Origin: Planctomycetota bacterium
GTDB lineage: Bacteria > Planctomycetota > Phycisphaerae > Tepidisphaerales > Tepidisphaeraceae
Direction: 5' to 3'
Length of the DNA stretch: 61,615 bases
Assembly: GCA_038746835.1 (NCBI GenBank)
Contig: JBCDKH010000004.1
Coordinates: 1-61,615, forward strand
A program made the translations under genes and the position numbers. Positions 1 to 61,615 of this stretch are shown piece by piece. The first letter of the stretch is position 1, and every line of letters begins with the position of its first letter. The notes under the pieces were generated by a model. The model did no database searches, was not told where the DNA came from, and saw only the letters and a list, made by a program, of their open reading frames with translations.

Positions 1-930
1 GCCGACGCACGACTGGCCGCGGAGAAGAAAGCACTGCCGATCGGCGATGTTCGGCAAGTTCACTCGCTCTTTTCCAGCGTCGAAGACGACGCCGGCGAGA
101 TCGTGCTCTGCACCAGCCGGCGAACCATGCGGAAGGTTATCGCCGAGACCGACGGCGAGATCTGCGTCGGCGACCGCGTCCGCTTCCGTCGCACCGGCGG
201 CACCACGCGACTGACCGAGTCCGAATCCCTCGACGGCCAAAGCCATATTCTGCCCGAGGGCGTCATCGAAGCCCTGGAGCCGCGGCGGACAGTCTTGATG
301 CGGGCGGACTCCTTCGACGAGAACAAGCTCGACCCGATCGTCGCCAACGCGGATCAGTTCGTCATCGTCGTCGCCATGCACGACCCGTACCCGCGTTGGG
401 GCCTCGTCGACCGCATGCTCGTCGCCGCTCAGACCGGCGGGCTGGTGCCGATCGTCGTCGTCAACAAGGCCGACCTGCGCGATCAGGCCGACGCACCCGA
501 GGAGACCGACGCGGCTGTCGCGCACTACCGAAAGCTCGGCATCGCCTCGATCCTGACCAGCACGACGTCGAACGAGGGTCTCGACGAGATGCGGACCGCG
601 CTCGACGGCAAAACCAGCGTGCTGGCCGGCCACAGCGGCGTAGGCAAGAGCTCACTCGCGTCCGTGCTCGACCCGCGGCTCGACCTCCGCGTCGGCGAAA
701 CCAGCGAGATGCACTCCAAGGGCAAACACACCACGACCAGCGCTCGCAGCTATCCACTCAGCCTGCCGGGCGGAGGTCGCGTGATTGATACGCCGGGCAT
801 CAAGGTCTTCGCACCCGTCGGCGTTGCCCCGGAGGACGTCATCGACTTCTTCCCCGACGTCGCCGACGAGACGGCCCCCGCGTGGCGCGTCGAGAGCTAC
901 CAGCGGCTCCGGGCGAGCCTTGACGACTGA
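1..930 (+). CDS. rsgA: Ribosome small subunit-dependent GTPase A (5' end outside window)
   Basis: Circularly permuted GTPase that assists late 30S subunit maturation in the cytoplasm. The frame is open from base 1, so the N-terminus lies outside the window; an ATG at 103 falls inside the OB-fold region and is not the real start. The OB-fold part ([11 protein letters not shown]) is followed by the permuted GTPase motifs in the order G4 (NKADL, about 460-475), G1 P-loop ([10 protein letters not shown], about 634-663) and G3 (DTPG, about 787-798), the order typical of RsgA/YloQ. The region after G3 is short: [19 protein letters not shown] runs straight to the end, and the usual Cys-Cys-His-Cys zinc knuckle is absent. 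The next gene is infA, also a 30S factor, 74 bases downstream on the same strand. Confidence 0.93.
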
Positions 931-1004
931 ATCCGCTGGAGCCCGCCTACGCTCCCCGCCCCGCGACCACCGACGCGTCGCGGGTACCACCACGAACCTG
1001 CTGC

Positions 1005-1244
1005 ATGGCCCGAGACGACGATACTTTGGAGATGGAGGCGACGGTCGTTCAGGCCTTGCCCAACGCGATGTTCAAGCTCCGCCTCGACGACCCAGGCGGC
1101 GGCGGTGGCTCGCACGAGATCCTTGGCTTCGTCAGCGGCAAAATGCGCAAGCACTTCATCCGCATTCTGCCCGGCGACAAGGTCAAAGTGCAGATGTCGC
1201 CCTACGACACGACCAAGGGCCGGATCGTCTACCGGCAGCGGTAA
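1005..1244 (+). CDS. infA: Translation initiation factor IF-1
   Basis: Small S1/OB-fold protein that binds the 30S A site during initiation. The 79 residues cover the whole family profile: [20 protein letters not shown] at the start, then [20 protein letters not shown] and the end [15 protein letters not shown]. Between the second strand and HEI there is an extra loop, DDPGGGGGS, so the protein is longer than the usual 71-73 residues. ATG at 1005 is the natural start ([12 protein letters not shown]). It follows rsgA on the same strand and is followed by an inverted repeat. Function is assigned with high confidence; the glycine loop is unusual. Confidence 0.95.
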
Positions 1245-1252
1245 GTGCCACG

Positions 1253-1354
1253 TCCGTCATCCTGAGCGAGCGCAGCGAGTCGAAGGACCTCGTCTGGTTC
1301 TGCATGGATGCGGAGAAGCAGGCGAGGTCCCTCGACTGCGCTCGGGATGACGGA
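1253..1354. repeat. Interspersed inverted repeat, copy 1
   Basis: Imperfect hairpin of about 100 bp in the gap between infA and the reverse-strand TatD-like gene. The outer arms are TCCGTCATCCTGAGCG and its near complement ending CGCTCGGGATGACGGA; inner arms carry GAAGGACCTCG and CGAGGTCCCTCGA. The same unit with small differences lies at 45969-46070, so this is a dispersed element rather than a one-off terminator. It could still end transcription from both sides, as both flanking genes converge here. Confidence 0.85.
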
Positions 1355-1360
1355 CCCGGC

Positions 1361-2236
1361 TCATGCGGCTCGCAGTGATTGACTGGCTGAGTTGGCCTGA
1401 TCGTCGCGCTTCTCGCGCACCTCGATCGGCTTCAGGTCGAACTTCGGGTTCTGGCCCATGAACCGTGCCGGGTTGTTGTGGAAGATCTCGGTGAGCAGCT
1501 GCTCGCTCCATCCGCGGCGACGGCACTCCAGAATGCAGGCCTGCAGCGTGAACGGGTCGGATGGGCCCCAATCGGCCGAGCTGTTGACGAGCATCCGTTC
1601 GTGGCCGTGCATCTCGATGACGTCGGCGGCGCGTTCGCCGGTCATCTTGGTCAGCGGGGAGAGCGTCATGCCGGCCCAGTACCCCTTGTCGAGCACCGGT
1701 CGAACCGTGTGTTCCTCGACGTGGTCGACCCAGACCCGCGCCGGATCAAGGCCGGCGCGGACGAAGTTGTCGAGGACTTCGAGGACCTTCGTCGTGCCGT
1801 GGAGCTTGTCGTCGAGGTGCGGCGTGTGGATCAGGACGAGCTGGTCGTGGTCGAGGGCGAGCTGGAAGTGCCATTCCAGGCTCTGGATCTCGTTCCGGGT
1901 CGACTCGTGCAGGCCGGTCTCGCCGATGCCGAGGACCGTCGGCTTCTCGAAGAAGGCCGGCATCTCGTCGAGGACGCGACGCGTCAGGCCGGGGTTCTCC
2001 GCCTCTTTCGGATTCACCGCCAGCCAGCAGTAGTGCTTGATGCCGTAGTCGGCCGCGCGGGTGGGCTCGAACTCGCTGATTTGCTTGAAGTAGTCGAGGA
2101 ACGTCTCGGGATAGTCCCGATCGAACCCGGCCCAGAACGCGGGCTCCGCGACGGCGACGACGCCGCTCATGGCCATCCGCTCATAGTCCTGGGCGGTGCG
2201 GGCGATCGCGTGGTAGTGCGGTTGGATGACGTACAT
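1361..2236 (-). CDS. TatD-like metal-dependent hydrolase
   Basis: TIM-barrel amidohydrolase-type protein of 291 residues. Visible features are the N-terminal metal-type motif HYHAIA (residues 7-12), GIGETGLHEST with the conserved Glu of TatD-like enzymes, LVLIHTPHLDD, VWVDHVEEHT and a C-terminal NSSADWGPSD with the last metal-site Asp. Related proteins include TatD nucleases and the EboB-type hydrolases; the true substrate cannot be read from sequence. The start ATG overlaps the stop of the small upstream gene by one base (TGATG), so the two are probably translationally coupled. It ends next to the inverted repeat at 1253-1354. Confidence 0.75.
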   Translation of the reverse strand: MYVIQPHYHAIARTAQDYERMAMSGVVAVAEPAFWAGFDRDYPETFLDYFKQISEFEPTRAADYGIKHYCWLAVNPKEAENPGLTRRVLDEMPAFFEKPTVLGIGETGLHESTRNEIQSLEWHFQLALDHDQLVLIHTPHLDDKLHGTTKVLEVLDNFVRAGLDPARVWVDHVEEHTVRPVLDKGYWAGMTLSPLTKMTGERAADVIEMHGHERMLVNSSADWGPSDPFTLQACILECRRRGWSEQLLTEIFHNNPARFMGQNPKFDLKPIEVREKRDDQANSASQSLRAA

Positions 2237-2475
2237 CAGGCGGCCTCCTTGGGCGTCTCGGAGTAAACGCGAGCGATCTTCTCCGCCCGACCAGGACCCT
2301 CACTCGCAAGGACTTGGAGACTGGTACGCACCCGATCCAACGCCGGATCGCCCGCCGAGCCACCGCCTCGGTCGTAGCGATCGAGGATGGCGGCGATCTC
2401 CAAAAGCTTGCACCGGACCTCGAGCGCGTACGCGTCGAGCACCTTCGCAGCCGGCATGGGACGTGGACCTTCCAT
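2236..2475 (-). CDS. Small conserved-looking protein coupled to TatD-like hydrolase
   Basis: A 79-residue soluble protein, predicted mostly helical (VLDAYALEVRCKLLEIAAIL near the N-terminus). I do not recognise the family. Its reality is supported by the one-base stop/start overlap with the hydrolase behind it and by coding-type third-position bias. No signal peptide or membrane segment is visible. The ATG at 2475 is the longest start; MPAAKVLDAYALE seven codons in is an alternative. Its role is probably tied to the neighbouring hydrolase (inference from coupling only). Confidence 0.6.
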   Translation of the reverse strand: MEGPRPMPAAKVLDAYALEVRCKLLEIAAILDRYDRGGGSAGDPALDRVRTSLQVLASEGPGRAEKIARVYSETPKEAA

Positions 2476-2525
2476 GCTGCAGTCTATCGGCCGAATCGCC
2501 TGCTCCGGCTGCTACGGCGTGCGAC

Positions 2526-4391
2526 TCACCGCTGCCAGCCCATACTCCGGGCGTGCGGCGAGTAGACCGCCGCCTTCTCGTAGGCCCGTTTGTTCGCGTC
2601 ACTGGCCTGCCAGACGAATGGCTTGTAGCTGGACGACGACGTGCTCGACGGAGACCTGTACTGCCATCCGGAGTACGACGTCGCCCTCGGTGCTGGTGCT
2701 GGCGCTGCCGCGAGGGCGTCTTCCTGCCGGTACTGCCGGTCGAGCGAAGCCCTCCGCGAGCGGAGACGCCGGAGGCTATCGGCGTTGCCCGTGCTGTTGA
2801 TCGCAAAATCCATGACTCTCAACGTCGGGCGAGGCGATCGGAGTGCGTAATCGACCAGTGTCGGACCGCCGAGTCGAAGCGCGATCTGGCCGGCGCGATT
2901 CCAATCGCCGCTGCCGGACGCAAAGCTGTACGTGGCCAGGTCCGATTGCCGAATCTGTGCCGCCCTGAGAGCAGCTTTCCTGGCTTTTTCGGCCTCAATT
3001 GCTTTCCAGGCCGACACCACCGCCTCGACGCTGCGCGTTCGCCTCGTGACGATCTCTTCGAGCGACTTGCCGGTCATCTTCGGCCTTGGCCGCTGACCGT
3101 CGTGTCCGATCGTCACGTCCAAGTCGAAGACTTCCCACTGCCAGCCGACGTTCACACACAGCAACGTCTCAAACTCCGGCCGAGCCGGGTTGCCTTGTCG
3201 GACCTTGGGAAACCGGACAAGCTCCGCCTTGAACAGACCCGTGTCCTGCACTTCCGGCTCGAAACGCACGTTGTGTAGGGCCCAAAAACCGTTGAACTCT
3301 GTCGCAAGCCCGTCGTAACCTCGTTCGAACGCTGCGTACTCGTTGCGACTGGCCAGCCAGCGGTGAACGACGCGGGTGCCGTCTGGTTCACGACGATGTC
3401 CGGCGCCGGGACCTAGCTGCGGGTTTTCACGCAAATTGATCGGCCGATACCCGATGATTCCAGCCGGCGGAGCGAAGTAGCCGCTTCTGGTCATCGGGAC
3501 CCAGAGGTCTTCTTCCTCGACCGTGCCCGGTGCCCGCATCATCGCGATGCGATGGCTGGACCGCACGTCGGGGGTGACCATGCGGCGAAGCTGAAAAGTC
3601 TCGACCGGCTCGTCCGTCGTCATCCGCAATTCGCCGTCGCGATGGATGACCTTGGTGATCTCGTTCCCCGCCTCGTCTCGTGCGGCGATGATCCAGTGCT
3701 CGCCAGCCCAGAGACCGTTGTCCCAGTCGCTGGGATCGCCGATGAGCCTCGGATGTTCGTGCTCGACGTAGCCGTCGTCGCGGGGTTCGAGGATCGTCAC
3801 GTGCATTGACCCGTCAGGCGTCTTCTGCTGCACGACGATCGTCCACTGCTCGCGTGGTGCCTGGTTCCGCTGATCATCCCGGACATCGAGCGGCGGGCGA
3901 TATCCGACCCGCATGACGCCAAAGGGCACCCACGTCAGGGTCCGCAGATTGATCGCCCAGTACTCGCCGGGCTGCTTGATCGGATGCAGCGTCAGCGGCG
4001 AGCGGAAATAGGGCATCGCGTCCGTCGGCCGCATGAGCAAGCCGTAGCCGGGGACGTGGATGATGGACTGGTAGTCGACCGGCAGCAGTTCCTCGTTCGT
4101 CTCGGCATCCACGAGCCGGTCGAACGTGCCGTTGACGTAGAAGCGGTTGTACTTCGCAACGCCGGCGTACTTGTCCTGATCGGGAGCTGTGGGCGGCGGT
4201 GTGCGGACGATCCGCTGCCGCACGATCACAACGCGTCGACCGTCGACGGTGACTTCCTCGCGCTCGGCCTGATTGAGCGGCTCGAGGCGATTGCGCCAAT
4301 CCATCGCGTCGCGATGCGCCTGCTCCGGCGACACCGGCGTCGCACAGCCCGCCAGCAGAACCACTAAGACGGTGCAAAACAGTGACCGCAT
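2526..4391 (-). CDS. Large putative lipoprotein of unknown function
   Basis: A 621-residue protein starting MRSLFCTVLVVLLAGCATP: a lipoprotein signal peptide with lipobox LAGC, so it is probably anchored to a membrane on the periplasmic side. An in-frame upstream ATG at 4412 would put seven residues ahead of this signal, so the start at 4391 is preferred. The body is rich in Trp, Tyr and Arg without a domain I can name. The last 100 residues are low-complexity (Ala/Pro and a Ser run, SPSSTSSSSYKPF) and end in a helical segment. It sits between yidD and the TatD-like pair on the same strand, with no clear functional link. Confidence 0.75.
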   Translation of the reverse strand: MRSLFCTVLVVLLAGCATPVSPEQAHRDAMDWRNRLEPLNQAEREEVTVDGRRVVIVRQRIVRTPPPTAPDQDKYAGVAKYNRFYVNGTFDRLVDAETNEELLPVDYQSIIHVPGYGLLMRPTDAMPYFRSPLTLHPIKQPGEYWAINLRTLTWVPFGVMRVGYRPPLDVRDDQRNQAPREQWTIVVQQKTPDGSMHVTILEPRDDGYVEHEHPRLIGDPSDWDNGLWAGEHWIIAARDEAGNEITKVIHRDGELRMTTDEPVETFQLRRMVTPDVRSSHRIAMMRAPGTVEEEDLWVPMTRSGYFAPPAGIIGYRPINLRENPQLGPGAGHRREPDGTRVVHRWLASRNEYAAFERGYDGLATEFNGFWALHNVRFEPEVQDTGLFKAELVRFPKVRQGNPARPEFETLLCVNVGWQWEVFDLDVTIGHDGQRPRPKMTGKSLEEIVTRRTRSVEAVVSAWKAIEAEKARKAALRAAQIRQSDLATYSFASGSGDWNRAGQIALRLGGPTLVDYALRSPRPTLRVMDFAINSTGNADSLRRLRSRRASLDRQYRQEDALAAAPAPAPRATSYSGWQYRSPSSTSSSSYKPFVWQASDANKRAYEKAAVYSPHARSMGWQR

Positions 4392-4427
4392 AGCCCCAAG
4401 ATCGACCATCAACGCCGGCAGATCAAG

Positions 4428-4646
4428 CTACGGCGGGTCGTACCCGGATCCGCCCCACGGGTGACACCGGGCGATTCGCTTCAGGCCAAGCCACCCGCCA
4501 CGCCACGGGCCGTGCTTGTCGATCGCTTCCAGCATGTACTCGCTGCATGTTGGGTGGAAGCGACACTGGCCGCCGAGCAGCGGACGAAGCGTCGCCCGGT
4601 AAAGGTGGACCAAGCCCCTCAGCAGACTCGCGGCAAGGCGACGCAT
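4428..4646 (-). CDS. yidD: Membrane protein insertion efficiency factor YidD
   Basis: A 72-residue YidD-family protein linked in other bacteria to YidC-dependent membrane insertion. The family signature is complete: an amphipathic N-terminal helix ([18 protein letters not shown]), then [19 protein letters not shown] and [17 protein letters not shown], ending GYDPP. The three Cys of the signature are present. In many genomes yidD lies between rnpA and yidC; neither is present here, so it is displaced. Its start lies only 17 bases from the divergent sulfatase start at 4664, which leaves no room for two normal promoters between them. Confidence 0.95.
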
Positions 4647-4663
4647 CCCGATAATCTATTCGC

Positions 4664-6136
4664 GTGGCTCGGCCGAACATCATCGTGATCCTCTGCGACG
4701 ACCTCGGCTGGGCCGACCTGTCGTGCTACGGCAGCACGTTCCACGAGACGCCACGTCTCGACCAGATGGCGGCCGAGGGCATGCGATGCACCGACGCGTA
4801 CGCGGCCTCTCCAGTCTGCAGCCCGACGCGGGCGAGCCTGCTTTCCGGGCAGTACCCGGCGCGCGTCGGGATCACCAACTACATCCCAGGCAACGCCGCC
4901 GGACGCGTCCTCGGTCCGGCGTTTCGACACGATCTGCCACACGATCTGCCGACACTGCCCAGCCTCCTCCGCGACGCCGGCTATCGCACGCTGCACGTCG
5001 GCAAGTGGCACCTCGGCGAGGCCGACAAGGGTCACGCACCGACCGACCACGGCTTCGACGTCAACGTCGGCGGCTGCGCCTGGGGACACCCACGCAAGGG
5101 CTTTTTCTCGCCATACGAGCTTCCCGCCGAGGCCAACCTGCCCGACGGCCCAGACGGCGAGTACCTGACCGATCGCATCACCGACGAAGCCATCAACCTC
5201 GTTCGCGACGCGGCAGGGCGTGACGAGCCCTTCTTCTTGCACCTGGCCCACTACGCGGTGCACACGCCCATCCAGGCACCGGCCGACCTCGTCGAAAAGT
5301 ACGAGCAGAAAGCTCGCGACCTCGGCCTCGACACGCGAGACCCCTTCGAACCCGGCGAGCCGCATCCGTGTCTGCACAAGCTCGACCAGCCCGTCATGCG
5401 CCGCCTGTTCCAAAGCGACCCGACGTACGCGGCCATGGTCGAAAACCTCGACACCAACGTCGGCCGACTGCTGGACGCCCTGGTCGACCTCGGCATCGAC
5501 GACGGCACGCTCGTCCTCTTCACCAGCGACAACGGCGGGCTCGCGACCAGCGAAGGCAGCCCGACGTGCAACGCACCGCTGTCCGAAGGCAAAGGCTGGT
5601 CCAGCGAAGGTGGCCTCCGCGAACCGTTCATCGCCCGCTGGCCGGCGAGGATCGCATCCGGTCAGACGTCCGACGCGACGCTGACGACGCCCGACCTGCT
5701 TCCGACCTTTCTCGCCGCCGCCGACGTTGAAGTTCCCGACGAGGTCGTGCTCGACGGCGAGAGCTGTTTGTCTCTGCTGACCTCCGGAGCGCAGTCGTCG
5801 CTCGACGATCGCCCGATCTACTTCCACTACCCGCACTACAGCAACCAGGGCGGCGGGCCCGCCTCAGCCGTCCGTCGCGGCCGATGGAAGCTCGTCGAGC
5901 ACCTCGACAACCACACCGGCTACGAGCTGTACGACCTCGAGGCCGACATCGGCGAGACCACCAACCTCGCCGAACGCGAGCCGGAACGCGTCGCCGAGCT
6001 GCAAGCACTGATCGACACCTGGCGAGACGAAGTCGACGCCGCGATGCCAACGCCGAACCCGCACTACGACGCCATCCTCCAAGGCCGAGCGCGTGCGAAC
6101 GGCTCCGGCAAGATCACCTTCGTCGATGACGACTGA
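4664..6136 (+). CDS. Type I sulfatase (arylsulfatase family)
   Basis: A 490-residue alkaline-phosphatase-fold sulfatase. N-terminal metal site PNIIVILCDDLGWADLS; catalytic signature CSPTRASLLSG at residues 52-62, where Cys52 would be converted to formylglycine; GKWHLG (second signature) near residue 110; and TSDNGG around residue 288 for the metal site. No signal peptide is visible with the GTG start at 4664, although planctomycete sulfatases are often exported; an upstream start is blocked by the divergent yidD. The substrate is probably a sulfated polysaccharide (inference from family and phylum). It overlaps the following membrane protein gene by 11 bases. Confidence 0.92.
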   Translation: MARPNIIVILCDDLGWADLSCYGSTFHETPRLDQMAAEGMRCTDAYAASPVCSPTRASLLSGQYPARVGITNYIPGNAAGRVLGPAFRHDLPHDLPTLPSLLRDAGYRTLHVGKWHLGEADKGHAPTDHGFDVNVGGCAWGHPRKGFFSPYELPAEANLPDGPDGEYLTDRITDEAINLVRDAAGRDEPFFLHLAHYAVHTPIQAPADLVEKYEQKARDLGLDTRDPFEPGEPHPCLHKLDQPVMRRLFQSDPTYAAMVENLDTNVGRLLDALVDLGIDDGTLVLFTSDNGGLATSEGSPTCNAPLSEGKGWSSEGGLREPFIARWPARIASGQTSDATLTTPDLLPTFLAAADVEVPDEVVLDGESCLSLLTSGAQSSLDDRPIYFHYPHYSNQGGGPASAVRRGRWKLVEHLDNHTGYELYDLEADIGETTNLAEREPERVAELQALIDTWRDEVDAAMPTPNPHYDAILQGRARANGSGKITFVDDD

Positions 6137-7139
6137 ACCGCCACCCAAGCCCACGCTCGACTACGCCGCCGACACCGGCCGGCGGATTCGTTTTCGTCGC
6201 TGGATCGTGCGTGGCATTCTGGTGCTGCTGATCGCCGGCGGAGCTTGGTTGGCGGTCGCGATTCAGCGGGAGTTTCAGCGCGTCGAGAATGAAGAGGCGG
6301 TCGCAGTTTGGGAAGGCAACGCGCGTGCGCTCGAACCGGACTACACCTACTTCCACGAAGATCCACGCCACTTCCACCAGCGATACCGGAGTCTCGCCTG
6401 GGCGGCGGACAACCTCGAAGCCGGGCTGCTCGACGAACGGCGAGAGGTGCGTCTTGCGACCGAGAGGTACCTGATCAAGCTGTTCGAGCTTTATCCGCTC
6501 GAGCCCGGCGTCGAACGCCCCGAGCCGCCGCTGTTCGAGCCCGAGACGCGAGAGATGCTCTGGCGGATCCTGATCGATGAGCAGATTCCCGAGGCGGGGT
6601 TTCCGCTGGTTGTCGATGCGAAACCGATCGACATGCAGCGTGCGATCGACGTGTGGCCGTCGCTTAATCCGGAGATTCAAAACACCGTTCTCTTGATCCT
6701 TCTCGTGTGCGGACCCGAGACGCCCGGCGCTGGCGACCTGATCCTCGCGGCCGCTGGTTCACCCAAGATCATCTTCCTGCCCCCAACGTACGACGCAGTC
6801 TGCTGGTACTGGTTTGACGACGACCGCTATCGGGAACGCCGCGAGGCGTTGGCACTCGACCACTGGCCGGAACGTCCCGACATCAACGCGCTCTTCGATC
6901 CCGCCGAAGCCGTCCGCGTCATCGGCCATGAGACCGACGCAGACGGTCGGCCCACCACCGCCGCCGTCTCGGCTCTGGCTCGCTTCGGTCCGATGGCTCC
7001 AGACGAAGCCGCACCGCTCTTGCCACTGCTCCGTGATGCTGCCGAGGAGACCGCGGACGAGCACCCCGACTATGCAGCCGCCGCCGAGAATGCAGCCGAT
7101 CGAATCGAGGCATCGATGGCCGACGCTCCTCAGCCGTAG
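6126..7139 (+). CDS. Membrane-anchored protein of unknown function
   Basis: A 337-residue protein with a short cytoplasmic N-terminus, one membrane segment (GILVLLIAGGAWLAVAI, about residues 30-46) and a long soluble part rich in acidic and aromatic residues. The C-terminal third (AAVSALARFGPMAPDEAAPL) resembles helical HEAT-type repeats, but this is weak. ATG at 6126 (MTTEPPPKPTL) overlaps the sulfatase stop and is preferred over an in-frame start at 6093. Overlap suggests co-transcription with the sulfatase. Its 3' end overlaps the end of the convergent hisI by 10 bases. Confidence 0.75.
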   Translation: MTTEPPPKPTLDYAADTGRRIRFRRWIVRGILVLLIAGGAWLAVAIQREFQRVENEEAVAVWEGNARALEPDYTYFHEDPRHFHQRYRSLAWAADNLEAGLLDERREVRLATERYLIKLFELYPLEPGVERPEPPLFEPETREMLWRILIDEQIPEAGFPLVVDAKPIDMQRAIDVWPSLNPEIQNTVLLILLVCGPETPGAGDLILAAAGSPKIIFLPPTYDAVCWYWFDDDRYRERREALALDHWPERPDINALFDPAEAVRVIGHETDADGRPTTAAVSALARFGPMAPDEAAPLLPLLRDAAEETADEHPDYAAAAENAADRIEASMADAPQP

Positions 7140-7552
7140 ACCGCGTTCGGATCGAAGGCCTTCTCGTTCTCGACGAACTCCAACGTGCCATCCGGCCGAA
7201 CCGCGCGGTAGAAGCACGAGGCGTAGCCCGTGTGACACGCGGCCTGCGGTGTCTTCTTCGGATCGCCGACGACTACCTCCGCCACGAGACAGTCCTGATC
7301 GCAGTCGACACGCAGACGCTTGAGATGCTGCGTCATGCCGCTGCTCTCGCCTTTCTTCCAAAGCTTGCCACGGCTGCGTGACCAGTACGTGACGTGGCCG
7401 CTCCTGAGCGTCTCATCGAGCGACTCCTGGTTCATGAAGGCGACCATGAGCACGTCCTTCGACTCGGCATGCACCGTCACACACGGCAGCAGGCCGTGGT
7501 CATCGAACTTGGGGGCGAATTCAGTGCCGAGCTCGCGAGCGTGCTTGTCCAC
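7130..7552 (-). CDS. hisI: Phosphoribosyl-AMP cyclohydrolase
   Basis: Third step of histidine biosynthesis, opening the purine ring of phosphoribosyl-AMP. The family core is complete: VLMVAFMNQESLDETL, YWSRSRGKLWKKGESSG, then DCDQDCL (metal-binding Asp residues) and AACHTGYASCFYR with the zinc-type Cys residues. No HisE (pyrophosphohydrolase) domain follows, so this is the stand-alone HisI form. The reading frame extends to 7639, but that part would overlap the cysS start; GTG at 7552 (VDKHARELGTEFAPKFDD) gives 140 residues and fits the family. No other his gene is in the window. Confidence 0.92.
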   Translation of the reverse strand: MDKHARELGTEFAPKFDDHGLLPCVTVHAESKDVLMVAFMNQESLDETLRSGHVTYWSRSRGKLWKKGESSGMTQHLKRLRVDCDQDCLVAEVVVGDPKKTPQAACHTGYASCFYRAVRPDGTLEFVENEKAFDPNAVYG

Positions 7553-7572
7553 GAAGCACGCTACGGTCCGAC

Positions 7573-9075
7573 ATGGCCGACCTGCCGCAGATGCGGTTCT
7601 ACAACACGCTGTCGCACCAGGAAGAAGCGTACGAGCCACTGACGCCGCCGGTCGTGCGGATGTACACGTGCGGGCCGACGGTCTACGACTTCGCGCACAT
7701 TGGCAACTTCCGCTCGTTCCTCTTCGCCGACGTGTTGCGTCGCACGCTGGAGCTGGTCGGGCTCGACGTCCGACACGTGATGAACATCACCGACGTCGGC
7801 CACATGACCGAGGACGATCTGGCTGACGGCGGCGGCGAGGACAAGATGCAGGCGGCCGCCAAAAAGCTGGTCGAGGCCAAGAAGCAGGGCCAAGCCCACG
7901 CCGCCGCCATCGACGATCCGAACAACCCGTACCAGATCGCTGACTTCTACACGAAGGCCTTCCTCGAAGACGGCAAGAAGCTCGGCCTGAAGGTCGCCAG
8001 TGAGTTTGACCAGGGCCGAATGCCCAAGGCCACCGACAACATCGACGAGATGCTCGCCATGATCGGCAAGCTCGTTGAGAAAGGGCACGCGTACAAGGGT
8101 GAAGACGGGGCCGTCTACTTCGGCGTCGAGACCTTCGACGGCTACGGCAAACTCAGCGGCAACTCCGTCGAGCAACTCCGCGGCGGGGCGGGCGGACGCG
8201 TCGGCACCGAAGCCACCGCCGCAAAGCGTCACCCAGCCGACTTCCTGCTGTGGAAGCCCGATGCGACGCACCTGATGAAGTGGCCCAGCGACTTCGGCGA
8301 GGGCTATCCGGGCTGGCACATCGAGTGCTCGGCCATGGCACGCCGGCACCTCGACGCCGATGTCATCGATTTCCACACCGGCGGCGAGGACAACATCTTC
8401 CCGCATCACGAGTGCGAGATCGCACAGAGCTGCTGCGCGACCGGACAAGACAGCTTCGCCAGGTTCTGGCTGCACGGGCGACACCTGCGCGTCGAGGGCG
8501 AGAAGATGTCCAAGAGCAAGGGCAACTTCTTCACCGTCCGCGACGTGCTCGACGGCAGGGCGACCGGAAACGAGGTCGCCCCCGAAGTGCTGCGGTACGA
8601 ACTCATTCGCAGCCACTATCGCGGCACCGCCAACTTCACCGCCAGCGGCTTGCGAGACAGCGGCAGCGCCGTCGCCAAGCTGCAGAAGCTCCACGCCGAT
8701 GCCGCGAGCAAGTCCGACGCGGCCGACGTCTCGCTCGACGTCGGCCCGCTCCCGCGATTCGTGAAGGCCCTGTGCGACGACCTCAACGTCTCCGCCGCCG
8801 TCGCCGCAGTTTTCGAGTGGTCCGCCGACCCAGGCGACGACGCTGCGACCACCCGCGGCATCCTCGACAAGGTCGACAGCGTCCTCGGCTTCCTGCCCGA
8901 CGCCGCAACGCCAGTCGCGGATTCGGACGCCGCCAACCTCGCGTCTAAAATCGACGCCGCCCGCGCCGCCAAGGATTTCGCCACCGCCGACGCCATCCGC
9001 GCCGACCTGCTCGCCCAGGGCTACAAGGTCCTGACAACCAAAGCCGGCACGACGGTCGAAAAGCTCCTGGCGTAG
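7573..9075 (+). CDS. cysS: Cysteine--tRNA ligase
   Basis: Class I aminoacyl-tRNA synthetase of 500 residues that charges tRNA-Cys. The start YTCGPTVYDFAHIGN carries the zinc-binding Cys and the HIGH-type motif HIGN; GYPGWHIECSAM, GGEDNIFPHHECE and WLHGRHLRVEGEKMSKSKGN (KMSKS) follow. The C-terminal part (SKIDAARAAKDFATADAIR) is the usual helical DALR region. ATG at 7573 is used; MRFYNTLSHQE six codons later is an equally good start. It diverges from hisI with about 20 bases between starts. Confidence 0.97.
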   Translation: MADLPQMRFYNTLSHQEEAYEPLTPPVVRMYTCGPTVYDFAHIGNFRSFLFADVLRRTLELVGLDVRHVMNITDVGHMTEDDLADGGGEDKMQAAAKKLVEAKKQGQAHAAAIDDPNNPYQIADFYTKAFLEDGKKLGLKVASEFDQGRMPKATDNIDEMLAMIGKLVEKGHAYKGEDGAVYFGVETFDGYGKLSGNSVEQLRGGAGGRVGTEATAAKRHPADFLLWKPDATHLMKWPSDFGEGYPGWHIECSAMARRHLDADVIDFHTGGEDNIFPHHECEIAQSCCATGQDSFARFWLHGRHLRVEGEKMSKSKGNFFTVRDVLDGRATGNEVAPEVLRYELIRSHYRGTANFTASGLRDSGSAVAKLQKLHADAASKSDAADVSLDVGPLPRFVKALCDDLNVSAAVAAVFEWSADPGDDAATTRGILDKVDSVLGFLPDAATPVADSDAANLASKIDAARAAKDFATADAIRADLLAQGYKVLTTKAGTTVEKLLA

Positions 9076-9199
9076 TGACGCCTACGCAACAGCACGAGGC
9101 CGGTAAGAGCCACCACCGACGCTGTCGCCGGCTCGGGAATCTGCCACATCGCAATGCCGCCTCGCCCGTCCGTTAGGCGACACCGACTGCCGATGCATC
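9076..9199 (-). pseudogene. Orphan PEP-CTERM anchor, probable gene relic
   Basis: Reading the reverse strand from about 9199, after an in-frame stop, gives DGRGGIAMWQIPEPATASVV and then ALTGLVLLRRRHY. This is the full PEP-CTERM sorting signal layout: the PEP motif, a hydrophobic segment and an Arg cluster, matching the two intact PEP-CTERM proteins in this window. There is no protein upstream of it and the frame continues antisense into cysS to a stop at 9021. The best reading is the surviving 3' end of a deleted PEP-CTERM gene. The rest of the gap to 9352 holds nothing I recognise. Confidence 0.6.
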
Positions 9200-9352
9200 A
9201 GATCAAGCCCGCCTCTATACAAAGGAAACTGACCTGATTGACACGACTGGTCACGTCGACGATGTTTTGGCGGATCGAGCGGAGCGGTCGCCCGGCGAAG
9301 TTAGGAAGACCATGGCTGCGGAGCGTGCGGGACCGATCGAAGGAGGTGGACG

Positions 9353-10156
9353 ATGAGCCAGACCTATTGGGTGGCGGGCGTGGAGCGGTCGACGGGGCGT
9401 GAGATCGACCGCAAGGTGCTCGCCGTCGGCGAGCAACAGGTTCGACACGCGATGGATCGCATGGGCGTCGACATTGCGTCGCTGTCGAGCGACGCCGGGC
9501 TAGATCAGACGGGTTCGGATGACGAGGCCAGTGATGACTCGACTACAAATGCCACAGACAAGCCGCTAGAGCGATGGCTGCTTTCTGCCATTTCGTTCAT
9601 TGCTGGCCTGCTCGGAGGGTGCTTTGTGACGTTGATTTTGGTGGCAGAGTCTACGGAATTGGGTGGCGTCGATTTCTCGAACGATGCGAGCCGAGCGTCA
9701 TCGGGCAGGGCCGACCTCCGTGTCTGGCTTCCGGACTTCGAGGACGCCTTCGACTTCGACGCGTCGTCGTTTGAGCGAGTCCCGCCCCCTCAATTCAACA
9801 TCAGCGCAGCCGACAGCATGATCGTCGTCGAGCGAGAGCGGTGGAGCCTTCGATTGCTAATGGTCGGTGACTTGATTTCCTCGGCGACCCTCACTCTCGA
9901 GCCGAATGACCGAGATCTACGGGTCATGGCTAATCTCGAAGTCGGCGACGTGATTGAGCAGCGGGCGGCCGAGTCTTTCTGGATCGCGCTGATCGGGAGC
10001 GGCAATCAGCACCTCCTTTACTCAGACTATCGCAAAGACCTCGAGCGGGCCGCGACGTCTGGCAGGAACGTTGTTGGTGGTCGTTTCCAAGGCGATCAGG
10101 TCCACGTTGTGTGGTCCATCGCCGACGGCGACATGACCCTCACAGCATCGAACTAG
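9353..10156 (+). CDS. Single-pass membrane protein of unknown function
   Basis: A 267-residue protein preceded by a strong ribosome binding site (GAAGGAGGTGG, about 9340-9350). The N-terminal 45 residues are soluble (YWVAGVERSTGREIDRKVLA, a pattern reminiscent of small GYF-like or signal-sensing domains in planctomycetes), then an acidic linker, one membrane segment (LLSAISFIAGLLGGCFVTLI, about residues 75-94), and a C-terminal extracytoplasmic part of about 170 residues without a recognised domain. By eye its codon use is less GC-rich than its neighbours. Function unknown. Confidence 0.7.
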   Translation: MSQTYWVAGVERSTGREIDRKVLAVGEQQVRHAMDRMGVDIASLSSDAGLDQTGSDDEASDDSTTNATDKPLERWLLSAISFIAGLLGGCFVTLILVAESTELGGVDFSNDASRASSGRADLRVWLPDFEDAFDFDASSFERVPPPQFNISAADSMIVVERERWSLRLLMVGDLISSATLTLEPNDRDLRVMANLEVGDVIEQRAAESFWIALIGSGNQHLLYSDYRKDLERAATSGRNVVGGRFQGDQVHVVWSIADGDMTLTASN

Positions 10157-10517
10157 CCTGCGGGCACTATCCCCAGCAGCTCGTTAGCCTCGTCATCGCC
10201 GACGCCCTTGGGCTGACCGAGGGTTCGTCTGAAGAAGGTGCCGTGAGCGCTGCTGTATTCCCGCCAGAACATGACTTGGCCGCAGAACTCGAACGGGACG
10301 CCACGTCAGGCAGAGAGCAAGTCGCCTTCGGCGTCGGTGAAGCGGTGATGCCAGAAGGAAGGCCAGCATCGCGCCGCGGTCTCTCTCAATCCGACGAGAA
10401 CAAGGCGGGTGACGGAGCGGTTCAGTCGGGAGCATTCGCACAGTTTCACGAAAGCCGCAGTGCTGATAACCGCTTCATCTGATCTGGATGGCCAACTTGA
10501 ACGATCAATGCCCGGCG
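10153..10517 (-). pseudogene. Interrupted reverse-strand reading frame, possible gene relic
   Basis: The 348-bp gap between the unknown membrane protein and the phosphohexomutase gene has no intact gene. On the reverse strand one frame runs from about 10517 to 10153 with a single TGA at 10306-10308. Before it the frame reads VTRLVLVGLRETAARCW and HHRFTDAEGDLLSA; after it GVPFEFCGQVMFWREYSSAH and then LGQPKGVGDDEANELLG. The second half has a coding-like excess of G/C in third positions. I do not recognise the family. It may be a decayed gene or simply an open antisense frame. Confidence 0.3.
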
Positions 10518-11902
10518 ACCGGCTCGCCCATCAGACCCTTTAGCTCCGCAAGTTTCTGCTTCAGGGCCGACGGCTCTTTCGCCTCCAGGTTCAGCCGAAG
10601 CATTGGTTCGGTGTTGCTCTTGCGGACGTTGAACCACCAGCCCTCGGCCTTGGCGTCGACAGTGATGCCGTCGAGGTAGTCGACTTCGTGCTGCTTGTAC
10701 TTGTCGGCCAGCTGTTTGATCATGCCGTCCTTGTCCTCGACCTGGAAGTTCAGCTCGCCGGACTGATGGAACCGGTCGATCGGGCCGGCCATGCCGCTGA
10801 GCTTGGTGTCGGTCGCGGACAGGATCGACAACACGCGGGCGAAGGCGATCGCTCCGCTGTCGGCGTTGAAGTTGTCGCGGAAGTAGAAGTGCCCGCTCAG
10901 CTCGCCGCCGAAGACGCCGCCCGAGTCGGCCAGCGCTTTCTTCATGAAGACGTGCCCGACACGCTCCCGCACGGGCTTGCCGCCGGCCTGCTCGATCTCT
11001 TCGGCCAGCGCGTGACTACTGCGAAGGTCGTAGACGATGGCCGAGCCTTCGTTGCCCGGCTGCTTGAGGAAGTCACGCGAGACGATAGCCGTGAGGATGT
11101 CGCAGCCGATGGTGTTGGCCTGTTCGTCGATGAACATGCAGCGGTCCGCGTCGCCGTCGAAGCAGAGGCCCGCATCGACGCCGTCCGTCGACTTGGTCGC
11201 TTCCTTCAGCTGTTGCAGGTTTTCCTCGACGAGCGGATTCGGGTCGTGGACGAACGCGACGCCGGTCTCGAAGTTGATCTCGTCGATCGTGAGGTTCTCC
11301 ACGCCGCCGAAGACCTTGGGCACCATGACGCCTGCCATGCCGTTGGAGGCGTCGACGATGACGCGCACGGGCTTCTTCAGGTCGAGGAACTGAAGGACGT
11401 GCTCTCGGTAGGCGGGCCAGACGTCTTCCTCGGCGACGTCGCCGTTGGTGCCGGTTTCCGCACGGGCCGAGAGTTGGCCGGCGATGCGTTCGATGTCCTT
11501 CAGGCCCGTCGCACTGCCGATCGGCTTGGCCCTGGGCCCGCTGATCTTGAAGCCGTTGTACTCGACCGGGTTATGGCTGGCCGTCGTCTGGATGCCGCCG
11601 ACGGCGTCGTAGTGGTTGATGGCGAAGTAGATGCAGCTCGTGTCGATCATCCCGATGTCGATGACCTTCATGCCCGTCGAGCGGATGCCGTCGATGAGTG
11701 CCTTGGCCAGCTCCGGCGAGTGCGGCCGCATGTCGCGTCCGACGACCATCGTGTCCATCTTCCCCACCGGCGGCCCGAAGTTGCCCGCTGACCGCTGCAA
11801 GAACGTGGCCGAGGCGTGCCCGACCTTCCACGCCTCATCGGGGCCCAGGGGCTCGGGGTAGGTCGCGCGGACGTCGTAGGCCTTGAAGATTTTGCTGATC
11901 AT
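10505..11902 (-). CDS. Phosphomannomutase/phosphoglucomutase
   Basis: Alpha-D-phosphohexomutase of 465 residues that interconverts hexose 1- and 6-phosphates for nucleotide-sugar synthesis. Domain 1 carries the phosphoserine loop TTASHNP (Ser109), domain 2 the metal loop CFDGDADR, domain 3 the sugar-binding loop GGELSGH and domain 4 the phosphate-binding RKSNTEPMLRLN. The start ISKIFKAYDVRATYP matches the family. Mannose and glucose specificity cannot be separated by sequence alone; GGELSGHFYFRD favours the PMM/PGM subgroup. It could supply Man-1-P or Glc-1-P to the carbohydrate genes elsewhere in the window. Confidence 0.93.
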   Translation of the reverse strand: MISKIFKAYDVRATYPEPLGPDEAWKVGHASATFLQRSAGNFGPPVGKMDTMVVGRDMRPHSPELAKALIDGIRSTGMKVIDIGMIDTSCIYFAINHYDAVGGIQTTASHNPVEYNGFKISGPRAKPIGSATGLKDIERIAGQLSARAETGTNGDVAEEDVWPAYREHVLQFLDLKKPVRVIVDASNGMAGVMVPKVFGGVENLTIDEINFETGVAFVHDPNPLVEENLQQLKEATKSTDGVDAGLCFDGDADRCMFIDEQANTIGCDILTAIVSRDFLKQPGNEGSAIVYDLRSSHALAEEIEQAGGKPVRERVGHVFMKKALADSGGVFGGELSGHFYFRDNFNADSGAIAFARVLSILSATDTKLSGMAGPIDRFHQSGELNFQVEDKDGMIKQLADKYKQHEVDYLDGITVDAKAEGWWFNVRKSNTEPMLRLNLEAKEPSALKQKLAELKGLMGEPVAGH

Positions 11903-11957
11903 TCGGCCGCACTATACCGCAACGCCGCCTGCTGTTTGGTAAGCCTGAAGTCCGGCG

Positions 11958-12104
11958 TCAGGCGTCGTCGTCCGCGAAGTGCGACGTGCTTACAGTGGGC
12001 CGCATCATACCGAACGCCGTGCGAAGAATGCCGAAGTCGGCGAAGTTGAGCATGCCGTCGTGAGCCTTCACGCCCGCTATTGCAGACGTGATCGCCATCC
12101 TCAT
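11958..12104 (-). CDS. Dockerin-like mini-ORF (possible relic)
   Basis: The 328-bp gap 11903-12230 holds a reverse-strand ORF of 48 residues. Its middle, AHDGMLNFADFGILRTAFG, resembles one type I dockerin calcium-binding repeat of the form NGDG-x-NFADF-x-x-LR-x-x-FG common in planctomycete surface proteins. The first calcium-loop residues are incomplete (AHDG instead of DxNxDG), there is no partner domain and no signal peptide. It could be the remnant of a dockerin protein or a chance match. The remainder of the gap contains the upstream region of the plus-strand oxidoreductase fusion, with a ribosome binding site AAGGAG just before 12231. Confidence 0.35.
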   Translation of the reverse strand: MRMAITSAIAGVKAHDGMLNFADFGILRTAFGMMRPTVSTSHFADDDA

Positions 12105-12230
12105 GACGCGTCGATGGCAACGCTTGCACTTCACCCAGCTGGTGGTCGAGAACAGTCACTCGCTACACACCACATATTGCCGTGAACAAAGCCGGCTGAG
12201 AGTCAGACGGCGAACTAAGGAGAAGGCCCC

Positions 12231-13928
12231 ATGTCCGGATCAACATCAACACGCACAGCAGCTGTGCTCGGCTGCGGGAAAGCCGTCCCTGGCTTCGAGG
12301 GCTTCGCGGTCGGCCACGGCCATGGAGACGGATATGTGAAGGGGGCTCCACACGCGAAGCTGTTTGCCGTCGACCCCAACGCCGAGAACCTCGCGGCGTT
12401 CGGGGACAAGTTCGAGTTGCCCGACGATCGACGCTTCGCGTCTACGGCCGCGCTGTACGAGGCCGTCACGCCCGACATCGTCAGCGTGTGCACGTGGCCG
12501 GCGCTGCATCATCCGATGGTGCTCGAAGCGGCCAATGCGGGCGTCAAGGGGATCATCTGCGAGAAGCCGCTCTCGGTGAGCCCGATCGAGATCGACGAGA
12601 TGATCGCATCGTGCAAGCAGCATGGTGTGAAGCTGACAGTCGCCCACCAGCGCTGCTACGAACCCGTGCCGCAGCTGCTCAAGCGCATCGTCGAACAGGG
12701 CAAGCTGGGAGACAAGATCGTCTTCGAAGCTCGGATTGGTGGCGGCTGGGACATGCTTTCGTGGTCGGTCCACTGGGTCGACCTCGCTTCCTTCATCTTC
12801 GGGGAGTTGCCGGAGAATGTGCTGGCGGGCCTCAATGACACCGGCAAGCGCCGCTATCAGCACGCCATCGAAGACGATTGTGTCGCGCTTGCCCAGTACC
12901 CCAATGGCAGGCAGGCGATCTTCATCACGGGGCCTGATGACCTTGGCCTGGGCATGCTGAACTTGCGCGGCGACAAGGGCTATGCCAAGGTCACTGACGA
13001 GGGCGTCGAGCTGTTCACGCGCGAGGGCTACTCGTACGAGAAGCCCGATGACGGAGTCGCCGGGTTTGCGGGTCTCATCGCCGATCTGTTCGACGCGATT
13101 GAGAACGGTGGCACGACGCTCCTCGACGCCGAGCGCAGTGCCGAGTCGACACGAACGGTGTTCGCGATCCACGAGTCCGCACGCACCCTGAAGAGAGTCG
13201 CGTTGCCCACCAATTTTGGTTACGCGCCGCTCGACATCGCCCAGCATCCACCGACACCGCGTTGGACGCCGGGCAAGGTGCTCGTCTACGCCGACGATCA
13301 TCATGTCGACGCGGCCACCGGGATCAGTGGTCGGGACGGCGTGCTCCACGCTGCGGCGGCGCTGGGTGCGGACGAAGTGCGATGCGCCGAGGCCGACGAG
13401 CGAGGCCTGGTCGCGGCCGACCTCGACGACATTGACGTCATCCTGCTTTACCACACGCAGCGGACAAGCGACGCGACGACGCGAAAGCTCCTCGGCGACT
13501 GGGTCGAATCGGGCAAGCCGCTTGTGGTCCTGCACTGCGGAATCGGCGCGTTCGACGATTGGCCGCAGTTCCGCGAGTGGATCGGCGTGCACTGGGTCTG
13601 GGGCGACGAGACCATCGCTCCCGGCTCCGGCCATCCGCACGTGCCTTGCGATGTGGTCATCGACAGGCCTGATCTGTTTCCTGCGACGTGGAATCAGCAC
13701 TGGATTCCGCGCGATGAGGTCTACGTCCGCCTGCACGAGTCGCACCCGGTGGACGTGATCGCCACCGCCCACCTGCCCGACGGCGAGCAGAGTCCGGCCG
13801 CATGGCAGGCCAAAGCCCATCGCAACGTCAGCGTCTGGGCACCCGGCCACCGCGCAGATGTGTTTGACCTGCCCGTAATGGTCGACGGCATCGCGGCCAT
13901 GATCCAGCTCGCCCAACGCCCTGCATGA
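12231..13928 (+). CDS. Gfo/Idh/MocA oxidoreductase fused to a ThuA-like domain
   Basis: A 565-residue two-domain protein. Residues about 8-345 form a Gfo/Idh/MocA dehydrogenase: VCTWPALHHPMVLEAANAG, the EKP motif in GIICEKPLSVSP that contacts the cofactor, and IGGGWDMLSWSVHWVDL with the C-terminal domain's His. Residues about 355-565 are a ThuA-like, glutamine-amidotransferase-fold domain of the trehalose-utilisation type: VLVYADDHHVD, VVLHCGIGAFDDWPQFREWI, then GSGHPHVPCDVVI. ThuA proteins and these dehydrogenases act together on sugars in other bacteria (keto-sugar metabolism), so the fusion suggests sequential steps on one sugar. A good ribosome binding site (AAGGAG) precedes the ATG. Ends before the convergent desaturase. 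Confidence 0.88.
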   Translation: MSGSTSTRTAAVLGCGKAVPGFEGFAVGHGHGDGYVKGAPHAKLFAVDPNAENLAAFGDKFELPDDRRFASTAALYEAVTPDIVSVCTWPALHHPMVLEAANAGVKGIICEKPLSVSPIEIDEMIASCKQHGVKLTVAHQRCYEPVPQLLKRIVEQGKLGDKIVFEARIGGGWDMLSWSVHWVDLASFIFGELPENVLAGLNDTGKRRYQHAIEDDCVALAQYPNGRQAIFITGPDDLGLGMLNLRGDKGYAKVTDEGVELFTREGYSYEKPDDGVAGFAGLIADLFDAIENGGTTLLDAERSAESTRTVFAIHESARTLKRVALPTNFGYAPLDIAQHPPTPRWTPGKVLVYADDHHVDAATGISGRDGVLHAAAALGADEVRCAEADERGLVAADLDDIDVILLYHTQRTSDATTRKLLGDWVESGKPLVVLHCGIGAFDDWPQFREWIGVHWVWGDETIAPGSGHPHVPCDVVIDRPDLFPATWNQHWIPRDEVYVRLHESHPVDVIATAHLPDGEQSPAAWQAKAHRNVSVWAPGHRADVFDLPVMVDGIAAMIQLAQRPA

Positions 13929-13989
13929 GCGATAGGCGTATCCGTCGCACGGCGACGCTTTAACCCCTCGCCAGGTCTTGTTTCGCCCC

Positions 13990-14955
13990 TCAGCCGACAC
14001 GCTTCATCGCCTGGCGACTGGGGCTGGGGACCTTGATGTCGTAGGCCAGGCCGAGGTACTTCATGCCGACGATGACGTAGTAGGAAAGATCGATCTGCCA
14101 CCAGCGCAGGCCGTGGCGGGCGCTGGTGGGGAAGGCGTGGTGGTTGTTGTGCCAGCCTTCGCCCAGGCCGATGATGCCGAAGAGCACGTTGTTGCGGCTC
14201 TCGTCGTTGCTCTTGAACGGCCGGCTGCCCCAGATGTGGCAGACGCTGTTGATGCTCCAAGTTACGTGGTGGACGACCAGCAGTCGCACCAGGCCGCCCC
14301 ATAGGAAGCCCAGGCCGAAACCGGTCCAGCTCCAGGTCGTCAGCCCGCCAGCGAGCCATCCGCCGAGTAAGGCGGGAATGACGAAGCCGAGCAGTGCCCA
14401 GACCGTCCAGAGCTTGCTCATCACCATCGTGACCTTGTCGGAGCGGAGGTCGGGGTTGTAGCGGTCCAGATTTTTCGGATCGCCACGAAGGATCCAGCCC
14501 ATGTGGGCGTGGAAGAAGCCTCGGATGATGCCGAGCACGCCGCCGCCGTGGTGGTGGGGCGAGTGTGGGTCGTGGTCGTCGTCCGAGTGCTGATGGTGGC
14601 AGCGGTGGATGGCCGCCCACTTCGTCGGCGGGCCTTCGACGGCGGTGCTGCCGAGGATGGCAAGGCCCGCCTTGACGACGGCGTTGGTCTTGAAGGACGA
14701 GTGCGTGAAGTAGCGGTGATAGCCGACCGTCACGCCCAGCGCCGTCAGTACGTACCCGCCAACCAGCAGCCCTGCGTCGACCCACGTGAAGCCCCGGCCC
14801 CAGGCGAGGTAGATGCCGACCGCGAGTGCGGCAAACGGCAGGATGATGACGATCAGGGCCGCAATCTTCTCCCGAATCGTCAGGTCGTCCAGGTGGTCCG
14901 TTGAGCGCTCATGCGAAGGGTGTCCGTCCGTGGAGGGCTGGAAGGCTTCAGACAT
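13990..14955 (-). CDS. Acyl-CoA/acyl-lipid delta-9-type desaturase
   Basis: Integral membrane di-iron desaturase of 321 residues that introduces double bonds into fatty acyl chains. Three histidine boxes are present: HRYFTH (80-85), HRCHH (117-121) and HNNHH (269-273). Hydrophobic segments around residues 30-50 and 60-80 and around 170-215 fit the family's four-helix topology. The loop DDDHDPHSPHHHGGG after box two is His-rich. The frame is open far upstream on the reverse strand, but ATG at 14955 (MSEAFQPSTDG) is the right start because the extension would run antisense through the next gene. It needs an electron donor not found here. Confidence 0.92.
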   Translation of the reverse strand: MSEAFQPSTDGHPSHERSTDHLDDLTIREKIAALIVIILPFAALAVGIYLAWGRGFTWVDAGLLVGGYVLTALGVTVGYHRYFTHSSFKTNAVVKAGLAILGSTAVEGPPTKWAAIHRCHHQHSDDDHDPHSPHHHGGGVLGIIRGFFHAHMGWILRGDPKNLDRYNPDLRSDKVTMVMSKLWTVWALLGFVIPALLGGWLAGGLTTWSWTGFGLGFLWGGLVRLLVVHHVTWSINSVCHIWGSRPFKSNDESRNNVLFGIIGLGEGWHNNHHAFPTSARHGLRWWQIDLSYYVIVGMKYLGLAYDIKVPSPSRQAMKRVG

Positions 14956-15075
14956 CGGCGACAATCGTACGGGAATGGTGCCAGGATTGATCGTCTTCAC
15001 AAGAAACGAACAGCCACTCGTCCTTGCGTTTGCCAACGTTCGCGAGCGAGGCAGGCCGTCGTTAGGCTCAGACGC

Positions 15076-16113
15076 ATGAGCGACGGTGGACAGGCAAAGC
15101 TGCGACTCATCCAGTGCGGCGTCGGCGGTCACGGCGGGGGTTGGTTCGTCAACAGCGTTCTGCCCAGCAACGACTTCGAGCTCGCCGCCATCGTCGATCC
15201 GAATGCCGAAGCCATTGCGAAAGCGAGCGAGACGGCCGGTCGGGAGTTGCGTGCCTTTGTCGACCTTTCCGAGGCGATCGACGCCGTCGAGGCCGACGCA
15301 GTCCTGAGTGTGACGCCGCCGAAGGTTCACCCGGCTCACGCCAAGCTCGCCGCTGAGGCGAAGCTGCACCTTTTGGTCGAAAAGCCATTGGCCGAGGACG
15401 TCGAAGTCGCCCGAAAGATGGTCGACGACGCGGCCAAGGCCGGCACGATGTTGATGGTCGGCCAGAATCGTCGCTGGGACAGCGAGCCGCGCGGCATCAA
15501 GGCGGCGCTGGACAGCGGGCGTGTCGGGCACGTCGACCACGTGCACATCGACTTCTTCCGGGCGGCTGACTTCCGTGGCAGTTTTCGCCACTCCATGCCG
15601 CACGTGCTGCTGGTCGACATGGCGGTTCACCACATCGATTTGCTGCGGTACTTCATGGGCCGGGAGGTCGTCCGCGTCTTTGCCGACGAGTTCAATCCAA
15701 AGCGATCGGTCGACAACGCGATCTACCAGCACGGCGCGGCCATCCGCATGGTGATGACTTTGGACGACGGCTCCCGCGTCAGCTACGCAGGCGACTGGTC
15801 CGCGGTCGGACGACCAAGCAGCTGGCACGGCGACTGGACGTTCCAGGGCGACAAGGGCCGGCTGACGTTCAGCGACGATCGCGGCCTCGAGGTTGCGACC
15901 AGCGACGGCTGGGCACGCGAGGTCGAGGTCGAGTCGCTGCCGATCCCGGAGTTGCCGCAAAGTCAGGGGCAGCTGTTGGCCGCGTTCGCAGAGAGCGTTC
16001 GCACGGGCGAGCCGGGTCTGACCAGCGGCGACGACAATCTGAGGACCGTCGCCGCCGTCCTCGCCGCAGTCGAGAGCTGCGAGACCGGCAAGCCGGTCGA
16101 CGTTCGGTACTGA
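15076..16113 (+). CDS. Gfo/Idh/MocA family oxidoreductase
   Basis: NAD(P)-dependent sugar dehydrogenase of 345 residues. The Rossmann start is LRLIQCGVGGHGGGWFVNSV (an unusually Gly-rich GxGxxG loop), then VSVTPPKVHP-type contact residues as LSVTPPKVHP, LLVEKPLAEDV with the EKP motif (Lys about 106), and the substrate-side MAVHHIDLLRYFMG with catalytic-type His residues. The substrate is unknown. It diverges from the desaturase (120 bases between starts) and is followed 22 bases later by a glycosyltransferase and an alginate-lyase-like gene, so the three may act on the same surface sugar. Confidence 0.9.
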   Translation: MSDGGQAKLRLIQCGVGGHGGGWFVNSVLPSNDFELAAIVDPNAEAIAKASETAGRELRAFVDLSEAIDAVEADAVLSVTPPKVHPAHAKLAAEAKLHLLVEKPLAEDVEVARKMVDDAAKAGTMLMVGQNRRWDSEPRGIKAALDSGRVGHVDHVHIDFFRAADFRGSFRHSMPHVLLVDMAVHHIDLLRYFMGREVVRVFADEFNPKRSVDNAIYQHGAAIRMVMTLDDGSRVSYAGDWSAVGRPSSWHGDWTFQGDKGRLTFSDDRGLEVATSDGWAREVEVESLPIPELPQSQGQLLAAFAESVRTGEPGLTSGDDNLRTVAAVLAAVESCETGKPVDVRY

Positions 16114-16135
16114 AGGCGATCCACTACGCTGCCTC

Positions 16136-17251
16136 ATGCGGATCACGATCGTCACCGGCCCCTTCTGGAGCCCGCCACCGGCTCCCGGCGGGGCGGTCGA
16201 ACGACGCTGGTTCCACGTGGCCGAACGCTTCGCGGCCAAAGGTCACGACGTCACCTTCCTGAGCCGGCGTCACGACAAGACGCTCGCGTCCGACGAGACG
16301 ATTAAGGGCGTCCAACACCATCGACGTCTGAGCCTGAAGTCCGGCGGCTCGCTCAAGGCGAACCTGGTCAAAGACGCGGTCTACACGACGCGCATGCTCG
16401 GGACGCTGCCGAAGGCGGACATCCTGGTGACGAACACGTTCTGGATGCCGGTGCTGGCCCCGCGGCTTCGCGGCAAGGCGGGCCGAGTCGTCGTCAACGT
16501 CGCCCGCGCGCCGAAAGGGCAGATGAAGCTCTACAAGAAGGCGGCCCTGCTCGTCGCGCCGTCGACGGCCGTCGCGCAGATGATCCGCGACGAAGTGCCC
16601 GATCAGGCCGACAAAGCGATCGCCGTCGCGAACCCGATCGACACGCACGTCTTTCGCCCCGACGACACGCCCGAGCCCGAGACGCCGACCATCGTCTACA
16701 CCGGCCGGGTCCATCCCGAAAAGGGCCTGACGCTGCTCGCCGAGGCGCATCGGAGGCTGCGGCAACGGCTGCCAAACCTCGTCACGAAGGTCATCGGGGC
16801 CTGGACCGTCGAAGACGGCGCGGCGGGCGACGACTTCCGACGCGAGCTTCGTTCGATCGGCGGCGACGGCGTCGAGTTCGTCGACCCGATCTGGGATCGA
16901 CAAGCACTCGCCGCCGCGATCCGAAGCGGCACGGTCTATTGCTACCCGTCGGTCGCGGAGAAGGGCGAGAGCTTTGGCTGCGCCCCACTCGAAGCCATGG
17001 GCTGCGGCCGAGCCGTCGTCATGAGCGGCCTGGCGGCATTCGACGACTATGTCGCGGTGGATGAGAACGCCCTCCGCTTCGACCACAAGGCCGACGACGC
17101 TGCGTCGCGCCTCGCCGATCAACTCGGCCGGCTGCTCGACGACGGCACGCTTCGCCACCGCCTCGCCAAGGCCGGTGCGGAGACGGCCTCGCACTACTCG
17201 TTCGACGCGATCGCCGATCAGTATCTCAACCACTTTGAAAAGCTGCTGTGA
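16136..17251 (+). CDS. Glycosyltransferase family 4 protein
   Basis: GT-B-fold transferase of 371 residues that adds a sugar from a nucleotide donor. N-terminal domain: GPFWSPPPAPGGAVERRWFH with the Gly-rich acceptor loop. C-terminal domain: TIVYTGRVHPEKGLTLLAEA and the donor-site motif EKGESFGCAPLEAMGCGRAV, containing the E-x7-E pair of GT4 retaining enzymes. No membrane segment is seen, so it is probably cytoplasmic or peripheral. Its stop overlaps the GTG start of the next gene (GTGA), showing translational coupling to the alginate-lyase-like protein. Confidence 0.92.
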   Translation: MRITIVTGPFWSPPPAPGGAVERRWFHVAERFAAKGHDVTFLSRRHDKTLASDETIKGVQHHRRLSLKSGGSLKANLVKDAVYTTRMLGTLPKADILVTNTFWMPVLAPRLRGKAGRVVVNVARAPKGQMKLYKKAALLVAPSTAVAQMIRDEVPDQADKAIAVANPIDTHVFRPDDTPEPETPTIVYTGRVHPEKGLTLLAEAHRRLRQRLPNLVTKVIGAWTVEDGAAGDDFRRELRSIGGDGVEFVDPIWDRQALAAAIRSGTVYCYPSVAEKGESFGCAPLEAMGCGRAVVMSGLAAFDDYVAVDENALRFDHKADDAASRLADQLGRLLDDGTLRHRLAKAGAETASHYSFDAIADQYLNHFEKLL

Positions 17252-18402
17252 CGCATCTCGAACAGCTCATTCTCGACGAAACCCGCGACGCCGACAGTTC
17301 TGGTCGACGCGGACGAGCCAAGGCGTCCGCGGCCGCGGCAAGTGAGCCGGTTCCGCTGGTGACCAGTCGTCCAGAGCCGCTGCCGTACGACGTCGGGCAG
17401 CATCCGCAGGACTACGTGAGCGTCGGCACGTACTGGTGGCCGAACCCCGACACGTCGGATGGTCGGCCGCTCGTTCATCGCGACGGCGAGTTCAGTCCGC
17501 TCATCGATCGCTACGACCGGCCGCGGCTGGATCAGGTGTTCGACACGATTCACCTGCATCTGCTGGTCGCCCTTGGCACCGATGACCCTCAACCGGCCGA
17601 AGCCGCTGCGGCCGTCATCGTGGGCAACTTCATCGAACCAACAACGCGGCTCAACCCCAACCTCAAGCACACGCAGCACGTGCCCGGCGTCGACACGGGA
17701 CGCTTGGTGGGCGTCATCGACGTCTCCATCCGCATGCCGGCCGTGCTCGACGTCTACCGGCTGTCACGGCACCTGCTCCCGGCAGACGTGACCCGCGGCT
17801 TCGAAGGCTGGGGCGGACAGTTGCTCGACTGGCTGCTCGAAGAGGACGTTCGGACCTGGCACGAGTCGGCCAAGAACAACCTCGGCGTCTACTACGACCT
17901 CCTCGCCGAAAGCCTCGCCCGCACGGTGGGCCGAGTCGACGTGGCGGCGGAGCGATTGAGGTTTTGCCTCGGCGTTCGGCTCCCGCAGCAAGTCGACGAC
18001 GACGGCGGGTTGCCGCACGAGCTCAAACGCACGCGCAGCTTCGACTACACCACGATGACCATCTGGGGCTTCGTTCGCGCCGCAGACGCAGCGGTTGAGC
18101 TCGACGTGGCAGATTGGGCGTCGCTGCTCGATGCGAATGCGCCGCTGCGACGTTGTGTCGACTACGTCTACGACCATCTCGCCGCTGGACCGTGGCCGCA
18201 CGATCAGATCGGACAGGTCGAAGTGCGAAACTTCGGACCGGCCTTGGCGTTGATCAACGCCAGCGCCGGGGCGCCGCTGTTTGCGACCGACGCGATATCG
18301 GGCTTGGCTGACGCGAAGGAAGCGTTGCTCAAGGTCGGGGCCCACCCTTGGCATCCGCCACAGCTCAGCGGAGCCGTCCTGGCCGCGTTGCGTGAGGCCT
18401 GA
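17248..18402 (+). CDS. Alginate-lyase-like protein
   Basis: A 384-residue alpha/alpha-barrel protein resembling the alginate lyase (PL5-like) domain. Typical segments are YDVGQHPQDYVSVGTYWWPN followed by RPLVHRDGEFSP, then LKHTQHVPGVDTGRLVGVID, KNNLGVYYDLLAESLAR and RTRSFDYTTMTIWGF. Asn, His, Arg and Tyr residues of the type used in catalysis are therefore present, though I cannot assign them exactly. No signal peptide is visible at the GTG start at 17248, which overlaps the glycosyltransferase stop. A cytoplasmic lyase-like protein coupled to a glycosyltransferase is uncommon. The true substrate may not be alginate. Confidence 0.8.
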   Translation: MTHLEQLILDETRDADSSGRRGRAKASAAAASEPVPLVTSRPEPLPYDVGQHPQDYVSVGTYWWPNPDTSDGRPLVHRDGEFSPLIDRYDRPRLDQVFDTIHLHLLVALGTDDPQPAEAAAAVIVGNFIEPTTRLNPNLKHTQHVPGVDTGRLVGVIDVSIRMPAVLDVYRLSRHLLPADVTRGFEGWGGQLLDWLLEEDVRTWHESAKNNLGVYYDLLAESLARTVGRVDVAAERLRFCLGVRLPQQVDDDGGLPHELKRTRSFDYTTMTIWGFVRAADAAVELDVADWASLLDANAPLRRCVDYVYDHLAAGPWPHDQIGQVEVRNFGPALALINASAGAPLFATDAISGLADAKEALLKVGAHPWHPPQLSGAVLAALREA

Positions 18403-18467
18403 GGAGTCGTGTTTCACTTTCGCCGAAGTTCTGCCATTTGCCGCGGAGTCTCGTAGACTTTCCGGCG

Positions 18468-19826
18468 ATGACTGAAGGCTACCCCGGCTTCGAGCCCGTC
18501 CTGACGAAGCGCATTCCGCTCGACCCCGCCAAGCGCGAGCTGGTCTGGTACGACCAGTACGTCAAAACCGGCGGCTATGAGCAGCTCAAGAAGGCCGTCG
18601 GCATGACGCCGGACGAGCTCATCAAGCTCACCGTCGACTCCGGCCTGCGTGGCCGCGGCGGGGCGGGCTTCTCCGCCGGGCAGAAGTGGTCGTTCATCCC
18701 GAAGGAAAAGAAGACCACGCACTACCTCGCCGTCAACGGCGACGAGAGTGAGCCGGGCACCTTCAAGGACCGCTATCTGATCGACTACGACCCGCACCAG
18801 CTTCTGGAAGGCTGTGCGATCTGCTCGATCGCGACGCAGGTCGACGTCATCTACATCTTCATCCGCGGCGAGTACCACCGGCAGATCAAGGTCCTCGAAA
18901 AGGCCATCGCCGAGGCGTACGCGAACAACATCTTCGGCAAGGACTCGATCATCGGTCGGCCGCTGGAGTGTTACGTGCACATGGGTGCCGGGGCCTACAT
19001 CTGCGGCGAAGAGACGGGTCTGCTCGAAGCCCTCGAAGGCAAGCGTGGCTGGCCTCGGATCAAGCCGCCGTTCCCGGCGATTGCGGGTGCCTTTGGTAAG
19101 CCGACGGTCATCAACAACGTCGAGACGCTGTGCTGCATGCCGTGGATCCTGGAGCGCGGTGCCGACTGGTTTAAGTCGATGGGCACCAAGAGTTCGCCCG
19201 GTCCGAAGCTCTACGGCATGAGCGGCCACCTCAACGATCCCGGCGTCTACGAAGCACCGCTGGGCATCACGCTCCAAGAGTCGATCGACATGGCCGGCGG
19301 CATGAAGGGTGGCAAGCACAAGGGCACCATCTGCGGTGGCATCTCCATGGGCGTTCTCGGCGAGGACCAGCTCGACATCAAGCTCGACTTCGACGACGTC
19401 CGCTTCCGCGGCAACTGCCTCGGCCTCGGCACCGCGGGCATGATCGTCATGAACGAGCACACCGACATGGTGATGGCCCTGCGAAACTGCGTCCGGTTCT
19501 ACAGCCACGAGAGCTGCGGCCAGTGCACGCCTTGTCGCGAGGGCAGCCACTGGATGCGGAAGATCCTCGACCGCATCGTCGATGGCCACGGCCGGCAAAA
19601 GGACATTGACATGCTTCTCGAGCTCGAGAAGACGATGGGCATCATGCCCGGCACCACCATCTGCGGCCTCGCCGACGGCACCGCTTGGGCGACGCGTACC
19701 TTCATCAATAAGTACTACGACGAGTTCGCCAGCCGCGTGATGCCCGACAAGCAGAAGACGGTCAAGCTCACCATCAACGCCGGCCGCAGCAACGTCATGA
19801 CGCCGATGGGCAGCAACACGCGGTGA
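18468..19826 (+). CDS. nuoF: NADH-quinone oxidoreductase subunit F (NuoF)
   Basis: The 452-residue NADH/FMN-binding 51-kDa subunit of complex I. Motifs in order: GRGGAGFSAGQKW (residues 62-74, NADH/FMN site), GDESEPGTFKDR (FMN), GAGAYICGEETGLLEALEGK (NADH), and the [4Fe-4S] set ESCGQCTPCREG plus a later Cys in TTICGLADG. No extra 2Fe-2S or ferredoxin domains are attached. An in-frame TTG at 18438 exists but MTEGYPGFEPVLTKR is the natural N-terminus. nuoE and nuoG, its usual partners, are absent on both sides, so it is either a detached complex I gene or serves another NADH-dependent complex. Confidence 0.95.
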   Translation: MTEGYPGFEPVLTKRIPLDPAKRELVWYDQYVKTGGYEQLKKAVGMTPDELIKLTVDSGLRGRGGAGFSAGQKWSFIPKEKKTTHYLAVNGDESEPGTFKDRYLIDYDPHQLLEGCAICSIATQVDVIYIFIRGEYHRQIKVLEKAIAEAYANNIFGKDSIIGRPLECYVHMGAGAYICGEETGLLEALEGKRGWPRIKPPFPAIAGAFGKPTVINNVETLCCMPWILERGADWFKSMGTKSSPGPKLYGMSGHLNDPGVYEAPLGITLQESIDMAGGMKGGKHKGTICGGISMGVLGEDQLDIKLDFDDVRFRGNCLGLGTAGMIVMNEHTDMVMALRNCVRFYSHESCGQCTPCREGSHWMRKILDRIVDGHGRQKDIDMLLELEKTMGIMPGTTICGLADGTAWATRTFINKYYDEFASRVMPDKQKTVKLTINAGRSNVMTPMGSNTR

Positions 19827-19832
19827 ATTGGC

Positions 19833-20441
19833 TCAGCCGCGGTTGCGGTAGAGCGACGGATCGACCGCCGTCACCATCGCCTTGACGTCGAGCCTGCCAT
19901 CGAAGTGGGCGTTGATTCGCTCCGCCTCTTCAACGGCGTCGTTGACGAGCGAGCGATAGTCGACTTCCAACAGCCGGACGTCGGCCCGTTCGCCCAGCGT
20001 CTTGATCGCGCGGAGTCGCTGCCGGTGGAGAACGTCGCGAAGCTGCTTTTCGGGCAGCCGTGCACCTTCCCTGCCGGAGCGTTCGAGCATGGCCGCTTGC
20101 GAGGCGACGACCTCTTCGATCGGCCGGTTCATGAAAACGATGCGGTACGGAACTTCGGCCGGCGGCAGTTTGAGGGCGAGGACGTGGATGAGCTTGACGG
20201 CCTTGCCCGCTGCGTCGGCGAGGAAGCTCGGGTCGCTGTCGATCTGCTTGACGCGTTCGAGTTCGAGGTAGCCTCGCGGGTTGTCGTGATCGGCCGTGCG
20301 TTCGCCGTCAGTGAGCGGCGGAATGCCACCGGCGGCGAGCATCTGCATCATGAGGCTCGTTCCCGACCGCGGCAGACCGGACACTACGGTGACGAACGGC
20401 TGGTCGTCGGCAGAAAGGCGGTCGTTGGCCGGTGAAGTCAC
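19833..20441 (-). CDS. Sulfotransferase family protein
   Basis: About 202 residues; transfers sulfate from PAPS to a hydroxyl group. The 5'-phosphosulfate loop is VVSGLPRSGTSLMMQML near the N-terminus, and the 3'-phosphate-binding region is YRIVFMNRPIEEVVASQAAM. It is shorter than classical sulfotransferases, as are many bacterial homologues. GTG at 20441 gives MTSPANDRLSADDQPFV; a longer frame begins at 20480. It converges with nuoF with six bases between stops. With the sulfatase at 4664 it hints at sulfated surface material, but no physical link exists. Confidence 0.8.
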   Translation of the reverse strand: MTSPANDRLSADDQPFVTVVSGLPRSGTSLMMQMLAAGGIPPLTDGERTADHDNPRGYLELERVKQIDSDPSFLADAAGKAVKLIHVLALKLPPAEVPYRIVFMNRPIEEVVASQAAMLERSGREGARLPEKQLRDVLHRQRLRAIKTLGERADVRLLEVDYRSLVNDAVEEAERINAHFDGRLDVKAMVTAVDPSLYRNRG

Positions 20442-20657
20442 GTCAGCAAGGTATGCGAGGCTGACGCAACAGGCTGACAAACGTCACAGACGGACCTTGC
20501 GGGCCGTCAGGTGAGGAAAATGGGGGTTGACAGATTTTGTCGCGCATTTCGTCTTGCACGACCTCGCTGCATCGGTAGTCTTTCCAGCAGCACGTCCGAC
20601 AGTGCGTTGGCGTCAAGGGATTGAGTATTTTTACCTAGTTTCACAGGGAGATCAGAG

Positions 20658-21323
20658 ATGGATCAGAAAATGACCTACGCCGGCATGGCCGGTGCCGTTG
20701 TTCTTGCTTCGGGTTCGGTCGCGTATGGCGACGTCGTTGCCTTCGCCAACGGCCTTCCGGCCGACATCGTTGCCGACGGCACGACGGACTTCGATCGCGA
20801 CGTTCCGGTCGATGTCGATGGTGACGGCACCACGGACTTCTCGTTCAACTTCCGCGGCACGCCGATTACTCCCGGCGCGTACGAGTACCAGGCCAACATC
20901 TTCCTGGACGCTCCGAGCCTCGCCACGATCAGCGGTTACACCGGCTTCTTTGTCAGCTACTACGGGACGAACCTCGCCTCTGGCGCTTCGGTCGCCGGCT
21001 CCGGCCTCGTCGGACAGCCGACAGACCCGATCTACGGGTCGCAGATCGCACTCGGCTCGAACTACGGTGGCCTCGCCTACGGCGGCTTCGGCACGGTCGG
21101 CAGCGCGACCTCGACCGGCTTCGTCGGCTTCCAGCTGACCAGCGGCAACTTCGGCTACATCGAAATTGAGGTCAGCGATGCCGGAATCAGCTTCCTCAGC
21201 GGTGCCTATGACAACATGGGCAACGACATCGCTGCCGGTGCCCCGATTCCGGAGCCGGCCACCGCGTCGCTCGCCATCCTCGCCGTCGGTGCTGCTGCGA
21301 CCCGTCGTGGTCGTCGCAACTGA
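20658..21323 (+). CDS. PEP-CTERM sorting domain protein
   Basis: A 221-residue exported protein: N-terminal signal peptide (MAGAVVLASGSVAYG, residues about 10-24), a body rich in Gly, Asp, Ser and Thr with repeated DGTTDF, and a C-terminal signal IPEPATASLAILAVGAAA followed by TRRGRRN. The PEP-CTERM tail marks export and processing by an exosortase, which is not in this window. The GTTDFDRDVPVDVDGDGTTD stretch could bind calcium (inference). Start ATG 20658 has a good ribosome binding site (GGGAGAT). The upstream 175-base gap contains TTGACA at 20527-20532 but no clear -10 box at the right distance. Confidence 0.9.
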   Translation: MDQKMTYAGMAGAVVLASGSVAYGDVVAFANGLPADIVADGTTDFDRDVPVDVDGDGTTDFSFNFRGTPITPGAYEYQANIFLDAPSLATISGYTGFFVSYYGTNLASGASVAGSGLVGQPTDPIYGSQIALGSNYGGLAYGGFGTVGSATSTGFVGFQLTSGNFGYIEIEVSDAGISFLSGAYDNMGNDIAAGAPIPEPATASLAILAVGAAATRRGRRN

Positions 21324-21409
21324 TCGCGATCGCGTCTCTCAACGGACGTAAAAATTCGCGGCTCGGCAGTTGCCAGACGTCCGCGGATTGAACATCTTTG
21401 AGCCCACAC

Positions 21410-21443
21410 GGGCGGCCGAGATTCTCTCGGCCGCCCCGTTTTG
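21410..21443 (+). terminator. Intrinsic terminator after the PEP-CTERM gene
   Basis: Perfect 12-bp stem GGGCGGCCGAGA / TCTCGGCCGCCC with a three-base loop (TTC), followed by CGTTTTG. This is the clearest intrinsic terminator in the window and separates the PEP-CTERM gene from the phosphodiesterase gene at 21474. Confidence 0.88.
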
Positions 21444-21473
21444 TTGGCCCGGTCCCAACCATTGAACCGACCC

Positions 21474-23561
21474 ATGCCCGAACCGACCGCACCCGACTCG
21501 CCCAAGAAGAACCGCGTCCTGCTCATTGGCTGGGACGCAGCCGATTGGCGGACCATCCAGCCCATGATGGACCGCGGCGGGATGCCGAATCTGAAGAAGA
21601 TCGTCGACGAGGGCGTCTGGGGCAACCTGGAGACGATGGAGCCGGTGCTGAGCCCGATCCTCTGGACCAGCATCGCCACCGGCAAACGTGCGGACAAGCA
21701 CGACATCCTCGGCTTCCTGGAACCCGACAACAGCGGCTTTGTCCGCACCGTCAGCAGCACCAGCCGCAAGGCCAAAGCCATCTGGAACATTGCCAGCCAG
21801 GAAGGGCTCCGCAGCGCCGTCGTCGGCTGGTACGCGAGCCACCCGGCAGAGCCGGTTCGCGGCTGCATCGTCACCGATCGCTACGAGCAGCTCGTCGATC
21901 AGCGCGACACGTTCGCCAATGACAAGCACGCGTTCCATCCGCACCGTCTCAAAGACGACCTCGCTGAGTTGCACCTCGACCGCAACGACATCAGCGCCGA
22001 CCAGATCCGCGGCTTCATTCCGGAGGTCGATGAGATCGACACCGACAAGGAGGAGTACCCGGGCATCCTCGCCCACACGCTCGCCCAGTGTGCCAGCGTT
22101 CACAACGCCGCGACGCTCCTGCTCGAAGACGAGGAGTGGGATCTGGCAGCCGTCTACTACACGGCGATTGATCACTTCGGGCACAGCTTCGGCGAGTTCC
22201 ATCCGCCGCAGATGGACCACGTGACCGACCGGCAGTTCCGCCTGTACTCGCGAGTCATGAGCAGCGTCTACCAGTATCACGACCTGATGCTCGGCCGGCT
22301 CATGGAGCTGGCCGGAGACGACGTGAACGTGATCGTCATGAGCGATCACGGCTTCAAGCTCGGCGATGATCGTCCGAAGATCAACGTCGACCCGCAGACC
22401 GGCAAACGCACCGGCCCGGGCATGAATCCTGTCCTGTGGCACCACAAGTACGGCATCTTCGCAGCGAAAGGTCCGAGCTTTGCAAAAGTCCGGCAGGTGC
22501 AGGGTGCGGGACTGCTCGACATCGCACCGACGGTGCTGCAATTGCTCGGCCTGCGGGTGCCGCGCGACATGGACGGGCACGTAATTCAGCCCGCCTTTGC
22601 CGAACAACCCGAGATTGAACCGATCGCGACCTACGAGCCCGAACACCCCGACGACGGCGTCTGGCGAGGCGAGGAAGTCGAGCCCGATCCCTTTGCTGCC
22701 GAAGAGGCATTGCGTCAGCTCGAAGGTCTCGGCTATCTCGAAGCCGCCGGCGAAGACAAGACCAAAGCCGTCAACCGCGTCATTCGCGATCGACAGGTAT
22801 CGCTAGCGACAGTCCACTACCACAACGGTCGACACAAGCCAGCGGCCGCGATCCTTCGCACTCTACTTGCTGAAGAGGACAAGCCAGACATTCGTTACCA
22901 ACTCTGCAACTGCCTTGCTGCGATGGGGCAGCGCGAAGAGGCCGCGCAGCTGATCGAAGAAGCGACCTACGGCCCCGGCTTCCGACCGATGTTCGACTTG
23001 CTGAGGGCTCAGCTCCTGCTCGAACGCGGAGACGAAGAGCGCGGGCTTGCGGAGTTCAGACGCCTGCGCGACGAGGCACCGCAGATGCGCCGCGTTCGCA
23101 ATCTGATGGCACGACCACTCATCCGCCTTCGCCGCTTTGAGGAGGCCGAGCCGATCCTGCTGGAGTCGCTCGAGCTCAACCCTGAAGATGCCGAGGCGTA
23201 CGACCTGCTCGGCGTCGTGCAGCGTGGGCTCGGACGACACGAAGACGCCGTGGAGTCGTTCATGAAGGCCGTCACGTTCGAGAAGGAACGCGTCTCGGCC
23301 CACGTGAATCTCGGCGTCACGCTGGTCAAGCTCAAGCAGTGGGACTGGGCGATCCGGGCCTTCGAGATCGCCGTCGAGCTTCGGCCCGGCAACACGATGG
23401 CCCATCGCCAGCTGGCCCGGCTCTACAAGCGCGTCAAGAACGACTACGTGAAGGCTGCGGAGCATGCGTCCGCGGCACGGTTCGGCAGACAGCGTCGTGC
23501 ACACGTCACCGTCGGCGACGACGAATCAGCAACGCCGGCGTTCGATCACTCGCAGTGGTAA
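21474..23561 (+). CDS. Alkaline-phosphatase-fold phosphodiesterase fused to TPR repeats
   Basis: A 695-residue fusion. Residues about 12-390 are a type I phosphodiesterase/nucleotide pyrophosphatase domain: VLLIGWDAADWRTIQPMMDR (first metal Asp), PVLSPILWTSIATGKRADKH (nucleophile Ser/Thr region), YYTAIDHFGHSFGEFHPP and VIVMSDHGFK (metal Asp/His). Residues about 440-680 are TPR-type repeats: VHYHNGRHKPAAAILRTLLA, EAEPILLESLELNPEDAEAY and AVESFMKAVTFEKERVSAHV. No signal peptide, so a cytoplasmic location is likely. ATG at 21474 (MPEPTAPDSPKKNRVLL) is preferred to 21441, which overlaps the terminator. Substrate unknown; the TPRs suggest protein-guided action. Confidence 0.88.
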   Translation: MPEPTAPDSPKKNRVLLIGWDAADWRTIQPMMDRGGMPNLKKIVDEGVWGNLETMEPVLSPILWTSIATGKRADKHDILGFLEPDNSGFVRTVSSTSRKAKAIWNIASQEGLRSAVVGWYASHPAEPVRGCIVTDRYEQLVDQRDTFANDKHAFHPHRLKDDLAELHLDRNDISADQIRGFIPEVDEIDTDKEEYPGILAHTLAQCASVHNAATLLLEDEEWDLAAVYYTAIDHFGHSFGEFHPPQMDHVTDRQFRLYSRVMSSVYQYHDLMLGRLMELAGDDVNVIVMSDHGFKLGDDRPKINVDPQTGKRTGPGMNPVLWHHKYGIFAAKGPSFAKVRQVQGAGLLDIAPTVLQLLGLRVPRDMDGHVIQPAFAEQPEIEPIATYEPEHPDDGVWRGEEVEPDPFAAEEALRQLEGLGYLEAAGEDKTKAVNRVIRDRQVSLATVHYHNGRHKPAAAILRTLLAEEDKPDIRYQLCNCLAAMGQREEAAQLIEEATYGPGFRPMFDLLRAQLLLERGDEERGLAEFRRLRDEAPQMRRVRNLMARPLIRLRRFEEAEPILLESLELNPEDAEAYDLLGVVQRGLGRHEDAVESFMKAVTFEKERVSAHVNLGVTLVKLKQWDWAIRAFEIAVELRPGNTMAHRQLARLYKRVKNDYVKAAEHASAARFGRQRRAHVTVGDDESATPAFDHSQW

Positions 23562-23565
23562 GCCG

Positions 23566-24288
23566 TCAGGCGTCGATCAGCCGATCCCAGAAGACGTTGA
23601 AGACGACAGCCCGCTGGACCTCGTGTTCGCGGAGCAGATCGACGGTCGTCGCCGGCGCGTCCTCGAGCGATGCGAAGTCGTCCGCGGTCACTTCCGGGTG
23701 AACGCCCGAGACGAAGACGTGCCCAGTGCCGACGATGCAGCTGGCCGCCGCGACGAGGCCGTTCGCGGCGTAGTGGCCAATCGGCGTGGCCGTCGCGTCG
23801 GCGTCGGGCTGAAGTGAAAACCCACCCCAGAACAAGGCGGCCCCCGGCTCGCTGCCGGCTTCGAGTCGAACCACCGCTGCAGATTCCGGATGATCGCGGA
23901 ACGGCGGGGCGATTCCGGGGACCGGGCCGTGGGCGGTGCCGGGGTAGAAGCCGAGGGGCCTCGGTTCGTCGACGTCGAAACCCGGGGCGTTGAAGGTGAT
24001 GCGCCGCGCCGCGTAGTAGCCGCCGGCGCAGGAGCCGAAGAATCGCCCGCCGCCATGCACGAAGTCGCGGATGCGAGCGGCTCCGTCGTCGCCGAGCTTG
24101 CGGATGTACGGCCGATCCGCGCCGCCCGGCAGCACCATCACCTCGGCATCGTCCAGCACGCCTGCCAGCACGTCGGCGGCTTTGATGCGGCGAACGTCGT
24201 GGCCGCGTTCGATGAGCCGCCGCTCGAAGCAGCCGGTGACGAACGGGCCAGCACCTTCGTCGTCGTACAGGTGGACCGGCGTCGTCAT
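23566..24288 (-). CDS. BPL_N-type glutamine-amidotransferase-fold protein
   Basis: A 240-residue protein like the N-terminal domain of some biotin-protein ligases (BPL_N), a class I amidotransferase fold. Visible landmarks are HLYDDEGAGPFVTGCFERRL at the start, VMVLPGGADRPYIRKL, and the nucleophile elbow GGGRFFGSCAGGYYAARRI with Cys in place. A catalytic His lies possibly in VSGVHPEVT near the C-terminus. No biotin-ligase catalytic domain follows. Function unknown; in this window it stands alone between the phosphodiesterase-TPR gene, with four bases between the convergent ends, and the sigma factor gene, from which it diverges. Confidence 0.8.
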   Translation of the reverse strand: MTTPVHLYDDEGAGPFVTGCFERRLIERGHDVRRIKAADVLAGVLDDAEVMVLPGGADRPYIRKLGDDGAARIRDFVHGGGRFFGSCAGGYYAARRITFNAPGFDVDEPRPLGFYPGTAHGPVPGIAPPFRDHPESAAVVRLEAGSEPGAALFWGGFSLQPDADATATPIGHYAANGLVAAASCIVGTGHVFVSGVHPEVTADDFASLEDAPATTVDLLREHEVQRAVVFNVFWDRLIDA

Positions 24289-24366
24289 CGACCCAATGCC
24301 TAGGAACGAAATCGCCGCGAGACCATTAAGAACCGCTGCCGACGGACGTCTTAGGGTCAGAAGCCC

Positions 24367-24912
24367 ATGGCCGCGATGCGCGCCTTTTCAACTTCGGCCG
24401 GTGTCGGCTCGGTTGCCGACGTGGCGGCGGGGCATGAGGTGCGGCTGCGTCGCTACGCCGCGTCGATCGTGCACGATGTGCAGCGGGCCGAAGACGTCGT
24501 CCAGGACGTGCTGTGCCGGCTCATCGAGCGGCCGACGTCGGCACCAGACGACGCGTCGAGCTTGCGGGCGTGGCTGTTTGCGTCGGTGCGGAACCGGTGC
24601 ATCGACGTGTTGCGAAAGGAAGGTCGCATGAAGGCCCTGGCCGAACTCGATGACGATGCAGTCGGCTCGCCGACGCCGGCGAGCCTGGCCGAGACGCAGG
24701 ACGAGGCCGATCGCGCCTTGGCAGCGCTGGACCAGCTGCCGGCGAGTCAACGCGCCTGCCTGCGGCTGCGATTCAGCGGCAACATGAGCTACCGCGAGAT
24801 CAGCGAAGCCACGGGAAAGAGCGTCAATCACGTCGGCGTGCTGATCCACGAAGGCCTGAAAACGCTGCGGAGTCAACTGATCGGCGACCTGGCCGACGGA
24901 GGTGTGCGATGA
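24367..24912 (+). CDS. ECF-family RNA polymerase sigma factor
   Basis: A 181-residue sigma-70-family factor. Region 2 is LRRYAASIVHDVQRAEDVVQ then DVLCRLIERP and RAWLFASVRNRCIDVLRKEG (promoter -10 recognition); region 4 is LAALDQLPASQRACLRLRFS and MSYREISEATGKSVNHVGVL (helix-turn-helix for -35). The N-terminus to about residue 25 is variable; several Met codons are possible. GGAAC at 24303-24307 resembles an ECF -35 box but no convincing -10 was found. Its TGA overlaps the ATG of the next gene by four bases (ATGA), which points to the next protein as its partner. Confidence 0.92.
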   Translation: MAAMRAFSTSAGVGSVADVAAGHEVRLRRYAASIVHDVQRAEDVVQDVLCRLIERPTSAPDDASSLRAWLFASVRNRCIDVLRKEGRMKALAELDDDAVGSPTPASLAETQDEADRALAALDQLPASQRACLRLRFSGNMSYREISEATGKSVNHVGVLIHEGLKTLRSQLIGDLADGGVR

Positions 24913-26261
24913 ACGAAAACGAACCCCATCTCAACCCGACAGAACGCGAGGCCATCCAGCGGACGGCCTACGCGCTCGGCGAGCTGTCGCCCGACGAGGC
25001 CCGCGACGTCGAGCAACGCCTGGCCGATGACGCGTCGTTGCAGTCGGAAGTCGACGCGACCAAGGCGCTCGCGGACCTGTTGGAGCGCGCGCTCGACGCC
25101 GAGGCGACGGACGTGCCGGCCGTGGCGGGGCGAATCGAGCCGGCGTCGTCGTCATCCTCGTCGCGTTTCGGCTGGGGACTGGCGTTGGCGGCCGCGTTGG
25201 TGTCGGGCGTTGCGGGACTGCTGTTCGTGACACAGGGTGGCGAGCGCGATCGGTCACCGATCGCGATGAACGAGCCGGAGACGGCGGCCGAACCGGATGA
25301 TGTTCCGGCGGAGTCTGCGGCCACCGATCGCCCGTTGCCCGAGACAACCGACCCGGTGGACCGCGGGGTCGCCCGATTGGAGACACGCGAAGTCGCAAGT
25401 GCGGCCGCGATGATGTTGGACGCGGAGGATGCCCCAATCGTCCGGCACCAGCTCGCGCTGCCACGTCGTGCACGCGCTGACTTTGGGAGCGTGCAGGACG
25501 AAACGTCGCGTGCGGCCGCGGCTCTGGCGACGGGCGTCGCGCCTAGGCAGGGTGACGTGTCGAGCGCCGTCCTTGTCAACGCGGTCGAGCACGATTATGT
25601 GGCACCGTCTTCGGAGTCGGACCTTCCCGTCGAGGCCAACCTCGCCGTGATGCCGGCCCCTTGGAACCTGAGCAACCAGCTCGTCCAGGTCGCGATTCAG
25701 GCCCGGCCGTCGGCGGACGACGAGGCAGTGGTCGCGCGTGACGCGGAGGTGGCCGTCGCGTTCAACCCGGATCGCGTTGCGGCCTTCCGTCGGCTGGATG
25801 TCGGGCAGGAGCCGATGGTCCAGGCCGATCAGGACGTGCTCGTCCCGACGCAGGATCTGCTGGCGAATCGGCAGCTGACGGCGTTCTACGAAGTCGTGCC
25901 CGCACAAGAGCCCGCGTTCCCGTCGTTGATGCGCGTCCGGCCATCGAAATCAGATGCGTCGCCGGAGACGTTGATGTCGCTCTCGCTGCAATATCGCTCA
26001 GCCGATGCGGACGACGAGCGGCAGGTGCGCTGGAAGCTGGACGATGCGGCACGGACGCCGATGTCGGAGTCGGCGGTCTTGTTGCTGCGGCTGGGCCTGC
26101 TGCTCAACGATCCGTCGGCCGATGTAGCGAGTTGGCGTCGCCTGCGTGACGACGCTGACGAGCTGCCGACGACGACGACCAAGCCCACGCTGGACGAGTC
26201 ATTGAACCTGCGGATTCGGCGTCTGATTCAAAACGCCGCAGACGAGGCAGAAGGTCGTTAG
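24909..26261 (+). CDS. Anti-sigma-like membrane protein with split YfbK homology and no VWA domain
   Basis: 450 residues. Residues 8-66 (ALGELSPDEARDVEQRLADD) resemble the helical anti-sigma part found ahead of many YfbK proteins. A membrane segment follows (residues 87-108). Residues about 189-266 match the YfbK N-terminal domain (VNAVEHDYVAPSSE, MPAPWNLSNQLVQVAIQA) and residues about 275-420 match the YfbK C-terminal domain DUF3520 (VAVAFNPDRVAAFRRLDVG, LTAFYEVVPAQEP, LSLQYRSAD). In canonical YfbK a VWA domain with DxSxS metal site lies between these two; here they are joined directly and no MIDAS motif exists. Coupled to the sigma factor by ATGA overlap. The most likely role is a membrane anti-sigma factor; activity untested. 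Confidence 0.8.
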   Translation: MNENEPHLNPTEREAIQRTAYALGELSPDEARDVEQRLADDASLQSEVDATKALADLLERALDAEATDVPAVAGRIEPASSSSSSRFGWGLALAAALVSGVAGLLFVTQGGERDRSPIAMNEPETAAEPDDVPAESAATDRPLPETTDPVDRGVARLETREVASAAAMMLDAEDAPIVRHQLALPRRARADFGSVQDETSRAAAALATGVAPRQGDVSSAVLVNAVEHDYVAPSSESDLPVEANLAVMPAPWNLSNQLVQVAIQARPSADDEAVVARDAEVAVAFNPDRVAAFRRLDVGQEPMVQADQDVLVPTQDLLANRQLTAFYEVVPAQEPAFPSLMRVRPSKSDASPETLMSLSLQYRSADADDERQVRWKLDDAARTPMSESAVLLLRLGLLLNDPSADVASWRRLRDDADELPTTTTKPTLDESLNLRIRRLIQNAADEAEGR

Positions 26262-26552
26262 CGTGCCCGCAGCGAAGCCGAACGAACTTGTACCGCTGCG
26301 GAGCGTCTCGTAAGGTGGATGGGTCCGAGATCGCGACGGTGTCGCGGGTCGGAACCACGCCTGCTCTTTGCCAGACGAGCCGCCGGAAGCCGCTTCGGGC
26401 GGCGTTGTCGCGTGATGATCTGAGTCGGGTTTTCCGCAACTTCGCCGCTGTCCGGGCGTGTCACTCGCGGCTCCGTCGGGCCGACGCAACCCTCGCGTCG
26501 GCGTCAAGGACGACCGCCTCCAGGAGTCAGACTCGAACAGGGGAAATCAACC
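26262..26552. other. Intergenic region upstream of prkA with two hairpins
   Basis: About 290 bases with no supported gene. Two inverted repeats are visible: GCCGCC at 26379-26384 against GGCGGC at 26398-26403, with an inner GAAG/CTTC, and GCCGACGC at 26480-26487 against GCGTCGGC at 26495-26502 with a seven-base loop. Neither has a T-tract, so they are only candidate terminator or leader structures. The prkA ribosome binding site is the weak AGGGGAAATC region before 26553. Confidence 0.4.
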
Positions 26553-28664
<2,112 letters not shown>

Positions 28665-28668
28665 CGGC

Positions 28669-28914
28669 GTGACCTACCGGATCAAGATCACGCCACCGGC
28701 ACTGAAGGATCTTGGACGGCTGACTCCCTCCGTTGCCAGCAGAGTTGTGGATAAGATCGAGCAGCTCAAAGAAGACCTAAGCGGCGACGTCAAGCGTCTA
28801 AAGAACCACCAGCCGCGATACCGGTTGCGTGTCGGCGACTGGCGGGGCTTGTTCGACGTCGAGAAAGACGTCGTCTTTGTCTACCGCGTGCTACACCGAA
28901 GCTCCTCCTACTAA
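28669..28914 (+). CDS. RelE/ParE-family toxin
   Basis: An 81-residue RelE-superfamily protein. Family features: YRIKITPPALKDLGRL, the helix VASRVVDKIEQL, then VKRLKNHQPRYRLRVGDWRG with the catalytic-type Arg residues and VVFVYRVLHRSSSY at the end. Most relatives end HR-x-x-VY-R; the end here is slightly different. RelE-type toxins cleave mRNA on the ribosome, ParE-type ones target gyrase; this one looks closer to RelE. GTG start only four bases after prkA. The toxin precedes the antitoxin, the reverse of most relBE pairs. Confidence 0.85.
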   Translation: MTYRIKITPPALKDLGRLTPSVASRVVDKIEQLKEDLSGDVKRLKNHQPRYRLRVGDWRGLFDVEKDVVFVYRVLHRSSSY

Positions 28915-28928
28915 CGAAGGTACCAATC

Positions 28929-29150
28929 ATGACTCTTACCCCCACCATTATCCGTGAGGAAGGACAAGAGAAATTCGTGGTTCTCCCGTGGGACGAGTAT
29001 CTCCGCGTCCGTGAGGCACTCGAAGACGCCGAGGATGTGAGGCTGATCGAGGAGGCGAAGCGAGAGCACGAGGAGAGCGGCGAACGCTGCTACTCCGCCG
29101 AAGAAGTTCGACGCGAGTTGGGCCTCACGCCGGGACAGGCCGACGACTAA
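28929..29150 (+). CDS. Antitoxin of the RelE-like pair
   Basis: A 73-residue acidic protein beginning TPTIIREEGQEKFVVLPWDE followed by YLRVREALEDAEDVRLIEEA. The layout, a short DNA-binding/dimer N-terminus with EYLRVREALED and an acidic helix that would wrap the toxin, fits the Phd/RelB-type antitoxins that accompany RelE proteins. It lies 14 bases after the toxin gene and 10 bases before yeaH. Identification rests on size, pattern and position; no direct proof. Confidence 0.78.
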   Translation: MTLTPTIIREEGQEKFVVLPWDEYLRVREALEDAEDVRLIEEAKREHEESGERCYSAEEVRRELGLTPGQADD

Positions 29151-29160
29151 CCGTTTCGCA

Positions 29161-30258
<1,098 letters not shown>

Positions 30259-30264
30259 ACGCCC

Positions 30265-31458
30265 TCACGACAGGCCGAGCTGCTTGGCCACGTCGTTCCA
30301 CATCTGATCCGCGTCGAGCTTCATCGCGGCCTTGCGGTCTTTGAGCGTCTGAACGGTCTGCCCACGTCGCTCGCCGTCGTCCGCGAGCTGGCGAACGTGC
30401 TCGACAAGTGACGACTCTGGATCCTCTGCCCGCACCATCAGCTCCGGCACGCCGAAGTCGCTCAGTAGTTCGTCATACTTGTGCGACCAGCCCAGCGTCA
30501 ACGCCGGCACGGCACTCGACAGGGCAGCGACGATCGAATGGAAACGGGACGCGACGATGACATTGGCGCGCCCGATGATCGCCTTAAGCTTGAGCGGCGA
30601 GTCCTCCGCGATTGGCTCGCCGCACTGCCCGTCGAGGCGACGCCCGATTTCCGCGGCAATGTCGGCGTCCGGGCCGTGCTGCTCGTGGACGATCAGCCGA
30701 ACTTCGCTCCCTGCGTCGAGTGCCGCGCGTCCCGCGGCGACGAGTCGGTCCACGTAAATCTCGCTCCACGCCGGACCGCCTTTGTCCAGCATGCGGACAT
30801 TCGGCACGAGCCCGACAAAGCCGCTCGGCACGACGTCTGCCGCAGCCGCGTGTTCCTGGTCACTTGGCTGCTCGAAGATCGTGATGTCCGGTGCGCGTCG
30901 GACGTGCTTCGGAAGGCCGGCACTGCCTATGAGCTTCTCAAGATACGCGTGCGACACCGCGTCGCGGACGTAGATCAGATCCGGCACCGGCAACAGCTTC
31001 CGCATCGCCTCGGCGGTCTTGGGTTTCTCGAACGGGCCGAACATCTGCGGCATGAAGACGACCGGCATGCCGCGCTTTTTGTAGAACCGCGCACGTCGGG
31101 TAATCGTCACGATGTTCCCGGCCGAGAAGAAGTCACCAAACGCGTAGCCCGACACGTCGACCATGCCGACCGTCGTGTGCCTCGGCAGTGCGTCGTATAG
31201 CCGAGCGACCGACGCCGGCAACGCCTTCGACAGCAGGTTCGCCATCGGCAACTGCCACCAGAATGTGCCCGATCGCCCGTTGCTGGTCGGCGGAAACAGC
31301 GGCCGAACGCCCAGCGGCACCAACTCGCTCGGTGCCGCGTCGACGCGCGGGTTCATTGCGAACGTGGCGCCGTGCTCACCCAACCGGCGAACGACGGCCT
31401 GCATCATGAGCTGCCCGCCCTTGTTCTCCAGCCCGGTTCCGGTGATATCGAGCAGCAT
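30265..31458 (-). CDS. Polysaccharide pyruvyl transferase family protein
   Basis: A 397-residue protein of the WcaK/CsaB type, which adds a pyruvate ketal to a surface sugar using phosphoenolpyruvate. Family features are the N-terminal GTGLENKGGQLMMQAVVRRL, FMPQMFGPFEKPKTAEAMRK, then DLIYVRDAVSHAYLEKL (R-D motif) and VIVASRFHSIVAALSSAVPA with the SRFHSI signature, and GWSHKYDELLSDFG. No membrane segment. It is the last gene of a three-gene reverse-strand block with a nitroreductase-like protein and a flippase. Confidence 0.9.
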   Translation of the reverse strand: MLLDITGTGLENKGGQLMMQAVVRRLGEHGATFAMNPRVDAAPSELVPLGVRPLFPPTSNGRSGTFWWQLPMANLLSKALPASVARLYDALPRHTTVGMVDVSGYAFGDFFSAGNIVTITRRARFYKKRGMPVVFMPQMFGPFEKPKTAEAMRKLLPVPDLIYVRDAVSHAYLEKLIGSAGLPKHVRRAPDITIFEQPSDQEHAAAADVVPSGFVGLVPNVRMLDKGGPAWSEIYVDRLVAAGRAALDAGSEVRLIVHEQHGPDADIAAEIGRRLDGQCGEPIAEDSPLKLKAIIGRANVIVASRFHSIVAALSSAVPALTLGWSHKYDELLSDFGVPELMVRAEDPESSLVEHVRQLADDGERRGQTVQTLKDRKAAMKLDADQMWNDVAKQLGLS

Positions 31459-31469
31459 GCCAAAAGGCT

Positions 31470-32690
31470 CTACGAAGTCTGCGAGGTGGACGCAACCGCA
31501 ACGGCTCCCGGCGTCGCCGGAACGCCCGTCGCCGTGCTCGCCTCACGCGTCGGTTTGACAGCTTCCGTCTGCGGCTGCGGTGCGAGGCCAGGCGCGACGT
31601 TGTATCGACGCAGCTCGTCAAGGCTCTTTTTCTGGCTGAACGGCACCAGCCCGTCCGGATCGGGATGGCCAAAGCTGATGAGCATGATGACGCGCTCGTC
31701 CGGCTCCAAATCCATCACGCGGCCGATCTCGACTTCGCGCGATCGAACGTCGGGCCAGTTGATGCAGCACGAGCTCACGCCCTGCACTTCGAGCGCGAAC
31801 TGGAACGCCATCGCGGCAAGGCTGGCGTCGATGTAGATGACGTGACGATCCCGAGCGTCGAAATACGCACGAAGCTTGCCGACCAGCACGACAAGGCCCG
31901 GGAAGTTGTCGCTGAAGCCCTTGGTCCCCATCGCAATGCTGCCGATGCGGTGCACGGCCTCGGGCTCGTCGAAGACGCGGAACTCGAACGGCTGGCGGTT
32001 GCAGGCGCTCGGCGAGTAGGCCGCGACGCGGATGGCTCGGTCGACGATCGATCGGTCGACGGGACGCTGTTCGTACCAACGGACGCTGCGTCGCCGCTTG
32101 GCTAGGGCGAGCATGTCGTCGTACGAAATGCCCAGCGGCCCGAGGTCACGCCGGTAAGGCGCATGTTCGCCGACCTCGACGTTGAGGCTTTTGTGTGCCG
32201 AGGCAAAGGCATCCTCAAGGTTGGTTAGCCTCTCGGCAAGGCCCGGCTTGGTCGCTGAGGCCGGGTCGATCGCCTCGAAGTAGCGGTGCAACACATCACC
32301 CGACCACGCCGCCAGCAAGCGATCGCCCTCGTCGAGGTCGGCCTGCGTGTCGCAGCGTGCGCGGTCGGCCAGCGCGACGTAGGCGTCGACCGTCTCGCCG
32401 ATGTAGTCGCCGGCAAAGACCGGACGCCTCGGCCGCATGATCAGGCCCTTTTCGAGCCGATGCGTGTTGCGTCGCAGCGTGTACCGCGGGCCGTCCTCAG
32501 CCTCGAGCTCGTCGCGTCCGCGGATCGCGCCGGTGTGGATCATCTGGCCGTACAGCACGCCCGCGTGCTCGCGTCGGAAGTCACCCGACAGCAGCCAGAA
32601 GAAACCGGCAAGCCTCGGCGACCGCGCGCACCGCCTTGCCAGGAATGGCCGGAGTTTTTTCAGCGGTCGGAGAAAGCGCGACAGACTCAT
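31470..32690 (-). CDS. Nitroreductase family protein with long N-terminal extension
   Basis: About 406 residues. The C-terminal half is an FMN nitroreductase domain: RSVRWYEQRPVDRSIVDRAI, YSPSACNRQPFEFRVFDEPE, and YIDASLAAMAFQFALEVQGV. The first 190 residues are an extension with the segment YTLRRNTHRLEKGLIMRPRR, also seen in nitroreductase-like proteins of exopolysaccharide clusters. The C-terminal 40 residues are Ala/Thr-rich linker-like. An in-frame TTG at 32702 would overlap the flippase stop; ATG at 32690 (MSLSRFLRPLKK) is preferred. The reaction is unknown; position implies a step in polymer modification. Confidence 0.82.
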   Translation of the reverse strand: MSLSRFLRPLKKLRPFLARRCARSPRLAGFFWLLSGDFRREHAGVLYGQMIHTGAIRGRDELEAEDGPRYTLRRNTHRLEKGLIMRPRRPVFAGDYIGETVDAYVALADRARCDTQADLDEGDRLLAAWSGDVLHRYFEAIDPASATKPGLAERLTNLEDAFASAHKSLNVEVGEHAPYRRDLGPLGISYDDMLALAKRRRSVRWYEQRPVDRSIVDRAIRVAAYSPSACNRQPFEFRVFDEPEAVHRIGSIAMGTKGFSDNFPGLVVLVGKLRAYFDARDRHVIYIDASLAAMAFQFALEVQGVSSCCINWPDVRSREVEIGRVMDLEPDERVIMLISFGHPDPDGLVPFSQKKSLDELRRYNVAPGLAPQPQTEAVKPTREASTATGVPATPGAVAVASTSQTS

Positions 32691-32698
32691 GGGGACGA

Positions 32699-34303
32699 TC
32701 AAGCCTTGGCAGAGTCTAGTGGACCTGCTGGCGACGGAGCCATCGCCGTCAGCAGCAGGATCGGCAGCCGCATCACGCGATGCTGCCGCACGCGGTCAGG
32801 AACCAGCATCAGCATCGGCGAGAACGGATCGACGCTGAAGACCCGGCTGGTGATGGCAAGGCCGATCACGTAGACGAGCCCGCTGACCGTCGCTCCGACG
32901 AGCATCGTCAGCCACGCCGGCCCGTCCGCCAGCGGGTGCACGGCCAGCCTTCCCGCGGCAAAGGCCACCACGGCCGCGACGCCAGGAACGCCGAGCCGCA
33001 AGAAGAGATCCCGCCGCCGTCCGCCAAGCGCTCGGTAGACGACTTCGTACCGGGCCACGTGGACGACCGTCCCGACGCCAGCCAGCAGCCACGCGAGCCC
33101 GGCCGCACCACCGGCCCGAATCGCCGGCACGATGCCGATGGCAAACAGCAGAAGCATCGCCAGCTGCGCGTAGGTCGCGTCCCTCGGCCGACCCATCGCC
33201 TGCAGCAGACCCGATGGCGCTGCACCGAGCGCGCGACACGCGCCCCAGATCGCCAGCGGCACGACGATCGGTATCGCGCGGTCGAACTGGTCGCCAAAGA
33301 TGAGGCGGATCAGCGCCGTCGGCTGGACGACCGTCACCACGACGACGCCGATGACCAGCGTCGCCAGCAGCAGGTACGTGCGATGGAACGCGCTTCGGAG
33401 TCGCGCGCGTTCGTTCTGCAGTTTGCTGTAGAGCGGAAAGCCGATCGTGTTGGTGACGCGCGCGACCTCCATCGTGAAGAACATCGCGGCCACCGTCGCC
33501 ATCTGGTAGATGCCGAGTGTCTCGGTGTCGGTCATCCGAACCAGCACAAGGTCGCCGCCGCGGATGAGGGAGAACGATGCGATCGCCGCGACGAAAATCC
33601 AGATGCCGAAGCGATGCAGCTCACGCAGCGGCGCCAGCTTGATTCCTGAGAGGTGGGCGGTCCGGTCATCGCTCAGGAACCACGAGATACTGACCTGGAA
33701 GGTCGTCGCCGCGATCCTGCCGATGACCAGTGCCCAGGCGGAGGGCTCGATGTACGCGGCGGTGATCGTGACGACGGCTTCGACGGCGTTGCCGCTGGTC
33801 TTGATCAGCGTCAGCTTGCCAAAGGCCAGCTGCCGACGAAGTTGGACGTCGACAAGCGCCTGAAGGCCAATGAGGGCTGGTACAACGGCGAGCAATCGAA
33901 GCAGCGGCACCACGCCTTCGTCGCCAAAAAACCCACCGGCGAGAGGCGCGGCGAAAAAGAGCAACGCAGCCAGGACGAACCCGCGAATCGCCTGGACGCC
34001 CCAGACCGAGCCGAGGTACGGCCGGACGATGCCGGACTTCTGGATTAGCGCCTGCGACAGGCCCGTCTGACTCAGCACGTCCAGCAAACCGAGCACGACC
34101 AGCGCAACGCCAAAGCTGCCGATCTCCTCCGGGCCGATCAGTTGAGCGACGATCGGGATCCGCACCGTCGCGACCACGCTCCCGGCGAAACGCCCCATGC
34201 CGAGCCAGATCGCACCCTGGCGTGCCCGGCCGCCGAGTGCCCCGACGGTTGTCCCCGACGCCGCATCGGATGACGCTGGAGCGGCGGCAGGAGCGGGATC
34301 CAC
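32699..34303 (-). CDS. Oligosaccharide flippase (Wzx-like)
   Basis: A 534-residue polytopic membrane protein with about 12-14 hydrophobic segments, for example AIRGFVLAALLFFAAPLAGG, LLLATLVIGVVVVTVVQ and LAMLLLFAIGIVPAIRAGG. The start WLGMGRFAGSVVATVRIPIV then IGPEEIGSFGVALVVLGLLD matches the polysaccharide-flippase fold of the MOP superfamily. It would move lipid-linked oligosaccharide across the membrane. It overlaps or abuts the nitroreductase gene downstream, so the two are probably co-translated. It diverges from spoVR with 81 bases between starts. Confidence 0.9.
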   Translation of the reverse strand: MDPAPAAAPASSDAASGTTVGALGGRARQGAIWLGMGRFAGSVVATVRIPIVAQLIGPEEIGSFGVALVVLGLLDVLSQTGLSQALIQKSGIVRPYLGSVWGVQAIRGFVLAALLFFAAPLAGGFFGDEGVVPLLRLLAVVPALIGLQALVDVQLRRQLAFGKLTLIKTSGNAVEAVVTITAAYIEPSAWALVIGRIAATTFQVSISWFLSDDRTAHLSGIKLAPLRELHRFGIWIFVAAIASFSLIRGGDLVLVRMTDTETLGIYQMATVAAMFFTMEVARVTNTIGFPLYSKLQNERARLRSAFHRTYLLLATLVIGVVVVTVVQPTALIRLIFGDQFDRAIPIVVPLAIWGACRALGAAPSGLLQAMGRPRDATYAQLAMLLLFAIGIVPAIRAGGAAGLAWLLAGVGTVVHVARYEVVYRALGGRRRDLFLRLGVPGVAAVVAFAAGRLAVHPLADGPAWLTMLVGATVSGLVYVIGLAITSRVFSVDPFSPMLMLVPDRVRQHRVMRLPILLLTAMAPSPAGPLDSAKA

Positions 34304-34384
34304 GCCCCCAAGCTAGCACGGACCCACGCTTCCGGTCGCTTTCAGCGTCGACCGATAGCACTTTGAACGGCTTGGTCTCGTAGA

Positions 34385-35932
34385 ATGGAGGTCGTGCCTG
34401 CCATCACCGACATCATCTCTTTCCCGCCGGAGCTGAATGCGGCCAAGAAGCAGATCCGGGCCAAGGCCACCGAGATGGGGCTCGACTTCTTCGAGACCAT
34501 CTTCGAGATGTGCTCCTTCGAGCAGATCAACCAGATCGCCTCCTACGGCGGCTTCCCGCAGCGCTACCCGCACTGGCGGTGGGGCATGGAGTACGAACGC
34601 TCGGCCAAGCAGCACCACTATGGCCTGGGTCGCATCTACGAGATGGTCATCAACAACGACCCCTGCTACGCGTACTTGCAGGAATCCAACCCGCTGGTCG
34701 ACCAGAAGCTCGTCATCGCCCACGTGTACGGGCACAGCGACTTTTTCAAGAGCAACCTCTGGTTCAGCAAGACCGACCGCAAGATGATGGACACGATGGC
34801 GAACCACGCCACGCGCGTCCGCCGGCATGTTGAGCAGCAGGGCCTGGCCGCGGTGGAGCAATGGATCGACGTCTGCCTCAGCCTCGAAGACCTGATCGAC
34901 CCGCACAGCGTCTTCATGAATCGCGGCCCGCTGGAGCACGAGCGACGTCCGAGAAACCGCGCCGAACCCGCCGCCGTCGAGAAGTTCGAGGCCAAGGGGT
35001 ACATGGACCGGTACATCAACCCGCCCGAAGCCCTCGCCGCCGACGCCGAGAAGCAGGCGGCCGAGGAAGACCGGCTCCGCATCACGCCCGCCAAACCGAC
35101 GCGAGACGTCCTGCTCTACCTGCTACGCCACGCCGACCTCGAAGACTGGCAGGCCGACATCCTGGGCATCGTGAGGGACGAGTCGTACTACTACGCCCCG
35201 CAGGGCATGACCAAGGTCATGAACGAGGGCTGGGCGTCGTACTGGCACACGACGCTGATGACGCAGCACTTCCTGGACCCGTCCGAGGTCATCGACTACG
35301 CCGACCACCACAGCGGCACCGTCCACATGCCGCCCGGCGGGTTCAATCCGTACAAGATCGGCCTCGAGCTGTTCCGCGACATCGAGGAGCGCTGGAACAA
35401 GGGCCGCTTCGGCAAGGAGTACGACGAGGCCGAAGGCGTCGGCGAGCGTCGTGCATGGAACCGCGAGACCAACGCCGGCCGGGAGAAGATCTTCGAGGTC
35501 CGCCGCATCCACAACGACGCGACGTTCATCGACGAGTTCATGACGCCGGACTTCATCGAGAAGCACAAGTTCTACGAGTACGGCCGGCACCCACGCACCG
35601 GCCAGATGCAGATCGTCAGCCGCGACCCGCATCGGATCAAGCAGCGGCTGCTCTACCGCCTGACGAACATGGGTCGGCCCTTCATCTACGTCGTCGACGG
35701 CAACTACGCCAACCGCGGCGAGTTGTACCTCGCCCACAAGCACGCTGGTCTCGACATTGAGATCAAGTACGCCGTCGCGACGCTGGGCAACCTCGTGAAG
35801 CTCTGGGGGCGTCCGTGCCACCTGCAAGCCCAGATCGACGACGAGATGGTCCTCTTCAGCCACGACGGAGAGAACCCGCGCCACCAGGTCATCCACGACG
35901 AGATCCCCGAGCCCGCACACGTGGTGACGTGA
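34385..35932 (+). CDS. spoVR: SpoVR family protein
   Basis: A 515-residue SpoVR/YcgB protein, the third partner of PrkA and YeaH. Conserved segments: FFETIFEMCSFEQINQIASY, GGFPQRYPHWRWGMEYE, HVYGHSDFFKSNLWFSKTDR, YYYAPQGMTKVMNEGWASYW and HHSGTVHMPPGGFNPYKIGL. The role is unknown but linked to sporulation or stress in other bacteria. ATG at 34385 is used; GTG at 34394 is an alternative start. Here it is separated from prkA and yeaH by the reverse-strand polysaccharide genes and must have its own promoter. Confidence 0.96.
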   Translation: MEVVPAITDIISFPPELNAAKKQIRAKATEMGLDFFETIFEMCSFEQINQIASYGGFPQRYPHWRWGMEYERSAKQHHYGLGRIYEMVINNDPCYAYLQESNPLVDQKLVIAHVYGHSDFFKSNLWFSKTDRKMMDTMANHATRVRRHVEQQGLAAVEQWIDVCLSLEDLIDPHSVFMNRGPLEHERRPRNRAEPAAVEKFEAKGYMDRYINPPEALAADAEKQAAEEDRLRITPAKPTRDVLLYLLRHADLEDWQADILGIVRDESYYYAPQGMTKVMNEGWASYWHTTLMTQHFLDPSEVIDYADHHSGTVHMPPGGFNPYKIGLELFRDIEERWNKGRFGKEYDEAEGVGERRAWNRETNAGREKIFEVRRIHNDATFIDEFMTPDFIEKHKFYEYGRHPRTGQMQIVSRDPHRIKQRLLYRLTNMGRPFIYVVDGNYANRGELYLAHKHAGLDIEIKYAVATLGNLVKLWGRPCHLQAQIDDEMVLFSHDGENPRHQVIHDEIPEPAHVVT

Positions 35933-35963
35933 CGCTCGCTTCATCGAAGCGATTTCTCCTGGT

Positions 35964-36049
35964 GAAGCCGAGTGCAGAGCGCAGCGTCGCACCGGGTCTG
36001 GGGACAGTCGCGCAGACCCGGTGCGACGCTTCGCTCTGCACTCGGCTTC
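35964..36049. repeat. 37-bp inverted repeat hairpin
   Basis: Arms 35964-36000 and 36013-36049 are reverse complements over 37 bases with one mismatch (C at left position 19 against A in the complement of the right arm), separated by 12 bases. Arm start: GAAGCCGAGTGCAGAGCG. It lies in the gap between spoVR and pgl and has no T-tract, so it behaves as an intergenic repeat or RNA-stabilising structure rather than a clear terminator. Confidence 0.9.
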
Positions 36050-36105
36050 GGTGTTGCGAACTGAATCGGGTTGCGTGGACGGAGCGACGTCGCAACAGTC
36101 AAGAC

Positions 36106-36855
36106 ATGAGCGACAGTCCGAAGATCGAGGTGAAGCCGACGCCTGAAGCCGTCGCGTATGAAGCAGCGGAGAAGGTGGTGCACGCTGCGAAGCTGGCACT
36201 CGGAGCGCAGGACACCTTCACCCTCGGACTCGCGGGCGGCTCGACGCCGAAGGCGCTCTACGAACTCCTCGCAAGCGACGACTTCCGAAAGCAGATCGAG
36301 TGGAACCGCGTCGAGATCTTCTTCGGCGACGAACGCACCGTCGCGCCCGATCACGACGACAGCAACTACAAGATGGCCAAGGCTGCGCTGCTCGATCACG
36401 TGCCGATTCCCGGCGACAACGTCTACCGCATGAAGGGCGAACTGCCCCCCAGCGAGGCGGCCGAGACGTACGACGCGCTCCTCGCCGACCGCTTCGGGAC
36501 CGCCGCCGACGATGCCGGGATCGATCTCCTGCTCATCGGCATGGGCGACGACGCCCACACGCTCAGCCTCTTCCCGCACACCGAAGCCCTCTCTCTCACC
36601 GACCCCGCCGGCCCGCGATGCGTCGCGAACCACGTCGAGAAGCTCGACACCTGGCGCCTGACCATCACCGCCGGCTTCGCCAACCGAAGCCGCGAGGTGC
36701 TGGCCCTCGTTACCGGTGATAAGAAGGCCGACGCGCTGACGAGCGTGCTGGAGGGCGAGGACGACCCCAAGACTTACCCGACGCAGCTCATCTCCCCGAC
36801 GATGGGGCGGTTCGTCATCCTCGCGGACGCAGCTGCTGTTGGGATGAGCGAGTGA
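36106..36855 (+). CDS. pgl: 6-phosphogluconolactonase
   Basis: A 249-residue enzyme of the oxidative pentose phosphate pathway that hydrolyses 6-phosphogluconolactone. Conserved segments: TFTLGLAGGSTPKALYELLA, WNRVEIFFGDERTVAPDHDD and SNYKMAKAALLDHVPIP. The family signature around the catalytic His, normally GxGxDGHTASLFP, reads GMGDDAHTLSLFP here, so the Gly before His is Ala; the His is kept. ATG at 36106 follows the 37-bp inverted repeat. No zwf or gnd gene is nearby. Confidence 0.93.
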   Translation: MSDSPKIEVKPTPEAVAYEAAEKVVHAAKLALGAQDTFTLGLAGGSTPKALYELLASDDFRKQIEWNRVEIFFGDERTVAPDHDDSNYKMAKAALLDHVPIPGDNVYRMKGELPPSEAAETYDALLADRFGTAADDAGIDLLLIGMGDDAHTLSLFPHTEALSLTDPAGPRCVANHVEKLDTWRLTITAGFANRSREVLALVTGDKKADALTSVLEGEDDPKTYPTQLISPTMGRFVILADAAAVGMSE

Positions 36856-36885
36856 CCGGGTATCGATTGCGACGACGGTCAGAAC

Positions 36886-36943
36886 GCGAGCCCCGAGCGT
36901 GAGCGAGCGGGTCCGGACCCGCTCGCTCACGCTCGGGGCTCGC
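36886..36943. repeat. 58-bp perfect palindrome
   Basis: Two 29-base arms (36886-36914 and 36915-36943) are exact reverse complements with no spacer: GCGAGCCCCGAGCGTGAGCG leads to the centre GGGTCCGGACCC. It lies between the convergent ends of pgl (36855) and the E2 gene (37021). A run of bases follows without a T-tract, so it is a repeat element or a bidirectional transcription stop rather than a standard terminator. The rest of 36856-37020 holds nothing I recognise. Confidence 0.92.
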
Positions 36944-37020
36944 TAACAGAAGTGAATACCCAACGTCGGACCAGCAGAATCCGAACGCAACCATCTTCCT
37001 GCTGTTAGCCAGCACCAACA

Positions 37021-38367
37021 TCAGCTCGTCGGCATCAGCGCATCCGGCGACTGCAGCAGCTGCAGGATCGCATTCAGCCCGCCGACCGCGGTGCCGCCGT
37101 CGACGACGCGGTGGTCGCAGGTGAGGCTCAGCGGCAGTAGCTTGCCCACGCCCATCAACCCGCCGCGGACGACGACGCCTTCGCGCGCCCGGCCGACGGC
37201 GAGGATCGCCGCCTCGGGGTAGTTCAAAATCGGCGTCGCGAATCGGCCGCCGGGATAGCTGCCGAAGTTGCTGATCGTGAACGTGCTGCCACGAAGCTCG
37301 TTGACCGACAGCGAACGACTCCGGCAGCCCGCCGCCAGTTCCGCGACACGCTGGCCCAGCTCCATGACGCCCAACTTCCGCGCGTCCCGCAGCACCGGCA
37401 CCATCAGCCCGTCGGCCGTGTCGACCGCGATGCCGAGGTGGACGCTCTTGTGCCGCGTGATGTCCGTCATGTCGTCGTTGACGGTGCTGTTGAGACGCGT
37501 CAGGTCCTGACCGGCCTCGCCTGCCAACACACGCGCCACGGCCGCACAGACGAACGGCAGCAGCGAGATCTTCGTGCCCGTTGCCGCGACCAGCCGCTTG
37601 CGCGCCGCCTCGAGGGCCGTCACATCGGCCTCGTCCATCACCGTGAAGTGGACGGCCCGGTCGACGCTCTCGCGAAGCCGGTCGGCAATCGTCCGACGCA
37701 GGCCGCGCAGAGGGACGTGGATGGCGTCGTCCTCGCCGAAGCCGATCGTCGGCCGTGGCTCGGCCTCGGGGGCGGCGGGCTTGCCATTTCCTCGTGCGGC
37801 CGGCGTCGACTTCTGAACCGGACGCGGCTTCTGGTTGGTCCGATATCGCTCCGCCGCCGCTTCGACGTCCGCCAACGTCACGCGTCCGCCAACGCCCGTG
37901 CCTGCGACGTCCCGCAGGTCCACACCCTTGTCGCGGGCCTGTTTGCGGACGGCTGGGGTCGCCAGCGGCTTGCCCGGATCGCCCGCCGCCGCCTCGGAGA
38001 GTGCTCCGACGACACTGCCGGCGTCGCCTTCCTCGGCCGCCTCGGCTTCCTCTTCAGCCGGCTCTTCCTTCGCCTCGGCTTCGGGCGCAGCTTCCGACGC
38101 CGCTTCGCCTCCGCCATAGGTCACAAAGGCGGAACCGACGGCGATTTTATCGCCAACCTCGGCTCTGAGTAACTCGATGACGCCGGCCTTGGGTGCCATG
38201 ACTTCCGTCTGGGCCTTGCCGGTCTCGACCAGTGCAAGCGGCGTGCCTTCCTCGACCTCCGTCCCGGCCTCGACCAGCCATTCGACGACTTCGGCCTCCT
38301 CCAGGCCCTCGCCGAGGTCGGGCAGGAGAAAGTCGCTGCCGTCGAAGGTGTTGCCGTGACCAGCCAT
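37021..38367 (-). CDS. 2-oxoacid dehydrogenase dihydrolipoyl acyltransferase (E2)
   Basis: A 448-residue E2 component. Domains in order: lipoyl domain (DFLLPDLGEGLEEAEVVEWL; lipoyl Lys51 in ETGKAQTE), an acidic Ala/Glu linker (residues about 85-125), the peripheral subunit-binding domain (ATPAVRKQARDKGVDLRDVA then GTGVGGRVTLADV), a basic linker, and the catalytic domain ending with LTCDHRVVDGG (His419). The acyl chain specificity (pyruvate, 2-oxoglutarate or branched-chain) cannot be settled. No E1 or E3 gene is in the window. It diverges from glmS with 68 bases between starts. Confidence 0.93.
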   Translation of the reverse strand: MAGHGNTFDGSDFLLPDLGEGLEEAEVVEWLVEAGTEVEEGTPLALVETGKAQTEVMAPKAGVIELLRAEVGDKIAVGSAFVTYGGGEAASEAAPEAEAKEEPAEEEAEAAEEGDAGSVVGALSEAAAGDPGKPLATPAVRKQARDKGVDLRDVAGTGVGGRVTLADVEAAAERYRTNQKPRPVQKSTPAARGNGKPAAPEAEPRPTIGFGEDDAIHVPLRGLRRTIADRLRESVDRAVHFTVMDEADVTALEAARKRLVAATGTKISLLPFVCAAVARVLAGEAGQDLTRLNSTVNDDMTDITRHKSVHLGIAVDTADGLMVPVLRDARKLGVMELGQRVAELAAGCRSRSLSVNELRGSTFTISNFGSYPGGRFATPILNYPEAAILAVGRAREGVVVRGGLMGVGKLLPLSLTCDHRVVDGGTAVGGLNAILQLLQSPDALMPTS

Positions 38368-38435
38368 GGGGGCAGTCTATCGCCAAGATCCGCTTTCCGT
38401 TGGACTTGGCGGGGCGATCTGACGACATTGGTCGT

Positions 38436-40331
38436 ATGTGCGGAATCGTCGCCTACGTCGGCCGGAAGATTGCCCAGCCGGTCCTCGTCGAGGGGCTCAA
38501 ACGCCTCGAGTACCGCGGCTACGACTCCGCAGGCGTGGCCGTGGTCGGTTCGGACGGCTCGCTGCACCTGCGTCGCAGCGTCGGGCGGATCAGCATGCTG
38601 GAGGCGGAAATCGACCGTCAGGCCGAGTCCGGATCGACGCTGCCGGAAAACGCCCGCGTCGGCATGGCCCACACCCGCTGGGCCACCCACGGCGCGGCCA
38701 CGCAGCACAACGCTCACCCGCACACCGACAACCGCGGCCACATCGCGCTCGTCCACAACGGCATCATCGAGAACTACGCCGCCCTCAAGAAGTTCCTGAC
38801 CGAGAAGGGCCACACGTTCCAGAGCGAGACGGACACCGAAGTCCTCGCCGTCCTCGTCGGGCACGTTTACGACGAGCTCAAGGCTGAGACCGGCGACGCA
38901 GCCTCCGGCGGCGACAACTCGCTGCTGCGTCGGGCGCTCCAGGCGGCGCTGGGCGAAATTGACGGCACCTACGGCCTGGCCGCGGTGTGCGGCGACGAGC
39001 CGGACACGCTGGTCGTCGCGCGCAAGGGCTCGCCGCTGATCATCGGCGTTGGCACGGACGAGTACGTCGTCGCCAGCGACGCCGCTGCCATCGTCGAACA
39101 CACGTCGCAGGTCATCTACCTCAACGACAACGAAATGGCGCTGCTCAAGCCGGGCAGCTTCAAGACGTTCACGATCGACGACGTCCCGATCAGTCCGGTC
39201 ATCGAACAGCTCGAAACGAGCATCACCGAGTACGAACTCGGCGAGTACCCGCACTACATGCTCAAGGAGATCTTCGAGCAGCCGGAAAGCGTGCGCAACT
39301 GCCTGCGCGGCCGACTCGACGAACGCGAAGGCCGGATCATCCTCGGCGGCCTGGCGAGCCACGCCCGGCAGATGGCCCGGGCTAAGCGGTTCATCCTCAC
39401 CGGGCAGGGCACCGCGTGGCACGCCGGACTCGTCGGCGACTACCTCATGGAAGACCTGGCCAAGGTCGTCACCGAGTGCACCTACGCCAGCGAGTTCCGC
39501 TATCGCAACCCGCTCGTCGAGGACGACACCGTCGTCGTCGCCATCAGCCAGTCCGGCGAGACGGCCGACACGCTCAGCGCGCTGCGTGAGGCGCAGGTCA
39601 AAGGCGCGACAGCGATGGGCATCGTCAACGCCGTCGGCAGCACCATCGCCCGCGAGACCGACTGCGGCGTCTACCTCCACGCCGGTCCCGAGATCGGCGT
39701 CGCCAGCACCAAGGCCTTCACGACGCAGTGTGCCGTGCTGACGATGATGAGCCTCTTCCTCGGCCGGCGTCGGTTCATGGGGCAGGACGAGTGTGCGTCG
39801 CTCATCAAAGACCTGAACAAGATTCCGGATCAGATGGCCGGCATTCTGGAGCAGAGCGAGTTTGTCCGCACGGTCGCCGACGAGTTCTGCAACCGGGAGA
39901 ACTGGCTCTTCCTCGGCCGCGGGTACAACTACCCGATCGCGCTGGAGGGCGCGCTGAAGCTGAAGGAAATCAGCTACATCCACGCCGAAGGCATGCCCGC
40001 CGCCGAGATGAAGCACGGCCCAATCGCGTTGATCTCTCAGGGCATGCCCGTTGTCTTTATCGCGACGCGCAACAGCCAATACGAGAAGGTCGTCAGTAAC
40101 ATCGAAGAAGTCCGCGCCCGCGGCGGCCGCATCATCGCCGTCGCGACGGAAGGTGACACCAACATCGAGCGCTACAGCGACCACGTCATCCGCGTCCCCG
40201 ACGTTCCCGAGTGCCTCCAGCCACTCCTGACGGTCGTGCCCTTGCAGCTGCTCGCCTACCACGCCGCCGTCCTCCGCGGCTGCAACGTCGACAAGCCGAG
40301 GAACCTGGCAAAAAGCGTGACAGTCGAGTAG
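38436..40331 (+). CDS. glmS: Glutamine--fructose-6-phosphate aminotransferase (isomerizing)
   Basis: 631 residues; makes glucosamine-6-phosphate, the first step to UDP-GlcNAc. ATG at 38436 gives MCGIVAYVGRKIAQPVLVEG, with the N-terminal nucleophile Cys2 after Met removal; the longer frame from 38232 would bury this Cys. Glutaminase motifs TRWATHGAATQHNAHPH follow; the two SIS domains carry the sugar-site segments VVVAISQSGETADTLSALRE and GVASTKAFTTQ, and the C-terminus ends NVDKPRNLAKSVTVE. No glmS ribozyme-like leader is seen in the 68 bases upstream. Product feeds cell-wall and surface polysaccharides. Confidence 0.97.
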   Translation: MCGIVAYVGRKIAQPVLVEGLKRLEYRGYDSAGVAVVGSDGSLHLRRSVGRISMLEAEIDRQAESGSTLPENARVGMAHTRWATHGAATQHNAHPHTDNRGHIALVHNGIIENYAALKKFLTEKGHTFQSETDTEVLAVLVGHVYDELKAETGDAASGGDNSLLRRALQAALGEIDGTYGLAAVCGDEPDTLVVARKGSPLIIGVGTDEYVVASDAAAIVEHTSQVIYLNDNEMALLKPGSFKTFTIDDVPISPVIEQLETSITEYELGEYPHYMLKEIFEQPESVRNCLRGRLDEREGRIILGGLASHARQMARAKRFILTGQGTAWHAGLVGDYLMEDLAKVVTECTYASEFRYRNPLVEDDTVVVAISQSGETADTLSALREAQVKGATAMGIVNAVGSTIARETDCGVYLHAGPEIGVASTKAFTTQCAVLTMMSLFLGRRRFMGQDECASLIKDLNKIPDQMAGILEQSEFVRTVADEFCNRENWLFLGRGYNYPIALEGALKLKEISYIHAEGMPAAEMKHGPIALISQGMPVVFIATRNSQYEKVVSNIEEVRARGGRIIAVATEGDTNIERYSDHVIRVPDVPECLQPLLTVVPLQLLAYHAAVLRGCNVDKPRNLAKSVTVE

Positions 40332-40371
40332 TCCGGTCGCCGGTACATCGTTTGCCGGCAAGGGTGAACCG

Positions 40372-41739
40372 ATGATCCACGACACCCGCGTTCGACAGCT
40401 CAACGACCAGCCCGTGCGAGACGCGGCCGATAGCAAGTGGGTGCTGTACTGGATGCAGGCAGCACAGCGGACGCGGTGCAACCACGCGTTGGAGTTCGCC
40501 ATCGAACGGGCGAACGAGTTGGACTTGCCGGTCGTGTGCTGCTTCGGGCTGACGGACGACTACCCGGAGGCCAACGCTCGGCACTACGCGTTCATGCTGC
40601 AGGGTCTGCGGGACGTCGACAAGAACCTCAGCGATCGCGGCATCGCCTTCGTCTGCGATAAGGGCTCGCCGAGCGACGTGGCCGTCAAGTGGTCGGAGGA
40701 CGCGGCGGAGGTGGTCGTGGACATGGGCTACCTACGGCCATGCCGCAAGTGGCGTGACGAGGCGGCGGATGCGATGGGCGTGCGTCTGACGCAGGTCGAG
40801 ACGGGCGTAGTCGTACCGGTCGAAGAGGTGAGCGACAAGCGCGAGTACGCCGCACGGACGATCCGCACGAAGCTGCACAAGAAGTGGGACGACTACTTCG
40901 TCGGGCTCGACGAACGCAAGGTGAAGCACGTGTGCGATGGCCGGCTGGCCTCGGGTGAGTTGGACGTCTCGAAGCCGGAAGAGGTGCTCGAATCGCTCAA
41001 AGTCGACCGCGACGTCCCGCCGAGCTCCCACTTCGAAGGCGGCGAGGACGAGGCGAAGCGACGGCTGGACGCATTCCTGAAGGACAAGCTCGACGGCTAC
41101 GCCGACGGCCGCAACGAACCGTCGGCCGACAAGCACAGCCACATGTCGATGTACCTCCACTTCGGCCAGATCGCGGCGCTCGAAGTCGCACTAGCTGTCA
41201 AGCAAACCAAGGCAAACGACGACACCGACAGCTACCTCGAAGAGCTCATCGTCCGACGCGAGCTCGGCAAGAACTATGTCTGGTTCGAGCCCGAGTACGA
41301 CTCGTACGACGCCTTGGCGGACTGGGCGAAAAAGACCCTCGACGAACACCGCGACGACAACCGGCCAAGCCGCTATACACGCGACGAGCTGGAGCAGGCC
41401 GAGACGCACGACCCGTATTGGAACGCCGCGATGCGGCAGCTGCGCAAGACCGGCTTCATGCACAACTACATGCGCATGTACTGGGGCAAGAAGGTGCTCG
41501 AGTGGTGCAACACGCCCGAGTACGCCTACGAAACGCTGCTTTACCTCAACAACCGCTGGCTCATCGACGGCCGCGATCCGAACAGCTACTCGAACGTCGC
41601 CTGGGTCTTTGGCCTGCATGATCGGCCTTGGACGGAGCGCAGCATCTTCGGCAAGATCCGCTACATGAACGACAAGGGGCTCGAACGCAAGTTCGACATG
41701 CAGGCGTACATCCGGCAGGTCGACGCACTCGACGGCTAG
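40372..41739 (+). CDS. phrB: Class II deoxyribodipyrimidine photolyase
   Basis: A 455-residue blue-light DNA repair enzyme that splits cyclobutane pyrimidine dimers using FAD. The N-terminal domain VLYWMQAAQRTRCNHALEFA then LDLPVVCCFGLTDDYPEANA is typical of class II; the FAD domain has SHMSMYLHFGQIAALEVALA, ELIVRRELGKNYVWFEPEYD, MRQLRKTGFMHNYMRMYWGK and DPNSYSNVAWVFGLHDRPWT. Class II photolyases share Trp residues for electron transfer; the expected region is present. It starts about 40 bases after glmS. Confidence 0.95.
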   Translation: MIHDTRVRQLNDQPVRDAADSKWVLYWMQAAQRTRCNHALEFAIERANELDLPVVCCFGLTDDYPEANARHYAFMLQGLRDVDKNLSDRGIAFVCDKGSPSDVAVKWSEDAAEVVVDMGYLRPCRKWRDEAADAMGVRLTQVETGVVVPVEEVSDKREYAARTIRTKLHKKWDDYFVGLDERKVKHVCDGRLASGELDVSKPEEVLESLKVDRDVPPSSHFEGGEDEAKRRLDAFLKDKLDGYADGRNEPSADKHSHMSMYLHFGQIAALEVALAVKQTKANDDTDSYLEELIVRRELGKNYVWFEPEYDSYDALADWAKKTLDEHRDDNRPSRYTRDELEQAETHDPYWNAAMRQLRKTGFMHNYMRMYWGKKVLEWCNTPEYAYETLLYLNNRWLIDGRDPNSYSNVAWVFGLHDRPWTERSIFGKIRYMNDKGLERKFDMQAYIRQVDALDG

Positions 41740-41773
41740 CGGCCTTTCGCCGGTTATGGCATACTTTCGCCAT

Positions 41774-42967
41774 ATGGCGACGAGCGACAAGCGTGCGACG
41801 GCAGCCCTGGATGCCTTTGAGATCGAGGTGCCGTCGTGGGGCTTTGCCGACACCGGCACGCGGTTCGGCAAGTTCCCCCAGGCCGCCGCCGCATTCACGA
41901 CGGCGGAGAAGTTCGAAGACGCCGGCACGGTCCACCAGCTGACCGGCTGCTGCCCGAAGGTCGCCGTCCACGTCCTGTGGGACTTCGACACGGACGCCCC
42001 CGCACCCGACGCCGCGGCGCAAGCCTCGGATCTCGCGAAGTCCCACGGCGTTCAGATCGGCTCGATCAACCCCAACATCTTCCAAGACGCCATCTACAAG
42101 ACCGGCTCCTTCTGCAGCCACGACCCGGCCGCGCGGAAGGCCGCGATGGACCACACGCTCCACAGCATCTTGCTCATGCAGCACGCCGGCAGCGACGCGC
42201 TGTCGATGTGGCTCGCCGACGGCACGAACTACCCCGGCCAGGACAATCTCCGCACGCGCAAGCAACGGCTCCAAGACGCCTTCGCACAGATCCACGATGC
42301 CATGCCCGACGGCAGCCGGCTGCTCATCGAGTACAAGCCGTTCGAGCCCGCGTTCTACCACACCGACATCGCCGACTGGGGCATGGCCGACGCGTTCTGC
42401 CGTCGTGCGGGCGACAAGGCGAAGGTCCTCGTCGACACCGGCCACCACCTGCCCGGCTGCAACGTCGAGCACATCGTCGCATTCCTCCTCGACGAGGGCC
42501 GGCTTGGCGGATTTCACTTCAACGACCGCAAGTACGCTGACGACGACCTGACCATCGGCAGCATCGATCCCTACGCGGTCTTCCGCATCTTCAACGCCAT
42601 CGAACAGCACGGCCACGACACCGGAAGCCGGCCCGACATCGCGTACACGATCGACCAGAGCCACAACGTTAAGCCCAAGCTCGAGGCCACCGTTCAAACC
42701 GTCTGCGAGGCCCAGAAGCAGGTCGCCAAGGCAGCGCTGGTCGAGCGCGACGAACTCGCCGCGTGTCAGCAGTCGGGCGACATCGTCGGGGCCGAACTCT
42801 GCCTGAAACGAGCGTTCGAAGCCGACGTCACACCTGTTTTGAAAGCGTGGCGAGAGGCGCGTCGGCTGCCCGCCGATCCGCTGGCGGAGCTGCGCAAGAG
42901 CAGTGTCATTGCCGATCTTGGAGCACGTCGCGGCCTGGGACGTGGTGGGGCGTCGGGTTACGCGTGA
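41774..42967 (+). CDS. rhaI: TIM-barrel sugar isomerase, L-rhamnose isomerase type (RhaI-like)
   Basis: A 397-residue member of the TIM-barrel isomerase family close to Pseudomonas-type L-rhamnose isomerase. Segments: IEVPSWGFADTGTRFGKFPQ, VAVHVLWDFD, SINPNIFQDAIYKTGSFCSH, LSMWLADGTNYPGQDNLRTR, RLLIEYKPFEPAFYHTDIAD, VLVDTGHHLPGCNVEHIVAF, GGFHFNDRKYADDDLTIGSI and AYTIDQSHN. The Glu, Asp and His metal ligands of the barrel are present in EYKPFEP, DTGHH and HFND. Substrate may be L-rhamnose or a related sugar. ATG at 41774 (MATSDKRATAAL) is preferred to 41756. No rhamnose kinase or aldolase gene is adjacent. Confidence 0.88.
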   Translation: MATSDKRATAALDAFEIEVPSWGFADTGTRFGKFPQAAAAFTTAEKFEDAGTVHQLTGCCPKVAVHVLWDFDTDAPAPDAAAQASDLAKSHGVQIGSINPNIFQDAIYKTGSFCSHDPAARKAAMDHTLHSILLMQHAGSDALSMWLADGTNYPGQDNLRTRKQRLQDAFAQIHDAMPDGSRLLIEYKPFEPAFYHTDIADWGMADAFCRRAGDKAKVLVDTGHHLPGCNVEHIVAFLLDEGRLGGFHFNDRKYADDDLTIGSIDPYAVFRIFNAIEQHGHDTGSRPDIAYTIDQSHNVKPKLEATVQTVCEAQKQVAKAALVERDELAACQQSGDIVGAELCLKRAFEADVTPVLKAWREARRLPADPLAELRKSSVIADLGARRGLGRGGASGYA

Positions 42968-43035
42968 CGGGTCAAGGTTGTCGCACTTTTGGCGTTCGCG
43001 TTCCGCGGAGCGAGTCGTAGCGTTGCTGCTGCTGC

Positions 43036-44178
43036 ATGCTGATTGGTTGCCCGAGCGAAGTCCCCACCGCCGAATGCCGCGTCGCTGTCACGCCGGGCTC
43101 CGCTGCCGCGCTGAAGAAGACGGGGCACGATGTCATCGTCGAACGCGGGGCTGGCGACCGTGCAGGCTTCACGGCCGGTGACTACGAGGAAGCCGGCGTC
43201 GAACTCGTCGACCATCGCGAGGCCGTTTTCGAGCGGGCAGACATCGTCTTCCAGGTCAGAACGCCCGGAGCCAGAGGCGGCGACGACGCAAGCCACTACC
43301 GCGACGGCCAAATCGTCGTCGGGCTCGCCGAGCCGCTGATGAGCCACGACGCGACGCGGGCCATCGCCGATCGCAAGGCGAAGCTCGTCGCGATGGAACT
43401 CCTGCCGCGGACGACCAAGGCACAATCAATGGACGTCCTGTCGAGCCAGGCCAACCTCGCCGGCTACCAGGCTGTCATGCAGGCGGCCGACCTCTTGCCG
43501 CGGGCGTTTCCGATGATGATGACCGCCGCCGGCACCGTGCAGCCGGCCAAGGTGCTCGTCATCGGCGCGGGCGTCGCGGGGCTCCAAGCCATCGCGACGG
43601 CCAAGCGACTCGGCGCTGTCACCAGCGGCTACGACGTCCGCGCTGCTACCAAGGAACAGGTCCAGAGTCTCGGTGCCAAGTTCGTCGAGCTCGAAGGCGT
43701 CTCCGCCGAAGGCACCGGCGGCTACGCGGCGGAGCAGTCCGACGAGCAGAAAGCCAAGCAGGCCGAGCTGCTCGCCAAGGTCGTCGCCGAGTCCGACGTC
43801 GTCATCACGACGGCCGCGATTCCTGGGAGAACCTCGCCGATCCTCGTCACCGCGGCGATGGTCGAACAGATGCGTCCCGGCAGCGTCGTCGTCGACCTCG
43901 CCGCCGAACGCGGCGGCAACTGCGAAGCGACCGTCGCCGACGACACCACCGACGTCCGCGGCGTGACCATCGTCGGCGACACGCACCTTGTCAGTCGTGT
44001 CGCCTTCCACGCCAGCCAGCTCTACGCCAACAACCTCGTCAACCTGCTCAAGCACCTGACCAAGGACGACGCGGTCACCCTCGACCCCGAAGACGAAATC
44101 GCCGCCGGCGTCCTCGTCACCAGCGACGGCCAGGTCGTCCACGAGCAAGTGAAACAAGCCATGGAAGGAGCCGCCTGA
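43036..44178 (+). CDS. pntAA: NAD(P) transhydrogenase subunit alpha part 1
   Basis: The 380-residue NAD(H)-binding dI component of proton-translocating transhydrogenase. Conserved parts: MLIGCPSEVPTAECRVAVTP, AKVLVIGAGVAGLQAIATAK (Rossmann loop), ITTAAIPGRTSPILVTAAMV, and VVVDLAAERGGNCE. It overlaps pntAB by one base (TGATG). The enzyme balances NADH and NADPH using the proton gradient; this three-subunit form is common in bacteria outside the enterics. Confidence 0.96.
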   Translation: MLIGCPSEVPTAECRVAVTPGSAAALKKTGHDVIVERGAGDRAGFTAGDYEEAGVELVDHREAVFERADIVFQVRTPGARGGDDASHYRDGQIVVGLAEPLMSHDATRAIADRKAKLVAMELLPRTTKAQSMDVLSSQANLAGYQAVMQAADLLPRAFPMMMTAAGTVQPAKVLVIGAGVAGLQAIATAKRLGAVTSGYDVRAATKEQVQSLGAKFVELEGVSAEGTGGYAAEQSDEQKAKQAELLAKVVAESDVVITTAAIPGRTSPILVTAAMVEQMRPGSVVVDLAAERGGNCEATVADDTTDVRGVTIVGDTHLVSRVAFHASQLYANNLVNLLKHLTKDDAVTLDPEDEIAAGVLVTSDGQVVHEQVKQAMEGAA

Positions 44179-44489
44179 TGTTCGTGCTCGCCCAGGTCGC
44201 CATGACCGGCCCGACGTTCGCGCTGCTGCTGACGATCTTCGTCCTGTCGATCTACCTCGGCGTGGAGATCATCACCAAGGTCCCGCCGACGCTGCACACG
44301 CCGCTGATGAGCGGCAGCAACGCAATCAGCGGCATCACCATCGTCGGTGCGCTTGTCCTCGCCCAGCCGGGTGCCGGCTTCTGGCCCAACGCGCTGGCGT
44401 TCCTCGCGATCGTCTTCGCCACCGCCAACGTCGTCGGCGGCTACGCCGTCACGCACCGCATGCTCAAGATGTTCAAGAAAAAGGGGTAG
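44178..44489 (+). CDS. pntAB: NAD(P) transhydrogenase subunit alpha part 2
   Basis: A 103-residue membrane subunit. After a short N-terminal helix it carries FALLLTIFVLSIYLGVEII then TPLMSGSNAISGITIVGALV with the conserved Ser/Asn-rich helix start, and NALAFLAIVFATANVVGGYA, so three to four transmembrane helices that form part of the proton channel with PntB. Ends with a basic MLKMFKKKG. It starts on the last base of pntAA and precedes pntB by nine bases. Confidence 0.96.
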   Translation: MFVLAQVAMTGPTFALLLTIFVLSIYLGVEIITKVPPTLHTPLMSGSNAISGITIVGALVLAQPGAGFWPNALAFLAIVFATANVVGGYAVTHRMLKMFKKKG

Positions 44490-44498
44490 AAACGCACA

Positions 44499-45941
44499 GT
44501 GACCATCGCCTGGGACATCCTGCTCTACCTGCTCTGTGCCGTCGGCTTCATCGTCGGCATCAAGGGGCTCACGCACCCGCGGTCGGCCGTTCGGGGCAAC
44601 CTGTCGTCAGCGTCGGCGATGCTGCTGGCGATCGTCGTCACGCTGTTCGTCATTCGCGGCGGGCACAACTGGTTCGTGATCGTCCCCGGCATCCTCATCG
44701 GCGGGGCGGCCGGTGCGGTGATGGCGACGCGTGTCCAGATGACCGCCATGCCGCAGATGGTCGCGGCGTTCAACGGCTTCGGCGGCGTGGCCAGCGTCTT
44801 CGTCGCAGGCGCCGCCGTCATCGGGCTCGATGCGGTCTACTCCGGAGCGGCGGAGGCGGCAGCGGATTTTGGCGTGGAGTTTGATCCGGCCCTTCCTTGG
44901 ATCCAAGGCATCGCCATCGCCCTCACTGGACTCATCGGCGGCGTGACGTTCAGCGGCAGCGGCATCGCCTACGGCAAGCTCGACGAGTGGAAGATCTTCT
45001 GGAAAGACACCAGCCTTCCCGCAAACCAGCTCATCAACGCAGGCCTGCTCGTCGCGGCGCTGGTCGTCGGATCGCTCGTCACGCTCGTGCCGAGCCTGGC
45101 CGTCGTGTGGTACGCGCTGCTGGTCGTCATCGCGCTGGCGCTTGGCCTGACGCTGGTCCTGCCGATCGGCGGGGCGGACATGCCGGTCGTCATCGCGCTG
45201 CTCAACAGCTACTCCGGCCTGGCCGCGGCGAAGAGCGGGTTCGTCATCGGCAACACGGTCCTCATCGTCAGCGGCAGCCTCGTCGGCGCAAGCGGCCTGA
45301 TCCTGACGGCCATCATGTGTCGGGCGATGAACCGCTCGCTCACCAACGTCCTCTTCGGCAAGATCGACGCCAGCGGAGCCAAAGCCGACGCCGACGAGGT
45401 CTACGGCGGACGCGTCAAGAGCACCAGTGCCGAAGAGGTCGCGATGCTCCTCGACGATGCCGATCGCGTCGTCATCGTCCCCGGCTACGGCATGGCCGTC
45501 AGCCAGGCCCAGCACGCCGTGCGCGACCTGTACAAGGAGCTTTCCGACCGCGGCAAGACGGTCGAGTTCGCCGTCCACCCCGTCGCGGGCCGCATGCCGG
45601 GGCACATGAACGTGCTGCTGGCGGAGGTCGACATTCCCTACGACCGCCTGCTCGACGACACGCAGACCAACAGCACGATCGAGACGGCCGACGTGGCCAT
45701 CGTGCTGGGCGCGAACGACGTGGTGAACCCCGACGCCCGCGAGAACCCGCAGTCACCCATCGCCGGCATGCCGATCATCGACGTCGACAAGGCCCGCACG
45801 GTCATCGTCATCAAGCGGTCGCTCTCCCCGGGTTTCGCCGGCATTCCCAACCCACTTTTCGCCGCCGACAACACGCTGATGTTCTTCGGCGACGGCAAAA
45901 AGGCGGTCGTCGACATGGTGGCCGAGGTCAAGGACCTCTGA
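44499..45941 (+). CDS. pntB: NAD(P) transhydrogenase subunit beta
   Basis: A 480-residue subunit with an N-terminal membrane part of about nine helices (IAWDILLYLLCAVGFIVGIK, LSSASAMLLAIVVTLFVIRG, MPQMVAAFNGFGGVASVFVA) and a C-terminal NADP(H)-binding dIII domain: VVIVPGYGMAVSQAQHAVRD, VEFAVHPVAGRMPGHMNVLL, TADVAIVLGANDVVNPDARE and KRSLSPGFAGIPNPLF. GTG start at 44499. It completes the pntAA-pntAB-pntB operon, which ends ahead of the interspersed inverted repeat at 45969. Confidence 0.97.
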   Translation: MTIAWDILLYLLCAVGFIVGIKGLTHPRSAVRGNLSSASAMLLAIVVTLFVIRGGHNWFVIVPGILIGGAAGAVMATRVQMTAMPQMVAAFNGFGGVASVFVAGAAVIGLDAVYSGAAEAAADFGVEFDPALPWIQGIAIALTGLIGGVTFSGSGIAYGKLDEWKIFWKDTSLPANQLINAGLLVAALVVGSLVTLVPSLAVVWYALLVVIALALGLTLVLPIGGADMPVVIALLNSYSGLAAAKSGFVIGNTVLIVSGSLVGASGLILTAIMCRAMNRSLTNVLFGKIDASGAKADADEVYGGRVKSTSAEEVAMLLDDADRVVIVPGYGMAVSQAQHAVRDLYKELSDRGKTVEFAVHPVAGRMPGHMNVLLAEVDIPYDRLLDDTQTNSTIETADVAIVLGANDVVNPDARENPQSPIAGMPIIDVDKARTVIVIKRSLSPGFAGIPNPLFAADNTLMFFGDGKKAVVDMVAEVKDL

Positions 45942-45968
45942 TCTCAACCACGGAACCCCTCGTCCCCT

Positions 45969-46070
45969 CCGTCATCCCGAGCAAGCGAAGCGAGTCGAGG
46001 GACCTCGCCTGGTCACCGCAGAGCAAGGCGAGGTCCCTCGGCTCCGCTGACGCTCCGCTCGGGATGACGG
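45969..46070. repeat. Interspersed inverted repeat, copy 2
   Basis: Same family as 1253-1354. Outer arms CCGTCATCCCGAGC and GCTCGGGATGACGG, inner arms GGGACCTCGCC and GGCGAGGTCCC; total about 100 bases. The two copies share the order of arms and most of the sequence, with differences in the loop. Located 27 bases after pntB. Confidence 0.88.
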
Positions 46071-46153
46071 ACTTTGCGAGTCGCAACTCGCCCAAGCAGC
46101 GAACGCCGCCTCCGTTCTTTCAAACCTGACCGAAAGCTCAGGCCCGGCTCATA

Positions 46154-46891
46154 ATGTGGGCCGTGACCGATGTGCCCAGCGACGCGCAGCTCGATTACCC
46201 ACGCCCGCATCGCCAGCCGGTGGACAGCCGCGTGCACCCCATCTCGCCCAAGACGCAGGCGGTGGGCATGTGGCTGTTTCTCCTGAGCCTGGCGCTGCTT
46301 TTCGCCAGCAGCCTGCTGATCTACGTCATCATCCGCATGCAGATGCGCGGCGAGGCCCCGATCGGCGCCTTCCGCGAAGCGATGAGCGACTGGAAGCTCT
46401 ACTCGTCGACGGTCGTGGTCCTCGCTGCCAGCTTCGCGATCCACCGAGCCTTGCGGGCCGTGCAGCGGGAGCGGATCGGCAAGTTCCGCACGTGGCTGTG
46501 GATCACGAACATCCTGGCGACGCTCTTCGTGGTCGTGCAAACGCCGGCCATGATCGACCTGCTCAGCCAAGACACCGCCACGGCCGACACGTCTCAGCTT
46601 CGCCCGGTCATCAGCCCCCTCGACCCCGACGCCGGCGCCACCGTCGGCCCACGCGACATCCTCCCCCAGGCCCGCGAAACCCGCCTCTACGGCATCCTCT
46701 TCTTCTTCGTCCTCATCCACGCCCTCCACGTCCTGGGCGGCATGGTCTACCTGGCCGTCGTGACGATCAAGGCCCACAAGGGCTGGTACGACCACGAACA
46801 CTTCGTCGGCGTCCGCCACGCGGCGCTGTACTGGCACTTCCTGGATGTCGTGTGGCTGATGATGTTCGGGACGTTTCTGGCAATGGGTTGA
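46154..46891 (+). CDS. coxC: Cytochrome c oxidase subunit III-like protein
   Basis: A 245-residue membrane protein of the heme-copper oxidase subunit III family. Hydrophobic segments: TQAVGMWLFLLSLALLFASS, LYSSTVVVLAASFAIHRALR, LWITNILATLFVVVQTP, then ARETRLYGILFFFVLIHALH and VLGGMVYLAVVTIKAHKGWY, and the signature RHAALYWHFLDVVWLMMFGT at the end. An insertion of about 45 hydrophilic residues (about 134-172, TADTSQLRPVISPLDPDAGA) splits the membrane helices. Subunits I and II are absent, so it is detached from its operon. ATG at 46154; GTG at 46163 possible. Confidence 0.88.
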   Translation: MWAVTDVPSDAQLDYPRPHRQPVDSRVHPISPKTQAVGMWLFLLSLALLFASSLLIYVIIRMQMRGEAPIGAFREAMSDWKLYSSTVVVLAASFAIHRALRAVQRERIGKFRTWLWITNILATLFVVVQTPAMIDLLSQDTATADTSQLRPVISPLDPDAGATVGPRDILPQARETRLYGILFFFVLIHALHVLGGMVYLAVVTIKAHKGWYDHEHFVGVRHAALYWHFLDVVWLMMFGTFLAMG

Positions 46892-46902
46892 TGCTTGCTT
46901 AC

Positions 46903-47862
46903 TCAGGCCCGTTCGTCCTCACCGTAGAAGATGTATCCACTGTAACGCCAGACGACTCCCGCGTACTTGTAACTCGCACACTCCGGCTCGCTTGTCACAT
47001 CTTCGCACTCTTCAATGATGAGCGACGCGGGCCTGAGGACTCTGCCTTCGACTTCAGCGATTCGCGATAACGTCTTTTCCGGGTCTTCTTCCATGACGAG
47101 ATAGCTTGTGTACGCGGCCTCAAATGCTGGGTCGATCGTCTCGCCTTTGATGAGCACATTGAAGCACTTGAGTCCTTCGGCTGGCTGGCCACGCAATCGG
47201 CAAAGAAGCTCATTTGCCTCAAAATCGGAAGTGTTTAAACGCACAAGAGCTAGCGCTTCGGTCTGTGCACGATCGACTTGACCAAGTCCGGCAAGCGATT
47301 CAATTCGCGACCGTTGGGTGAGCGATGCCATTCCTGGATCGATGTCATCAGAGGTCAACAGCAATGCTTCTTCGGACGCCGCAAGCGCTTCCTCCAATTG
47401 GCCAAGATGGCGCAATGCGTCTGACCGATACGTCAGCCATGCAAACAGTTCCGGCTCAAACGTCGGCCGCTCGTCGAGCAACAGCAGCGAGGCTTTGAAG
47501 TCACCCCGTCTTGCCTCGACGATCGCTTTATTGAGTTTGGCAGAGGAGGCCTCTCCGCCATGTTGAGTCTCCGAGTCGAACGCGGCGATCGCCTCGTCAT
47601 AACGATCCACATCCGAGAGCAACGTCCCCAGCCAATGCCAGATCGACGTTGCGGCTGGAGCCCTTTCCGCGCCGTTCTGCAGAGTGGCGATCGCTTCGTC
47701 GGTTCGGCCCAACGCCGCGAGCGCACGCCCGCGTAGCTCGAAGTTCGCGGAATAGCGCCGCGCTTCCAGCTCGTCAGCGATTTCGAGAACGCGGTCGTAA
47801 TTGCCGTCCTCGAGCTCCGCGAACCCCTCGTCTGCAAGGCGTTGTGTCTCTTCGCGATCCAT
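46903..47862 (-). CDS. TPR repeat protein
   Basis: A 319-residue protein built mainly of tetratricopeptide repeats: REETQRLADEGFAELEDGNY, LRGRALAALGRTDEAIATLQ, WHWLGTLLSDVDRYDEAIAA and YRSDALRHLGQLEEALAASE. These form helical hairpins used for protein binding. No signal peptide or membrane segment. The last 90 residues leave the repeat pattern. By eye it is less GC-rich than its neighbours, as is the gene at 9353, which may indicate a different origin. No partner can be named. Confidence 0.75.
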   Translation of the reverse strand: MDREETQRLADEGFAELEDGNYDRVLEIADELEARRYSANFELRGRALAALGRTDEAIATLQNGAERAPAATSIWHWLGTLLSDVDRYDEAIAAFDSETQHGGEASSAKLNKAIVEARRGDFKASLLLLDERPTFEPELFAWLTYRSDALRHLGQLEEALAASEEALLLTSDDIDPGMASLTQRSRIESLAGLGQVDRAQTEALALVRLNTSDFEANELLCRLRGQPAEGLKCFNVLIKGETIDPAFEAAYTSYLVMEEDPEKTLSRIAEVEGRVLRPASLIIEECEDVTSEPECASYKYAGVVWRYSGYIFYGEDERA

Positions 47863-48372
47863 GTGATTTCCAGCGGACCTTTCTGAGGTCGTGCTTCAGC
47901 ACGACGTTCGATGCGGGATTCGTCGTGCTGAAGCTCTGGTGCCACCGCATCCTTGCGGTGGTCGGTGTAACGCACTGCAAGAATGCAGTGGCGCCGGATG
48001 CCACGGATAATCCGAACACGCACTAGCGCTACTCGGACGGTTAACGGTGAGCGAAGCGAGCCTTCGTCAGTTCGTCCAGAAACGCGCCGCGAGTTGGGTG
48101 GACGACTTCGGTGCCAGCGGCACGTGACCAGAGTGCCAGCGCGCTGCGCCCCGGCGGCCGGCGGGGCGGAGATGTGGTGTTTTGGCTCGGTGTCGCGGGC
48201 GGACGCCCGACGGGCTTGCGTGCTTGGTCGTAGTACGGACGCCGGCGGGGTGTTTGGGGGTGGTTCTTGGGATGTAGCCGGGAGATCGTCGGGACCGCGA
48301 GCGTACTCGGCGGCGACCAACTGGCTGGGCGGCGCACCGCGTGGTGCGCGCTCCACGTGGGCCATTTTGCGG
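47863..48372. other. Intergenic region with no supported gene
   Basis: This 510-base stretch lies between the TPR gene and the ALDH gene (both reverse strand). The first part, 47888-47995, is the REP-type repeat cluster described separately. From about 48000 to 48372 there is only a small hairpin (GCGCACC at about 48331 against GGTGCGC) close to the ALDH 3' end, possibly its terminator without a T-tract. Open frames crossing the region lack coding character and I do not support them. Confidence 0.6.
47888..47995. repeat. REP-type inverted repeat cluster
   Basis: Three structures in order. GCTTCAGCACGAC at 47893-47905 pairs exactly with GTCGTGCTGAAGC at 47922-47934. CCACCGCA/TGCGGTGG forms an 8-bp hairpin at 47942-47961. 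CACTGCA/TGCAGTG forms a 7-bp hairpin at 47973-47990. The last two hairpins are also inverted copies of one 23-base unit (47938-47960 and 47973-47995, 19 of 23 matching), the layout of a REP doublet. Confidence 0.8.
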
Positions 48373-49944
48373 TCAGTCGCCGAGGTTGAAATCGATGCCC
48401 TGGGCGAGCGGGAGGTCGGTGCCGTAGTTGATGGTGTTGGTGGCTCGTCGCATGTAGGCCTTCCAGCTATCGGAGCCGGACTCGCGTCCGCCGCCGGTCT
48501 CCTTCTCGCCGCCGAACGCGCCGCCGATCTCGGCGCCGCTGGTGCCGATGTTGACGTTGGCGATCCCGCAATCGCTGCCGGCGGGGCTGAGGAACCGCTC
48601 GGCCTCGCGGACGTCGCCAGTAAAGATGGCGCTGCTCAAGCCCTGCGGGACGCCGTTGTGGATCGCCATGGCGTCGGCCAAGTCGTTGTAGGGCAGGACG
48701 TAGAGGATGGGGGCGAAGGTCTCGCGTTGGACGAAGTCGTGGTGTCCGGGGTGGTCCGTTCCGGAGCTCGCTTCCTGGCGGTCGCGGCTAAACGTGACGA
48801 GCGCGGGGTGCGCGTAGGTGCCACCTTCGACACCCGTCGCGCGGTCGCCACCGGTGACGTTGGCACCTGCGGACCGCGCGTCTTCAAGGGTTTTTTGCAT
48901 CGACTCGAACGCCTGATCGTCGATGAGCGGGCCCATGAGTGTGCCGGTTTCGCGTGGGTCGCCGATCTTGATTTGGCCGAGGATGGGTTCGAGCTTGGCG
49001 AGCAGCTGGTCCTGCACGGACTCATGGACGATGAGCCGGCGGAGCGTGGTGCAGCGTTGGCCGGCGGTGCCGAACGCGCTGAAGGTGATGGCCCGCACGC
49101 ACAGCTCCAGGTCGGCGGTCGGCGTGACGATCATGGCGTTGTTGCCGCCGAGTTCGAGCAGGCAGCGACCCAATCGGCCTGCGACGACCTGGTTGACCTC
49201 CTTGCCCATCCGCGTGCTGCCGGTGGCTGAAATCAAAGGAAAACGCTCGTCTTTGGCCATCGCCTCGCCGACGTCGCGTCCGCCGATGACGACGGAACTG
49301 ATGGCCGGCGGGACGTCGAGGTCGCTGCTCTCGGCGATGACGTCCTGCACGATCTTCTGGCAGGCGAGGGCGCAGAGCGGGGTCTTCTCGCTCGGCTTCC
49401 AGACGACCGGGTCGCCGCAGACGAAGGCGAGCATCGCATTCCACGCCCACACGGCCACGGGGAAGTTGAAGGCACTGATGACACCCACCGGGCCGAGCGG
49501 GTGCCACTGTTCCATCATGCGGTGCTCGAAGCGCTCGGTGGCGATGGTCTTGCCGTAGAGCATGCGGCTTTGACCGACGGCGAAGTCGCAGATGTCGATC
49601 ATCTCCTGCACCTCGCCCTCGGCTTCGGCGACGATCTTGCCGGCTTCGAGGGTGACGACCTTGCCGAGGTCGGCCTTGTAGTCGCGAAGCTTGTTGCCGA
49701 TGCGACGGACGAACTCGCCGCGGACGGGTGGGGGGACGGTTCGCCACTGGTGGAACGCACCCGCGGCTTGCGCCGCGGCGTGGGAGACGTCGTCGGGCGT
49801 GGCCTGCTTGAACTCGGCGAGGGTGCTGCCGTCGATGGGCGTGCGTGCGGTCAAGACAGAACCGCCGCCGTCACGTCGGTCGGAACCGATCGCGACGGCG
49901 GCGGGATGATCGAGGCCTAGGGCGGCGGGCAGGGAGATTGCCAT
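48373..49944 (-). CDS. Aldehyde dehydrogenase, ALDH7 (aminoadipate-semialdehyde) type
   Basis: A 523-residue NAD-dependent aldehyde dehydrogenase. NAD site ISAFNFPVAVWAWNAMLAFV, Gly loop ISATGSTRMGKEVNQVV, catalytic Glu in CLLELGGNNAMIV and catalytic Cys in FGTAGQRCTTLRRL. The C-terminal GSDCGIANVNIGTSGAEIGG then AFGGEKETGGGRESGSDSWK is the ALDH7 (antiquitin/piperideine-6-carboxylate dehydrogenase) pattern, so the most likely role is lysine breakdown, oxidising alpha-aminoadipate semialdehyde. Other lysine catabolism genes are not in the window. Confidence 0.9.
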   Translation of the reverse strand: MAISLPAALGLDHPAAVAIGSDRRDGGGSVLTARTPIDGSTLAEFKQATPDDVSHAAAQAAGAFHQWRTVPPPVRGEFVRRIGNKLRDYKADLGKVVTLEAGKIVAEAEGEVQEMIDICDFAVGQSRMLYGKTIATERFEHRMMEQWHPLGPVGVISAFNFPVAVWAWNAMLAFVCGDPVVWKPSEKTPLCALACQKIVQDVIAESSDLDVPPAISSVVIGGRDVGEAMAKDERFPLISATGSTRMGKEVNQVVAGRLGRCLLELGGNNAMIVTPTADLELCVRAITFSAFGTAGQRCTTLRRLIVHESVQDQLLAKLEPILGQIKIGDPRETGTLMGPLIDDQAFESMQKTLEDARSAGANVTGGDRATGVEGGTYAHPALVTFSRDRQEASSGTDHPGHHDFVQRETFAPILYVLPYNDLADAMAIHNGVPQGLSSAIFTGDVREAERFLSPAGSDCGIANVNIGTSGAEIGGAFGGEKETGGGRESGSDSWKAYMRRATNTINYGTDLPLAQGIDFNLGD

Positions 49945-49953
49945 GCCGCCAGT

Positions 49954-51117
49954 CTACCGCCGACGCCGGAGCAAGCCGAGGCTGGCGATGCCGACGAGTC
50001 CGGCCGTTGCAGGCTCGGGAATCACGGTGATCTCGAAGAAGGCGTTGGTGCCATTGTCGAGACGCGTGGTGTAGAAGCCCGCGCCGCCAGCCGTCGGGAC
50101 GAGCCCGGTGAGGATGTCGGTCCCGGCAACGGAGGCCGAGAGCTCGGTGTCGCTCAGCACGGAGATGAGCGTGCCCGACGGATCGGACGGATTGAACCGC
50201 AGGATCGAGTCGCTGACGTTCTCGTAGAAGTAAACGAACCCGTCGCCGCCCGTGACGAAGCCGGCTGAAAAGTTGATCGACGCGTTGCCCGTGACGGCCT
50301 CGATGTCGGTCGGCGAGAGGGCTTCGGTCGCACTGCCGAGCGGGTCGGACGCGGTCAGATCGAGCCTGAAGACGCGATCGAGCGTGCCGTTGCCGTGGAA
50401 GAAGTCGGTGCCGGCGATCGTGAAGCCGTCGACATCGGCCGCGTCGTCAAGGCTGGCGGGATCGAGCGGGTCGTCGACGAAGTTGGCGATCGGGCTTGCC
50501 TCGAAGTCGGCCTGGGTGGCGAAATCGGCGATGTCGCCCGACGTGCCGTCGGTGATGAGCAGGCCGTCGCTGCGCGATTCGAAGAAGAGCAGCTGTCCCG
50601 ACGGCAGGATCGCCTGCCCGAGGCCGAGGCTCGCGCCGCTCTCGCCGGTGAAGGCAGCGATCTGCGTCTCGGTCAGGACGGGCGTGATGCCGGTGGTGGG
50701 GTTGAACCGGAAGACGCCGTCGTTGAGGGCGTCGCCGAAGAAGAGGCCCTGGGAATCGCTCGGGATGGAGCCCGGGATTTCGAAGCCGCCCTCGTCAATG
50801 CCGGCCGCGAGGAAGTCGATGAAGTCGGCGTCCACATCGAAGGTCTGGCCTGGTTGGCCAGACGAGATCAAGCCATTCGCGGACGCGTTCTGGGTGACAA
50901 AGGCAACGGTCTCGCCCTCGAAGAATCCGACTCCGCCTATGCGCTGGAGCTCACGCGGGCCGTTAGGAAAGACGGTGACGGCCAGCGTGCCACCGGCCGC
51001 GTCGACGCGGTCAAAGCGCCCCTCAACCCCGAAGATCTGGGCGGAAGCATTCGGAGCAGCGGCGGTCGCGATAGCGGAGATTGAGAGAAACAGGGTGGAA
51101 TGACGAGTCTGAGGCAT
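49954..51117 (-). CDS. PEP-CTERM sorting domain protein
   Basis: A 387-residue exported protein. Signal peptide at the N-terminus ([20 protein letters not shown]), a body of repeated short beta-type segments without a named domain (for example [20 protein letters not shown] in spirit: [15 protein letters not shown]), rich in Asp, Gly and Phe, and the tail [20 protein letters not shown] then RRR. The repeated pattern DGVFRFNP / SILRFNPSD suggests a beta-propeller-like fold (weak inference). It needs an exosortase located elsewhere. It diverges from the prepilin-like gene at 51125 with only about seven bases between starts. Confidence 0.88.
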
Positions 51118-51124
51118 TTTCTGT

Positions 51125-52072
51125 GTGTTGCAAAGAGATAAGGCTCTAGCGTGTCGCGTGACTGCGACGCCGTCTCAACTTAGAGCTGCCCCCACGCATC
51201 GACAACGCCGAAACTGCGGGTTTCACGCGAGTTGTGTGGCTGGCTTCACCCTCGTGGAGCTGCTGGTCGTCATCGGCATCATCGCGCTGCTCATCGGCGT
51301 GCTGCTGCCGACGCTCGCGTCGGCACGGCGGTCGAGCCTGGTCGTCATCTGCCAGAGCAACCTGCGACAGCTCGCGACGGGAACACAGATGTACGTCGAC
51401 GACAACGCAGGCCTTTTGCCGGTTTACCTGCCGCATTTGCCGGACTCGGTTTCGAACCTGATAAGCAGCCCGATCAAGACGTATCGCATCGCCTACGCCG
51501 ACGCGACCGCTGGGGAGACCGCGACCGACGTCCGGCCCGCGAATCACGGCATCCTGTTCGCCAACGGCTACCTCGAAGCCCCTGGCATCTTCTACTGCCC
51601 CGAGCAACGGGCGGAGCTGTGGCAGGAGTCGTTCTACCCAGGCCCGTGGTTCTCCGAAGGCACGTCGGGCGTGATCGCCAGCGACAACGGCAACGACGAG
51701 GCACCGGGCACGGTGTTCCTCGTGCGGTCGAGCTACCTGTACCAGCCCATCCCGCTCAGCTACTCGTCGCCCGGCTTTGCGGCCTCGTTCCGACGGTTCG
51801 AGAAGATGGTCCAGATGCGGCCGGTTGAGGAGATTCCGACGAACAACTTCGAGCCCTTCCTCGACACACCGCCGCTCTTCATGGACCTGTTGATCGGCAG
51901 CGCGAACCCGACCGTCGCGCACGACAACGACACCAGCTGGAACATCGCCTTGACCGACGGTTCCGTCCGCAAGTTCGTCAACGCAGACGTCGCGGTCGAG
52001 CACAAGAACCTCGACACGCTCTCCTGGCCTGCCTTCGGGCTCTACTTCAAACGCATTCTCGAGCAGGATTGA
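51125..52072 (+). CDS. Prepilin-like protein with type II/IV N-terminal methylation motif
   Basis: A 315-residue protein with the processing and helix motif [20 protein letters not shown] at residues 40-59, followed by [20 protein letters not shown], the pseudopilin-type layout widespread in planctomycetes. Typical leaders are 5-10 residues; the longest frame here (GTG at 51125) gives 39 residues before GFTLVE, so either an atypically long leader or a start nearer the motif (GTG codon at VAGFTLVE) is used. C-terminal [20 protein letters not shown] resembles the DG-type end of such proteins. It is probably cut by a prepilin peptidase and placed at the envelope. Confidence 0.82.
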
Positions 52073-52087
52073 CGCCTGCAGAACAGC

Positions 52088-52930
52088 TCACTGGCAGCAC
52101 GGCCCGTCGAGGATTTCGAAGACGTCCAGCGTCGACAGGTCCGCGATCCGCGGGTGCCAAGAAGGCGAGCTGGACCACATGCGTGACCGTGAGAGCGACT
52201 CCACGTGGCCGTCGAGGAAGACGGCATTAACACCTTTCACATCGCGACTGCCGCCGATACTGCCTGCGGCGATGTCGGCGTCCCAGAGCGATCGGTCCGG
52301 GCGATTCCGGGCGTGGCGAAACGCGCCGAAGCTGCTGTGGCCAGTCGAGACGTTGACGCCGTACACGCGGGTGTCGTTGACGCCTTCGGTGTAGATGCGG
52401 AGCGTTCGGCCGTCTTCGGTCAGGACGAACGGCTGCTCGCCTTCCTGACCGCCGGGGGCTTTGTCAGCGTGAAGGATCAGATCGGCCGGCGAGATCTCCG
52501 GGCTCGCGACGGTCGGCTTGTGATCCCACGGCTCCATCGCGATGAAGCTGTTGATGCCGTAGGAAAAGTGGGCGTTCGGCACGTCACCACGTGGCTCGGC
52601 TGGACACCAGAGCACGTCGTGCGGCCCAGTCGTGTTGCGGTTCTCGTACGCCGTCTGACGATCGGTCGATTCGTCGATGTAGGGCGTGAGCTGCCAGATC
52701 CACTTGTACCGCTTGAGCAGTGTGCGATCGGTGTCGGTGAACGTGCCGAAGTCCTCGGCATAGAGCGACTGCGCGGCGTAGATCTGCCGGAGGTTGTTTC
52801 GGCAAACGACGTCAATCCCACTGCTCCGCGCGGTGCTCAGGACAGGCAGCAGAATGCCGACGAGCAGGGCGATGATGCCGATGACGACGAGCAGCTCGAC
52901 GAGCGTGAATGCGGACCTTCTCTGACGCAT
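52088..52930 (-). CDS. Prepilin-like protein with type II/IV N-terminal methylation motif
   Basis: A 280-residue protein starting [20 protein letters not shown] then ALLVGILLPVLSTARSSG: a short basic leader of six residues before AFTLVE, the classic prepilin peptidase site. The next stretch VVCRNNLRQIYAAQSLYAED is shared with the gene at 51125 ([18 protein letters not shown]). The C-terminus holds GVNAVFLDGHVESLSRS, the DG motif typical of these planctomycete pseudopilins. The two prepilin-like genes face each other with 15 bases between the ends. Confidence 0.88.
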   Translation of the reverse strand: MRQRRSAFTLVELLVVIGIIALLVGILLPVLSTARSSGIDVVCRNNLRQIYAAQSLYAEDFGTFTDTDRTLLKRYKWIWQLTPYIDESTDRQTAYENRNTTGPHDVLWCPAEPRGDVPNAHFSYGINSFIAMEPWDHKPTVASPEISPADLILHADKAPGGQEGEQPFVLTEDGRTLRIYTEGVNDTRVYGVNVSTGHSSFGAFRHARNRPDRSLWDADIAAGSIGGSRDVKGVNAVFLDGHVESLSRSRMWSSSPSWHPRIADLSTLDVFEILDGPCCQ

Positions 52931-52975
52931 CTTCGGAACCTCCAGCTCCTCAGGATCGTCGCCCTTTGCGTTTTG

Positions 52976-53626
52976 TCAAGAATTTTCCGCATCTGCCTGA
53001 CGCACCGCGTCGACGAAGGCGGACATCTTCTCGAACGACTTGCGGCCATCGTCATCCTCGACGCCGCTGCTGACGTCGACCGCGAACGGGCGAAAGCGGC
53101 GGACGATCTTGCCGACGTTGTCTGGCATCAAACCGCCGGCGAGTGTTAGTCTGGCGATCTGATCGGCACTGAGACCCGCAACGGCGTCCCATTCGGCCTC
53201 GACGCCTTGGCCACCACCGCCGGCGGCGTCGACGTGCAGGCCAGCGAGATTCCGGGGCGGCTTGCTGGTCCATCGCTCGACCGCATCGACGAGCGCTCCG
53301 TCAGCAGGGAGGACCTTCGTAGCACGCTTGGTCGTCGCCTGCCGGACGAGGTCGGCGGTCTCCTTGCCATGGAACTGCACGACGTCCACCGGCACCGCTG
53401 CGAGCAACTGCCGCAGAATGAATGGCGGCGGGTCGACCATCACGCCGACCGCCGTCGTGAACGCGGGCAAGGCCTTCACAATCTCGATGGCGGCCTCTGC
53501 TTCGACGAGCCGTTTGGCACCGGGTGCGTAGAGGATGATTCCAACGGAATCCGCGCCGGCATCGACGGCGAGCCTTGCATCCTCGGGATGCCGGACGCCG
53601 CAGATTTTGACGCGGGTCCGCCTCAC
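52976..53626 (-). CDS. trpF: Phosphoribosylanthranilate isomerase
   Basis: A 216-residue TIM-barrel enzyme of tryptophan biosynthesis, turning PRA into CdRP. Motifs: VKICGVRHPEDARLAVDAGA (catalytic Cys of KICG), VDVVQFHGKETADLVRQATT, ITLAGG-type end as LTLAGGLMPDNVGKIVRRFR, and PFAVDVSSGVEDDDGRKSFE with the phosphate-binding SSGVE. GTG start at 53626 overlaps the stop of the M3 peptidase gene by four bases. No other trp gene is nearby. Confidence 0.94.
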   Translation of the reverse strand: MRRTRVKICGVRHPEDARLAVDAGADSVGIILYAPGAKRLVEAEAAIEIVKALPAFTTAVGVMVDPPPFILRQLLAAVPVDVVQFHGKETADLVRQATTKRATKVLPADGALVDAVERWTSKPPRNLAGLHVDAAGGGGQGVEAEWDAVAGLSADQIARLTLAGGLMPDNVGKIVRRFRPFAVDVSSGVEDDDGRKSFEKMSAFVDAVRQADAENS

Positions 53627-55380
53627 GCGGGCAGCTTGGAGAGGTCGTCGCGGATCGTCTGTACCAGCGGGCCGATGGTCGCGTCGCCGAAGTCGAACTT
53701 GATTTCAGCCGCCTCAAAGAGGTCGGGCAGCGATCGCGTCCCGCCGTAGCCGAGGGCACGTCGGTAGGCAGCGATCGCTTTCTCGGTGTCCTGCTTCGAG
53801 TTGTTGTAGATCTGCAGGGCTCCGAGCTGCGCGATGCCGTATTCGATGTAGTAGAACGGCACGTGGAACAGGTGGAGCTGCCGCTGCCACATGGCGTCGC
53901 GGGCGGCTTCGATGCCGGTCCAGTCGAGGTCGTGGTGGAAGCGCGCAAGCAGGCCGTTCCACTGGGCCGTTCGCTCGTCGCGGCTGTGGCCGGGGTTGGT
54001 GTAGAGCCAGTGCTGGAACTGATCGATGATCGCGATCCATGTGAGGATGGCTGCGCCTTCGAGCTGATGCCGTCTTGCGCGGTCGGCGTCGTTGGGCTTG
54101 TCGAAGTAGTCGCCCATGTGCGGCAGGGCGAGCAGTTCCATGCTCATGCTGGCGACTTCGCAGAACTCCATCGGCGCGTGCTTCACGAAGCTCAGCGGCT
54201 CGTCCCGAACGGCCAGCGTGTGGAACGCGTGGCCGCCCTCGTGGAGAAGCGTCTCGACGTCGCGCTGCAGGCCGGCGGCGTTCATGAAGATGAACGGGAT
54301 GCCGGTCTCTTCGAGGTTGCACTGGTAGCCGCCCGGCTGCTTGCCCGGCCGGCTGCCGAGGTCGAGGTTGCCGGCGGTGCGGAGCTCGTCGAAGTCGCTT
54401 GCGAGGTCGGGCGACATCTTTCGGAAGACGTCGGACGTGGTCTGCACGAACGCGTCGATGTTCTCCTCGTCGAACGGCTTGAGCGGCCCGCGACCCTTGA
54501 GGTCGACTGCCAAATCCCACGGGCGGAGGTTGTCGATGCCCAGTGCCTGCTTGCGCTCGTCATCCAACTCGCGGACCAACGGCACAACGTGCTTCTCGAC
54601 GGCGGCGGCAAAGGCGTCGCAGTCGGCCGGCGTGTAGTCGAATCGCTTGAGTCGCTTGAACTGGTAGTCGCGGTAGTTGTCGAAGCCGGCGTTCTGGGCG
54701 ATCTGCTGACGCAGCGGTAGCACTTTGTCGAACAGGTCGTCGATCGCTTCGCGATCGGCGAGACGCCTGTCGGTCGACGCCTTCCATGCGCGGTGACGCA
54801 GGTCGCGATCGGTTTCCTCCTGGAACCGAGCCATCTGCTGCATCGTGTAGTCGCGGCCGTCGAAGGTGACGGTCATCTCGCCGCTGACTTCGTCGTACTT
54901 TGTGACGACCTTGGTGACCTCGGTCTCCAGCGGCACGTTCTCCTCACGGAACAGCTCGACGTCGGCCGCCCAGTGCTGTTTGAGGATGTCGTACTTCGGC
55001 CCGGTCAGCCCGTCCTTGTGGGGCGAGTCGAGGAACTTTTTCTGCAGCGCGAACATCGCCGGCTTGAGCTTGGGCTCGACGTTCTCGACGAAATCGAGGT
55101 AAGCCGACTTGATCGGGTCGTCGTTGGTAAAGCAGCTCTTATCGATGTAGCGACGGCTGCCGTACTCGTCGATGACGCTGCTGAACTCGGAGAGATCGAT
55201 CAGCCAGTTCTCCAGGTCGTCGCTCGACGCCGGATCGCGGTCCATCAGCTTCTGGACGAATGGCTCGATCTTGTCCCACGAGTCCGGCACGAAATCGGAC
55301 GGAAGGAACTTGCGTGACTGGGCTGCCTTGGCGACGGCAGAGGGCACGGCCTTGGGATCGGGTGGAGTGGGCTGGCTCAT
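53623..55380 (-). CDS. M3 family oligoendopeptidase
   Basis: A 585-residue zinc metallopeptidase. The HEXXH site is in DVETLLHEGGHAFHTLAVRD, with the third ligand Glu expected in APMEFCEVASMSMELLALPH. N-terminal helical part (SDFVPDSWDKIEPFVQKLMD) and RDYQFKRLKRFDYTPADCDA fit the M3 funnel fold. No signal peptide, so cytoplasmic. It degrades oligopeptides. ATG at 55380 is preferred over 55395, five codons further out. Coupled to trpF by a four-base overlap, which has no obvious functional reason. Confidence 0.93.
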   Translation of the reverse strand: MSQPTPPDPKAVPSAVAKAAQSRKFLPSDFVPDSWDKIEPFVQKLMDRDPASSDDLENWLIDLSEFSSVIDEYGSRRYIDKSCFTNDDPIKSAYLDFVENVEPKLKPAMFALQKKFLDSPHKDGLTGPKYDILKQHWAADVELFREENVPLETEVTKVVTKYDEVSGEMTVTFDGRDYTMQQMARFQEETDRDLRHRAWKASTDRRLADREAIDDLFDKVLPLRQQIAQNAGFDNYRDYQFKRLKRFDYTPADCDAFAAAVEKHVVPLVRELDDERKQALGIDNLRPWDLAVDLKGRGPLKPFDEENIDAFVQTTSDVFRKMSPDLASDFDELRTAGNLDLGSRPGKQPGGYQCNLEETGIPFIFMNAAGLQRDVETLLHEGGHAFHTLAVRDEPLSFVKHAPMEFCEVASMSMELLALPHMGDYFDKPNDADRARRHQLEGAAILTWIAIIDQFQHWLYTNPGHSRDERTAQWNGLLARFHHDLDWTGIEAARDAMWQRQLHLFHVPFYYIEYGIAQLGALQIYNNSKQDTEKAIAAYRRALGYGGTRSLPDLFEAAEIKFDFGDATIGPLVQTIRDDLSKLPA

Positions 55381-55454
55381 TCCCGACGGTAGCACGGATA
55401 ATCGGCTTGTTTCCTCAACGAACGACGCAGCAGCTTCGGCGTACCATCCCGCCT

Positions 55455-56138
55455 ATGCCGACGGCGGTCGCCGAGCCCGAGACCCACGCATCGAACGAGA
55501 TCGTCCTCCCTCCGCGCGAGGAGCCGGCCGGCAATCCGATCGCGCCGCCACCACCGGCGACGTGGGTGGACCGCGTCGAGGCGTACCTCAGCCGGCTCAG
55601 CACGCGCGACAACTTCTGGCACCGCATCTTCAGCCTGCTCTTTCTGCCGCTGGCCTTCTGGAGTGGCATCCGCATGCGACGCGAAGGCAGCAGCGTCAGC
55701 GAGGACGAGACGAGCAGCTTCGCGGCCGTGCTGCCGTTCAAGAAATTCAACAAGAACTGGTACAACGCCATGGCCGGAGCGAGCCTGCTCGCCAACACCG
55801 AGATCGCCGCCGGCATGTACGTCTTTGGCGAAGCCGGCGGCGACTACACGGTCGTCTGCAAGAACCTCAACTACACGTTCCTGCGCCCGTGCCTGGGTCC
55901 GGCCGTGTACCGCATGACGCCGCGCGACGACCTCAAGGCCCAGATCGCGACGGGCAACGAGTTCAACACGAGCCTCGACGTTGACGTCCGTCAGCTCTCC
56001 ATGAAAGCCGGCGACCGCGAAAAGCGCGTCGGCCGGGCGGAGATCACGTTCCACGTCACGCCCAAGCGTCAGGCCAAGCAGCGAAAGACCAAGCTCAAAG
56101 AGCGGGACAAGCGGAAGAAGGCGCTCGACGCGGCGTAG
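55455..56138 (+). CDS. Hotdog-fold-like protein (DUF4442-type) of unknown function
   Basis: A 227-residue protein. The middle (NWYNAMAGASLLANTEIAAG, then YTVVCKNLNYTFLRPCLGPA and DVDVRQLSM) resembles the hotdog thioesterase pattern in which the first Asn and a helix with Glu surround the acyl thioester, as in PaaI/DUF4442 proteins. The N-terminal 35 residues are Pro-rich and probably disordered; a hydrophobic stretch LFLPLAFWSGIRM lies around residues 63-75. The C-terminus is highly basic (RQAKQRKTKLKERDKRKKAL). The assignment is tentative. It diverges from the peptidase gene with about 75 bases between starts. Confidence 0.6.
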   Translation: MPTAVAEPETHASNEIVLPPREEPAGNPIAPPPPATWVDRVEAYLSRLSTRDNFWHRIFSLLFLPLAFWSGIRMRREGSSVSEDETSSFAAVLPFKKFNKNWYNAMAGASLLANTEIAAGMYVFGEAGGDYTVVCKNLNYTFLRPCLGPAVYRMTPRDDLKAQIATGNEFNTSLDVDVRQLSMKAGDREKRVGRAEITFHVTPKRQAKQRKTKLKERDKRKKALDAA

Positions 56139-56202
56139 TTCGCGTGTTTTCAAGAGCCGCATCGATTCGGCATCTGCGGCGCCAGCGGATTACGCTCATC
56201 GC

Positions 56203-57144
56203 ATGACGCTGTTTCGGTCGCTCTTGGCAGTTCTGGTCGTCTGGTTGGTCACGACCCAGCTTGGCTGCTCGTCGGGCAGTCCTTCGCCGACGGCATCGAA
56301 GCCTCTTTCGTCGGATTCCGATCGCCTCGCCGAAGCGCAGCAGATCGCCGCGGGGCTGCGTGAGATCGAACAGAAGAACTACAACGCCGCGATCAAACTG
56401 CTTGAGCCGCTGGTCGACGAGGGCACGGACGTCGCCATCGCCTACCGGGCACTGCGGATCGCCAAGATCGAGCAGCTGTTGGCAGGCCGAGACGACTCGG
56501 AGTCCGCCCGAATGGTGGCGGAGGATGCGACCATGTCGATCATCGCCAAGGGCCGAAAGGTCTTGCCGAAAGACATGAGCCTTCTGCTCGACGACATTCA
56601 GTTCCACGCGGAACGCGACCTCTGGGACGTCACCGAAGCCCGCATTTTTGAGGCGATCGCGCTCGATCCGAGCGAGAGCAAGCTGTACGTGATGCTCGCA
56701 ACCAACCACGAAGACATCGCCAACTTCCAGCTCGAGTCCGGCAACCGACAAGCCTTCGAAGCGGAGATGGCCGACGCGATCAAGGCCTACGAGACTGCGG
56801 TCGATCTCGACCCGGATGAAACCATCGCCCGCTACAACCTCGGCGTCCTGGCGATGAGCCGCGCCAACGCAGCCGCGGTGAAACGCAACGCCATTCCGCC
56901 ATCGGAGTTCCGAGCCAAAGCTGACGAGTTGAAGCGGTACGAGACGATCGAACGCGACGAGTTGAAGACCGCACTGAGCTATTTCATCGAGGTCGAAAAG
57001 CGGACGCCCAACGACTCGACCGTCATCATGGCGCTCACGTCGGTTCACGTCCGGCTGGACTCACCCGAATTGGCGGAAGAGTTCGAAGATCGCTTCGGCA
57101 AGGTGCTCTCGGGCGAACAGGTCGAGTCGTACTACGCCAAGTGA
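56203..57144 (+). CDS. TPR repeat lipoprotein
   Basis: A 313-residue putative lipoprotein. Signal peptide MTLFRSLLAVLVVWLVTTQL ends in lipobox TQLGC (Cys22). The mature part has TPR-type helices: LREIEQKNYNAAIKLLEPLV, LYVMLATNHEDIANFQLESG and KAYETAVDLDPDETIARYNL, then RTPNDSTVIMALTSVHVRLD. It likely sits in the periplasm and binds other proteins. Convergent with ugd; the terminator at 57166-57194 lies between. Confidence 0.82.
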   Translation: MTLFRSLLAVLVVWLVTTQLGCSSGSPSPTASKPLSSDSDRLAEAQQIAAGLREIEQKNYNAAIKLLEPLVDEGTDVAIAYRALRIAKIEQLLAGRDDSESARMVAEDATMSIIAKGRKVLPKDMSLLLDDIQFHAERDLWDVTEARIFEAIALDPSESKLYVMLATNHEDIANFQLESGNRQAFEAEMADAIKAYETAVDLDPDETIARYNLGVLAMSRANAAAVKRNAIPPSEFRAKADELKRYETIERDELKTALSYFIEVEKRTPNDSTVIMALTSVHVRLDSPELAEEFEDRFGKVLSGEQVESYYAK

Positions 57145-57165
57145 TGATCGCTCGACGTAAAGACA

Positions 57166-57194
57166 AGGAGCCCGCTCGAAACGAACGGGCTCCT
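57166..57194 (-). terminator. Terminator for ugd (possibly bidirectional)
   Basis: Nine-base stem AGGAGCCCG (57166-57174) / CGGGCTCCT (57186-57194) with an 11-base loop. On the reverse strand it is followed by TTGTCTTTACG, a weak T-rich tail, which fits the end of ugd at 57227; on the plus strand it is followed by GGGTCATTTG, which is poorer. Confidence 0.72.
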
Positions 57195-57226
57195 GGGTCA
57201 TTTGCGGTCGGCTTTTGCCAGTGGGC

Positions 57227-58657
57227 TCACGCCGCTTCGGCTTCGCTCGGGGCTGCGCCGGTGGCGGTCTTGACGCTGCTGGGCTTGCCGCCGGGCTGCA
57301 CGTCGGGTCGGCCCATCGGGTAGTACTCGATGCCGTGACGCTTCATGTCTGTCCGGTGCAGGCAGTTGCGGCCGTCGAAGATCAGCGGCTTGTTCATGAC
57401 CGCCTTGACCTTGCTGAAGTCCATCGTCTCGAAGATCAGCCAGTCCGTGCAGATCGCGATCGCATCGGCACCCTCAGCGGCGCGAACCGGGTCGACACAC
57501 CACTCGACGCCTTGGGTGAAGATCTCCTTCATGTTGTCAACGCCCTTGGGGTCGTAGGCCTTGACCGTGACTCCATTGTCCACCAGGTGCTTGATGACGT
57601 CGATCGCGGTCGACTCGCGGATGTCGTCGGTGTCGGCCTTGAAGGCCAGGCCCCAGACGGCGACGGTGGCACCCTTGGCGTCGCGGCCAAGCTTGTCCGT
57701 GATCTTCTGGGCAAACCGCTTCTTCTGGTTGTTGTTGGTGTCGATGATCGCGTGGACGAACTTGTTCTCGTAGTTCGCCTGTCGCGAGATGTGCTCCATC
57801 GCAGCAACGTCCTTCGGGAAGCAAGAGCCGCCGTAGCCGCAGCCGGCTCGCAGGAAGGCCGGGCCGATGCGCTTGTCGCTGCCCATGCCGCGACGGATCG
57901 CCTCGATGTCGGCGCCGTAGTGCTCGCAGAGGATTGTCAGCTCGTTCATGAAGCTGATGCGGGCCGCGAGCATCGTGTTGGCCGCGTACTTGGTCAGCTC
58001 GGCCGACTCCCAGTTCATGACGAACCAGCAGTTCGGGTTGCCGGCCTTGACCTGCTCCCGCAGGATCGGGTCGTACAGCTGGTGGACGGCCTGAGCTTCG
58101 GGAGCCTCGGGCTCGCCCGACTCGCAGCCGATGACGACGCGGTCAGGCCGCAGGAAGTCGTCGACGGCGGTGCCTTCTTTGAGGAACTCGGGGTTGGAGA
58201 CGACGCGGACATTCGCGTTGGTGTGCTCCTTGAGATACTCGCTGAGCTTGCGGTTCGTGCCGGCCGGAACGGTCGACTTGACGATGATGGTCACCATGTC
58301 GCCGGCGTTCTCGCTCTGACGCTTTTCGAGCGCTTCGCAGACCTCTCGGCCCGCGGTCTCGAGGAAGGTCATGTCGACGGTGCCGTCCGGCTTGGGCGGC
58401 GTGCCGACGGCGAGGAAGACGATCTGAGCGTCCTCAACGGCCTCAGCGACGTCGCCGGTGAAGCTCAGGCGACCCTCGCGGATGTTCTCCGTCATGCGCT
58501 CGGCGAGGCCCGGCTCGAAGATCGGGCAATCGCCGGCCTGAAGCTTGGCGAGCTTGGCTGGCATCTTCTCGACGCCGCGGACGGTGTGCCCGATGGAGGC
58601 GAGACAGGTGCCGGAGCAGAGGCCGACGTATCCACAACCGATGACGGTGACGTTCAT
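57227..58657 (-). CDS. ugd: UDP-glucose 6-dehydrogenase
   Basis: A 476-residue enzyme oxidising UDP-glucose to UDP-glucuronate, a precursor for acidic surface polysaccharides. NAD site MNVTVIGCGYVGLCSGTCLA, SGTCLASIGHTV, then VGTPPKPDGTVDMTFLETAG, STVPAGT, NPEFLKEGTAVDDF, and the catalytic Cys in GCGYGGSCFPKDVAAMEH. ATG at 58657 (MNVTVIGCGYVG) is the true start; the frame runs 28 codons further up without the family pattern. C-terminal extension of about 25 residues is Pro/Gly/Ala-rich. The first gene of a surface-carbohydrate group. Confidence 0.97.
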   Translation of the reverse strand: MNVTVIGCGYVGLCSGTCLASIGHTVRGVEKMPAKLAKLQAGDCPIFEPGLAERMTENIREGRLSFTGDVAEAVEDAQIVFLAVGTPPKPDGTVDMTFLETAGREVCEALEKRQSENAGDMVTIIVKSTVPAGTNRKLSEYLKEHTNANVRVVSNPEFLKEGTAVDDFLRPDRVVIGCESGEPEAPEAQAVHQLYDPILREQVKAGNPNCWFVMNWESAELTKYAANTMLAARISFMNELTILCEHYGADIEAIRRGMGSDKRIGPAFLRAGCGYGGSCFPKDVAAMEHISRQANYENKFVHAIIDTNNNQKKRFAQKITDKLGRDAKGATVAVWGLAFKADTDDIRESTAIDVIKHLVDNGVTVKAYDPKGVDNMKEIFTQGVEWCVDPVRAAEGADAIAICTDWLIFETMDFSKVKAVMNKPLIFDGRNCLHRTDMKRHGIEYYPMGRPDVQPGGKPSSVKTATGAAPSEAEAA

Positions 58658-58864
58658 GAAAGTGTCCTGGCGTTGATTCTGATGCCTGTGAAGGCGAAGG
58701 GTGTGTCGAGCCTGCTCGTTCGGGCTCTGCACAAGGCTCATCGGCCGGCAATCACGTGCTGATGAGGCGGGGTGACGCTGGCGGAGCGGGTCGAGAGCTT
58801 ATCGGCAACAGCAGCCGATGTCCCGCCTTTTGCACAAGCTTTCGCTTTGACGTTTGTCGATACC

Positions 58865-60256
58865 TCAAGCCGACGCGACCGCCGGCACCCCGGATGGGCT
58901 CGCCGACGGCTCTGCCGGACGGGGCGCGACCGCGTCCGCAAGCGGCCCGTCGGCAGGCTCTGGTTCGGGTTCGGGTTCCGCCTCGGGTCCGACGCGAATC
59001 CGCTCGTGAACCATGCCCATCTTGTACGCCGCGACGATGATGCTGCCGAACAGCACCAGGTAAAACGCCACCGCGTACCGCGTCCGGAAAAAGACGAGCA
59101 TCGCCCCGGCCGCGACGAAGAAAATCGTCAACGCGTAGCTCACGACCACCGCCTGTCGCACGCTCAGATTGCGGTTGATGAGCTGATGGTGGAAGTGGTG
59201 CTTGTCCGCACTGAACAGCGGCCGACCCGCCGTCCAGCGACGGGCAAAGGCCAAGGCGGTGTCGAGCACCGGCAGGCTGAACATCACCAGCCCGCCCAGC
59301 ATCCACTTCGCCCCCGCATCGCCGAGCAGAATGATCGAGACGGCCACGACGAAACCCATCAGCAGGCTCCCGGCATCGCCCATGAAGATGCTGGCCGGGT
59401 TGAAGTTGAAGGGCAGAAAGCCCAACACCGCGCCAAACAGGGCGAGCGCCAGTGCAACGCGGACCGCGTCCGTTGCGGGCGTGCCGCTCATCAACGCGAC
59501 GCTGGCGGTCACGAAGACCAGCCCGGCCGCGATGATCGCCGTCACACCGCCACAAAGACCGTCCAGCCCGTCCATCAGGTTGCTGGCATTGCAGCAGAAC
59601 ACGACCAGCGCGATGACAAAGCCCCAACTCGCCACGGTCGCGGTCGCCGCCTCCACGGCCATCGGCACCTGGAGCGAGAGGTTGACGTGGAGCCACTCGA
59701 AGAAGAAGGCTGTGATCTGACCCAGAACGTCATCGCCCACGCCGAACAGCAGCAGACACACCGCCGCCGCGACTTGGCCGAGGATCTTGAGCACCGGCCG
59801 AACGCCGCGAACGTCGTCGATCAGGCCCAGTCCCGTAATCACGAACAGGCCAGCGAAGATCGGTGCCGGGAACCGCAGGCTGCCGCCGTCGCTGTGGACG
59901 GCCGAGAAGAACTGGCCCAGGGCCAGCGAGACGATCATCCCGATGAAAATCGCCACGCCGCCCAAATAGGCGACGGGTCTGGTGTGCAGTTTTCGTCCGC
60001 CGTCCGGGCTGTCGACGATGTTCGACAGCACAGCCACCCGCCGCATGATCGGCGTGAAAACATACGAAAAAACGAACGCGATGCAGAAGACGATGACGTA
60101 GGGCGCGAGCACCTCGTCATATGTCAACGGCCCTGACGGCTCGGGTGCTACCGGCCCGGCTTCGAGAAGACGCTCGAGGTCGATGCCGCCCGGTGCGTTC
60201 CAGGTCGACACGTCCCCCGTCAGACCGGCGGCGTCTTGGAGCGTGTCGTCCTGCAC
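58865..60256 (-). CDS. Glycosyl-1-phosphate transferase, WecA/MraY-like
   Basis: A 463-residue polytopic enzyme that moves a sugar-1-phosphate from UDP-sugar to undecaprenyl phosphate, starting lipid-linked polymer assembly. Motifs: GRKLHTRPVAYLGGVAIFIG, the DD site in GLGLIDDVRGVRPVLKILGQ, NASNLMDGLDGLCGGVTAII with the catalytic Asp, FNPASIFMGDAGSLLMGFVV and the HHFHHQLINRNLSVRQAV loop typical of WecA. About 10-11 membrane helices. The C-terminal 70 residues are a Glu/Pro/Ala-rich tail (EAEPEPEPEPADGP). 67-base gap to the epimerase start region on the same strand. Confidence 0.93.
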   Translation of the reverse strand: MQDDTLQDAAGLTGDVSTWNAPGGIDLERLLEAGPVAPEPSGPLTYDEVLAPYVIVFCIAFVFSYVFTPIMRRVAVLSNIVDSPDGGRKLHTRPVAYLGGVAIFIGMIVSLALGQFFSAVHSDGGSLRFPAPIFAGLFVITGLGLIDDVRGVRPVLKILGQVAAAVCLLLFGVGDDVLGQITAFFFEWLHVNLSLQVPMAVEAATATVASWGFVIALVVFCCNASNLMDGLDGLCGGVTAIIAAGLVFVTASVALMSGTPATDAVRVALALALFGAVLGFLPFNFNPASIFMGDAGSLLMGFVVAVSIILLGDAGAKWMLGGLVMFSLPVLDTALAFARRWTAGRPLFSADKHHFHHQLINRNLSVRQAVVVSYALTIFFVAAGAMLVFFRTRYAVAFYLVLFGSIIVAAYKMGMVHERIRVGPEAEPEPEPEPADGPLADAVAPRPAEPSASPSGVPAVASA

Positions 60257-60290
60257 TTCGTTCAGTCTATCGGCTTGTCGCTAACGCAGT

Positions 60291-61280
60291 TCAAGCAGCC
60301 ATCGATCCGGACCCGGCCTTGGCGTCGTCGATGACGGCGTCGATGATGCTCGACAGATCGTGCTTCGGCTCGAATCCGACGGTCTGGCGAAGACGCGACA
60401 GGTCCGGAACCCGACGCGGCACGTCCTCAAACTGCTGGCCGTAGACCTGGTCGTAGCCGACGTGACGGATCGAGCCGCTCCCGATGCGGTCGACGACCCG
60501 CTGAGCCAGATCGCCGATTGCGACTTCCTCATCGCTCCCGACGTTGAAGACGCGTCCGACGGCTTTGGGCTCGGCGAGCAGGGCGACCAGGGCGTGGACG
60601 ACGTCCTCTACGTGACAAAAACAACGCGTCTGCCGCCCGTCACCGGTGACTTGCAGCTCGCCCCCAGCCAGCGCGGCGTTGACGAATCGCGGCAGCACCA
60701 TCCCGTACTGGCCGACCTGGCGCGGGCCGACGGTGTTGAACAGCCGAACGACCACGGCGTCGAGGCCGAACTGTTTGTGGTACGCCAATGCCAGGAACTC
60801 GTCGATGCCCTTGGCGTAGGCGTAGCACCACCTGGCATGCAGTGTGGGCCCGATGGCGATGTCGTCATCCTCGCTGAAGGGCACGCGCGTGCCCTTGCCA
60901 TAAACCTCGCTGGAGCTGGTCACCAGCACCGGCCTTCGCCAGCGATTGCACGCCTCCAGCACGACTTCGGTGCCATGGACGATCGATTGGATCGTCCGAA
61001 CTGGTTCGTCGGCAATGAGTTGTACGCCGACTGCCGCTGCGAGGTGAAAGACCGCGTCGCAGTCGCTGGCGGCGAGGTTGACGGTCTGGGCATCTTCGAC
61101 GCTGCCGCGAATGAGCGAAAATCGGCCCTTGTCTCCGGCGTCGTCGAGCAGCGGCTGGATGTTGCTCAGCCGCCCGGTGGAGAAGTCGTCGAGCGCGACA
61201 ACGCTGTGTCCGCCAGCGAGAAGCGACCGAGCGAGGTGACTGCCGATGAACCCGGCCCCGCCGGTGATCAGATACCGCAT
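60291..61280 (-). CDS. NAD-dependent nucleotide-sugar epimerase/dehydratase
   Basis: A 329-residue extended SDR enzyme. The NAD loop is TGGAGFIGSHLARSLLAGGH, the active site has Ser/Thr in VTSSSEVYGKG and the YxxxK motif in CYAYAKGIDEFLALAYHKQF, and the substrate side has RLFNTVGPRQVGQYGMVLPR. It resembles UDP-glucose 4-epimerase and UDP-glucuronate decarboxylase-type enzymes; with ugd 1.6 kb away, a role on UDP-glucuronate or UDP-xylose is plausible but not shown. Same strand as the WecA-like gene. Confidence 0.85.
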   Translation of the reverse strand: MRYLITGGAGFIGSHLARSLLAGGHSVVALDDFSTGRLSNIQPLLDDAGDKGRFSLIRGSVEDAQTVNLAASDCDAVFHLAAAVGVQLIADEPVRTIQSIVHGTEVVLEACNRWRRPVLVTSSSEVYGKGTRVPFSEDDDIAIGPTLHARWCYAYAKGIDEFLALAYHKQFGLDAVVVRLFNTVGPRQVGQYGMVLPRFVNAALAGGELQVTGDGRQTRCFCHVEDVVHALVALLAEPKAVGRVFNVGSDEEVAIGDLAQRVVDRIGSGSIRHVGYDQVYGQQFEDVPRRVPDLSRLRQTVGFEPKHDLSSIIDAVIDDAKAGSGSMAA

Positions 61281-61535
61281 CGGTTCACCGTACGACCGGC
61301 GTGCCGGCTAGGGTGTCAGGAAGGCGTTGGCGGTCCGACGAAGGGATGTGTCGGCCACAGCCTGCGCGAGTCCGCACAGCCGGCACCACCCATCATGCTG
61401 GCCCGATAACCTTAACGCGATCTTTACACTCCTGACGCGCTTTTCTTGACGACGGCTAAAGGATGATGTCGATCCGCCCTGGCAAAGCGCCCGGGTCTCG
61501 TTGCTCAACCCCGACTGACGCCTCCCCGGAGACGA

Positions 61536-61615
61536 ATGCTCATGACCACCCGTAAGACCAACATCGAAAACCTTGAATTTCGCCGGCTTCTCGCCGTCGA
61601 CACGTTCGGCGCTCC
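61536..61615 (+). CDS. Start of a surface protein with planctomycete N-terminal motif (partial)
   Basis: The last 80 bases open a frame starting MLMTTRKTNIENLEFRRLLA then VDTFGA. The core IENLEFRRLLA resembles the LEPR/LEFR-type N-terminal signal found on very large planctomycete extracellular proteins. GGAG at 61528-61531 lies just before ATG 61536; an in-frame ATG at 61542 is also possible. The gene runs out of the window, so its domains and length are unknown. The 255-base gap before it (61281-61535) contains an AT-richer patch around 61405-61450 that may hold its promoter, but no clear -35/-10 pair. Confidence 0.6.
   Translation, partial: MLMTTRKTNIENLEFRRLLAVDTFGA

Follow-up and report, generated by a model that had tools for sequence, protein, structure and literature searches.

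An ECF sigma factor gene in a Planctomycetota bacterium is followed directly by a gene for a 450-residue membrane protein that joins an anti-sigma-like N-terminus to the two flanking parts of a YfbK protein and lacks the VWA domain that lies between these parts in its relatives. Both genes are located in the stretch of 61,615 nucleotides that was analyzed (referred to here as the window), and their features are listed in Table 1. We favor the idea, with a probability of roughly 60%, that this protein is an anti-sigma factor in which a Sec23/ArnB-like beta-sandwich and a helical bundle carry out sensing without a VWA domain. A first-pass annotation of the sequence had proposed that the YfbK flanks can act without the metal-binding domain, and the absence of a VWA domain, a YfbK_C match above the cut-off and the presence of VWA-less homologues beside sigma genes support this proposal.

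Table 1. Features of the window and VWA-less homologues found in other genomes (positions refer to the window)
Feature	Residues	Position	Strand	Basis
ECF sigma factor gene, 181 aa		24367-24912, stop included	+	Pfam and TIGR02937 matches
ATGA stop/start overlap of the sigma and anti-sigma genes		24909-24912	+	Sequence
Putative anti-sigma factor gene with VWA-less YfbK-type sensor, 450 aa		24909-26261	+	ORF, Pfam, NCBIfam, AF2
Anti-sigma-like helical domain	10-67	24936-25109	+	NCBIfam models, AF2, residue content
Single membrane-type helix	90-108	25176-25232	+	AF2 helix, Kyte-Doolittle 2.14
Disordered linker	about 110-164	25236-25400	+	pLDDT below 50
Remaining C-terminal half of YfbK_N, motif APWN	205-266	25521-25706	+	Pfam, alignment, AF2
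Predicted junction hairpin loop (VWA of about 190 aa here in relatives)	about 267-273	25707-25727	+	YN-YC gap, AF2
YfbK_C	274-383	25728-26057	+	PF12034
C-terminal helical bundle	387-448	26067-26252	+	AF2; same helices in VWA-containing model
prkA		26553-28664	+	
yhbH/DUF444, own DVSGSM motif		29161-30258	+	
L031, VWA-less, sigma gene upstream (G019, window's family)				
L097, VWA-less, sigma gene upstream (G012, window's family, one-contig 7.2 Mb genome)				
L098, VWA-less, sigma gene upstream (G198, another family)				
L105 (G719) and L207 (G748), VWA-less, sigma gene upstream				
L108, VWA-less, sigma gene upstream (Opitutae)				
L168, VWA-less, sigma gene upstream (Verrucomicrobia)				

The product of the upstream gene matched Sigma70_r2 (4.2e-13) and Sigma70 r4_2 (2.7e-11) in Pfam as well as TIGR02937 (6.3e-26). 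Regions 2 and 4 were both above the cut-off and no other domain was present, which places it among the ECF sigma factors. The ATGA overlap with the next gene was confirmed, and the same 4-base overlap also occurs in several VWA-containing relatives. A gene directly after the sigma gene that encodes one membrane helix is the arrangement of a class I membrane anti-sigma factor.

The anti-sigma-type N-terminus and the single membrane helix that had been proposed for residues 8-66 and 87-108 were both recovered in the AF2 model, the first of them as three confident helices. The anti-sigma NCBIfam models NF052375 (1.4e-7) and PRK13920 (1.4e-5) matched residues 19-137, both below their cut-offs, and the value for zf-HC2 in Pfam was 0.32. 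The protein has no cysteine over its whole length and the Hx3Cx2C zinc motif is absent. This motif is optional and missing from about 44% of the anti-sigma domains of class I (PMC7406223), so its absence is no bar to membership in class I.

The YfbK parts are preserved to different degrees. YfbK_N had been placed at residues 189-266; it is present, but it is shorter than claimed and its first half is eroded. PF12450 matched residues 205-260 with an E-value of 0.0039 and 17.6 bits (cut-off 25), and this match covers only profile positions 41-94 of 94, that is, the last 54. The match of YfbK_C (PF12034) was above the cut-off (E 1.4e-7, 32.4 bits, cut-off 25). This domain, also known as DUF3520, had been thought to span residues 275-420; it can be recognized by the profile to about residue 383 and is completed by the C-terminal helices. 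None of the VWA models in Pfam matched the protein at E values up to 1, and only 8 residues separate the two flanks. Compared with a complete YfbK family protein, YfbK_C is present, and a YfbK_N above the cut-off and a VWA domain with the MIDAS motif DxSxS are lacking.

The first-pass annotation had also raised the question of whether the two flanks come together in a single domain, and in the AF2 model (pLDDT 76.9) they do. Following the N-terminal helices, the membrane helix and the disordered linker, the model has a sandwich at residues 241-378 and then three helices. The remaining half of YfbK_N supplies strands 241-250 and 253-265 of this sandwich and YfbK_C spans the strands from 274-285 to 370-378. 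Strand 253-265 leads directly to strand 274-285, with a pLDDT of 93-95 at the junction. In the model of a VWA-containing relative, L130, the strands follow one another in the same order, and the inserted VWA domain (301-480) separates strand 282-290 from strand 482-493. These models suggest that the VWA domain of the relatives sits in the hairpin loop of one beta-sandwich made by both flanks, and that some 8 residues take its place in the window protein, closing the hairpin. The edges of the missing domain, described earlier as clean, are clean structurally, since they correspond to this predicted hairpin, but on the N-terminal side they are not clean in terms of the Pfam domain. A Foldseek search with the VWA-containing model gave ArnAB as the best match (6.7e-17), then ITIH1, with Sec23/24 further down. 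The window model gave weak matches to the gamma-adaptin ear (7.7e-4) and ArnAB (2.7e-3). A sequence search of the PDB yielded no solved structure for these flanks.

For comparison, we built YN, VWA and YC profiles from 11 VWA-containing proteins. All three were matched by 131 ORFs (some of them duplicates), in which the distance between YN and YC had a median of 189 residues and a range of 122-245. Across the 101 related genomes searched, the usual relative combines an anti-sigma part, a membrane helix, YfbK_N, VWA and YfbK_C in one ORF. The VWA domain was confirmed by Pfam in the relatives tested and its metal motif nearly always conforms to DxSGS. Among 80 loci of named genomes, the combination of a sigma factor with a YfbK fusion was found in Alphaproteobacteria, Gammaproteobacteria, Acidobacteriota, Verrucomicrobiota, Bacteroidota, Myxococcota, and Planctomycetota. 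Some loci are arranged in other ways. In genome G016 (L040, 3414-8257), the sigma gene has a stand-alone YfbK gene with a VWA domain on its upstream side and a second one, fused to an anti-sigma part, on its downstream side, the ORFs overlapping. At L044 (5001-8156), galactose-binding domains (F5/8 type C) take the place of YfbK next to a similar anti-sigma N-terminus. At L102 of G092 (6952-9368), two small ORFs lie about 1.9 kb from each other, one with the anti-sigma N-terminus and the other with the YfbK_C end; they may be pieces of a broken gene.

The window protein is not the only one of its kind. A search for VWA-less homologues beside sigma genes, which had been suggested as a check, returned at least eight further VWA-less proteins from Planctomycetota, Verrucomicrobiota, and Acidobacteriota, and the distance between YN and YC is 0-27 residues in those that are clearly readable. 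An ECF sigma gene is directly upstream of each homologue listed in Table 1. An exception among the eight is L110 (3401-4699) from Acidobacteria, where VWA-less YfbK_N and YfbK_C follow a membrane-type segment near the N-terminus and there is no adjacent sigma gene. L168 fits the YN and YC profiles just in part, and its distance from the tryptophan to the strand is 32 residues, the same as in the window protein. L099, from G025, which shares its genus with G012, is truncated by a contig end and looks VWA-less as well. The sigma-linked L124 (3971-5878) from Verrucomicrobiae has a 187-residue segment in the place of the VWA domain that contains no DxSxS and in which neither Pfam nor our VWA profile found a VWA domain; it is perhaps an intermediate with a degenerate VWA domain. 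These independent genomes also bear on the idea that the VWA domain was lost only from the window genome, by a local deletion or an assembly error. The window does come from a draft assembly of 335 contigs, but the reading frame is intact across the junction, the same architecture occurs in at least eight other genomes, one of them the one-contig genome of G012, and the sequences are deeply diverged. We regard an artefact as ruled out by these genomes, with a negligible probability left to it.

To follow the history of the loss, we compared trees of the sigma factors and of the YfbK domains. In the sigma tree, the window sigma is sister to that of G016 (100/98), which is paired with a VWA-containing protein. 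The sigma factors of L089/L097, L080/L098 and L108 are likewise sister to those of G022 (99/97), G063 (99/96) and L127 (100/99), respectively, and a VWA domain is present in each sister. In the YfbK-domain tree, L108 falls among VWA-containing Opitutae (99/96). Because four VWA-less sigma lineages are each sister to a sigma factor paired with a VWA domain, we count at least four independent losses, assuming joint descent of the sigma and anti-sigma genes. A different history would have the VWA-less form as ancestral, or as having a single origin, with the VWA domain inserted later in the other proteins. The tree count by itself cannot separate gain from loss, and the YfbK-domain tree alone does not reject a single VWA-less clade (AU p 0.18 with two rows and 0.11 with four). 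However, such a clade is rejected on the sigma tree (AU p 3.5e-7), and pairwise, the grouping of the window with L108, L080 or L089 is rejected with p below 0.01, that with L031 being borderline (p 0.051). In addition, the VWA-less proteins are single tips beside VWA-containing sisters, and the same insertion point in the 131 ORFs from many phyla would require many identical insertions. A VWA-less form that is ancestral or of single origin thus appears very unlikely, and these trees support loss, rather than original absence, of the VWA domain in the window lineage. Since the same loss recurred independently in other bacteria, the remaining part probably folds and works without the VWA domain.

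It is also conceivable that the sensor is decaying, so that with the VWA domain gone it senses nothing. The anti-sigma part would then be the sole working portion and might receive its signal by a different route. Consistent with this, the first half of YfbK_N is gone from the window protein, which is divergent (identities of 23-29% in alignments) and sits on a very long branch, and erosion is seen in L097 and L168 as well. No close orthologue of the window protein was found in the 101 related genomes. Several observations argue against decay. The window protein keeps the core residues W252, N286, P287, R294, E328, and P331, its sandwich is modeled confidently by AF2, and GC by codon position in its YfbK part resembles that of other genes, with the linker differing from the domains. 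The VWA-less proteins of G719 and G748, which belong to different genera of one family, are 53-56% identical in their YfbK parts, compared with 41% in the anti-sigma part, 34% in the linker and 25% in the junction loop, where the length has changed as well. Values of dN between these two proteins were lowest in the YfbK parts; dS is saturated, making dN/dS indicative only. We consider decay of the sensor unlikely.

Another explanation is that a VWA domain is supplied in trans by a different protein that docks on the sandwich. A VWA-type protein of the YhbH/DUF444 kind is encoded 3 kb downstream of the gene pair, and G719 and G748 each encode a VWA-containing paralogue elsewhere. On the other hand, no VWA domain of the YfbK family adjoins any of the VWA-less proteins and, among the matches listed, no further protein of the YfbK type occurs in the window genome. 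The DUF444 gene belongs to the prkA cluster, which we take to be cytoplasmic. Supply in trans therefore has little probability. Within 4 kb after prkA and yhbH there is no gene of SpoVR size on the + strand, and the long genes that come next have the opposite orientation. Immediately downstream of prkA is a gene for a ParE-type toxin (28669-28914; PF05016, E 8.8e-11).

In the explanation that we favor, the VWA-less module would act as the sensor. The N-terminal helices of the window protein would lie in the cytoplasm, where they would bind and inhibit the sigma factor, and the membrane helix would lead to the YfbK-type domain outside the membrane. With the VWA domain lost and the hairpin closed directly, the predicted fold retains the sandwich and the helices. 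One face of the sandwich, or the helices, may bind a signal such as a periplasmic protein, a peptide or an envelope fragment, and this would occur without a MIDAS metal site. The membrane helix could then relay the signal, whether by regulated proteolysis or through a change of conformation, resulting in release of the sigma factor. In a broader form of this idea, to which we give an even chance, the sandwich and helical bundle would be the sensing unit proper of these proteins, and the VWA domain with its metal site a dispensable insert that disappeared from the same hairpin on four or more occasions, the partnership with the sigma factor being kept each time.

YfbK-type proteins are widespread and it is natural to assume that the VWA domain is their working part. 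Natural VWA-less versions that have kept their sigma partner make it possible to separate the roles of the VWA domain and the flanks, and they offer ready-made constructs with which to test where sensing resides. They further provide a case where an inserted domain was removed repeatedly at one structural point. This is comparable to the alpha subunits of integrins, which exist with and without an inserted I domain.

The closest known arrangement is that of the ECF sigma/anti-sigma pairs with a complete YfbK module (L030, L040, L130). The window pair shares with these the upstream sigma gene, the anti-sigma-like helices, the single membrane helix, the linker and the order of the YfbK flanks, but lacks the VWA domain of about 190 residues with its DxSxS motif and has a shortened YfbK_N. 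A literature search found no description of a fused anti-sigma-YfbK or DUF3520 protein, and an earlier account of the VWA-containing fusion may exist. Stand-alone YfbK of the E. coli type (PF12450, VWA and PF12034) has the flanking domains in common with the window protein; unlike it, stand-alone YfbK contains a VWA domain and has neither an anti-sigma part nor a sigma partner. The class I anti-sigma factors RslA (3hug), RskA, and RseA have a helical sigma-binding region at the N-terminus, followed by a single membrane helix. The window protein resembles them in this layout, with its putative sigma-binding helices, and a relative, P0005, matches 3hug weakly (E 0.0078). By contrast with these factors, the window protein has no zinc motif and its sensor is derived from YfbK. 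ArnB, the predicted E. coli YfbK and Sec23/24 have one architecture in common, consisting of a VWA domain, a beta-sandwich and a helical domain (PMC12852372). In the core of ArnB and Sec23-Sec24, as in inter-alpha-inhibitor heavy chain 1, the beta-sandwich is interrupted by the VWA domain and followed by helices. The window protein has a predicted sandwich and helices and the weak match to ArnAB noted above, but it is without the inserted VWA domain and is linked to an anti-sigma-like domain. With the VWA domain absent, the window protein could work only like the non-VWA part of an ArnB/Sec23-like core.
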